Made by a program: the position numbers and the translations under genes. 39,217 bases of DNA. Origin: Bacteroidia bacterium (GTDB taxonomy: Bacteria; Bacteroidota; Bacteroidia; SpSt-205). Position 1 is the stretch's first letter. Each line of letters starts with the position of its first letter. The DNA is taken from contig JAOAHZ010000004.1 in NCBI GenBank assembly GCA_026414975.1, positions 240,891 to 280,107 on the forward strand, written 5' to 3'. This document shows positions 1-39,217 of this stretch, one piece after another. A model generated the notes under the pieces. The model saw only the letters and a list, made by a program, of their open reading frames with translations. It was not told the origin of the DNA and searched no databases.

Positions 1-30
1 ACGCACTACATCGGCAAAGTCCTCCGCATC

Positions 31-3000
31 ATTTCAATCCCAAATTGGTGCGATTTTAAATCACTGCGGAGGTGGAAAACTTCCTCATGCGACACGCATT
101 TCAATCCCACATTGGTGCGATTTTCACTTTTCGCCCCGTCCAAACGAAGTATCGCCCACCCATTGATTTCAATCCCACATTGGTGCGATTTTCACATTGT
201 AACCTATCCAAAGCGCCGTAAGCGATGAAACATTTCAATCCCACATTGGTGCGATTTTCACGTAGATGATGTTATCTTTCTCACGAAATCATTTACAATT
301 TCAATCCCACATTGGTGCGATTTTCACCTGGTACGTTCGGGGCAAAGTCAAAGCTTTGATTACGATTTCAATCCCACATTGGTGCGATTTTCACCCATGC
401 CAACAAACAGAAATAAAAAGCCCCCTCCATTATTTCAATCCCACATTGGTGCGATTTTCACGTACCTCACCACCACCTTCTTCACTGCATCAGAGAGATT
501 TCAATCCCACATTGGTGCGATTTTCACTCTATTTTGTGACGCTCACTTTTCCTGCTGACTACTATTTCAATCCCACATTGGTGCGATTTTCACACCTCGC
601 GCTCTACTTCACCCGTGTAGTCACGCTCAATTTCAATCCCACATTGGTGCGATTTTCACTTCTTCATCTGATTTTCTTATCTCTGTTGAATCCGCATTTC
701 AATCCCACATTGGTGCGATTTTCACCACTTGCAAATGCGAAAAAAGTCGTATATTCGCAAAGATTTCAATCCCACATTGGTGCGATTTTCACCAGCTGAC
801 GAACGCAAGCGCAGATGATTTTGCAGCTTAATTTCAATCCCACATTGGTGCGATTTTCACAACTACGTGTCGCAGGGGACTATTTACTATCACGCCGATT
901 TCAATCCCACATTGGTGCGATTTTCACGCCTTACTTCCCTACGCCGCAGGATATAGATATAACGATTTCAATCCCACATTGGTGCGATTTTCACTTACCT
1001 TTCCCACCGCGGCGTGGGAGTGGCTGCGAGATTTCAATCCCACATTGGTGCGATTTTCACAGTTCCAGCAGCAGGCGGGACAGGCAGGCGGCGCTCATTT
1101 CAATCCCACATTGGTGCGATTTTCACAGTCAGCCCCACGGACCCTTCTCTCTGGACGAAATTTATTTCAATCCCACATTGGTGCGATTTTCACGACGCAG
1201 AGCTACAAAGAAAACAAGAAGAACTCAAGATTTCAATCCCACATTGGTGCGATTTTCACGATTTTGGAGCTTGAGCTGAAAGCCCTGCAAAAAACATTTC
1301 AATCCCACATTGGTGCGATTTTCACTCTATGGTCTCCGCCTCCTTACGGGGTAGATTTTCCGATTTCAATCCCACATTGGTGCGATTTTCACACAACTAA
1401 GAGCACCAAGAGCCGACGAATAGCCGTAATTTCAATCCCACATTGGTGCGATTTTCACATGCGCTCGGGCACGAGCGCGCACTCAGGCAACCCGAATTTC
1501 AATCCCACATTGGTGCGATTTTCACTCGCAGAGCGTGCGGTGGTATGCAGACAAAGCCGCCGATTTCAATCCCACATTGGTGCGATTTTCACGAAACCCA
1601 GCAGAGAGACTTTCACCCTTTTCAACGTATTTCAATCCCACATTGGTGCGATTTTCACTTATCGTCGTCCTTTTGCTGAATTCCCTATGCAAGATTTCAA
1701 TCCCACATTGGTGCGATTTTCACTGCGGCAATGCGGTAGCTTTCTTCGTGTGCTTGCCGCATTTCAATCCCACATTGGTGCGATTTTCACAAGGTTTATA
1801 TCATTTTCCACGAAATAGCTCACTTGATTTCAATCCCACATTGGTGCGATTTTCACGACGCAGAGCTGCAAAGAAGGCAAGAAGAACTCAAGATTTCAAT
1901 CCCACATTGGTGCGATTTTCACGATTAGTGGCTAAGAATACTATATGCGTAGGAGAAAATTTCAATCCCACATTGGTGCGATTTTCACCCCTCCAGATGG
2001 AGGGGGCGACTCGCAAGGTATGTAATTTCAATCCCACATTGGTGCGATTTTCACGGAGTACCGCTATTAAACAAGTGTCCCCCGCCCACAATTTCAATCC
2101 CACATTGGTGCGATTTTCACCCTTTGGAGGCATCAGCGTCCCTGATGGTAAAGCTGATTTCAATCCCACATTGGTGCGATTTTCACAGCTGCGCAAGCAA
2201 ATCCGCCAGAGCCTTTTTCCTCATTTCAATCCCACATTGGTGCGATTTTCACCATATACTTCTCCGCCACCTCGGGCGCCTCTGCCCGCATTTCAATCCC
2301 ACATTGGTGCGATTTTCACGAGCTGCGGGCGGCGGCAGCGAGCGAACGAGCGGCGGATTTCAATCCCACATTGGTGCGATTTTCACTGCCCGCCCAGTAG
2401 CTCAAAAACTCTGCTACCTCTGATTTCAATCCCACATTGGTGCGATTTTCACGGTGGGCAGTTTGCCGCACGGCTACTGCTTACCCCGATTTCAATCCCA
2501 CATTGGTGCGATTTTCACCCGCCCATTTTCCCGTATGCCCTCCATAGGTTACACAATTTCAATCCCACATTGGTGCGATTTTCACGAACGCTTCGTTCCA
2601 GTTGGGAAAGTACATAACCTCATTTCAATCCCACATTGGTGCGATTTTCACAACAGATATCTCGTATCTTTCCTCAATCAAAGAGAAAATTTCAATCCCA
2701 CATTGGTGCGATTTTCACTTCAGAGGATGCGGACCGCATTCGCATGCAGCTAGACGATTTCAATCCCACATTGGTGCGATTTTCACGCGTGCCACGCCAC
2801 ACGTCGCTCCGTCCCCTCCGCCGATTTCAATCCCACATTGGTGCGATTTTCACCCTCCAATGGCGGCAAAGTATAAGCGTTACGCCCTCTGATTTCAATC
2901 CCACATTGGTGCGATTTTCACTCTTCTACAAGCCTGAGAAAAATAATCAGAATAAAAATTTCAATCCCACATTGGTGCGATTTTCACGATGAAGTAAGGC

Positions 3001-3186
3001 TAAAAACAAGACCTTCAGAAGAAATTTCAATCCCACATTGGTGCGATTTTCACCGCTATTTACAGAAGAAGCAGCTACAAGCCTACACCGATTTCAATCC
3101 CACATTGGTGCGATTTTCACGCCCGCTGAACGAGGATGCACAGCTGCAGTCGCAAGATTTCAATCCCACATTGGTGCGATTTTCAC
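31..3186 (-). CRISPR. Type I-B CRISPR array, 48 repeats / 47 spacers
   Basis: Forty-eight 30-bp repeats occur, from 31-60 to 3157-3186. On the plus strand the unit starts ATTTCAATCCCACATTGG and ends GCGATTTTCAC. All are identical except the first (31-60), which has three C-to-A changes. Spacers are 35-38 bp, mostly 36-37. Read on the minus strand the repeat ends in ATTGAAAT, the form of the 8-nt 5' crRNA handle left by Cas6 in type I-B systems. I therefore infer leftward transcription, with the leader on the right (3187-3383) and the degenerate trailer repeat on the left. Bases 1-30 look like one more spacer or trailer sequence, so the array may continue beyond the window. The newest spacer should be 3121-3156. 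Spacers 1194-1229 and 1857-1892 are near-duplicates. Short ORFs read through the array are artefacts of the repeats. Confidence 0.99.
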
Positions 3187-3383
3187 CCCCTACTCGCCTC
3201 AGGCGAAAGAGACACAGTAGGAAGGCTCGGCAAATATACCGACTTTCCTCCAAATATCTCCAAACATATCCCCCCTTCAGCGAAAAGTATTCACCCCCCT
3301 TCTACACCCCTTGCCGTCGACCCTTAGTCATGTACCGGTTCAGCCTCATCGACGGCAGCCTAAAAAATACCTAACTTTCTCCT
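3187..3383 (-). promoter_or_regulatory. CRISPR leader and divergent cas2 upstream region
   Basis: This 197-bp non-coding stretch separates the leader-end repeat from the cas2 start. On the minus strand it holds two exact matches to the Bacteroidota -7 element TAnnTTTG: TATATTTG (3231-3238) and TATGTTTG (3261-3268). Either could start the pre-crRNA 40-75 nt before the first repeat. No well-spaced TTG -33 box is seen for either. A 9-bp perfect inverted repeat, TGCCGTCGA (3312-3320) and TCGACGGCA (3349-3357), is separated by 28 nt and could bind a protein. On the plus strand TAACTTTC (3372-3379), one base from the -7 consensus, lies 4 nt before the cas2 ATG. The role as leader is inferred from repeat polarity. 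Confidence 0.75.
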
Positions 3384-3650
3384 ATGTACATCGTCCTCAC
3401 CTATGATGTAGCTCAAGAACGAGTCGCTAAAGTGTGTCGCTACCTGCGCCGTTACCTTCATTGGGTGCAGAATAGTGTCTTTGAGGGTGAAATCACCGAA
3501 GGACGCTACGCCGAGCTCCTTGCCGGTCTGCGCAAAATCATCCGCTCCGACTATGACAGTATCTATATCTTTCACTGGCCAGCAGCCCATCTGGTCCAAA
3601 AGACCTCCTTGGGGCAGGAGCGAGGGCACACCGACTGGCTCATAGAGTAG
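3384..3650 (+). CDS. cas2: CRISPR-associated endonuclease Cas2
   Basis: This 88-residue protein has the usual Cas2 length and fold signature: a first beta strand ending in the conserved acidic residue (MYIVLTYDV, D8), then VQNSVFEGEIT and a C-terminal strand region ending DWLIE. Cas2 forms the dimer at the centre of the Cas1-Cas2 integrase, which inserts new spacers at the leader end of the array. The gene is on the plus strand, opposite to every other cas gene here. It sits between the leader and the 3' end of cas4, with which it converges. Its last codons and stop are the first copy of a short sequence repeated twice more downstream (see 3639-3789). The minus-strand ORF over the same bases is a shadow. 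Confidence 0.95.
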   Translation: MYIVLTYDVAQERVAKVCRYLRRYLHWVQNSVFEGEITEGRYAELLAGLRKIIRSDYDSIYIFHWPAAHLVQKTSLGQERGHTDWLIE

Positions 3651-3789
3651 CTTTAGCGTTCTTCATAGCGCAGGTCTGCCCCTGCTGGGGCGAGCTCATA
3701 GAGTAGCTTTAGCCGTCTCCTCGTGGGTGCTGGGGCCGCTCTGGCTGCATCTGCTGGGGCGAGCTCATAGAGTAGCTTTAGCCCCAGCA
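3639..3789. repeat. Triplicated short direct repeat with hairpin at cas2/cas4 junction
   Basis: The 19-bp string CTCATAGAGTAGCTTTAGC occurs at 3639-3657 (the cas2 stop region), 3695-3713 and 3764-3782. Copies two and three share 33 bp exactly (3682-3714 and 3751-3783), beginning CTGCTGGGGCGAGCTC. The third copy carries the TAA stop of cas4 on the minus strand. It is bracketed by a 9-bp inverted repeat, TGCTGGGGC (3752-3760) and GCCCCAGCA (3781-3789), whose right arm lies in the last cas4 codons. A smaller hairpin, GCCCC-TGCT-GGGGC, is at 3678-3691. The block could end transcription from both convergent genes, or be a scar of the event that flipped cas2. Neither has a T-run typical of intrinsic terminators. 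Confidence 0.8.
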
Positions 3790-4308
3790 CAGCTCTGCGT
3801 AAGCACATCGCTTACACAACCCCTTATATGGCACCACAGGGGGATGAGGCAACTCCTCCACCGATCGAATGCCCTCTATGACTTTCTCTACCTCTGCTTC
3901 TGCCTGAGGGGTCAGTTCGACTCGCTCTTTGCGACGCTCTCGGGGATAACGTATTTCACCCGCTATGGGAAACGCCTCACCTTCCGACCACCCGACATAT
4001 TTCTTGAGTAGATATAGATAGAATAAAAGCTGATAGCGTGCTACACGAGGCAAACGACGAGAGCGCTTTATCTCTACCAAGAGCCCCCCCTCTGTGTGGT
4101 CTAGCCGTACTAAACCCCCTAACCACTGCTCTTTACGAAGCGATCGTTCGTAAGCATCACGGTGTAATAGCCGACCTTCTTCCACCAGCCCATGTCCTCG
4201 CTCCATGGTAATATGCCGAGAAAAAAGCCACAGCTTCCGATGACACACTAAAAAGTAATGTACTTTCGTTCCTGTGATGCGCCAGGCTTGTATATCTGCG
4301 AATTCCAT
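3778..4308 (-). CDS. cas4: CRISPR-associated exonuclease Cas4
   Basis: A RecB-like nuclease of 176 residues that trims prespacers and helps define PAM and orientation before Cas1-Cas2 integration. Visible motifs are the first cysteine of the Fe-S cluster in the N-terminal region (C22 in LVCHRKLWLF), a PD-(D/E)XK core with D70 and E79-I-K81, the QxxxY motif (Q93-LLF-Y97), and the three C-terminal cluster cysteines C165, C168 and C174. All four cluster ligands are present, so it looks active. It starts 7 nt after the cas1 stop and is the last gene of the minus-strand cas operon. Its 3' end overlaps the repeat block shared with the convergent cas2 gene. The usual I-B order is cas4 before cas1; here it is reversed. 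Confidence 0.95.
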   Translation of the reverse strand: MEFADIQAWRITGTKVHYFLVCHRKLWLFSRHITMERGHGLVEEGRLLHRDAYERSLRKEQWLGGLVRLDHTEGGLLVEIKRSRRLPRVARYQLLFYLYLLKKYVGWSEGEAFPIAGEIRYPRERRKERVELTPQAEAEVEKVIEGIRSVEELPHPPVVPYKGLCKRCAYAELCWG

Positions 4309-4315
4309 ATGTTCT

Positions 4316-5311
4316 TTACCACCAGGCTCGAAAGGCTCTGTAAGGCTCTATGCCCAAAAGATGACGCATAAGCTTATAAGCCTCTAGTCGGAGAAGCTGC
4401 CGATATGACACCGAACGTTTGAGGCGACGATGCTGAACCGTGGTACTTAGCTGCTCCACAAAAGCCCGAACTACTTTCTTGCGGGCTTCCTCCTTGAGAA
4501 AAACCCCTGAGAGAGAGCCCACGTCTTCTAAGTCGGATTCGGAAAGCTCTCGCCGATTGAGAAGCCGAAAAACCAGCCTGTCCACTAAGAGGGGCTTGAA
4601 AGGTTCGCTCAGGTCTAAAGCCAGTGAAAATCGCCGAGCGCGAGGTTCATGGAGAAAACTTACCGCCGGATGAAGCGGCGTGTGATAAAGCTCGGACAAG
4701 ACATGCGTATAAAGGAGCATGTTGAGAAACGATACGAGAGCATTCGGTAGCGTCGTAGGAGGTCGGCGACGACGAACAAACGGCTCTTGTTCTCCCAGTA
4801 TAGCCTGCCATGCACTATAATAGGCCTGCCGTACCTTTCCTTCTTCACCCATGAGGTCTGAAATAGAAGCCGCCTGTTCTATAAGGCCCAGACGCTCCTC
4901 TATGAAAGCAAGCTGCTTAGAAAAGTCCTGCCCTCGGTGATGGTAGTAAAGAAGGTTTTTCCGTATTTGCTGAACCGCTCCCTGGACCAGCTCGCGCGCA
5001 ATGACAAGCCGCTTAGAGAGAACTTTCGCATGCTCTACTTGAGCGATAAACAGCTCTCCGCTAATCCGAGTGGGCCGAGGCAAAAAAGACCCCGCATAGG
5101 TACCATGATGATGAAACACATGAAGAGGAACTCCTTGCTTGCCTAAGAAGCGGAGAGTATGCGTATAAAGCCGCAGGGGCGCCATCACATAGATGTCGCT
5201 AATATCGGCAATCGGTAAGAATCGTTTCTCCCCCAAGGTATCTACAAAAAGGAGCGTATGCTGCTGGCGGCGCAGGGTTCCAGCCCGAAAAAGATATAAG
5301 GGTCGTCCCAT
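4316..5311 (-). CDS. cas1: CRISPR-associated integrase Cas1
   Basis: This 331-residue protein is a typical I-B Cas1. The N-terminal beta domain runs to about residue 85, followed by the helical catalytic domain. The metal-binding residues are visible: E157 in DLMGEEGKVRQAYY, H221 in LHPAVSFLHEP, and D233 with D244 in LALDLSEPFKPLLVDR. Cas1 catalyses the two transesterifications that join prespacer DNA to the leader-proximal repeat. Its ATG directly follows the TAG of cas3 with no gap, which implies coupled translation. The gene lies between cas3 and cas4 and away from its partner cas2, which is on the other strand about 670 bp further on. Nothing suggests inactivation. Confidence 0.97.
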   Translation of the reverse strand: MGRPLYLFRAGTLRRQQHTLLFVDTLGEKRFLPIADISDIYVMAPLRLYTHTLRFLGKQGVPLHVFHHHGTYAGSFLPRPTRISGELFIAQVEHAKVLSKRLVIARELVQGAVQQIRKNLLYYHHRGQDFSKQLAFIEERLGLIEQAASISDLMGEEGKVRQAYYSAWQAILGEQEPFVRRRRPPTTLPNALVSFLNMLLYTHVLSELYHTPLHPAVSFLHEPRARRFSLALDLSEPFKPLLVDRLVFRLLNRRELSESDLEDVGSLSGVFLKEEARKKVVRAFVEQLSTTVQHRRLKRSVSYRQLLRLEAYKLMRHLLGIEPYRAFRAWW

Positions 5312-7732
5312 CTACTCAATGATAAGAAAATCCTCAGACCTAGGCTGCTTAGGCCCCTCGCTGGGCTCAGCCTCAGGCAAACGAAGTGAAAGACCTACCT
5401 CTTCATCGTAAGGAGCCTCTACTTCATAGATATGATACGCCAGATTGTACTGCGCCCTGCCTTCTCTCTTGAGCTGCTGTATCACCCTGTAAGGCAAGGA
5501 GAGCCAGTACAATTGAGCCTCTAAATAGCACCCCTGGCTCACTTGCCTCTCGTAGTCCTCTTTCAGCGATCGAGGTAGAGCAACAACCCCATCAAAGAGG
5601 GCCTCATACCCCTCTATCACCTCTTGAGGAGCCGTCTCTAAGGGGAGAACCGTATGCTCCAAAAGCTCCTTGGCATCCCTATATCCCTCCTCAAGTCTCT
5701 CAAGAAGAGAATGGGCAAGAGTTCCGTAGCTCTTCTGAACGAGCTGAGGGAGCCTCTCCTCGCGAAGGCGATGCCCATGCTGGGCCCGTAGAATGTATCG
5801 CACTCGCCGAAGCACCCGACGCAAGCGATAGGGATAGTCCCATGAAACAGGGCGGCTCAAAACATACACGGGCTTCCAAGGGAAGCGGCGCTGCCGATTG
5901 ATCCGTCCAAATCGCTGAAGGAGAGCCTCCATCGGTGCCAGCTCCGTATATAACTCATCAAAACTCACATCCAGACTTACCTCCACCACCTGCGTCGCTA
6001 CGACCACGAGTCCTCCCTCGGATTTCACTGACTCCAACAGAGCCTTTTCCTTCTCCAAACGATGCTTAGCACAAAAACGGCTATGCAGCAGCAGAAGAGA
6101 CAACGACGAGCTTCCCCTCAGACGCTTGAGATTCTCGTAAATTCTCTGAGCAGTGTCAATGGTATTGACTGCGAGAAGAACCTTCCGTCCTTGCTGAGCT
6201 TTCTCTAAGGCTTCCCTAAGGATCACCTCATCTGTGATTCGCCCTCGCTTGAGAAAGAGCCTATGGCGAGAAAACTCGCAAAGGAAGCTCCTTGGGGGCC
6301 TCACTTTCTGTAAGGGAAGCATGCGAGAAAATGCATTCTCCATCCAGCGAGGCAGGGTCGCTGTCATGATACAGAGGTGGGCCCGATTTTCCGTGATGAG
6401 CTTCTCAAAGAGGGCCAGCATAAGGCCGACCCGACGAGGAGCATAAGCGTGGATTTCATCAGCGATAAGCAGCGCTCGGTAAGTGTGGGTACGGAGGCAT
6501 TCATGCCCTGGCAGTCCAAATACAACCTTGAGAAGTTGGTAGGGCGTCGTAAGAAAAATAGGCGGGTAGAAAAGACGGCTCATCTCATGTAGCGCATAAG
6601 CCTGAGCTTCGGCTCCTTCTTTTTCTCTAAGCTCATGATACAGAGCCATGAGGTTACGACTATGCCATAAGGCCAGGTATTCCCGTGGCACTCCGTATCG
6701 CTCTACAAATCGGTGCCACATAGCGTTGAGATTAGCTTGATAGGGAAGGATATAGTACAGGATTCTCTCAGGAGCATCCCGGGCTAAGCGACAGGCCCAG
6801 AGGAGAGCTGCTTCGGTTTTCCCACTACCTGTAGGGGCGATAAGAAGAAGGTGGTCGCCCGAAGCCTCGGCCTCGCTCTGATGAGGATGACGCTCAGTGG
6901 GGAAGCTGCGCTGGATCATTTCCCATGGTACAGAGGGGAGAGCTTTACCCCCAGCGCTGGCAAGCCGATCAGCTAAGAGTAGAAAGCCTCGGCTCTGAAA
7001 TAAAGCCAGTTTAGCTTTCTCCGAAGACCCTTTGAATTCTTTGTCGTCGGTGAATCTCTTCTCAAGTTGCCTGAGAAGGTGCTGAACGGCCTCGTACGCT
7101 TTTTCTGGCCACTTCTCTGTGCAGGTAGGGACCTCTGTCCAACCCCAGAAAGACTCACCCGTTTTTTGCTCCCACCATGACGGGAAAGTATGCTCGGTCC
7201 AGCGAGCAAGCTCTTCTATAGGGACAACTGAATTGCGTGGAGGATCAAGTTTAGCTCTGCGCAACTTTTCGGTAGCTTCAGGAGAGTCAAACCTTATCGG
7301 CTTGCATAACTTGTCAAAAAGCGGCTGACTGGCCGAGGACCAATCCTCCGGATGCCCAGGCGGATAACGCTCTAAGAGAATCTTAAGGTCCTTATGATGC
7401 GTTAGGATCGCTGCAGCAGCCCAAAAGGCTTTAGGGCTGTCTAAGGGGAAAAACCATCGTACAAACGCTACCGAGAGCAGTTCGTGGCGGTGTCCCCACC
7501 GCTGACCTTGAACCCGAATAAGCTGTCTCTGAAACGCCGGATGCACTTTGCCAAAGTCGTGGAGAAAGGCAGCGGTAGCGAGAGCCTGAAGCAAACAAGG
7601 AGAATTCTCAGAGCCGCATCGCCCCCAAAATTCCCAAAAACGATCCCACACCGCACGAGTGTGGGACTCTAAGCTTTCCGGCGGGTCTGATTTGGCTAAA
7701 AAAGGTAGGCTCGTTGAGAGGTTAACTTTCAT
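5312..7732 (-). CDS. cas3: CRISPR-associated helicase-nuclease Cas3
   Basis: The Cas3 effector degrades target DNA after Cascade recognition. With the ATG at 7732 it is 806 residues. The N-terminal HD nuclease domain shows H24, H58-D59 in FLHDFGK, H81/H83 and H112-H113. The superfamily 2 helicase follows: Walker A APTGSGKT (K305), the DEAD-type box as DEIH (D425), the TAT motif in CIMTATLP, and motif VI QRFGRINRQRR. All catalytic motifs are intact. I chose 7732 because its ATG overlaps the cas5 TGA as ATGA. An upstream TTG at 7750 would add six residues and overlap cas5 by 22 bp. The N-terminal HD plus helicase fusion is the common type I form. Confidence 0.97.
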   Translation of the reverse strand: MKVNLSTSLPFLAKSDPPESLESHTRAVWDRFWEFWGRCGSENSPCLLQALATAAFLHDFGKVHPAFQRQLIRVQGQRWGHRHELLSVAFVRWFFPLDSPKAFWAAAAILTHHKDLKILLERYPPGHPEDWSSASQPLFDKLCKPIRFDSPEATEKLRRAKLDPPRNSVVPIEELARWTEHTFPSWWEQKTGESFWGWTEVPTCTEKWPEKAYEAVQHLLRQLEKRFTDDKEFKGSSEKAKLALFQSRGFLLLADRLASAGGKALPSVPWEMIQRSFPTERHPHQSEAEASGDHLLLIAPTGSGKTEAALLWACRLARDAPERILYYILPYQANLNAMWHRFVERYGVPREYLALWHSRNLMALYHELREKEGAEAQAYALHEMSRLFYPPIFLTTPYQLLKVVFGLPGHECLRTHTYRALLIADEIHAYAPRRVGLMLALFEKLITENRAHLCIMTATLPRWMENAFSRMLPLQKVRPPRSFLCEFSRHRLFLKRGRITDEVILREALEKAQQGRKVLLAVNTIDTAQRIYENLKRLRGSSSLSLLLLHSRFCAKHRLEKEKALLESVKSEGGLVVVATQVVEVSLDVSFDELYTELAPMEALLQRFGRINRQRRFPWKPVYVLSRPVSWDYPYRLRRVLRRVRYILRAQHGHRLREERLPQLVQKSYGTLAHSLLERLEEGYRDAKELLEHTVLPLETAPQEVIEGYEALFDGVVALPRSLKEDYERQVSQGCYLEAQLYWLSLPYRVIQQLKREGRAQYNLAYHIYEVEAPYDEEVGLSLRLPEAEPSEGPKQPRSEDFLIIE

Positions 7733-8475
7733 GAGGTCATCTTCACCCAACTCAAAGGATCAAGACGCCAGAGATGAATGAGATAAGACCGTCCTCCTCT
7801 GGAAGATACTACATAGCCATCGGGAGGGAGTATGCGCAAGGGTTGACTCCGGGTGACTTGGAGGAAATGTGCCCAAAGGACAGGACTGCGCTCCCCGATA
7901 GGCATATACACAGGCATACGCTCAGCTCTGTAATACCCAGCGAAGTAGGGTCGCCAGCTTAGAGGATACAGACTGGGTCCCCCCCACAACGGCCCGCTCC
8001 CCGTATAAGCCTCAACTGAATGAGCTTCTACCTCTTCAATACACTCTAAGCTCACCATCTCCTGCGAGCGTCCCAGCGTGAGCCAATAGGCAGGCCTGAA
8101 GAAGGCCATGCGCCAACTCTCCAGATCAGGCGCTTGCACATACAGCTCCAAGGTAAAAGCTGTGCGCAGCTCCCGCCGCACGACATTGCTTTTTATCTCT
8201 TCAATAGGGCTGCCGCGTCCCCCTGTCTCGCGGGCCTTCAGGTACCATAAGCGTTCCGTATCGTAGCTCGATGCAGCCTCAGTATGAAAAAAGTAACCTA
8301 TCCGTAAGTCCTTCAACGGGCATTCATCGCCCCAAGCTGCACATAGAAGCCCATACAAGGTGGAAAGTGGAGGCAAGGGATAGCTAAGCTGCCGACCTAC
8401 TGTAATGAAGGGATAACGAAAGGACGCTACTGGTCCTGAAAGGCGCACATATAAGAGGGGTAAAGAGCCTGCCAT
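7729..8475 (-). CDS. cas5: Cascade subunit Cas5 (Cas5t/Cas5b type)
   Basis: This 248-residue RAMP protein has the Cas5 N-terminal signature LYVRLSGPVASFRYP followed by SYPLPPLSTLYGLL, as in Cas5 of Tneap-type I-B systems. In Cascade, Cas5 caps the 5' handle of the crRNA and contacts the large subunit. The gene starts 12 nt after the cas7 stop and its TGA overlaps the cas3 ATG, which supports one polycistronic message. The C-terminal half (RMPVYMPIGERSPVLWAHF onwards) is less conserved. Family assignment rests on the N-terminal motif and operon position. Confidence 0.93.
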   Translation of the reverse strand: MAGSLPLLYVRLSGPVASFRYPFITVGRQLSYPLPPLSTLYGLLCAAWGDECPLKDLRIGYFFHTEAASSYDTERLWYLKARETGGRGSPIEEIKSNVVRRELRTAFTLELYVQAPDLESWRMAFFRPAYWLTLGRSQEMVSLECIEEVEAHSVEAYTGSGPLWGGPSLYPLSWRPYFAGYYRAERMPVYMPIGERSPVLWAHFLQVTRSQPLRILPPDGYVVSSRGGRSYLIHLWRLDPLSWVKMTS

Positions 8476-8487
8476 AGGAGGTGAGAC

Positions 8488-9531
8488 CTACTTCTGGAGG
8501 CTCTCCTCGGCTTTCCACCAATCAGGATGCGCCTCTAAGTCCTCTATGAGCTTTTGAAAAACTTTTCGCGGGTGATCCCAAACGACGCGGCTAATCTTCG
8601 TTAGGAGGGCATTCCTGATAGAAGAGGCATCTTCTTTGGCATCCCTTGGATAGCCCTCCGTCCAACCTATGTATAACGGAGAGAGCATATAGTCTTGCCA
8701 TACCCTGTACAATTCCTCTAAGGCTGGAACCGCTATGGTAGCATTTCCTTGGGGGTCAGCATGAATGACATGCCAGAAAGGATTGACGCCGCCCTGAAAG
8801 ACCGCCATAACAACAATCACTGGCGTCACATCCGAAGCATGAAGAGTTTGTTTAGCTCCCCCTTCCACAACTGGAAAAGCCTCTAAAACCGCCTTTATGC
8901 GTTTCCATCGGACCTCATCAGGCAAGACGTAAGCTCTTCCACCACCTACTATTTCAGCACCAACTTTCTTTGCTTGTTCAGCGCGAACATCGTCTAAGTT
9001 TTGAAAGCCCGTGCGCGATACCACCGTAAATACCCCCACGCGTCCTAAGTCTAACCCAAAAAGACCCCGAAGAGGCCCCGTGTAAAACTCGTGTTCATGA
9101 GGCACGGGATTGCCCTCATGTCGGCTCATAGTTCCATAGTCTGTAACAATAGAAGATGTAAGACTCACGAGGGTACCCATCCGCAAAGGAGACACTCGAG
9201 TCAAAGTATTGGCCTTTTCACTACCTCTACTACTCGGCGCTCGCATGTACCCGAACACGTCATCGTCATCGTAGTCAATCGGATTGGCCTCTGTATAAGC
9301 GATTTTCTCTTCTCGGAAGATAGGTGAGGGCTTCCAGTCATTTCGCTCTGCAAGCGTTTGCCGCAGCCAATAACGCCAAGCTTGAGCTGAAACATAAGGA
9401 TAGACTCGATTTCCTTCACGCAGTTTCTTGACGGTTACTTTGTTCTCGGCCATATCCCCTGAGTCTATGCCAGCGTTATTGAGTGCAGAAGCTGGCGCAT
9501 AAATCACTTGAATACCTGATAGAAATGCCAT
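8488..9531 (-). CDS. cas7: Cascade backbone Cas7 (Cst2/DevR family)
   Basis: This 347-residue protein opens with FLSGIQVIYAPASALNNAG and then has YPYVSAQAWRYWLRQTL. That is the Cst2/DevR pattern: an N-terminal strand, the ALNN element, then a VS-Q-RYxLR helix. Multiple copies would form the helical filament that holds the crRNA spacer. It sits between cas8 (3-nt gap) and cas5 (12-nt gap). A glycine-rich stretch, KKVGAEIVGGGRAYVLPDEV, lies near the middle. The Cst2-type backbone and the Cst1-type cas8 next to it assign the system to the Tneap branch of type I-B. Confidence 0.93.
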   Translation of the reverse strand: MAFLSGIQVIYAPASALNNAGIDSGDMAENKVTVKKLREGNRVYPYVSAQAWRYWLRQTLAERNDWKPSPIFREEKIAYTEANPIDYDDDDVFGYMRAPSSRGSEKANTLTRVSPLRMGTLVSLTSSIVTDYGTMSRHEGNPVPHEHEFYTGPLRGLFGLDLGRVGVFTVVSRTGFQNLDDVRAEQAKKVGAEIVGGGRAYVLPDEVRWKRIKAVLEAFPVVEGGAKQTLHASDVTPVIVVMAVFQGGVNPFWHVIHADPQGNATIAVPALEELYRVWQDYMLSPLYIGWTEGYPRDAKEDASSIRNALLTKISRVVWDHPRKVFQKLIEDLEAHPDWWKAEESLQK

Positions 9532-9534
9532 AGG

Positions 9535-11079
9535 CTATAGGATTTCGGTTTCGTCTTCAGTGTGATTAGAGAGCTGCTCCAGAGCCGCCTTATCTTTCTC
9601 AAAGTAGCCCTGCTTATACAGCTCCTCTATGAGAGCTATCTGGAGAAGGTCTCGGGCGAGTTTCCAGTTGCGTTCGGGATACCCTTCCGCTGTCTCAAAG
9701 AGGGTGAGGTATTCATCCAGCGAGAAAAGGAGCTTCCCCTCACTGGATAAAGCTTTCCGCAAGAGCCGAATGAGAAGCACTCGCCAAACGTCATACCGGC
9801 TCACTTGAGACCCTCCAAGCCCTAAAAGTTTTTTGTGGGCTCTCGGCTCGCGTCCAGTTGTGACAAGGCTTGCTAAATCAGCCGCAAGCCGTTTGATGAT
9901 ATCTATCTGCTCCTGGGTCATACTCGGAAGAAATACTTCTACAAAAAGCTCCACGACTTCCCAGATAGGCTTGTAATCTAAATGAGGCAAGGCAAGACTC
10001 CCTCCATAAGCTACCCTTCGGTACCCCCGAACCAGATTAAGGCTGCGGTAAGCATACCCCTTGAAAAAGAAGCGGATAAATAGGGGCGCTGCCTCAGGAA
10101 GATCAGGCAGGACTTCATAAATAAGATTGCGGCTCTGATGCGCAGAAATACTTTTAGAACTGGTTTGCTTCTCGGGCGGTAGGGATTCTCTCACTTGCTC
10201 AGGAACAGTAAGGCCACCCCGTTTCTCCTCCACCACCCAGAAGCTGTGGAGAAAAGCTCGCCAGGCTGGGTAGTATCGCTCAGCACGGACCCGACGCAAG
10301 AAAGTCTGAACCGCGCTTACGTACCAGTAAATCTCCGCATCGGGGTCCTGACCGCTATTGGAGAAATAAAAAGCCTGGATAGGAAAGCCCTCATCTCCCT
10401 CCTCTGAGACGGACAAAATCTCCTCCAAGACCTCTCCAAAGCGAGAGAGGGGATTTTTTATCTCCAGCTTCCCACCCTCGCGAGCCATCTTGATAAGAAG
10501 ACTCACATACTTATGGTACAGCGCCTCAGCTGCCCGTAAGAGGAGCTGTGGCTCTAAAGAAGCAGGCACAAGAAGCCGACCACTTATCAAAGGCGCTACA
10601 TAAATGAATCCCAAAATACATCCTAATGCCCATTGCGATACAGGGAGGTAACCGCTACCATTGAGGGTGAAATTGAGACTGCGGCGCTCAGGAAGCAGAG
10701 GAAACCGGTCACGACCGATGAGAATGACAGCTGGCTCGTCTTCGTAAAAAGCACACTTCACCTCAGGTAAAGGACGCGGCTCCGAGCTAGCCCCTTTGTA
10801 GTTTTTACCCTCTTTTGCTAAACCGAATATTTCGCTAATCTTTACCTCGCGGCCTCCCCCACTCTTCCAACTGGGATTATTGAAACCATTTTGCGTGAAA
10901 GCCACACTGAGAAGCCTATCCACAAATCCTCCTTTATAGTCATCCTCTATTTTCGTCAGCCAAGCTCTCCAGTCCTCCTCTGTAATAAGCTTTGGGTCTC
11001 TCTTGTTTGAATGAATAAGCAAGTAGGCTAATCCAGCGTCTAAAAGAGGTTCCCCCAACCAACGAAGCGGAGTACCCAT
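9535..11079 (-). CDS. cas8: Cascade large subunit Cas8 (Cst1-like)
   Basis: The 514-residue product is the probable Cascade large subunit, which recognises the PAM and recruits Cas3. The N-terminus (LRWLGEPLLDAGLAYLL) matches the 'G-P-DAG' opening of Cst1/Cas8a1 proteins. Its place between cas6 and a Cst2-type cas7 fits. Cst1 proteins usually carry a CxxC...CxxC zinc motif. Here only two cysteines occur in the whole protein, in EVKCAFYED and LGCILGF, so the zinc site seems lost. I chose the ATG at 11079; a TTG at 11088 would add three residues. It lies 25 nt after the cas6 stop. Large subunits diverge fast, so the family call is less certain than for the other Cas proteins. Confidence 0.85.
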   Translation of the reverse strand: MGTPLRWLGEPLLDAGLAYLLIHSNKRDPKLITEEDWRAWLTKIEDDYKGGFVDRLLSVAFTQNGFNNPSWKSGGGREVKISEIFGLAKEGKNYKGASSEPRPLPEVKCAFYEDEPAVILIGRDRFPLLPERRSLNFTLNGSGYLPVSQWALGCILGFIYVAPLISGRLLVPASLEPQLLLRAAEALYHKYVSLLIKMAREGGKLEIKNPLSRFGEVLEEILSVSEEGDEGFPIQAFYFSNSGQDPDAEIYWYVSAVQTFLRRVRAERYYPAWRAFLHSFWVVEEKRGGLTVPEQVRESLPPEKQTSSKSISAHQSRNLIYEVLPDLPEAAPLFIRFFFKGYAYRSLNLVRGYRRVAYGGSLALPHLDYKPIWEVVELFVEVFLPSMTQEQIDIIKRLAADLASLVTTGREPRAHKKLLGLGGSQVSRYDVWRVLLIRLLRKALSSEGKLLFSLDEYLTLFETAEGYPERNWKLARDLLQIALIEELYKQGYFEKDKAALEQLSNHTEDETEIL

Positions 11080-11104
11080 TCCCAGCAAATTTAGGTAAAG
11101 GGCT

Positions 11105-11851
11105 CTATCTATCTACAATCTCTATCATGCCAAAGCCTTGGCCGCTCCGCTCACCGAAGCCCGCTTGGTATCCGACTCGAAAAAGGCTTAGGGGACCTTC
11201 ATATAAAAATAGCCCTTCGTAGGCTCGGACTTGGGTGCCATGGACGTGTACTAAGCGCGAGCGCACCCGAAGGGGTAAAAAGACAACCTCATCCGATACA
11301 GAGATAGAGAGGCCCAGCACTTGCGCTTTTCGGCGCAGATTTTCCCCGAGGATGCGACTGAAAGCGCTGTCTTGCGGGGTGAGAAAGACCTTACGCCCCT
11401 TAGACCAACTTTCCTGCATCTCTACGGTAGAAATGGTGATGGGAGATAAAGTGCGCACACGAACAGGGCTTCGGTCGGGGAGAGGCTCAGGAAGCACTTC
11501 AACGGTTTCTACCTGAAGGGGCATGCGTCCTAAGGTTACCTTGGGGTCTCTCCATATGCCCTGCGTGAATGCCTCTATAAGCGCCGAAACAGGAGAGCTA
11601 ACCTGCCAGTAAAGGGGTGGCGTCAGACGGAGACCTGCTGTCTCCGCTTGGAGCGCTTTGGCTTGGAGCCAGGAGAACGTATACAGCTTATACCGATGGC
11701 CCTCAGCTACCCATCCCCGCGCATGAAGCTGCATCCCTAAGGCGAGATTAGCTTGATTGAGCCAGCGATAAAAGAGCCCCATGAGCAGTTCTGGATAACG
11801 CCATGGCAAAAAAAGAGGGTGCTTAGCCGAAAAACCTATCTGAAGCCGCAT
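11105..11851 (-). CDS. cas6: crRNA-processing endoribonuclease Cas6
   Basis: This 248-residue RAMP endonuclease cuts the repeat in pre-crRNA to leave the ATTGAAAT handle. The C-terminus carries the glycine-rich loop of Cas6 (GYQAGFGERSGQGFGMIEI, about residues 226-244). The N-terminal ferredoxin fold contains a histidine in the LHARGW segment (about 43-48), a candidate catalytic residue. It is the first gene of the minus-strand cas operon, so its upstream region at 11852-12060 should hold the operon promoter. Length and C-terminal motif are typical for I-B. Confidence 0.94.
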   Translation of the reverse strand: MRLQIGFSAKHPLFLPWRYPELLMGLFYRWLNQANLALGMQLHARGWVAEGHRYKLYTFSWLQAKALQAETAGLRLTPPLYWQVSSPVSALIEAFTQGIWRDPKVTLGRMPLQVETVEVLPEPLPDRSPVRVRTLSPITISTVEMQESWSKGRKVFLTPQDSAFSRILGENLRRKAQVLGLSISVSDEVVFLPLRVRSRLVHVHGTQVRAYEGLFLYEGPLSLFRVGYQAGFGERSGQGFGMIEIVDR

Positions 11852-12060
11852 ACTAAGCGAAGATACACCGAGGCACCTCCTGACTTGATAAGCCTCCCCT
11901 TAGTGCCTTTGCCACTGGATTAGACAGATTATTCCCTACAAGCTTGGAGTAGCGGCGGTTTCGGTCGGGCTGTTTTTGACTCTCCTACCGCAGCCTAACT
12001 TCATAGGGGCCAATGAGAACGAGTCTTAGAAGCCTTGACCAGCCCATTCACCTCTATCCT
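11852..12060. other. Intergenic region upstream of cas operon
   Basis: This 209-bp gap separates cas6 from the 3' end of the lipoprotein gene, which reads in the same direction. No exact TAnnTTTG lies near the cas6 ATG. The closest match on the minus strand is TATCTTCG (one mismatch), 6 nt before the ATG, without a spaced TTG. I see no clear intrinsic terminator. The cas operon promoter should be here, but I cannot place it. Confidence 0.4.
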
Positions 12061-12492
12061 CTAGGGAACCCATGTCTCTTGAATGAGCTCACCCCCTTCC
12101 CCCGTGTATTCCCAAACGAGAAGGTTATCAGAAAGCTGAATGATTTCGCGGGTCATGAAGAAGCCCTGCCCTTCCACAATCAGAAAGCGATTACCATTGG
12201 AGAAGCTCCACTGGGCGTTTAAGCTGGGCGGGTCATTAGGGTCGTTAGAGCTACAAAGAGTAGGATTTTGAAGAGAAGCCCCTTTGTCAGAACGAAAGGT
12301 CCAGCGATCGTCGGCTCGGCAAGGGGGTATAGGCTGGCTACTTCCTGCACGAGTTAGAGCCTGCAGCCGCCAAGTTCGACTACCCCCTCCTGTGAGTAAC
12401 TCTTCAGCTGCCGGAGAAGAAGTATTAGGAGCTGGTTTATCGGGCTGACACCCCCAGAGCATCACTAGCAGCGCTAAGCCAAGCCAACGCAT
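12061..12492 (-). CDS. Lipocalin-like lipoprotein
   Basis: The product is 143 residues from the ATG at 12492. It begins with a lipoprotein signal peptide (MRWLGLALLVMLWGC, C15 being the lipidated cysteine) and a Ser/Pro-rich linker. The rest follows the pattern of Bacteroidota lipocalin-like domains: LLTGGGSRTWRL, then a cysteine followed by a DDRWTF strand, a second cysteine region with NDPNDPP, NAQWSFSNGN, and a last strand LLVWEYTGEGG. The family is common on Bacteroidota surfaces but its ligands are mostly unknown. An in-frame upstream start at 12588 would bury the signal peptide behind 32 residues. It is rejected because a perfect -7 element ends 4 nt before the 12492 ATG. Confidence 0.8.
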   Translation of the reverse strand: MRWLGLALLVMLWGCQPDKPAPNTSSPAAEELLTGGGSRTWRLQALTRAGSSQPIPPCRADDRWTFRSDKGASLQNPTLCSSNDPNDPPSLNAQWSFSNGNRFLIVEGQGFFMTREIIQLSDNLLVWEYTGEGGELIQETWVP

Positions 12493-12496
12493 AGTC

Positions 12497-12504
12497 CAAA
12501 GATA
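12497..12504 (-). promoter_or_regulatory. -7 promoter element (TATCTTTG) of lipoprotein gene
   Basis: On the minus strand TATCTTTG matches TAnnTTTG exactly and is followed by GACT and then the ATG at 12492, a 4-nt gap. The upstream TTG at the ideal distance is absent. This spacing predicts transcription starting at or within a base or two of the ATG. Confidence 0.65.
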
Positions 12505-12704
12505 CCAACCGCAACTCAACTTGAAAGCTAAATGAGAGTTACAACCGGGTGCAGCCTTTCCCGTGGGCGGCTTTAGACAAGTAGGCATGGTCTTTCCAGA
12601 GTTACTCGCTGAAATGTGGGGTGACGAAAGTAGAGCTCAGACCGTGAGCTGGAGCTTTGAAGGGGTGTATCGTGCCTCTCTCGCAAAGTTTTGTTGAAGG
12701 CGCG

Positions 12705-13862
12705 CTATATGCCTTCTCCCACCAGTTGGACTGGTTGTCCTTCATTGAGCAAAGCAGCGCCAGTCGTGGCAATTGTATCACCTTCTTTTACGCCTCCACT
12801 TATGGCTGCTTCGCCACTATCAGTAGCCAACACCTTCACCCGAGTGCGTTTGGCTATATGGCCCTTCACTACGAACACATAAGCTATGGTGTCTTGAAAC
12901 TGTATCGCGTCTATGGGAACAACTAGTGCATTATACGAACGACTTTGGGGGAGACGAAGGTAAGCGATTAGGTTGGGCCGAAGAAGCGTAGCAGCTTGGG
13001 GAGGAATCTCACGCACAATAGCGGTCAAAGTTCGGCTGAGGGGATTGATATTCTTACTCACAGCGGAGAGACGACTTCGGAAAGACAGATTGAGATCAGG
13101 TATGAAGACCTCGACTTCCTGCCCGACCGCGGCTAAGGACAAGAAACTTTCAGGAATTTCCGCTTTCACCTCCCACTGACCTGCACTGATCAGACGGATA
13201 GCTGGAACGCCAGGGGAGAGGAGCTCACCAACCCGAGCGAAGATAGCGTCTATCTGTCCTGCAAAGGGAGCTCGTAGCTGAGCGTTCCGCAATTGCTCTT
13301 CTACCGCAGCGATGGAAGCCTCTAAAGACTCCTTGTTATTTTTCGCTGTGAGATACTGGACTTCAGAGCCTATACCTTCCTCGTAGAGCTTTTTTTGCTT
13401 TTCGTACAGCGTGCGAGCAAGCTCTAAGCGGGTACGCAGCTCGGCTAGGTTTTTGCGTAGAACCTCGGCTTCTTGCTCCAAAAGAAGTTGTCCAGCAGCA
13501 ACCATTTGCCCCTCTTGAACATAGATGCGGGTAACCGGGGCGAGAATCTTAGCTGTCAAGGTCACCACCTGGCGATTGTCTACGCTACCTTGAAACTGGA
13601 GGTAAGAGGCAAAGGGTTTGGGTTTCAGAATTACATACCCGACTGGTACGCGTCGGGATACGCTGAATGTACTGTCTTCCGCTTGGATGGCCTGCTCCAG
13701 CTCGGCAATCTGAGTCTGGAGTTTTAGAAGGTCCTGCCGAAGGCTCTCTAATCGCTTCTTTTTCTCCTCCAAAGAGGGAGGGTACATACTCCGAGAGGCA
13801 GATTGACAGCCGATAAAGGCAGCTGCCCCTAATCCGCATAAGATGATGATTAGACGATGCAT
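12705..13862 (-). CDS. Periplasmic adaptor (membrane fusion) protein of an efflux system
   Basis: This 385-residue HlyD/AcrA-type adaptor is exported as a lipoprotein (signal peptide ending AAAFIGC). A heptad-rich segment follows at about 32-63 (LEEKKKRLESLRQDLLKLQTQIAELEQAI). Then come a lipoyl half-motif (KILAPVTRIYVQEGQMVAAGQLLLEQE), a coiled-coil hairpin (about 110-185), the second lipoyl half (LRAPFAGQIDAIFARVGELL) and beta-barrel domains ending PVQLVGEGI. It would link an inner-membrane pump to TolC. It follows the TolC gene by 4 nt in the TetR-TolC-adaptor operon. The coiled coil directly after the lipid anchor is an extra segment. No pump gene follows; the next gene downstream is the lipoprotein, after 212 bp. 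Confidence 0.92.
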   Translation of the reverse strand: MHRLIIILCGLGAAAFIGCQSASRSMYPPSLEEKKKRLESLRQDLLKLQTQIAELEQAIQAEDSTFSVSRRVPVGYVILKPKPFASYLQFQGSVDNRQVVTLTAKILAPVTRIYVQEGQMVAAGQLLLEQEAEVLRKNLAELRTRLELARTLYEKQKKLYEEGIGSEVQYLTAKNNKESLEASIAAVEEQLRNAQLRAPFAGQIDAIFARVGELLSPGVPAIRLISAGQWEVKAEIPESFLSLAAVGQEVEVFIPDLNLSFRSRLSAVSKNINPLSRTLTAIVREIPPQAATLLRPNLIAYLRLPQSRSYNALVVPIDAIQFQDTIAYVFVVKGHIAKRTRVKVLATDSGEAAISGGVKEGDTIATTGAALLNEGQPVQLVGEGI

Positions 13863-13866
13863 AAGG

Positions 13867-15198
13867 CTATTCTATTGGAAGGGTACCGATGGCTTTTTGC
13901 CAGTCTATGTAGGTCAAGTATGCCTCCAGAAGAGCGGTGCTGTAGTTTGTTTGGGCTTGATCATAGCTGGTCTGAGCTTGAAGCAGTTCTACCATGGAAC
14001 CCACCCCGAGTTCTTGCTTGCGACGAGCTGTTTTGAGAACCTCCTCAGCCAAAGCCAGATTGCGCTGTTGGATACTAAGAGTTCGGAGGCTATTCAATAG
14101 CTGGCGACGAGTCGTCTCAGCTTCTAAGGTTAGCGCCTGACGAAGCTGAAACAGATCATTTTGATTTTTCTGGAGCTCTAAGCGTGCTTGGCTGATTTGA
14201 CTCGCTCGTCGGAGCCCATCAAACACGGGTATCTGTATCTGCACGCCGATAAAAGCAATAGGAAACCAGCGTTTCTTAGGGTCAAAAAAGTCAAATTCAT
14301 TGCGCTGAGCCTGCGTAGCCAAGTTGCCCACTGCAACGAGAGACGGAAGATAACTCACCTGATAGCGGCGTAGATTCAGTTCTAAAGCTCGCCGCTGCCG
14401 GAGTAAGATTTGGTATTCCCAACGACGGCTGACATCAAAGCGGCTCTCTGTGAGCGTATCAGGCAGAAGCGACAAAAGGTCTGTAGGAGCCAAAGTGTCA
14501 GCTAATGCAATAGGGGTTTCCAGAGGCATGCCCATTTGCAGTTTGAGGGCAAGATAGGAGAGGGCCACAAGCTCAGCAACCTTACTTTGCTCTGTGCGCA
14601 GATTATTCAAGCTAACCTCTAAACGCTGATAGTCCAGTTTTTCTGCGAAGCCTGACTCATACAGAGCTTTTGTCTGCTGCGTAAGAATCTCTAACTGCTG
14701 GATATTCTGAGACAGAAGGCGGAGGCGCTCTTGGCTCACGAGAGCCGTATAATACGCCTTGGTAACAGCGACAACAGTCTCTGTGCGCGAACGCTGATAG
14801 CTGCGATAGGCGATGTCCTTAACCACTTTAGCTGCCTGTAGGCCAACAAAGTAGGTCCCGTCAAAAAGTAGCTGGGTGCCAGTTAGGCTAAACTCCAAGT
14901 TATACGGCACGCCAAAGCGTACTGCAATGAAGGTGCCTCGAGGCGCCCCAAAAAACTCACCCGGCACAAGGGAGGTGGGGATTTCTACGAAGTATCGAAA
15001 CGAGCCGGCGGCATTAATTTGAGGCAGTCCAGCCGCCCGCACCTCAGCGATTTTCTGGCGAGCTGAGAGATAGTCTAAATAGGCATTCTGAATGGAGGGT
15101 GCATGAGTTAGAGCATACTGAATGCAATCTCTCAGACTCAGCGATTGAGGCCCCTGGGCTAAGGCTAAGCCAGCCATTAGATATACTCTACCGAACAT
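13867..15198 (-). CDS. TolC-family outer membrane efflux protein
   Basis: From the ATG at 15198 the product is 443 residues, close to the usual size. It starts with a short signal peptide (MFGRVYLMAGLALAQG). The typical TolC opening follows (SLSLRDCIQYALTHAPSIQNAYLDYLSARQ as a helix with alternating pattern). There are two related halves with long helices; the second ends GVGSMVELLQAQTSYDQAQTNYSTALLEAY. It would form the trimeric outer-membrane channel of a tripartite exporter. The chosen start overlaps the end of tetR by 11 bp. A longer frame from 15291 would place 31 non-signal residues first and overlap tetR by about 100 bp, so it was rejected. Confidence 0.93.
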   Translation of the reverse strand: MFGRVYLMAGLALAQGPQSLSLRDCIQYALTHAPSIQNAYLDYLSARQKIAEVRAAGLPQINAAGSFRYFVEIPTSLVPGEFFGAPRGTFIAVRFGVPYNLEFSLTGTQLLFDGTYFVGLQAAKVVKDIAYRSYQRSRTETVVAVTKAYYTALVSQERLRLLSQNIQQLEILTQQTKALYESGFAEKLDYQRLEVSLNNLRTEQSKVAELVALSYLALKLQMGMPLETPIALADTLAPTDLLSLLPDTLTESRFDVSRRWEYQILLRQRRALELNLRRYQVSYLPSLVAVGNLATQAQRNEFDFFDPKKRWFPIAFIGVQIQIPVFDGLRRASQISQARLELQKNQNDLFQLRQALTLEAETTRRQLLNSLRTLSIQQRNLALAEEVLKTARRKQELGVGSMVELLQAQTSYDQAQTNYSTALLEAYLTYIDWQKAIGTLPIE

Positions 15199-15856
15199 AT
15201 ATCTGAAAAATCTGAGACTTGTAATTTTCCAACAACCGCCGACCCGCTTCTGTTGTAAAACTATACAAAAGCAGGAGTATGGTCTCCGCATAGATTTCAG
15301 CGATGCTTTTTCGGGCCTGCTCGGCTAAGGCGGGATTCAGGACGACTTGAACGATCACAAAGCTCATCCACAAGGGTAATATATCCATCGGTAGGTCTTG
15401 GCGAAAGAGACCCTCCTTTACAGCTTGGGCGACGGATAGAGCGAGCTGCCGCTGGACGATAGACTGAATGCGAGGGAGAACCTGAGCCCGAGCATGGGGT
15501 ATGACACGCCTCAACTCGGTGTAAAGAATGGGATTGAGCGAAGTGAGAAGGGTGTAGATGTAGTTCGCCGTAGCTATCATGGGTAGGAGAGCATTCTCGG
15601 TATGGGTCTGGCGGATTTCACATAGCTTTCGCTCTATCTGGGTCAGAAATGCATCGGCACAAGCCTCCACTAATCCATCTTTGGAGGCGAAGTGTTCGTA
15701 GAGCGTCTTCTTAGAAATGCCCAGAGCCTCCGCAATCTGGTCCATCGTCGTGGCGCGAACCCCTTGCTGGATGATAAGTCGCTGGGCTACCTCCACAATA
15801 GCTTCCCGCACGGAATAGGAAACGCAATAAACTTTGAGAAAGTTCCCAGTTCCCAT
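15188..15856 (-). CDS. TetR-family transcriptional regulator
   Basis: The 222-residue protein has a TetR N-terminal DNA-binding domain (about 15-62): AIVEVAQRLIIQQGVRATTMDQIAEALGISKKTLYEHFASKDGLV as two parts, with the recognition helix KKTLYEHF. The C-terminal ligand-binding helices are variable. It is the first gene of the operon with the TolC and adaptor genes, so it most likely represses them and responds to a pump substrate. Its start is 11 bp from the divergent amidase gene. The promoter of that gene (15834-15863) lies within the first codons of tetR. No palindromic operator is obvious in the tiny gap. Confidence 0.92.
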   Translation of the reverse strand: MGTGNFLKVYCVSYSVREAIVEVAQRLIIQQGVRATTMDQIAEALGISKKTLYEHFASKDGLVEACADAFLTQIERKLCEIRQTHTENALLPMIATANYIYTLLTSLNPILYTELRRVIPHARAQVLPRIQSIVQRQLALSVAQAVKEGLFRQDLPMDILPLWMSFVIVQVVLNPALAEQARKSIAEIYAETILLLLYSFTTEAGRRLLENYKSQIFQIYVR

Positions 15857-15863
15857 AGTTTTG
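15834..15863 (+). promoter_or_regulatory. Full Bacteroidota promoter (TTG-N19-TAGTTTTG) of the omega-amidase gene
   Basis: TTG at 15834-15836 is followed by exactly 19 nt and then TAGTTTTG at 15856-15863, which matches TTG-N19-TAnnTTTG in full. The ATG of the amidase gene begins 4 nt after the final G, so the mRNA should have essentially no 5' leader. The element overlaps the start of the divergent tetR gene. Confidence 0.85.
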
Positions 15864-15867
15864 CTGC

Positions 15868-16656
15868 ATGGATACTCTGCGGATAGGCTGGGTCCAGATG
15901 GACATCGCTTGGGAAGCTCCTTTGTCCAACATAACCCGTGTGGAGCGGCTAATCCAAGGCAAGCAAGCTGATCTGTGGGTTTTACCCGAGATGTGGAGTA
16001 CGGGCTTCAGTATGGAGACGGACAAAGCTGAGCCCGAAGGAGGCGTAGCTTACCAAGCTATGAGGGAATGGGCGGAGAAGTATCAAGCCCTCCTGCTTGG
16101 AAGTCTTCAAGTCCGGATTGAAAACCGGGCCCGTAACCGAGCTTATGCTATCTTGCCTGACGGCCGAACCTACTTCTACGATAAGCGACATTTATTCCGC
16201 ATAGCTGGAGAGTCGTTGCATTATGAAGCGGGTGATAGGCACTTAGTTGTTGAATGGAAGGGTTGGCACATAGCTCCCCTTATTTGCTATGATCTACGAT
16301 TTCCTGTATGGAGTCGGAGGCGACCTGACTATGACTATGATCTACTGGTGTACATAGCCAACTGGCCCGAGAGCCGTCACGCCCACTGGAGCGCTTTGCT
16401 ACCTGCCCGAGCCATAGAAAACCAGGCTTATGTTCTCGGTGTCAATCGTATCGGCGTTGATGGAAATCAGCACCATTACCTTGGGGGCAGTATGCTCTTA
16501 GATTACAAAGGGGAAATGCTCTTACATGCTGGAAACACCGAGGGAGCCTTTGTTGCAGAGATCCGTAAAAGTCCGCTGGTCGCTTATAGAGAAAGGTTTC
16601 CCGTCTGGCGAGATTCAGATAGCTTCCAGTTTTCACCCGAACCCTTCTGGGGATAG
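15868..16656 (+). CDS. Nitrilase-family omega-amidase (YafV-like)
   Basis: This 262-residue carbon-nitrogen hydrolase has the complete catalytic triad: E41 in LPEMWSTGF, K106 in YDKRHLF and C140 in ICYDLRFPVW. The GF after the glutamate and the CYDLRFPVWSR segment match the omega-amidase (YafV/Nit2-like) branch. That branch hydrolyses 2-oxoglutaramate or 2-oxosuccinamate to the 2-oxo acid and ammonia, completing glutamine/methionine transaminase cycles. It is cytoplasmic, with no signal peptide. It stands alone: tetR is divergent 11 bp upstream and ftsW follows after 73 bp. The exact substrate is inferred from family only. Confidence 0.9.
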   Translation: MDTLRIGWVQMDIAWEAPLSNITRVERLIQGKQADLWVLPEMWSTGFSMETDKAEPEGGVAYQAMREWAEKYQALLLGSLQVRIENRARNRAYAILPDGRTYFYDKRHLFRIAGESLHYEAGDRHLVVEWKGWHIAPLICYDLRFPVWSRRRPDYDYDLLVYIANWPESRHAHWSALLPARAIENQAYVLGVNRIGVDGNQHHYLGGSMLLDYKGEMLLHAGNTEGAFVAEIRKSPLVAYRERFPVWRDSDSFQFSPEPFWG

Positions 16657-16729
16657 CCAACTTTCCACACCCGCCGCTCAAGTCAGGTAAAGGAAAGTTC
16701 TTTGGGAGACTTACCCGCCGCCGGTGTCT

Positions 16730-17824
16730 ATGTCTATAGAAATTAGAGGGGAGCGACTTTTGTGGACTACTGCTGTCCTGCTGGGAGCGATAGGGCTGCT
16801 AGTAGTCTATAGTGCTTCAGTGGGGTTAGTTTTTCTTCATCACCCTCAGATGCCCGAATACTACCTTGTCAAACAAGGGCTGATGCTGATTTTAGCATTA
16901 TTTGTGGCTTATGCGGTTCATTTCACCGACTACCGAAAGTGGGGCCCGCTTTTTGAATGGATGTGGCTCGTCTCTGTGGTGCTGCTATCTTATACCTTCT
17001 TCAGAGGCAGTGGGGCTCAGCGATGGATATATATCGGTGGTATTTCCTTACAGCCCTCAGAGATCGGACGATTCACCTTGATGGGAGTTTTAGCTTACAG
17101 AATGGCTCTAAATCCCGACGCCTTGCAAAGTTGGCAAGGACTAATGCCTCTCTTGTTACGGATAGGGATTACTTTCGCTTTGATTGCACCGCTGAATCTC
17201 AGCAACGGCCTTATACTGCTGTTTATCAGTTCTGTTTTTCTGTACATCGGCGGTCTGCCTCTGAAGAAGCTGATTCGGCTGGGCTTCATAGGAAGCCTGG
17301 GAGTGATTTTTTTATTCTTCACGGCGTCTCGTGCCCAAGTCTGGCAGCAGCGCCTCCTGAGCTATTGGAAACGAGATGCTCTCTATGCTTCTCAAACAGC
17401 CGACGACTATCAGCGAGCCCACGCTTCTCTGGCTGTATATTCAGGGGGGTTATGGGGAAAAGGACCCGGACGCAGTACCCAACGCTACTACCTACCTCAA
17501 TCTTATTCGGACTTCGCCTTTTCTATCTTGATCGAAGAGTACGGACTGCTCGGAGGAATATCCATCTTAGCTCTGTACGGCCTCTTTCTGTGGCGCATAG
17601 CCAGCTTAGCTACGGTGGCTGAGGGATTTGGCCAGCTTCTCCTAATAGGAAACTTTCTTCAAGTAGTTCTTCAAGTGATCGTGCATGTAGGCGTCAGCTT
17701 AGAACTGCTCCCCATCACGGGCGTACCCCTACCTTGGATTAGCTTGGGAGGTAGCTCCTTGCTGATACAGGCGCTCATTTTAGGCCTTTCGGCTTCGGTA
17801 AGTTGGAGAATCCTAAGGTCATAG
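16730..17824 (+). CDS. ftsW: Septal peptidoglycan glycosyltransferase FtsW
   Basis: A SEDS-family integral membrane protein of 364 residues with about ten hydrophobic segments. Family motifs include LLVVYSAS in the first helix, RWIYIGGISLQPSEIGRF, and the C-terminal PITGVPLPWISLGGSSLL. FtsW polymerises lipid II into glycan strands at the septum together with a class B PBP. Its place before murG, murC, ftsQ, ftsA and ftsZ identifies it as FtsW rather than RodA. A GTG at 16724 would add two residues; I prefer the ATG at 16730. No clear promoter is visible in the 73 bp after the amidase gene. Confidence 0.95.
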   Translation: MSIEIRGERLLWTTAVLLGAIGLLVVYSASVGLVFLHHPQMPEYYLVKQGLMLILALFVAYAVHFTDYRKWGPLFEWMWLVSVVLLSYTFFRGSGAQRWIYIGGISLQPSEIGRFTLMGVLAYRMALNPDALQSWQGLMPLLLRIGITFALIAPLNLSNGLILLFISSVFLYIGGLPLKKLIRLGFIGSLGVIFLFFTASRAQVWQQRLLSYWKRDALYASQTADDYQRAHASLAVYSGGLWGKGPGRSTQRYYLPQSYSDFAFSILIEEYGLLGGISILALYGLFLWRIASLATVAEGFGQLLLIGNFLQVVLQVIVHVGVSLELLPITGVPLPWISLGGSSLLIQALILGLSASVSWRILRS

Positions 17825-17831
17825 GCGTTTC

Positions 17832-18896
17832 ATGGCGTTAGTTATAGCGGCTGGAGGAACCGGAGGACATGTATTTCCAGCTTTAGCGGTAGCGGAAGCC
17901 TGGCGTCGTCGCTGGAGGGAAGACCCGATTTATTGGGTTGGCGTGCGGGGAGGACGAGAGGAAAAATGGGTCTCGGATGCTCAGTTTCCGTTCTATGGGA
18001 TACCTGCCGCTGGATGGCAACCCCGCTTCATCTGGCGTAACTTATCTTTGCTCTACCGCTTACCCCAAGGCTTTTGGGCGCTGGAGCGGCTCATGCGACA
18101 CCTCAAGCCCCAAGCTATCCTTTCTACGGGGGGTTATCCCGGTTTTTTGCCGGGTCTGTGGGCTATCTTACATCGTCGTCCGCTGTACCTTTTAGAACTC
18201 AATCGGCATGCAGGACGCACGGTGCGTTGGCTTGGTCGGTTCGCTGCTCATATATTCGCTTCCTTCCCGCAGACAGAGGGCATCACAGCTGAATGGATAG
18301 GCGCTCCAGTGCGATTCTCCGAGGAAGATCGCCATCGCTATACTCCTCACCAAGCCAAAACCCTATGGGGTCTGCCCGCTGAGCAACCGACCATTCTTGT
18401 TTTAGGAGGCAGTCAAGGCTCCTCAACGCTAAATAAGGCCGTTTTCGCCAGCTTACCCTCGTGGATTCAGGCGGGAGCTTCGGTATTGTGGCAAGTTGGC
18501 CGTGATGCCCCTGAAGCACCTTACCCTCAAGTACGAACCGTTTCGTTTATAGAAGACATGGCGCGAGCCTACGCAGCTGCTGATATTGTCGTAAGCCGGG
18601 CAGGGGGCTCTACCTTAGGTGAGTTGGCTTGGTGGGGAAAAGCCGTCGTTCTCGTCCCATCCCCCTACGTAGCGGAAGATCACCAGCGAAAAAACGCCAG
18701 CTTTTGGGCCTCTCATCATGCCGCTCTGGTGGTCCAGGAAAGCCATCCTTCCCAGCTCACTCAGGCTGTACTCGAGCTTCTTCACCAGCCAGACCAACGG
18801 GAAAAACTTGCCCAAGCCGCCCACGCTTTGAGTCGTCCGCATGCAGCCGAAGCCTTAGCTGAATACCTTCACCAAGCTCTGTATGGCTCTGCCTAA
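17832..18896 (+). CDS. murG: UDP-GlcNAc:lipid I N-acetylglucosaminyltransferase MurG
   Basis: The 354-residue GT-B enzyme converts lipid I into lipid II on the inner face of the membrane. The N-terminal loop AAGGTGGHVFPALAVAE and the C-terminal donor-binding segment SRAGGSTLGELAWWGKA with PSPYVAEDHQ(R)KNA are diagnostic; LGGSQGSSTLNKAV opens the second domain. It starts 7 nt after ftsW and overlaps murC by 14 bp, so translation is likely coupled. Confidence 0.97.
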   Translation: MALVIAAGGTGGHVFPALAVAEAWRRRWREDPIYWVGVRGGREEKWVSDAQFPFYGIPAAGWQPRFIWRNLSLLYRLPQGFWALERLMRHLKPQAILSTGGYPGFLPGLWAILHRRPLYLLELNRHAGRTVRWLGRFAAHIFASFPQTEGITAEWIGAPVRFSEEDRHRYTPHQAKTLWGLPAEQPTILVLGGSQGSSTLNKAVFASLPSWIQAGASVLWQVGRDAPEAPYPQVRTVSFIEDMARAYAAADIVVSRAGGSTLGELAWWGKAVVLVPSPYVAEDHQRKNASFWASHHAALVVQESHPSQLTQAVLELLHQPDQREKLAQAAHALSRPHAAEALAEYLHQALYGSA

Positions 18897-20193
18897 GAAA
18901 CTTCGCCTCTGGGGTATCGGAGGAGTTGGCATGAGCGCCATCGCTCAACACCTCCATCTATCAGGACACTTGATCACAGGATACGACCGAGAACCTTCGC
19001 CTTTCACCAAACGAGTAGAATCTTTGGGCATCTTCATTGATTATGCTCCTAATCCAGCGGCATCCGAGCAAGCAGAAGGAGTTATTTACACCCCCGCTAT
19101 ATCTGCAGAGTTTCCAGAGTGGGAGGTGGTCAAGGCTTTAGGCTTACCCACTTGGCGTAGGGGCGAAGTCTTAGCTGAGTTAGTAGGTTCCTATGATACC
19201 TTAGCGGTAGCTGGAGCTCACGGCAAAACAACCACCGCCGCTATCCTATCCTGGCTGCTACATGCCATAGGAGAATCACCGGTGGCATTCGTGGGAGGGC
19301 TCATGCGAAACTTTGATAACAACTATCTCTCCGGCTCGGGTCCTTGGGCTGTCGTGGAAGCAGACGAGTACGACCGAGCCATGCTGCATTTGCGCCCCGC
19401 CCATGCTATCGTACAAAGCACCGACCCCGATCATTTAGAGATATATGGCACCCCTGAAGGCGTGGAAGCGGCTTACAGAGCCTTCGTCCAGCAGGTGAAA
19501 GGGCTGGTAGTTGTAGGTCCTACTGTACCTTCCTTTGGTTGTCCGGTTATTCGGTATGCCCTTGAACAATACGAAGTGGATGGGACTCAAGTACGCTTCC
19601 GCTATCGTTGGAATACCCACCAACGGGAAGCCCAGTGGTTCCAAATCGGTCGCCATTTAGCGGAGAATGCCGCCGCCGCCCTCACCCTCTTAGAAGCCAT
19701 AGGATTTGATTTTAGCTCTATGCAAAAAGCTCTGAGAGACTTCAAGGGCGTATGGCGGCGCATGGAAGTGTCTGTCGTGGGTAAGCATATTATCGTAGAT
19801 GACTACGCTCACCACCCAACGGAGATTCGGCGTACCTTGCAAGCCCTCCGCGAATCTTTCCCTAAGCATAAACTTTTAGCTTTATTTCAGCCGCATCTAT
19901 ACAGCCGCACGGCTTTTTTTGCTAAGGACTTTTCTGAAGCCCTGAGCTTAGCTGACTATGTCTTGCTTTTCCCCATTTATGCCGCTCGGGAGCCTTCCAC
20001 ATCGCAAGTTACGAGTAAGTTAATCTCTCAACATTTGCATGTTCCTTACACAGAGGTCATACCTTTGGATTCGGATATGACCTGGCTTGAGTCTCTCCTA
20101 TCCAATGATCCAAGTATTTACGCCTTTTTAGGGGCAGGCGATATTTACCGCTGGATTCCTGCTATCTATGCCTGTATAACAAAAAATCCATGA
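18883..20193 (+). CDS. murC: UDP-N-acetylmuramate--L-alanine ligase MurC
   Basis: This 436-residue Mur ligase adds L-alanine to UDP-MurNAc. It shows the N-terminal Rossmann loop WGIGGVGMSAIAQ, the ATP P-loop GAHGKTTT (111-118), VEADEYDRAML, the central HH/Mg-binding strand VDDYAHHPTEI and the C-terminal FQPHLYSRT. The combination AHH/YSRT fits MurC, not MurD. Within the operon it overlaps murG by 14 bp upstream and ftsQ by ATGA downstream. Confidence 0.97.
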   Translation: MALPKKLRLWGIGGVGMSAIAQHLHLSGHLITGYDREPSPFTKRVESLGIFIDYAPNPAASEQAEGVIYTPAISAEFPEWEVVKALGLPTWRRGEVLAELVGSYDTLAVAGAHGKTTTAAILSWLLHAIGESPVAFVGGLMRNFDNNYLSGSGPWAVVEADEYDRAMLHLRPAHAIVQSTDPDHLEIYGTPEGVEAAYRAFVQQVKGLVVVGPTVPSFGCPVIRYALEQYEVDGTQVRFRYRWNTHQREAQWFQIGRHLAENAAAALTLLEAIGFDFSSMQKALRDFKGVWRRMEVSVVGKHIIVDDYAHHPTEIRRTLQALRESFPKHKLLALFQPHLYSRTAFFAKDFSEALSLADYVLLFPIYAAREPSTSQVTSKLISQHLHVPYTEVIPLDSDMTWLESLLSNDPSIYAFLGAGDIYRWIPAIYACITKNP

Positions 20194-20867
20194 GCTTGCG
20201 CGTAGTTTGGAGGGGACTTCTAATGGTGGGTTTCCCCGTCAGTTGGATATGGGGGGATAGCTATTATACCGAAATGCGTAAGCAGGGCCGGTGGCGAATC
20301 CGAGGTGAGGGGGCCCTGTGGGACTCTTCTTGGGTTTTGCGACGCATTCAAGCTGTAGAAGTAGAATCTCCATCGGAATGGATCTGGGCGGTTTGCCAGA
20401 CGCTGCATAGCGAACGACTATTCCGGTCTCTACGATTTTCCTATACAGGTAAGGGGGAGGGACGCATCCAGGCTCAGACCTGGGAACCCGTAGCGCGGGT
20501 GCGCTTAGCTCTCCGTCAATATTACACCGATGCCCAAGGTCATCGCCTCCCTTTTGTTCGTCCTTTAGACCTTCCCCTTATAGAAGCTCCTACATGGGAC
20601 AGTATAGCTCTGGGCACGCTTCTGCAGCACTGGCAGACCTATCCCCTTCACCATAAGCTCATGAGCTACATCTACAAAGATTCTGAGGGTATATGGCGAG
20701 CCTACTTAGAGACCAGCACAGAGACCTTTACCTTGGGACGGACGGAACATTTAGCAGTCGGATTGAGGCAGCTTGATATTTATTTGCGCTATTTGACACC
20801 TATTATAGGAGGTCATACTTGCAAAGTCGTTTTGCTTCATATACCAAACCAGATTGTATGTCAATGA
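20190..20867 (+). CDS. ftsQ: Cell division protein FtsQ (divergent)
   Basis: The 225-residue protein is weakly conserved but sits exactly where FtsQ belongs, between murC and ftsA. A short hydrophobic segment near the N-terminus (about 8-22, GLLMVGFPVSWIWG) could be the single membrane anchor. The periplasmic part ends IGGHTCKVVLLHIPNQIVCQ, resembling the beta strand DLRYxNQIV that closes FtsQ/DivIB proteins. FtsQ scaffolds FtsL/FtsB at the septum. The start overlaps the murC stop as ATGA. The assignment rests mainly on synteny and the C-terminal strand. Confidence 0.8.
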   Translation: MSLRVVWRGLLMVGFPVSWIWGDSYYTEMRKQGRWRIRGEGALWDSSWVLRRIQAVEVESPSEWIWAVCQTLHSERLFRSLRFSYTGKGEGRIQAQTWEPVARVRLALRQYYTDAQGHRLPFVRPLDLPLIEAPTWDSIALGTLLQHWQTYPLHHKLMSYIYKDSEGIWRAYLETSTETFTLGRTEHLAVGLRQLDIYLRYLTPIIGGHTCKVVLLHIPNQIVCQ

Positions 20868-20871
20868 ATGG

Positions 20872-22158
20872 ATGACTATGAAAGAGATATATGGCGTTGT
20901 TGATATAGGAACGCAACAAGTACGCGTTCTCGTTGGACAGCCTGATAATGGAAGCCGGGTGAGTATTCTGGGCGTTGGTACCGCTCCCGCCGATGGCATA
21001 GACGAGAACGGCATAGCCAACATAGAACGCTTAGTGGAGTCTATTCAGAAAGCGCTATATCAAGCGGTACAACAGTCGGGTACGGCTCTGTCTCGGGTTT
21101 GGGTCGTGATTAATCATGCTTATCTGCGTGGCATTCAGAGCGAGGCTATTGTAACCTTTCCGGATCCAGAGCATGAGATTTCCTTGAGTGATTTAGAACG
21201 GCTACGGCAGCAGGCGGTTCAGCGTCCCCCTCTTCCTGAAATGGAATTGATTCATGTGATACCTCAATATTACAGCTTAGACCATCGCAGCTTTGTCCGA
21301 GACCCCTTAGGAATGACAGGCATTCGCTTAGAGGGGTATTTTTTCCTCATTTATGCTCCGCAGATACATCTGAACATGCTGCGGCGCTGCTTCCAGCGTC
21401 TCAAGGTAGACATAGAAGGGTTTGTAGCACGGCCTTTGGCAGCAGCTGAGGTTCTGCTTTCCCGAGAACATAAATCCTCGGGAAGTGCTCTATTGTACTT
21501 AGGTACTCACACGACAGGCATCGTGATCTATCAAGACGGCATCCTCAGTAGTTTTTCTGTTTTACCATTGGGAGGGCATCAGGTTACGATGGATATTCGG
21601 GAGATGCTGAAATACATTCTGATGCCCCAAGCCGAAGAGCTCAAGATTAGTCAAGGTGCCGCTTTTGCTGCCCATGTACCCGAAGATGAGATTTTACGAC
21701 TGCGTTTGACGACTCATTCTGAGCCGATCGAGATATCCAGAAGGCTTTTGGCACAGGTCATCCAAACCCGATTAGAGGAGACTTTGGTCTTCGTTGCGCG
21801 AGAGATAGAACGCGCAGGCCTGTTAGGCAAACTCTATGGAGGGATACATTTAGCCGGTGGAGGAGCCTTGATGCGGGACATGGAGGCGCTTACAGAGTAT
21901 GTACTGGGGGAACGGACTTACACAGTGCAGATAAAACCCCTTTTGGGACGCGGAATGGGAGAACGGGTAAGTTCGCCTCGAATGGCTGGTGCTGTAGCAG
22001 CACTTTATTTGGCTCCTATCTTACGGGAGTTTATGCCGCCCTTGCCTGCCTTGACCAAAGAAGCGCCGCAAGCCCCCAAGCAGCGTTCTTTGCTCTTTCA
22101 AAAAGTACGAGCCTTTTTAGAAAACAGCCTGAAGCTGCCTCAAGACCTCATAAACTGA
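20872..22158 (+). CDS. ftsA: Cell division protein FtsA
   Basis: The actin-like FtsA tethers FtsZ filaments to the membrane. The protein is about 428 residues. Motifs include the phosphate-1 loop YGVVDIGTQQVRVLVG, the 1C-type insertion (AIVTFPDPEHEISLSDLERLR), LYLGTHTTGIVIYQDG, and the adenosine loop HLAGGGALMRDMEAL. The C-terminal helix (about QRSLLFQKVRAFLENSLKL) is probably the amphipathic membrane-targeting sequence. I start at the ATG at 20872, just after the ftsQ stop; 20878 is equally possible, and an upstream TTG at 20854 overlaps ftsQ. ftsZ follows after 23 bp. Confidence 0.96.
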   Translation: MTMKEIYGVVDIGTQQVRVLVGQPDNGSRVSILGVGTAPADGIDENGIANIERLVESIQKALYQAVQQSGTALSRVWVVINHAYLRGIQSEAIVTFPDPEHEISLSDLERLRQQAVQRPPLPEMELIHVIPQYYSLDHRSFVRDPLGMTGIRLEGYFFLIYAPQIHLNMLRRCFQRLKVDIEGFVARPLAAAEVLLSREHKSSGSALLYLGTHTTGIVIYQDGILSSFSVLPLGGHQVTMDIREMLKYILMPQAEELKISQGAAFAAHVPEDEILRLRLTTHSEPIEISRRLLAQVIQTRLEETLVFVAREIERAGLLGKLYGGIHLAGGGALMRDMEALTEYVLGERTYTVQIKPLLGRGMGERVSSPRMAGAVAALYLAPILREFMPPLPALTKEAPQAPKQRSLLFQKVRAFLENSLKLPQDLIN

Positions 22159-22181
22159 AAAAACCTAAACCGAGATAGATA

Positions 22182-23474
22182 ATGAGCCTCTCGTTTCCGA
22201 CCGAGTCTGCCCCCCCGATTATCACTGTGTTGGGCATAGGGGGCGCTGGCTGTAACGCCGTATCTAATATGTTTCGTCTAGGTATTCACGGCGTGGATTT
22301 CGTAGTCTGTAACACAGATAGCCAAGTATTAGGACGCAGCCCTGTTCCGCGCCGCTTATTGATTGGTCAGAAGCTCACAGGGGGTTTAGGCTGTGGAGCC
22401 GACCCCGAACGAGGCAGACAAGCCGCCGAGGAAAGCATAGACGACATTCGGAATCTTTTCCCTACCCATACTCGCATGGTATTCTTAACGGCTGGTTTGG
22501 GAGGAGGCACCGGCACAGGAGCGATTCCGGTCATTGCAGAACTGTGTCAAGAGCTCAAACTGCTCACCGTAGCTGTCGTATCCTTGCCATTTGGATTTGA
22601 AGGAGAGCCCCGCCGACGAAACGCCCTCCGTGGCCTGAGTCTCCTTGAAAGTCATGTGGATGCTCTCGTCGTCATCCATAACAACAACATCCTCACCGCC
22701 GCCTCTAAGAATATGCGCCAAAAAGATGCCTTCCTCATGGCTGATCAAGTACTCTACCGAGCCGTACGAGGTATCGCCGAGGTCATCACTAAGCCAGGCT
22801 ACATCAACGTGGATTTTGCGGACGTGCGAACCGTGATGGAAAAGGGAGGATATGCTTTGCTTGGCATGTCTACACAGCGAGGTGAGAACCGCGCTATCAT
22901 GGCCGTAGAAGAGGCGCTCAGCTCCCCCCTCTTGGATAATGTAGATATCCGAGGAGCTAAGGGCATACTCGTCAATATCACCGCCTCAGAGGATACCCTG
23001 ACCATTCATGAAACCGAGCAGATTATGAACCATATCCACAGCGCTTTAGGCGAGGTGGAAGCTCATATCATCATGGGACAAGTTTTTGATGAGCAGGCCG
23101 GTGAAGACCTCAGTCTCACTATCATTGCAACGGGTCTCATGCGTCCTGAGAGTATTCAATCTATCTCTACCTCAACTCCTAAGCAGACAACGCTGCGAAT
23201 GACTCCGCCCTTAGAGCCAGAAATTCCCTTTGACCCTCTGCCCAAAACTACTCCTCCAGCACCTCCACCTCCCATAGACTTGAGAGAACGCATCCGACAA
23301 ATAGACCAAGATAACCGAGCGATTGAGCGAGCTCGCTCTTCACCAGCTTTCTCCCGCTATGGTATCACGCCCTCTCCACCACCTCTTTCGTCTACTCGGA
23401 TAGAACCCCTATCTGACGACACCGCCCCACCCTTACGCCGTAATAACCCTCGCCTGTATGAAAACGCCGATTGA
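22182..23474 (+). CDS. ftsZ: Cell division GTPase FtsZ
   Basis: The tubulin homologue that forms the Z-ring, 430 residues. It has the nucleotide-binding GIGGAGCNAV (18-27), the tubulin signature GGGTGTG (107-113) and the T7 loop region NVDFADVRTVM. After the core (to about 320) comes a Pro-rich linker (PPAPPPPIDLRERIRQ). The C-terminal peptide NNPRLYENAD resembles the conserved Bacteroidota FtsZ tail that binds FtsA. It is the last gene of the dcw run; the next gene starts 56 bp on. Confidence 0.98.
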   Translation: MSLSFPTESAPPIITVLGIGGAGCNAVSNMFRLGIHGVDFVVCNTDSQVLGRSPVPRRLLIGQKLTGGLGCGADPERGRQAAEESIDDIRNLFPTHTRMVFLTAGLGGGTGTGAIPVIAELCQELKLLTVAVVSLPFGFEGEPRRRNALRGLSLLESHVDALVVIHNNNILTAASKNMRQKDAFLMADQVLYRAVRGIAEVITKPGYINVDFADVRTVMEKGGYALLGMSTQRGENRAIMAVEEALSSPLLDNVDIRGAKGILVNITASEDTLTIHETEQIMNHIHSALGEVEAHIIMGQVFDEQAGEDLSLTIIATGLMRPESIQSISTSTPKQTTLRMTPPLEPEIPFDPLPKTTPPAPPPPIDLRERIRQIDQDNRAIERARSSPAFSRYGITPSPPPLSSTRIEPLSDDTAPPLRRNNPRLYENAD

Positions 23475-23530
23475 ATGACCCTAAGGAGACAGGCTGATTC
23501 TTATACTTACTTAGCCACAGCCGCTAAGCC

Positions 23531-23986
23531 ATGAAGGGGCTCTGGCTGCGATATTTGCGCCTGTGGAGCGTCAGTTTAGAAGCAAGATTGGAAATCCTCC
23601 TAAGTCGCTGGGCCGCTCGACTCGTAGGTCTGATAGTGATTGTCGCAGCAGGGGGAATCACCCTCCTCCTTCTAACAGCTGCTCTGATTGCCTGGGCAGC
23701 TGGAACCACCACCTGGTCGTTTGCCTTCCTCGCTGGTTCGGGTTTATGGGGAGCGATCCTAATCGTGTCGCTTGTTCTTGGACGCCAGTGGATAAAGCGC
23801 CTACTCTTCCCTCGAGAAGCCCTTTATCGGCTACAGCTCGCTCAATCTGGACTGCGATTGATAGAGAAATCATTGGTCAAATCTCAAACGGCTCCAGCTA
23901 TAACTTCAATCATCTATCGGTATTTGGGCCAAATTGCTTGGGGAGCCGTTCGGAAATGGCTTAGGAAATGGATACCCTTCCTATGA
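23531..23986 (+). CDS. Small two-TM membrane protein (holin-X/YqjE-like topology)
   Basis: This 151-residue protein has a basic N-terminal helix (about 1-30), two hydrophobic segments (about 33-55 and 62-84), and a cationic amphipathic C-terminal half rich in R/K. This topology is like that of the 'phage holin 3_6'/YqjE-type envelope proteins common in Bacteroidota, but I see no decisive motif. It overlaps the next gene as ATGA, so it is likely co-expressed with GGGP synthase. It has an AAGGAGA-like sequence about 45 bp upstream, too far to be its RBS. Function unknown. Confidence 0.6.
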   Translation: MKGLWLRYLRLWSVSLEARLEILLSRWAARLVGLIVIVAAGGITLLLLTAALIAWAAGTTTWSFAFLAGSGLWGAILIVSLVLGRQWIKRLLFPREALYRLQLAQSGLRLIEKSLVKSQTAPAITSIIYRYLGQIAWGAVRKWLRKWIPFL

Positions 23987-24711
23987 CCCTATACGAGACA
24001 TGGAAGCAAGCTAACCCTCAACCCCTCTGGCTGATAGACCCGGATAAGATGCCGATAGAACGTTATCCAGCTATTGCTGAAGCTTACTTAGAAGCGGGAG
24101 GCTCGTGGGCCCTCGTAGGGGGCAGTTTCTTATCCGACGTCAGCCTTGCCGAATGGTGCGCCGAAGCTCGCTCCATGGCTCCTCTCCCTCTAATCCTTTT
24201 CCCTGGAAGTTCGCTTCAAGTGAATACAGCCGTGGATGCCGTCCTATTTCTTTTCCTCGCCAGCGGACGCAATCCTCACTATCTCATTGGTGCTCATGTA
24301 GAAGCAGCTCCTTCGTTATACCGTTGGGGTGGCGAAGTTATTCCCACTACTTACATCTTAGTAGGTGAAACCATTCGTACGGTGCATTACATCTCTCAAA
24401 CCTTGCCTATTCCTTCGGACAAGCCTGAGTTAGTGCAAGCTACGGCTTTAGCTGGGTGGTATTTAGGACAGAAGCTCCTCTACATTGATGCAGGGAGCGG
24501 GGCGAGAAAGCCGCCGTCTTCTGAGATCATTTGCGCTGTAAAATCAGTGGTGCCTTCGCCTATACTCGTGGGAGGAGGTATTCGGCGACCTACTGAAGCA
24601 GCTCCGCTTTTTGAAGCGGGAGCTCATTTTGTCGTTATCGGCACAGCAGCGGAAAAAGCTCTCTCCGCTCGCTCCTTCTGGAATGAGTTTTTCAGCGTAT
24701 GCCCATCATAA
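23983..24711 (+). CDS. Geranylgeranylglyceryl phosphate synthase family (PcrB/GGGPS)
   Basis: The 242-residue TIM-barrel prenyltransferase resembles GGGPS/PcrB. The opening strand WLIDPDKMP carries the metal-binding Asp, followed by GGSFLSD, LILFPGSSLQV, IPTTYILVGE, LLYIDAGSGARKP and the phosphate loop LVGGGIRRPTEA with FVVIGTAAEK. The family joins a polyprenyl diphosphate to sn-glycerol-1-phosphate, the first step to archaeal-type ether lipids. Bacteroidota encode a related bacterial group. I chose the ATG at 23983 because it overlaps the previous stop as ATGA; 23968 would add five residues. It overlaps the next gene by 13 bp. The chain length of the prenyl substrate cannot be read here. Confidence 0.9.
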   Translation: MTLYETWKQANPQPLWLIDPDKMPIERYPAIAEAYLEAGGSWALVGGSFLSDVSLAEWCAEARSMAPLPLILFPGSSLQVNTAVDAVLFLFLASGRNPHYLIGAHVEAAPSLYRWGGEVIPTTYILVGETIRTVHYISQTLPIPSDKPELVQATALAGWYLGQKLLYIDAGSGARKPPSSEIICAVKSVVPSPILVGGGIRRPTEAAPLFEAGAHFVVIGTAAEKALSARSFWNEFFSVCPS

Positions 24712-25526
24712 TCCTACTCTACGCCATCTTGGGGGGGATAGACTTTTCACAAGGCGAATGGAGCCTGATCGGCGTTAGTGTCCCCAATTATGCCCCTCAC
24801 CCCCTCCAGCGACAATTCTCCGCCTTTATCGTTCAAGATAACGCCATCCTCAGACAAATGCAGGAACTCTGGCAAGGCCACAGCTTCTACGAGGATTACT
24901 GCGATTACCATTATGTGCTCAAGCTTTACCAGGGGCGCCGACTTGTCAAGACCCTCAAGGTTAATCTACGGTGTGGGTACATCACGGAAGGGGTTTTCTC
25001 CTACACTTTCTCGGCTGACTGGTTAGACCGATTTGCAGGGAGTTTCCGCCCTATACACTGGTCTCGAGTCTGGTTCCGCCAGAATGAAAACCTACGCCGA
25101 GCCGTCCAAGCTCTCAAAGATGCTCCAGATGTCTATTTTTACGAAGAGCCAGAGCCATACCTTTACGGCGGCCGCTTCATTATAGCTCTGGATAGCGTAC
25201 ATTGGCGAACCAATAGGGATTCTCTTTACAAAACCGTGAAGGCGCAAGTGGAGGAGGCCTTCCCAGCTGGCAAAGCTTACGTCAGGCCTTACTTTTTCTT
25301 CATGGATGATAAATCGCTCTTGTACTTTCGGTTCGAGGTGTTTTGTGATCAATCGGACTACGAGAGGTACGGACGCCGGCTGTCTGTTTCGGTAGGCTGG
25401 CAGCCCCATATCGGACCGAACGAAGCCAAGCGGCTTATTCTGATTGGAGTGAATCGGGAGCGATTTTTCGCCTATGTACGCGCTTGGCTGCAGCGCCACG
25501 GCGCAACCACCGAGATACCTGATTGA
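24699..25526 (+). CDS. Uncharacterised secreted protein
   Basis: I do not recognise this 275-residue protein. A short hydrophobic N-terminus (MPIIILLYAILGGIDFS) could be a signal peptide. The rest is rich in aromatic residues (many Y, W and F) with alternating strand-like segments, for example YEDYCDYHYVLKLYQGRRLVKTLKVNLRCGY read in two parts, and paired cysteines at about C68/C92. It looks like an exported beta-rich domain. It is translationally coupled to the GGGPS gene (13-bp overlap). Its 3' end overlaps the convergent symporter gene by 92 bp, so both reading frames are used there. Confidence 0.7.
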   Translation: MPIIILLYAILGGIDFSQGEWSLIGVSVPNYAPHPLQRQFSAFIVQDNAILRQMQELWQGHSFYEDYCDYHYVLKLYQGRRLVKTLKVNLRCGYITEGVFSYTFSADWLDRFAGSFRPIHWSRVWFRQNENLRRAVQALKDAPDVYFYEEPEPYLYGGRFIIALDSVHWRTNRDSLYKTVKAQVEEAFPAGKAYVRPYFFFMDDKSLLYFRFEVFCDQSDYERYGRRLSVSVGWQPHIGPNEAKRLILIGVNRERFFAYVRAWLQRHGATTEIPD

Positions 25527-26868
25527 TAGCCCAGAGCCCTATAGCCGACGCCCCACCCATCCAGATAATACTGACATACCCTGTGAATCCACCTAATCCC
25601 CATTCCATGACGATAGACAAGGCCGATAGCAAAGGCAAAGCCCATGCTACAAAGGGATATTCACCGCGTCTCACCATGCGCGAGAAAACGAATAAACCCA
25701 GAAGGGGGCCATAAGTATAGCCTGAAAACCGCAGAAATAGTCCAAGGATGTGCTTCTCCTGCGGAAGCATCCTATAAACCAGCATAAGCATCCAGAATAC
25801 CACTGTCCATGCGAACAGAATCAAGTTTTTCATGCGGGAATGCTCGTAGCGAGATGGTAGGAGATTTCGGAGCACAGCGGTCGTAAGGGCCGTAAGGCTC
25901 CCATCAGCACTGGAAAGCGCAGCAGCACTCACCCCCAACACAAAAAGAGTCTCAAGCAAAAACCCTTCACGCTGAGCCACTTGAACGTACAGAGTGTCTG
26001 GCGTCGGGTTTAGACCGCACCAGTCCGCATACGCCCAAAGGAGACTCCCTAACCACAGAAAAAGCCCATTCACGGGAAAGAGCAAAGCCCCATACACTAA
26101 TAGATTTCTTTGAGCAAGTCGGAGAGAGGGTAGGCTCAGATTTTTCTGCATTTGGTCTTGGTCCAATCCAGTCATAGCCAGAGCGATGAGGGCGCCCGAC
26201 AGCACGTCTTTGAGCCAAAAGTGGGCTGCCTGAGGCGAAAGCTCTATTATCTTAGGCAAGTCTGAAAGGGAAAGGGGGTGTTCGCTCAAATGAAGGGCTG
26301 TCAGCAAGGCGGCCCATAGAAACACGCTCGTCTGAAAGAAGTCCGTGTATATCAGCGCTGCAACCCCACTGCGAAAAGTGTAGAGCCAGATAAGGACCAG
26401 TGCTCCCATACTCAAGAGAGGAAAAGGCACTTCCGGGAAAAAAGGCTGAAGCACCCACAGAGCTAAGAAGAGCCGCAAGCTACTCCCTATACTACGGGAT
26501 AAGAGAAAAAAGAGAGCCGCTATTTTTTCACCATGGGACCCAATCTGATAGCGAAAATACTCATACACTGAAGCCCGAGCGTGTCTATAGTACAGCGGCA
26601 GCAGAACAAACGCCACAACCCCATACCCAATAAAATAGCCGAGAACAACTTGAAGGTAGGTCCAGCCATCACTTCGGACGCTACCGGGGACGGAGAGAAA
26701 GGTAATGGCCGATAGCGCTGTGCCGACCATACTGTAGCTAACCCACAGCCAGTGCGCCCGCCGGCGGGCCACATAGAAAGCCTCTAAAGATGTAGCTTCC
26801 CGCCCCCGTCCTACGACCCAGCTAATCCCCCAGAGCGCCACTACATAAGCCAGCGCCAGCCACCCCAC
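25435..26868 (-). CDS. Sodium:solute symporter family protein (SSS)
   Basis: The 477-residue membrane protein has about 12-13 hydrophobic segments and SSS-family hallmarks: the N-terminal EAFYVARRRAHWLWVSYSMVGTALSAITFLSVPG region, FFLLSRSIGSSLRL, and GLDQDQMQKNL in the middle. The family couples Na+ entry to uptake of sugars, amino acids, sialic acid or other solutes; the substrate is not evident. It begins 1 bp after the stop of the small secreted protein and is the last gene of the minus-strand operon starting at 28521. The C-terminal tail is basic (KRVHRRKIAPDSLQSE) and is encoded inside the 92-bp overlap with the convergent gene. Confidence 0.93.
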   Translation of the reverse strand: MGWLALAYVVALWGISWVVGRGREATSLEAFYVARRRAHWLWVSYSMVGTALSAITFLSVPGSVRSDGWTYLQVVLGYFIGYGVVAFVLLPLYYRHARASVYEYFRYQIGSHGEKIAALFFLLSRSIGSSLRLFLALWVLQPFFPEVPFPLLSMGALVLIWLYTFRSGVAALIYTDFFQTSVFLWAALLTALHLSEHPLSLSDLPKIIELSPQAAHFWLKDVLSGALIALAMTGLDQDQMQKNLSLPSLRLAQRNLLVYGALLFPVNGLFLWLGSLLWAYADWCGLNPTPDTLYVQVAQREGFLLETLFVLGVSAAALSSADGSLTALTTAVLRNLLPSRYEHSRMKNLILFAWTVVFWMLMLVYRMLPQEKHILGLFLRFSGYTYGPLLGLFVFSRMVRRGEYPFVAWALPLLSALSIVMEWGLGGFTGYVSIIWMGGASAIGLWAINQVSRWLRRGAAAKRVHRRKIAPDSLQSE

Positions 26869-26869
26869 C

Positions 26870-27331
26870 TCAGTATATAAGCTGGCTCATACCTAAGCCA
26901 ACCAGCTCCACTTTGTTAGTAACAGCTTGCAGAAAGAGTATCGCATCAATAATCTGTTTCTTATCCGCATAAGGCGTAATCGTGGATAGGCTGCTCTCCG
27001 CCGCCTTAATGTAATCCCTCAAAGCCTCTTCTAAGGTTTTCATAGCTTTATCGTTCGCCTGAACCGAGGGAATCTTTAGATCATTCGGGCCCTTGGGGTC
27101 CAGCTTTGCGAAGGGTAGATACTGCAAAATGCGATAGAGGCGAGTAACCTTGGCGATGTAAATGCGAGTCAGCTCTATTTTATCCATTTTTTCCAAATCA
27201 CCCAGCGAATAAATAATGGTTGCGCCACCTGATAGCTGGGTCGCTGGAGTTTGGGGGGAAGCTGAGGCTTCCTGGGCAGGCAGTATCCACAGCGGCGCCA
27301 CAATCAAACATACATAAAGGCTACGCGTCAT
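26870..27331 (-). CDS. Small secreted helical protein, unknown function
   Basis: This 153-residue product has a clear signal peptide (MTRSLYVCLIVAPLWILPAQ, cleavage about residue 20-24). A Thr/Ser/Pro linker is followed by a mostly helical domain with an SLGDLEKMDKIELTRIYIAK start and a long helix ending GLGMSQLIY. I do not recognise the family. It lies between a secreted TPR protein (8-bp gap) and the symporter (1-bp gap), so the three are probably co-transcribed. Confidence 0.7.
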   Translation of the reverse strand: MTRSLYVCLIVAPLWILPAQEASASPQTPATQLSGGATIIYSLGDLEKMDKIELTRIYIAKVTRLYRILQYLPFAKLDPKGPNDLKIPSVQANDKAMKTLEEALRDYIKAAESSLSTITPYADKKQIIDAILFLQAVTNKVELVGLGMSQLIY

Positions 27332-27339
27332 ATGACTAA

Positions 27340-28521
27340 TCAGTTTTTCTTCTGCTGAAGGTTATTCTTTTTGCGGAGGTATTCCTGGGCCTTGTCCTCC
27401 ATGCCTAAGTAGGTGGTTACCTGAATAAGGCTCTGCAAGAGAGCCATATCCTCGGGAAGCTGCTCATGCGCCTTTTCTAAGTGAGGCAAAGCCGAACGAA
27501 AATGCTCTTGCATTTGGGCAAAGTATTTCTGCTGGAGCTTCTCGTCTCGCGTTTCATTGTATTTGGCGCTTAGTTCGGCTGCCTGGTTGATGTAATACGC
27601 ACCGAGGTTATAACGGGCATTGAGATTATTAGGGTTGATATCCAACACACGCTGATAGTAAAAAGCGGCGGAGTCGGGATTCACCCGCTCCCATAGCTGG
27701 GCGTAGATGAGCAGGTAAGTTTCATTTTTAGGGTCATTTTGAAGTTCGCGACGAAACCGTTCTAATGCTTTCTCTTGAAGAGAGGGATGCTGCAAATAAA
27801 GATTGAGCTCGGCGCGACGGATATTCTCGTCCGTTGGAAACTTGTTTCTACCCTCGCTTGCTACACTGAGAGCCTTATCTAGATCGCCCTTACCGCCATA
27901 AGCTCCGATTAGAGAGGAATACACAAAAGGTAGAACCTGGTCTCCTTGAATAGGCTTTTGAGCCGCCAGACTGCGGGCCCTTTCTAAATCTTGGATGGCA
28001 GGTAGGGTATCCTTGAGTTGGAGATTTACAATACCGCGCAGTGCATGGGGAGGATAAAAGTCTTTCTGTCCTATGAGATCATAAAGCTCTATCGCCCAAG
28101 TGAGATGCTGACGAGCCTCAGACAGCTTCTCTTTCTGAAAGAGCTCAAAACCCTTCAGATAGAGCACACTGGCCGCTTGAGCTGAGACAAACTTGATATC
28201 ATTCTCAAACTCCTTGGCCGAATCGTACTCACGACATTTGCGAATGGACAACATCACCTCCTCAAAAAGGGTGGGATACTTATTCAGCACCCCTTGAGGG
28301 TCCTTACTACCTACTAAGAGACCCATGTAAGCTTTCGCCCGAAGCATATAAGCCTTAGCCATATCTTTCGTCTTGAGCAAATCTGGAGAAGCCAAAGCCT
28401 CCTTCACTAAGCTCAGAGCCTTTTCGTAATCACCGTCTTGGACAGCAAGGGCTGCTGCGGTGACTTTGCTTTTTTGAGCCCATAAAAAAGGCAATAGGAA
28501 TCCCAGCACCCATATTCGCAT
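27340..28521 (-). CDS. Secreted TPR-repeat protein
   Basis: The product is 393 residues from the ATG at 28521, with a signal peptide (MRIWVLGFLLPFLWAQ). Several TPR units follow: AALAVQDGDYEKALSLVKEAL near the N-terminus, then about 130-160, 170-200, and near 270-310 the consensus-like AAFYYQRVLDINPNNLNARYNLGAYYINQA. The last ends MALLQSLIQVTTYLGMEDKAQEYL. It is probably a periplasmic scaffold. The upstream start at 28536 was rejected because a TAnnTTTG element ends exactly 4 nt before 28521. First gene of the TPR - small secreted protein - symporter operon. Confidence 0.88.
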   Translation of the reverse strand: MRIWVLGFLLPFLWAQKSKVTAAALAVQDGDYEKALSLVKEALASPDLLKTKDMAKAYMLRAKAYMGLLVGSKDPQGVLNKYPTLFEEVMLSIRKCREYDSAKEFENDIKFVSAQAASVLYLKGFELFQKEKLSEARQHLTWAIELYDLIGQKDFYPPHALRGIVNLQLKDTLPAIQDLERARSLAAQKPIQGDQVLPFVYSSLIGAYGGKGDLDKALSVASEGRNKFPTDENIRRAELNLYLQHPSLQEKALERFRRELQNDPKNETYLLIYAQLWERVNPDSAAFYYQRVLDINPNNLNARYNLGAYYINQAAELSAKYNETRDEKLQQKYFAQMQEHFRSALPHLEKAHEQLPEDMALLQSLIQVTTYLGMEDKAQEYLRKKNNLQQKKN

Positions 28522-28525
28522 AGGG

Positions 28526-28533
28526 CAAACATA
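28526..28533 (-). promoter_or_regulatory. -7 promoter element (TATGTTTG) of TPR operon
   Basis: The minus-strand sequence TATGTTTG is an exact TAnnTTTG match and is followed by CCCT and the ATG at 28521. No TTG is found 19 nt upstream. It shares a 64-bp divergent region with the promoter of the AsmA-like gene. Confidence 0.65.
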
Positions 28534-28573
28534 CATAGAAACTTTCAGCTATGTCGGTGCAAAGAGTGTTGAT

Positions 28574-28581
28574 TACCTTTG
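28574..28581 (+). promoter_or_regulatory. -7 promoter element (TACCTTTG) of AsmA-like gene
   Basis: TACCTTTG matches TAnnTTTG exactly; ACCT separates it from the ATG at 28586, again a 4-nt gap. No clear TTG at the ideal distance. Predicts a leaderless mRNA. Confidence 0.65.
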
Positions 28582-28585
28582 ACCT

Positions 28586-31500
28586 ATGCGGAAAGCGTTA
28601 TACATCACTGGGGGGGGTCTGCTGCTTCTATTCCTTCTGATGCTCCTACTCCCTCTTCTTTTCCGAGATAAAATAGACGCTCTATTGAAAGCTCAGGTCA
28701 ATCGGTCCTTGAATGCTCAGGTAGAGTACGAGCGGCTGGGCCTTTCCTTATTTCGGCACTTTCCCGCTCTGACGGTGCGTTTAGAAGGGCTCAAAGTCGT
28801 CAACAAGGAACCTTTTGCGGGGGACACACTCTTGAGCTGTGCCGCTCTGGACATAGGGGTGCATTTACTCAAAGCTATCCGAGGGGACATAGAGGTTACC
28901 CGATTTTATCTGATTCAGCCGCGCATCCATGTGCAAGTACGCAAGGATGGTCGAGCCAGCTGGGATATCACGCTGCCAGACACGACCGCCCCCGAAAAGC
29001 CCTCTCAGGATACCACGCCCTCTAAGTTTAAGTTAGGCTTGAGGCGATACGAGATACGAGAAGCCAACCTTATCTATTGGGACTCCTCGCTGGGGATTTA
29101 TACCCGCCTTCAGGGACTGAACCATATAGGAAAAGGGGATTTCACGCAGGATGAAATGGGCTTAGAGACGGAGACGCGCATAGACCAGCTTTTTTTCGCT
29201 TACGGTGACCTAAAGTATCTTCAGGGGCAGTCCCTTCAAGCAGGCATAGATTTAGATATTAGCTTCCCCGCCGGACGCTATACTCTCAAGCGAGGCGAGA
29301 TTCGTCTGAATGACCTCCCTCTGAATGTAACCGGTACAGTAACCCTTCCCGATACACAACGCATTCTACTAAATGTACGGTTCTCTGCGCCCAAGGCCTC
29401 TCTCAAGGAGCTCTTGTCTCTCGTACCCGCAGTTTTCCGAAAAGGCTATGAGAGTTTATCCACAGACGGCACGCTGAGCTTAGACGGATATGTCCAAGGC
29501 GAACTGGTAGATAGCTTATTGCCAGCATTTGGGCTTAAGCTATCAGTGGAGCGGGGTCGCATCCGATATAAGGATTTACCTAAACCCGTGGAAGACTTGG
29601 AAATACGCCTAAAAGTGGAGAGCCTCGCTTCTACGCTGGAAAGCCTCCAGGTGCGGTTAGACACGTTGATGCTTAGAGCGGGGGGCACAAGCCTTCGCGC
29701 TCGAGTGGCTACGGCAGGCCTTCGAGTCATGCGACTTAACGCCGCTCTTTCTGGTCAGGGCAACCTTGCCGAGTTTGCCAGTGCGCTCCCCTTGGGCTAC
29801 GAGCTGCGAGGGACCTTTGATGTAGACATCCGAGCCCAAGGCTTATACGCAGAAAATCGCCTCCCCTCCATAGAGGGTAAGTTTCTGCTGCGAGATGGGT
29901 ATGTGAAAGCCGCTGAATTTCCTACACCCTTAGAAAGCATAGAAATAGACTTTACCGCTGAAAGTCCAGAAGGAACCCCAGCCCGCACGACCGCTAACCT
30001 CCGTCAGTTATACGCTGTCGTAGCAGGCGAGCCCATAGAAGCGTCCCTACTTGTCCAAAACCTTGAAGCACTGAACTACAGTCTCACGGCTCGTGGTAGC
30101 GCTGATCTAAGCGCCTGGACCAAAATCTTTCCCATTGACAGCACCGAGATAACGGGCAAAGTTAGCTTAGACCTGACCACCCGAGGTAGCCGCGAAGCTC
30201 TGGAAAAGCATGATTATAATCGCCTTCCTACCCAAGGTACCCTTACCATCCGAAATCTTTCCTATCGCAGCCCTACCCTACCCCAAGGTCTAACCATAGC
30301 CCAAGCTAATCTCACCTTTACCCCTCAATACGCCGTACTCTCTGGATATAAAGGCACGCTGGGCCGGTCTGACCTCGCCTTAGAAGGCAAACTAGAGAAC
30401 TATCTGGGTTATGTCCTGAAAGATGAGAAAATAATCGGTTCTCTCGCCCTTACCAGTAATCGGTTAGACCTAAATGAGTGGATGCGCGCCGATACGAGCC
30501 AACAGGCCGCTGCCTCCACCGACACCAGTAGTACTCTGGAAGTAGTCGTCCTACCCGCTAATATAGATTTCACTTTTCAGGCTCAAGTGGGCGAGCTTTT
30601 ATACGAGAATATGAGTTTCCGCAACGCTCGAGGAAAGGTTATTCTGAGAGATCAGAAGCTACGATTAGAAGGTTTTGAGATGGAGGGCTTAGGGGGACGC
30701 TTCGCTTTAGCTGGCACTTATGCTGCACCGGATAAGACCTCCGCTCGGTGGGATATGCAGTTTACGCTTCAGAATGTTCAAATAGAAGAAGTGGCCAAGC
30801 ATTTTACGACCATGAGACGATTGGCTCCGATTGTCCGGAGTACTCAAGGACGCGTCAATCTCTCTCTCTCGGCTGCCAGCACCCTACGCCCAGACTTTAT
30901 GCCTGAGTTGAGTACGCTCTCGGGAAAGGGTACGGCTGAAATACTCCAAGCGGTGATTCAGGGTTCAGCCTCTTTGGCTGCTCTCTCTTCCGCCGCTCGG
31001 ATGCCTCAGCTGAATACCCTCCGACTTGCTGGGACAACGATCCGCTTCAAAATACAAAACGGCGAATTGATTGTAGAACCTTTTAGCTTCACGGCCGGTG
31101 AGACGAAAATGGATGTGCAAGGGACGACCCGATTAGACCAAACCATTGCCTACTCGCTGGGTATAGAAGTACCCGGAGGGTGGGCTCAGAGCTTCCTTCA
31201 AGCTGCTAACCTCCCCCTAAAAGCCCCCACCACAATACGGCTCATAGCCGACTTAGGAGGAACAGTCAGTCAACCTAAGGTGCTGGGTATTCGTCCCGAG
31301 AAAGGAGGAGCTTCGGTACAAGAGGCTGTCTCTAACCGAGTGGAAGAGGAAAAGGCCCGATTAGAAGCCGAGGCGCGCCGCAAAAAAGACAGCGTAGAAG
31401 CCGCCTTGCGAGCTAAAGAAGATAGCATCCGCCGAGCTTTAGAAGAGCGCCGCCGACAAGAAGAAGAGCGACTCCGCCGAGAAGCCGAAGAACGACGGCG

Positions 31501-31591
31501 ACAAGAAGAAGAGCGACTCCGTCGTCAACTGGAAGAAGAACGCAAAAAACGAGAAGAAGAACTCAAGAAAAAGCTGCCTTTCCCCCGATAG
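28586..31591 (+). CDS. AsmA-family envelope protein with charged coiled-coil tail
   Basis: A 1001-residue protein. An N-terminal membrane helix (about 7-27, very Leu-rich) is followed by an AsmA-type N-terminal segment (LLKAQVNRSLNAQVEYERLGLSLFRHFPALTVRLEGLKV, in two parts) and long repeats of beta strands. The AsmA C-terminal region at about 780-900 includes GKGTAEILQAVIQGS and FTAGETKMDVQGTTRLD. AsmA/TamB-like proteins span the periplasm and are linked to lipid transport and outer membrane assembly. The last 90 residues or so are an unusual Arg/Glu coiled coil with 15-residue periodicity (RRQEEERLRREAEER then RRQEEERLRRQLEEE). In DNA this is a 23-bp exact direct repeat at 31454 and 31499. 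The gene is divergent from the TPR operon. Confidence 0.88.
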   Translation: MRKALYITGGGLLLLFLLMLLLPLLFRDKIDALLKAQVNRSLNAQVEYERLGLSLFRHFPALTVRLEGLKVVNKEPFAGDTLLSCAALDIGVHLLKAIRGDIEVTRFYLIQPRIHVQVRKDGRASWDITLPDTTAPEKPSQDTTPSKFKLGLRRYEIREANLIYWDSSLGIYTRLQGLNHIGKGDFTQDEMGLETETRIDQLFFAYGDLKYLQGQSLQAGIDLDISFPAGRYTLKRGEIRLNDLPLNVTGTVTLPDTQRILLNVRFSAPKASLKELLSLVPAVFRKGYESLSTDGTLSLDGYVQGELVDSLLPAFGLKLSVERGRIRYKDLPKPVEDLEIRLKVESLASTLESLQVRLDTLMLRAGGTSLRARVATAGLRVMRLNAALSGQGNLAEFASALPLGYELRGTFDVDIRAQGLYAENRLPSIEGKFLLRDGYVKAAEFPTPLESIEIDFTAESPEGTPARTTANLRQLYAVVAGEPIEASLLVQNLEALNYSLTARGSADLSAWTKIFPIDSTEITGKVSLDLTTRGSREALEKHDYNRLPTQGTLTIRNLSYRSPTLPQGLTIAQANLTFTPQYAVLSGYKGTLGRSDLALEGKLENYLGYVLKDEKIIGSLALTSNRLDLNEWMRADTSQQAAASTDTSSTLEVVVLPANIDFTFQAQVGELLYENMSFRNARGKVILRDQKLRLEGFEMEGLGGRFALAGTYAAPDKTSARWDMQFTLQNVQIEEVAKHFTTMRRLAPIVRSTQGRVNLSLSAASTLRPDFMPELSTLSGKGTAEILQAVIQGSASLAALSSAARMPQLNTLRLAGTTIRFKIQNGELIVEPFSFTAGETKMDVQGTTRLDQTIAYSLGIEVPGGWAQSFLQAANLPLKAPTTIRLIADLGGTVSQPKVLGIRPEKGGASVQEAVSNRVEEEKARLEAEARRKKDSVEAALRAKEDSIRRALEERRRQEEERLRREAEERRRQEEERLRRQLEEERKKREEELKKKLPFPR

Positions 31592-31859
31592 ACGCAATCC
31601 ACCAGGGCTAACCTCAAGGGATGGCTCCAATCTCACTAAAGATGCGGTATAAAGGACACTTGCGACAGCAAAGCAAGCCCCCCACATCCCCTCCCCATTT
31701 GCTCTAAAGAGCCTTCCCTAACCCCAACCCTATCCCCTTGGATTTCTCATAGAAGGTCCGTCAAAATCTTGACGCACTCAATCTTGTTAGTTTTAGTCAA
31801 ATTTACAGGTGCATCGGGCTATTTTCGGAATCCCCCGCTTTTCTTCTGAGAATGTAGTC
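31592..31859. other. Intergenic region after AsmA-like gene
   Basis: About 270 bp with no convincing gene. An inverted repeat, CGTCAA-AATC-TTGACG, lies at 31759-31774. It has a 6-bp stem and no following T-run, so it is more likely an operator than a terminator. The rest is C-rich on the left and AT-richer on the right, towards the promoter of the next gene. Confidence 0.4.
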
Positions 31860-31867
31860 TAACTTTG
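31860..31867 (+). promoter_or_regulatory. -7 promoter element (TAACTTTG) of TPR-CHAT-like gene
   Basis: An exact TAnnTTTG match 16 nt before the ATG at 31884 and 7 nt before an in-frame GTG at 31875. The resulting 5' leader would be about 10 nt or shorter. No good TTG box is seen. Confidence 0.55.
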
Positions 31868-31883
31868 GTCAAAAGTGTTTGCT

Positions 31884-33992
31884 ATGACTCGTTTGGGTGG
31901 CTTTCGGGTAACTCTATGGCTTTCAGGGCTTCTATGGAGTCAAATTAGTGGCCCTTGGAAGGACTCTTTGGATAGATATGAAAGCCAAGGCCGATACGAT
32001 CAAGTAGTCAGACTCGTCCGACAACTTCGTGAAGGCTTTTACGGCGACTCTATGCAGATTGGGTGGTTGTACTACACCGAAGGTAGCGCTATGTATAGGT
32101 TGGGGCGTCCTCATGAGGCGGCATATCTTTTAGACATGGCTCTCCGTTACATTACCTCTATCAGCGCGCTTCAAGCAGAAATTCTCATATTCTCAGCCGC
32201 AGCCGCCGTAGACCAAGGGCAATTATCCAAAGCAGACTCTGCCCTAAAACGAGCTCTGAACCTTGCAGAGAGCCTGCGTGATACTCCTCTTTATCAGAAG
32301 ATTTTGACAGCTCTGGCTTATCACGCCTACTATGCAGAAGATTTTCATGCAATGCTGGATTACTCTAAGAAGCTAATCAGCCTTTTAGACCAAGGTAAGG
32401 CAAGACCATCCGATCTTTACTACGCTGCTGCAGTTAATTGCGGTTTGGCTTTATCGGCGCTGGGACGCCCTCAGGAAGCTGAAGGCTATCTGAGAGAGGC
32501 TTACGCTAAAGCAGCCCAGTTTCCCCCTCCGCCTTATATCCGAGCAAGGCTGATAGAAAACTTAGGCCTTACCTACAACGAAATGGACCGTCAGGAGGAG
32601 GCTCTCCAGCTATATACGGAAGCAGAGGCTTTATATCATGAGATAGGGGACTCCTTGGCTTTAGCTCATTTATACAACAACATAGGCAAGCTGCTGATTG
32701 AAATAGGAGATAAAAGAGCGGCTCGCAAGATTTTGGAGAAGGCAGCTTATTACGCAGAGCAGCACGCTGGCAAAATGTCCATGATTCTGCCTAATATCTA
32801 CCTAAACCTGGCTGATATAACGCTCCGAGACGGAGAGGTAGAGAAAGCCAGCTATCTGCTGCAGCAAGCCAAATCTTTCCTAAACTTAGTAGGTCCATCT
32901 ACTTTGGCCGCTTATGTATATTTCGTGGAAGGAGATATCCTGAGACGACAAAATCGCCTCCAAGCAGCCCGTGAAGCCTACACCACAGCTTTATCCTTGA
33001 CCGACAGCTTACTGGAAACGGGGAATGCGCTGTATATCCATCTATTGAGCCGACTGGGCCTGATTGCCATCCAGGAAGGTCAGTTCACAGAAGCCGAACA
33101 TTTGCTTTCTGAAGCGGGCTATCGGTACGAACGATATGTTCATACCAGCGTTAGTCCCTATAGCCCAGAGGTACTTAGCTATTGGGCAGTGCTGTCGGCT
33201 TTATTAGAGCGCCAAAACCAACTGCGAGCAAGTGACAGCCTGGCTGTAGAAACCCTGCGGCGAGCCTTGACACGAATGCAATTATTCCTACCCATCTTAT
33301 GTATGGGACGGAAACCCGATGCCATGCGAGATTATCTCTATCCCTACTATCAAGACGTCCAACGCCGAGCTGGGCTGCGCTCAGACTCAGCTTTGATAGT
33401 CGCCAGCCTATGGGCTAACTACGTGATAGAGGTTTTGGAAAACTTCCCTTCCCACGACTCTCTTTTAAAGATCAAGCCAGCGATCAGAACTCTCATGCAG
33501 CGCTGGAAGGAGAGCTTTTACAGTTATCACAAAGCTGAACGAGAAGGCAATATCGCTCGGGCAGAGTCTCTTTCAGCTCAAGCCCAGGCCTATCAAGAAG
33601 AGCTGTGGAAAATGTTAGGGTTTCCCTCTTTGAAAGAGGCAGATTTCCTCGGCGCCCTCCGCCAAAAACTAGCTAAAAAAACTGCCTTAGTGAAAGTGAT
33701 TCCTTACTCGGTTGAGGGTGACCCTACTCACATCGTGTATGTCGTCTATCGGCATCGACGCCGTCTCATCATCCACAAGCAGAGAGTCCATGTGAAAGAC
33801 AACCCAGCTCAAGTTTGGGAGAAGCTGACAAAAAATATACTAAGCACTCTGAAGGGTAGAGTTAATCGGTTGCAGTTATTCTCCGCCAGCGAGATACCAG
33901 AGACAGTCTCGCAGCTGCTAAAGTCTTCGGCGATAGAACCCATTACGCACACAGGTGAGTCTGTCTGGAGCTGGCTTGCAAGCCGGCGATAG
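31884..33992 (+). CDS. Secreted TPR protein with truncated CHAT-like C-terminus
   Basis: The product is about 702 residues. A signal peptide (MTRLGGFRVTLWLSGLLWSQ) is followed by at least eight TPR units (about 40-430), for example LIENLGLTYNEMDRQEEALQLYTEAEALY read in two parts. The segment from about 470 to 690 resembles the region leading into CHAT protease domains: a helical linker (AQAYQEELWKMLG), then LAKKTALVKVIPYSV, then THIVYVVYRHRRRL, and NRLQLFSASEIPETVSQLL. The protein stops where the catalytic His and Cys blocks of CHAT would follow, and none are present. It is probably a non-catalytic remnant or a distinct short form. It stands alone upstream of a tRNA gene on the other strand. 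Confidence 0.8.
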   Translation: MTRLGGFRVTLWLSGLLWSQISGPWKDSLDRYESQGRYDQVVRLVRQLREGFYGDSMQIGWLYYTEGSAMYRLGRPHEAAYLLDMALRYITSISALQAEILIFSAAAAVDQGQLSKADSALKRALNLAESLRDTPLYQKILTALAYHAYYAEDFHAMLDYSKKLISLLDQGKARPSDLYYAAAVNCGLALSALGRPQEAEGYLREAYAKAAQFPPPPYIRARLIENLGLTYNEMDRQEEALQLYTEAEALYHEIGDSLALAHLYNNIGKLLIEIGDKRAARKILEKAAYYAEQHAGKMSMILPNIYLNLADITLRDGEVEKASYLLQQAKSFLNLVGPSTLAAYVYFVEGDILRRQNRLQAAREAYTTALSLTDSLLETGNALYIHLLSRLGLIAIQEGQFTEAEHLLSEAGYRYERYVHTSVSPYSPEVLSYWAVLSALLERQNQLRASDSLAVETLRRALTRMQLFLPILCMGRKPDAMRDYLYPYYQDVQRRAGLRSDSALIVASLWANYVIEVLENFPSHDSLLKIKPAIRTLMQRWKESFYSYHKAEREGNIARAESLSAQAQAYQEELWKMLGFPSLKEADFLGALRQKLAKKTALVKVIPYSVEGDPTHIVYVVYRHRRRLIIHKQRVHVKDNPAQVWEKLTKNILSTLKGRVNRLQLFSASEIPETVSQLLKSSAIEPITHTGESVWSWLASRR

Positions 33993-34078
33993 ACCTAAGG
34001 TAAAGGAGGGCGCCGATCAAACCCATCTGGGGGCGAGGGGTATTAGCACCCTTGACGAGACCCAAAGTAGAAACTAAG

Positions 34079-34153
34079 CGCACCCGGGAGGATTCGAACC
34101 CCCAACCGCCAGATCCGTAGTCTGGTGCTCTATCCAGATTGAGCTACGGGTGC
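34079..34153 (-). tRNA. tRNA-Arg (anticodon ACG)
   Basis: On the minus strand the 75-nt sequence folds as a tRNA. The acceptor stem pairs GCACCCG with CGGGTGC. The D-arm region is TAGCTCAATCTGGATAGAGC. The anticodon stem is CCAGA/TCTGG around the loop CTACGGA, giving anticodon ACG. The T-loop is GGTTCGAATCC. The discriminator is G and CCA is not encoded. ACG needs A34-to-inosine editing by TadA to read CGU, CGC and CGA. Confidence 0.97.
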
Positions 34154-34163
34154 TCAGGCTATA

Positions 34164-34195
34164 CAAAGGTACAACCTTTATCTCAATCTATGCAA
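34164..34195 (-). promoter_or_regulatory. Promoter of tRNA-Arg (TTG-N21-TACCTTTG)
   Basis: On the minus strand an exact -7 element TACCTTTG (34164-34171) lies 10 nt before the tRNA 5' end. A TTG (34193-34195) is 21 nt further upstream. This non-coding example supports TAnnTTTG as the working promoter element in this genome. Confidence 0.7.
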
Positions 34196-34231
34196 ACGAT
34201 AGGCTTCACCCCCGCTTTACAAATGGGTTGG

Positions 34232-34239
34232 TATATTTG
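34232..34239 (+). promoter_or_regulatory. -7 promoter element (TATATTTG) of secreted-protein operon
   Basis: An exact TAnnTTTG match 8 nt before the ATG at 34248 and 5 nt before the in-frame GTG at 34245. There is no TTG at the ideal distance. It would drive the two secreted-protein genes up to the terminator at 38495. Confidence 0.6.
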
Positions 34240-34247
34240 CGATAGTG

Positions 34248-36332
34248 ATGCGGTGGAGCTGCCTTCTGGGTCTCCTTTGGGCTCAGCCAAGTTTTGTTGA
34301 GAAGCAAGCTAATCAGGGTAACTTCCGAGTTACTGTCAATAACCTCGGAATGATAGGCAATAGTTTCAAAGGCAGCTACCTCGTCCAAGGCTTCAAGTCG
34401 GCTGAATACCCCAAGGGTTCCAGTATAGAACATGTGTTTGAGGGGGGGCTATGGATAGGGGCTAAAAAAGGCAACACAGTGGTAGTCTCCACTGGCGCCG
34501 TAGACGATCCTTCGGGGTATGTAACGGGCAAAGCTGGATTTGAATTCTCCGCTGAGCCCGGCGCAACCCTTTTAGAACGCAGCTCTCTACCTGATCAGGT
34601 TAACTATTCGGTAGATGCTGTGTCACACCAAGATTTTGTATCTGACTTTACAGACCGCTATACGATCGTACCCGGTACTCAGATACCTATACAAGGCTTA
34701 GAAAACGGGCCCCTCGGCGCCGATGTCCACTTTGAGGCGTATAACTGGAACTACTCCTTCGCAAATTTTTTCCTTCTGTACAACTTCACCATCCGAAATG
34801 TCAGTTCAGAGGTTTGGGATTCAGTATATGTGGGCTACTGGGTGGATGCGGTCATTCGGAATACGAACATCACACCAGCGGGAGCTGGTGGTACTCAGTT
34901 TTACAACCGAGGTGGAAACGGATATTTAGACACCCTCTTCACTGCTTATGAGTTTGATGTATCAGGCAACCCTGGCTTTACAGACACTTACTTCGGACTA
35001 AAATTCTTAGGGAGCGAGTATCGAGGGGAGTTTTTCCATCCTGCTCGTCGCCCTACTCCTCCGCCGGGTTTTGAAACGAACTTCCACAGTTGGACTTTCC
35101 GCGACTTTACGGGTCAGTTCCGCTCCCCCCAGAATGACAATGACCGCTGGATAAAGATGAGTACTTCTCTAACTGAGCGTAGCGACTGGGCTACCCTAGT
35201 GGTACCGGCTCTGCGAATCGCCGGAAATCGTTCTGTATTGGTCTCAGCCGGCCCGTTTCTGAATGTTCAACCCGGTGATAGCATACAAATAGCTTTTGCG
35301 TTTGTCTTTGCTCGCAAGACGGCTGATGGTAATCCCAACTCAGCCGATACCCCTCAGCAGAAGGAGGAATTCATTCGGCATCTACGCTGGGCCCAAGCTG
35401 CGTACGACGGCGAAGACGCTAATTTCGATGGCACATTAGACCCTGGTGAGGACCTCAACGGAGATGGGCGCCTGACGAGATTTCTCCTCCCTAGCCCCCC
35501 AAGCCCACCCCGTATTCGTTATGAAATAGAGTCTAACACCATACGTCTCTACTGGGACGCTTCGGCCGAAGAAAGCATAGACCCTATTTCCCGAAAGAAG
35601 GACTTTGAAGGCTACCGCCTCTATAAAACAACGCTCAGGTTTGATGTGAAGGATGTGGTAGATGTGCTGAAGGAGCTAAAACTGATAGCGCAGTTTGACC
35701 GTCCAGGGAATGGAATAGGCTACGACAACGGTTTTGGTCGCGCCAAACTCCCTGAGCCGAAGTACTTTCCCAATGATCCCACGCCTTATGTCTATATGTA
35801 TGAAATCAGAGATGTAGCGAATGGCTGGCAGCATGCGATAGCCCTTACGGCCTTCGATGAGGGTGATGCACTCCGAAACTTAGAATCCTTGGAGAGCAGC
35901 AAACAAGCGACCCTGCGTCGGGTCTTCGCAGGAGCTCCGCCCAATCGGGGATTTGCCCTTGGGGATCCGTATGTGTATCCCAATCCCTACTACGAACGGG
36001 CTGCTTGGGAGGGCGCATCTCAAGCCCACGAAGACCGACGAATTATGTTCGCCAATCTCCCACCCCACTGCGAGGTGTCTATTTATACCGTTGCTGGGGA
36101 TTTAGTCTATCGCTTTGAACATCATGCCAGTCATCCCGCCGCTCAAGTCCAGAATAGCCGCTGGTTTGAGACTTACGCTGATCCTAACCAGCTCGTGACA
36201 AGTGGGGGCGAACATGGCTGGAACCTCCTGTCTCGTACAGGGCAGATCATCGCCCGAGGCTTATACGTGTTTGCCGTGAAAGACTTAGAGACAGGAGAGA
36301 CGCGGACAGGTAAGTTTGTCATCATCCGATAG
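34248..36332 (+). CDS. Large secreted protein with EF-hand-like site and C-terminal sorting-type domain
   Basis: The product is 694 residues with a short signal peptide (MRWSCLLGLLWAQ). The body is beta-rich and contains a Ca-binding dockerin/EF-hand-like segment (DANFDGTLDPGEDLNGDGRL, about residue 393-412). An Ig/fibronectin-like part follows (RLYWDASAEESIDP...FEGYRLYKT). The last 120 residues or so (VYPNPYYERAAW, ANLPPHCEVSIYTVAGDLVYRF, ARGLYVFAVKD, TRTGKFVIIR) form a FlgD-like or type IX secretion sorting domain. It is probably exported and exposed on the surface. A GTG at 34245 is an alternative start. The next gene begins 4 bp after the stop and has a comparable C-terminal domain. Confidence 0.85.
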   Translation: MRWSCLLGLLWAQPSFVEKQANQGNFRVTVNNLGMIGNSFKGSYLVQGFKSAEYPKGSSIEHVFEGGLWIGAKKGNTVVVSTGAVDDPSGYVTGKAGFEFSAEPGATLLERSSLPDQVNYSVDAVSHQDFVSDFTDRYTIVPGTQIPIQGLENGPLGADVHFEAYNWNYSFANFFLLYNFTIRNVSSEVWDSVYVGYWVDAVIRNTNITPAGAGGTQFYNRGGNGYLDTLFTAYEFDVSGNPGFTDTYFGLKFLGSEYRGEFFHPARRPTPPPGFETNFHSWTFRDFTGQFRSPQNDNDRWIKMSTSLTERSDWATLVVPALRIAGNRSVLVSAGPFLNVQPGDSIQIAFAFVFARKTADGNPNSADTPQQKEEFIRHLRWAQAAYDGEDANFDGTLDPGEDLNGDGRLTRFLLPSPPSPPRIRYEIESNTIRLYWDASAEESIDPISRKKDFEGYRLYKTTLRFDVKDVVDVLKELKLIAQFDRPGNGIGYDNGFGRAKLPEPKYFPNDPTPYVYMYEIRDVANGWQHAIALTAFDEGDALRNLESLESSKQATLRRVFAGAPPNRGFALGDPYVYPNPYYERAAWEGASQAHEDRRIMFANLPPHCEVSIYTVAGDLVYRFEHHASHPAAQVQNSRWFETYADPNQLVTSGGEHGWNLLSRTGQIIARGLYVFAVKDLETGETRTGKFVIIR

Positions 36333-36336
36333 CATT

Positions 36337-38469
36337 ATGCGGGTAAGACCGATAACCATAGGCTTGATGATGGGGTGGCTTTCAGCCCAAACCCCACCAC
36401 CTCTTGTAACCATCAGTCAAATTCAGACTCCCCAGAACTTAGCCACTGGGAACGATTCTTCCGTGCTTCACGGCCAGTATGTACGAGTACGAGGCGTCGT
36501 GGCAACCGAATGCGCCTGGCATCGGCACTTCGGCGTAAGTGGTGGCCCTACCAGCAAGCGCTGTAGCATCTGGCTCCTAGATACCAACCCCCCCTATCGG
36601 GGCCTTCAAATCCGTCGGCAAAATGTATCCAACCTTCCAAGTGGCTTTACCGAACTTGTGCAAGGCCAGTTTGTAGAGATTCGGGGAACAGTAGGCTACT
36701 TCCAGGGGGAAATACAGCTTAATGTGGATACAAACTTCTCACCCCTCATCTTAAACATTGGCGTGCCTCTACCACCCTCTACAGAGATTGAGCTGGACGA
36801 TATAAACTTCCCCAATGGGTCTCACAATATGCTGTCAGGGGAGCAGTGGCAAGGTAGCTTCGTGAAGGTTCGTAATCTTACGGTAACCGGAGTACAAACA
36901 AACCCCCTCCGCATCAGCGTAGTAGATGCCAACGGCAATCAGGGACTTATTTTTGGTGAGTTCAAGGGCTTGAGTAATAACTATCCTGTCGGCACCCGAT
37001 TGGATTCCGTGAAAGGTATCGTTTTACACTTCAGACCCTCCTCTGGAACTCCCATGTATGAGATTTGTCCATGGGCTGATAGCCTAATGTTTGTAGGCAA
37101 CCCTGTGCCCTCCGTATCTAATCTCAGACGCAATCCAGTATGTCCAAACGCCACAGCTTCCGTTACCGTCCAGGTCGATGTCGCCGGAAGTAGTTCGGAC
37201 CCCATTACAGAAGTCAAGCTATACTGGTCCACAGGTGCGAGTACGACTTATACGTCTATTGTGATGAGCCAAGTAGCCTCTACTTCCACTTACCAGGCGA
37301 CCCTTCCTGCACAGCCACAGGGGACTTATGTCCACTATTTCGTGGTCGCTAAAGATCAGAGCGGAGACACCGTCAAGTTTCCCCGTTTTGAGCCGCAAAG
37401 CTACCGAGTGAACAACGATGGTTGTCGCATCACTGATATTCAATATGTCATACCCTCAGTCTTATACGCCTATAACCCTTCTGGACGGCGAGATTATTTA
37501 GGTAGCGGATACAACAGGCTGGATGTGGCCAATGTACCAGGCGTAGTAACCGCTTCTGAAAATGACTTGGGATACATTCACATTCAGCAGCCTGGCGCCT
37601 CCGAATGGGCAGGTATTTGGGTCGTAACTACAAGCCAGATGCCTAATCTCCAGATTGGAGATAGCGTGGTAGTTACCAGCGCAGTAGTGGATGAATACTT
37701 CGGTTTGACCCGACTCCGCGATGCCCAAGTATCCCGAATCGGTCCTGCCTCAGCTCCGATCTCGCCCACTTTACTCCCTCTGAACTTAGTGTATGGAGAT
37801 ACTCAGTACGCTGCCACCGAACCATATGAAAGTATGCTTGTAAGATTCAGACACAGCAATACCTCTCAACGCCTGACTGTAGTCCAGCGTCAAGTAAGCA
37901 CTCAATCCCCCCACCAGGGTGATTATCGGGTCGGCATGGATGCCAGCGACCCCCTCAAAGGCATCCGAGTACTGGCTGGACGGCAAACCTCAAATATCTT
38001 CTCTTCCCTAAAAGTCTCGTATGTGAATGATAGCTCATGGGCAACTACGGATGGATTAATAGACCCTTTAATTCCTCTGTGTGTAGTTTATGACCCGACG
38101 ACCCAGTTAGATAGCTTACAAGGGATTTTGACCTATCAGTGGAACTTCATCAAGCTACTGCCCCGATACAGCCCAGATTTATTCAATGTAACGGGCAGCT
38201 CATGCGACTTATCCTCCTCTATGCTAACTGACAATGCTCTCCCTATGTGGGTAGGACCTAATCCGACTTCAGGGCTTCTACGCTTAGACGCCCCTGTTGA
38301 GCTCGGACCAGTAAAAGTCAGCCTCTATACCCTACAAGGACAGCGTCTAATAGAAGAGACTTTTACTACCTCCCGAGAATGGGATTTATCCACCCTACCA
38401 GCAGGGACCTATTTACTGAAAGCTAATACAGATAGGCTCCTCGGATTTTGGCGAGTCATAAAGCTCTGA
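36337..38469 (+). CDS. Secreted OB-fold/Ig multidomain protein with T9SS sorting domain
   Basis: The product is 710 residues from the ATG at 36337, with a signal peptide (MRVRPITIGLMMGWLSAQ). Two or three OB-fold-like modules are suggested by the pattern 'gqyVrVrGvV ... GqfVEIRGTV' (about 45-135, 165-255 and again near 410-520). An Ig-like module lies between them (VTVQVDVAGSSSDPITEVKLYWS...YVHYFVVAKD). The C-terminus is a standard T9SS type A sorting domain: VGPNPTSGLLRLD, VSLYTLQGQRLIEE, WDLSTLPAGTYLLKA, ending RVIKL. OB modules of this sort often accompany secreted nucleases, but no nuclease motif is present. The gene is the second of a two-gene operon closed by a strong terminator. Confidence 0.85.
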   Translation: MRVRPITIGLMMGWLSAQTPPPLVTISQIQTPQNLATGNDSSVLHGQYVRVRGVVATECAWHRHFGVSGGPTSKRCSIWLLDTNPPYRGLQIRRQNVSNLPSGFTELVQGQFVEIRGTVGYFQGEIQLNVDTNFSPLILNIGVPLPPSTEIELDDINFPNGSHNMLSGEQWQGSFVKVRNLTVTGVQTNPLRISVVDANGNQGLIFGEFKGLSNNYPVGTRLDSVKGIVLHFRPSSGTPMYEICPWADSLMFVGNPVPSVSNLRRNPVCPNATASVTVQVDVAGSSSDPITEVKLYWSTGASTTYTSIVMSQVASTSTYQATLPAQPQGTYVHYFVVAKDQSGDTVKFPRFEPQSYRVNNDGCRITDIQYVIPSVLYAYNPSGRRDYLGSGYNRLDVANVPGVVTASENDLGYIHIQQPGASEWAGIWVVTTSQMPNLQIGDSVVVTSAVVDEYFGLTRLRDAQVSRIGPASAPISPTLLPLNLVYGDTQYAATEPYESMLVRFRHSNTSQRLTVVQRQVSTQSPHQGDYRVGMDASDPLKGIRVLAGRQTSNIFSSLKVSYVNDSSWATTDGLIDPLIPLCVVYDPTTQLDSLQGILTYQWNFIKLLPRYSPDLFNVTGSSCDLSSSMLTDNALPMWVGPNPTSGLLRLDAPVELGPVKVSLYTLQGQRLIEETFTTSREWDLSTLPAGTYLLKANTDRLLGFWRVIKL

Positions 38470-38494
38470 TCGAGGTGCTTATTGCTCTGTCTAA

Positions 38495-38523
38495 GGGGGA
38501 GGCTAATCAGCCTCCCCTTTTTT
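38495..38523 (+). terminator. Strong Rho-independent terminator
   Basis: A 9-bp perfect stem, GGGGAGGCT/AGCCTCCCC, closed by an AATC loop, is followed by six T. It lies 26 bp after the stop of the secreted OB-fold protein and ends that operon. Confidence 0.95.
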
Positions 38524-38779
38524 GTTTAGACCTGTAGCCATTAGCGCACATAATCAGAAGGGTTACATCCAGATTCAACTCAAAGTAGAGTTTGGCTTTT
38601 TGCATGATGGGACACTTAGATTCAAAGGGTCGTTTAGGTGAATGACCAAGAACTATCGCCTTGAGAAGATTATTGAGGGCTGATTGAGTGTGAATGGTCA
38701 GCCGTCTCTATGGCTCATCTCTATGCTTGGGGCTTCACAGAGAAACGGAAAAATCATAAAAAAGAGATTGTGAGACAAG
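38524..38779. other. Gene-free region after terminator
   Basis: About 256 bp without a credible complete gene, AT-richer than its surroundings. Short open stretches on both strands read like protein, for example plus-strand MAHLYAWGFTEKRKNHKKE at about 38708-38764 and minus-strand NNLLKAIVLGHSPKRPFES. Each is cut by stops and has no start or recognised motif. It could be a decayed gene or transposase relic, but I cannot show that. Confidence 0.35.
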
Positions 38780-39217
38780 TCAAACCAGCTCATACCGCCG
38801 CAGTATCTCGGCCAGGTCGGGATGAGTGCGAGCGTATTCTCGTAGAGATTGAACCAGGCGGCTGAGTTTGATTGAATCTTTTTGTAGTTCGCTCACTTCC
38901 TTCTCTACGGGTTCTAAGGCCTTTCGCCTATCCCAGAGTATGAATCCAATGAGGCCTGCGATAGAGGCTAACATAAGCCCTATCAAGCTCAGCAAGGTGT
39001 AAAACTGCGCATCTGAACGGCTCTCCATACGGGCAAGCTGGGAGCGTAGCTCTGCCATCTCCTGCCGATATTGCTCTCGGAAAGCAGTCATTTCCTGCCG
39101 ATACTGCTCCCGAAAGAGAGTCAGTTCCTTCTCCACGCCGGCTACCCGTTCTTCCAAGCGGACAAGTCTATCCCTATCTGCCAGCGTGTAGGGCACGGGC
39201 TGGTTAGCTGGCTCCTG
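38780..39217 (-). CDS. Coiled-coil membrane protein, 5' end cut by window
   Basis: The reading frame stays open to the right edge of the window, so the true start may lie outside; an in-frame GTG at 39196 gives 138 residues. The N-terminal half is a charged coiled coil with an 11-residue repeat (FREQYRQEMTA, FREQYRQEMAE; 33-bp period in DNA). One membrane helix follows (about 71-89, TLLSLIGLMLASIAGLIGFIL) and then a second helical stretch. Coiled coil plus a single TM resembles CCDC90/DUF1640-like bacterial proteins, but this is only a likeness. Function unknown. Confidence 0.7.
   Translation of the reverse strand, partial: QEPANQPVPYTLADRDRLVRLEERVAGVEKELTLFREQYRQEMTAFREQYRQEMAELRSQLARMESRSDAQFYTLLSLIGLMLASIAGLIGFILWDRRKALEPVEKEVSELQKDSIKLSRLVQSLREYARTHPDLAEILRRYELV

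What the first reader, a model, noticed from the sequence alone, without database searches (positions are those of the whole stretch)
1194..1892. Two near-identical spacers that differ like diverged coding sequences
Spacers 1194-1229 and 1857-1892 are both 36 nt and match at 33 positions. In the plus-strand frame they read DAELQRKQEELK and DAELQRRQEELK. The three changes give one synonymous codon (CTA/CTG) and one conservative K-to-R (AAA/AGG). That is the pattern of two homologous genes under purifying selection, not of spacer mutation or array duplication; the flanking spacers are unrelated. The copy nearer the leader (1857) should be the later one, ten acquisitions after the first. I infer that the lineage sampled exactly the same protospacer in two diverged viruses, through a strong PAM or hotspot, or by primed acquisition after escape.
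Basis: partly seen in the sequence, partly recalled or inferred. Interest (0 to 1): 0.72.

Follow-up and report, generated by a model that had tools for sequence, protein, structure and literature searches.

The report
CRISPR spacers resampled from diverged viruses
A hot-spring-type bacterium's very long CRISPR array has stored the same short piece of two slightly different related viruses, one of about a dozen such pairs in the array, which is what repeated infection by co-existing virus variants should leave behind and needs no special mechanism.

Summary
Spacers 1194-1229 and 1857-1892 (numbers 140 and 150 of a type I-B array with 171 exact repeats on this contig) match at 33 of 36 positions. 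The best score among shuffled spacers is 13.5; this pair scores 28.5. It is one of about a dozen homologous spacer pairs. Mutation after array duplication is very unlikely: 237 repeats are letter-perfect and the flanking spacers are unrelated. The coding signature is weak for this pair alone (P about 0.10) but strong over all pairs (P = 2e-6). Two contigs in the same genome bin carry apparently viral DNA with 27 spacer matches in 5.55 kb. Their differences from spacers fall mainly at third codon positions (34 of 54), and 20 of 27 sites abut GG (a 5'-CCN PAM). Exact and diverged matches alternate along the array, so diverged lineages were sampled close together. Hotspots are not needed: random sampling of CCN sites predicts about 5.6 same-site pairs, and 5 are seen. 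Priming is plausible but unproven. The protospacer of this particular pair was not found, so that step is inferred. This is an ordinary but well-documented instance of known CRISPR-virus co-evolution.

The parts
1194..1229 (-). Spacer 140 (older copy), reads DAELQRKQEELK on the plus strand; crRNA is expected from the minus strand
1857..1892 (-). Spacer 150 (newer copy), DAELQRRQEELK on the plus strand; 33/36 identical to spacer 140
98..3186 (-). CRISPR array portion in the window; repeat (plus strand) ATTTCAATCCCACATTGGTGCGATTTTCAC; the array continues left to C34:232478 (171 exact repeats), with further same-repeat pieces on contigs C8 (56) and C9 (10)
3187..3383 (-). Leader, conserved in part with the array leader of relative G007
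3384..3650 (+). cas2
3778..4308 (-). cas4
4316..5311 (-). cas1
5312..7750 (-). cas3 (HD and helicase)
7729..8475 (-). cas5b
8488..9531 (-). cas7b (DevR/Csa2 family)
9535..11088 (-). cas8b (I-B large subunit)
11105..11851 (-). cas6
262..297 (-). Spacer 126, exact match to contig C9:1727-1762, flanked there by TGG
328..364 (-). Spacer 127, diverged homologue (29/37) of a C9 site
462..497 (-). Spacer 129, diverged homologue (28/36) of a C9 site; 7 of 8 differences at third codon positions; PAM CGG
1127..1163 (-). Spacer 139, overlaps a homologue of spacer 103 on the other strand
2121..2156 (-). Spacer 154, homologue of C8 spacer 40 on the other strand (29/32)
2719..2756 (-). Spacer 163, homologue of spacer 87 (22/26)
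2988..3023 (-). Spacer 167, diverged homologue (28/36) of a C10 site

Best explanation
The two spacers were acquired independently, at different times, from the same PAM-bordered coding site in two diverged but homologous members of one virus group that infects this bacterium repeatedly. The type I-B adaptation machinery (Cas1, Cas2, Cas4) cuts protospacers next to a 5'-CCN PAM (NGG in plus-strand orientation). The PAM fixes one border, and the 36-37 nt length preference usually fixes the other. With more than 230 spacers drawn largely from one virus pool, hitting a homologous site twice is expected by chance. The three differences are pre-existing virus divergence under purifying selection. 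Shown: the pair, the letter-perfect repeats, about a dozen other homologous pairs with coding-type differences, and apparently viral DNA in the same bin carrying exact and diverged protospacers with CCN PAMs. Inferred: that this particular pair comes from such a virus gene, and that existing spacers promoted the later acquisitions (priming).
For: Pair score 28.5 against a shuffle maximum of 13.5, with about a dozen further homologous pairs. Pooled coding signature over 11 non-identical pairs P = 2.3e-6; without this pair 3.6e-6. All 237 counted repeats are exact (7110 bases), so three mutations in one 36-nt spacer have P about 6e-7 at the 95% upper bound on the rate. Contigs C9 and C10 hold 27 spacer matches in 5.55 kb. 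34 of 54 spacer-virus differences lie at third codon positions (P = 8e-6); 29 changed codons are synonymous and 15 are not. GG follows 20 of 27 sites against about 5% background. Exact and diverged matches sit next to each other in array order (spacer 126 exact, 127 at 29/37, 129 at 28/36; 112, 113 and 118 exact, 116 at 31/36), so diverged lineages were sampled close together. Expected same-site pairs under random PAM-site sampling 5.6; observed 5 (13/16, 51/108, 50/61, 53/109, 140/150).
Against: No protospacer for this pair was found in any collection or in the bin. The sequence is a heptad-like coiled coil, so two paralogous repeats inside one virus gene could give the same pair. On its own the pair's coding signature is not significant (P about 0.10).
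Confidence: 0.82

Rival explanations
1. Both spacers come from one virus, from two paralogous copies of a coiled-coil repeat within one gene (for example a tail or scaffold protein).
For: DAELQRKQEELK looks like a heptad coiled coil, and such genes often hold internal repeats (inference from sequence).
Against: The other homologous pairs (WNSYKAAL, VEGMVVEAIER, RRFVDAIIS and others) do not look like repeats, and the apparently viral contigs show no internal repeats resembling the spacers.
Confidence: 0.1
2. Primed or interference-driven acquisition after escape: spacer 140 still bound a diverged virus weakly and drove the cell to take up spacer 150. This adds to the main explanation rather than replacing it, so its confidence is not exclusive of it.
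For: The mismatches lie at positions 16, 17 and 25 from the expected PAM side, outside the seed. Spacers against C9/C10 cluster in array order (15 close pairs against 7.1 expected, P = 0.0001). Interference-driven acquisition is documented in type I systems (PMC5059440).
Against: Priming yields new spacers near the priming site, not specifically at it. Chance already explains the number of same-site pairs. Clustering also follows from an epidemic.
Confidence: 0.4
3. Array duplication followed by mutation or recombination.
For: Identical spacer pairs exist in the array (13/16, 51/108).
Against: Flanking spacers are unrelated and repeats carry no substitutions. The identical spacers 51/108 match apparently viral DNA exactly.
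Confidence: 0.02
4. Strong acquisition hotspot at this site.
For: Five sites were sampled twice with the same borders.
Against: The number expected from random sampling of GG/CC-flanked sites is 5.6.
Confidence: 0.05

Closest known systems
Hot-spring Synechococcus CRISPR and virome co-evolution (Germ Warfare in a Microbial Mat, PMC2612747)
   Same: Spacer sites in natural viruses vary by silent or conservative changes, some at only 70% nucleotide identity; one array held two identical adjacent spacers.
   Different: There the variants were seen on the virus side. Here both variants are stored in one array, and diverged and exact sites are mapped on DNA in the host's own bin.
Type I-B CRISPR-Cas with CCN PAM (e.g. 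Clostridium, listed in PMC8482600)
   Same: I-B effector genes and a 5'-CCN PAM.
   Different: A very long array (171 exact repeats on this contig, plus same-repeat pieces on C8 and C9) in a Bacteroidia relative; the target virus group is not found in the databases searched.
Interference-driven or primed adaptation in type I systems (PMC5059440)
   Same: Clusters of consecutive spacers against one invader.
   Different: Mechanism not tested here.

Membership tests
Type I-B CRISPR-Cas | cas8b with cas7b, cas5b, cas3 and cas6 | tested here: met
   PADLOC and Pfam hits
Type I-B CRISPR-Cas | cas1, cas2, cas4 adaptation genes beside the array | tested here: met
Type I-B CRISPR-Cas | 5' PAM consistent with known I-B PAMs (CCN) | tested here: met
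   GG after 20 of 27 sites in plus orientation, i.e. CCN in crRNA orientation; CCN listed for I-B
Same-site resampling of diverged viruses | Spacer differences behave like coding divergence | tested here: met
   Pooled P = 2.3e-6; this pair alone P = 0.10
Same-site resampling of diverged viruses | Homologous protospacers found with same borders and PAM | tested here: inconclusive
   Found for sister spacers in C9 and C10, not for this pair
Same-site resampling of diverged viruses | Not explained by duplication of the array | tested here: met
   Exact repeats, unrelated flanks
Primed adaptation | New spacers clustered around the priming protospacer with strand bias | tested here: inconclusive
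   Clustering in array order P = 0.0001; position and strand bias need the complete virus

The most novel reading that the evidence does not exclude
The array is an ordered record of at least two co-existing, diverged lineages of one unknown virus group, with later acquisitions steered by imperfect older spacers (priming), so that same-site pairs mark when an older spacer had stopped protecting.
Probability: 0.3. Interest if true: 0.55.

Novelty: new member of a known kind. Interest (0 to 1): 0.35.

Why it matters
One array with more than 230 spacers counting its two side contigs, plus matching DNA in the same bin, gives a rare quantitative case: same-site resampling, PAM, virus divergence and acquisition order can be read together. 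It shows that near-identical spacers need not mean hotspots or array duplication, because chance sampling of PAM sites in a diverse virus pool predicts them. It also shows how spacer pairs can be used to measure selection on genes of viruses that have never been isolated.

Tried and rejected
Back-translated DAELQR[KR]QEELK patterns in IMG/VR and GTDB genomes: no hit, and none with a relaxed pattern plus PAM in IMG/VR. The spacers by blastn in phage and plasmid records: only short chance matches. The window array by blastn in phages: no match. Pattern search of 11 genus genomes with up to 3 mismatches: only the array itself. Back-translated patterns of other spacer pairs in IMG/VR: one hit (L107, WNSYKAAL) with no other spacer match and no GG beside it, treated as chance or remote. 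C9 and C10 proteins against IMG/VR (two proteins), phages, Pfam and PHROGs: no close relative; a C9 protein in 13 genomes of the order: only the own contig. Array duplication plus mutation rejected. Hotspot rejected as unnecessary.

Full report
What is there. The window begins inside a very long CRISPR array that runs left to position 232478 of the same contig (171 exact repeats). Two further contigs of the same bin, C8 and C9, carry 56 and 10 repeats of the same sequence. The adjacent genes are a complete type I-B set: cas6, cas8b, cas7b, cas5b, cas3, cas1 and cas4 on the minus strand, cas2 on the plus strand. The leader lies at the right end next to cas2. It is partly conserved with the array leader of relative G007, whose contig has the length of Bacteroidia bacterium KatS3mg025, and a degenerate repeat marks the far left end. 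Spacers towards the right are therefore newer. That the organism lives in hot springs is an inference from this relative (KatS3mg genomes are, from memory, hot-spring metagenome assemblies).

Spacers 140 (1194-1229) and 150 (1857-1892) are 36 nt long, match at 33 positions, and read DAELQRKQEELK and DAELQRRQEELK. Among 232 spacers compared in all pairs on both strands, this pair scores 28.5; five shuffled spacer sets never exceeded 13.5. The neighbours are unrelated.

It is not alone. The same comparison gives exact same-strand pairs (13/16, 51/108), same-border pairs with differences (50/61, 53/109, 140/150), shifted pairs (C8 22/51, 41/C8 10, 87/163) and opposite-strand pairs (31/35, 32/69, 154/C8 40), all above the shuffle maximum. 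A further identical copy, 116/119, borders an assembly gap and is not counted. For the non-identical pairs I asked how often random changes of the same number would look as protein-conserving in the best open frame. Over 11 pairs the combined P is 2.3e-6, and 3.6e-6 without 140/150. These frames were chosen as the best of six, in data and null alike.

Direct evidence from apparently viral DNA. Contig C10 (3008 bp) and the part of contig C9 after its last repeat (663-3205) are dense with protospacers: 27 spacer matches in 5.55 kb, many of them exact. Their proteins have no close relatives in the libraries searched; the C9 ATPase has a weak match to a terminase large-subunit family. That they are viral is inferred from the protospacers and gene content. 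In plus-strand orientation 20 of 27 sites are followed by GG, about 5% being expected per position, which means a 5'-CCN PAM in crRNA orientation, one of the PAMs listed for type I-B (PMC8482600). Where a spacer and the contig differ inside a predicted gene, 34 of 54 differences are at third codon positions (P = 8e-6), and 29 of 44 changed codons are synonymous.

Co-existing lineages rather than steady drift. Spacer 126 matches C9 exactly, whereas 127 and 129 match at 29/37 and 28/36. Spacers 112, 113 and 118 match C10 exactly, and 116 between them matches at 31/36. Exact and diverged matches alternate along the array, so diverged lineages were sampled close together in acquisition order.

Why the same site twice. 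C9 and C10 hold 557 GG or CC dinucleotides. If all 232 spacers came from a pool with the same protospacer density, that pool would have about 4800 sites and 5.6 same-site pairs would be expected; five are seen. A hotspot is not needed. This estimate assumes uniform sampling and one pool. Spacers against C9 and C10 are clustered in array order (15 close pairs against 7.1 expected, P = 0.0001), which fits interference-driven or primed acquisition as shown in other type I systems (PMC5059440), but also an outbreak. The three mismatches lie at positions 16, 17 and 25 from the expected PAM side, outside the seed, so spacer 140 could have primed against the second virus; this is not shown.

Alternatives. 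Duplication plus mutation fails because 7110 repeat bases carry no substitution and the flanks differ. This assumes that repeats are not homogenised faster than spacers. Two paralogous coiled-coil repeats in a single virus gene remain possible for this pair, since its protospacer was not found in IMG/VR, GTDB genomes, phages, plasmids or the bin. The absence of the virus group from these collections makes that negative uninformative.

Comparison with the literature. Silent and conservative variation at spacer sites was described for hot-spring Synechococcus viruses (PMC2612747). The present case is a well-resolved new instance: both variants are stored in one array, and exact and diverged sites are mapped on DNA in the host's own bin. 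It is not a new kind of system.

Noticed in passing
G000 contigs C9 (L046:663-3205) and C10 (L059:1-3008): Two apparently viral contigs in the same bin with 27 spacer matches, proteins without close relatives in the libraries searched, and one AAA-type ATPase weakly like a terminase.
   Followed up: partly
L046:630-680: Contig C9 passes directly from the last CRISPR repeat into viral DNA that overlaps the site of spacer 93; most likely an assembly join through a spacer-protospacer match, but an integration was not excluded.
   Followed up: partly
L046:1649-1684: The site of the identical spacers 51 and 108 is exact but followed by TAG instead of NGG, a possible PAM-escape variant or a slipped cut.
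   Followed up: no
window 31-60 and the gap before the window start: A degenerate repeat (ATTTCAATCCCAAATTGGTGCGATTTTAAA) lies next to a run of N inside the array, and spacers 116 and 119 are identical next to another N run; scaffolding may be imperfect here.
   Followed up: no
window 3620-3783: Three copies of a 39-nt repeat containing GAGCTCATAGAGTAGCTTTAGC lie between cas2 and cas4.
   Followed up: no
L009 spacers 89-93 (C34:238410-238743): Five consecutive spacers all match the 2.5 kb of apparently viral DNA on C9, a burst of acquisitions.
   Followed up: partly
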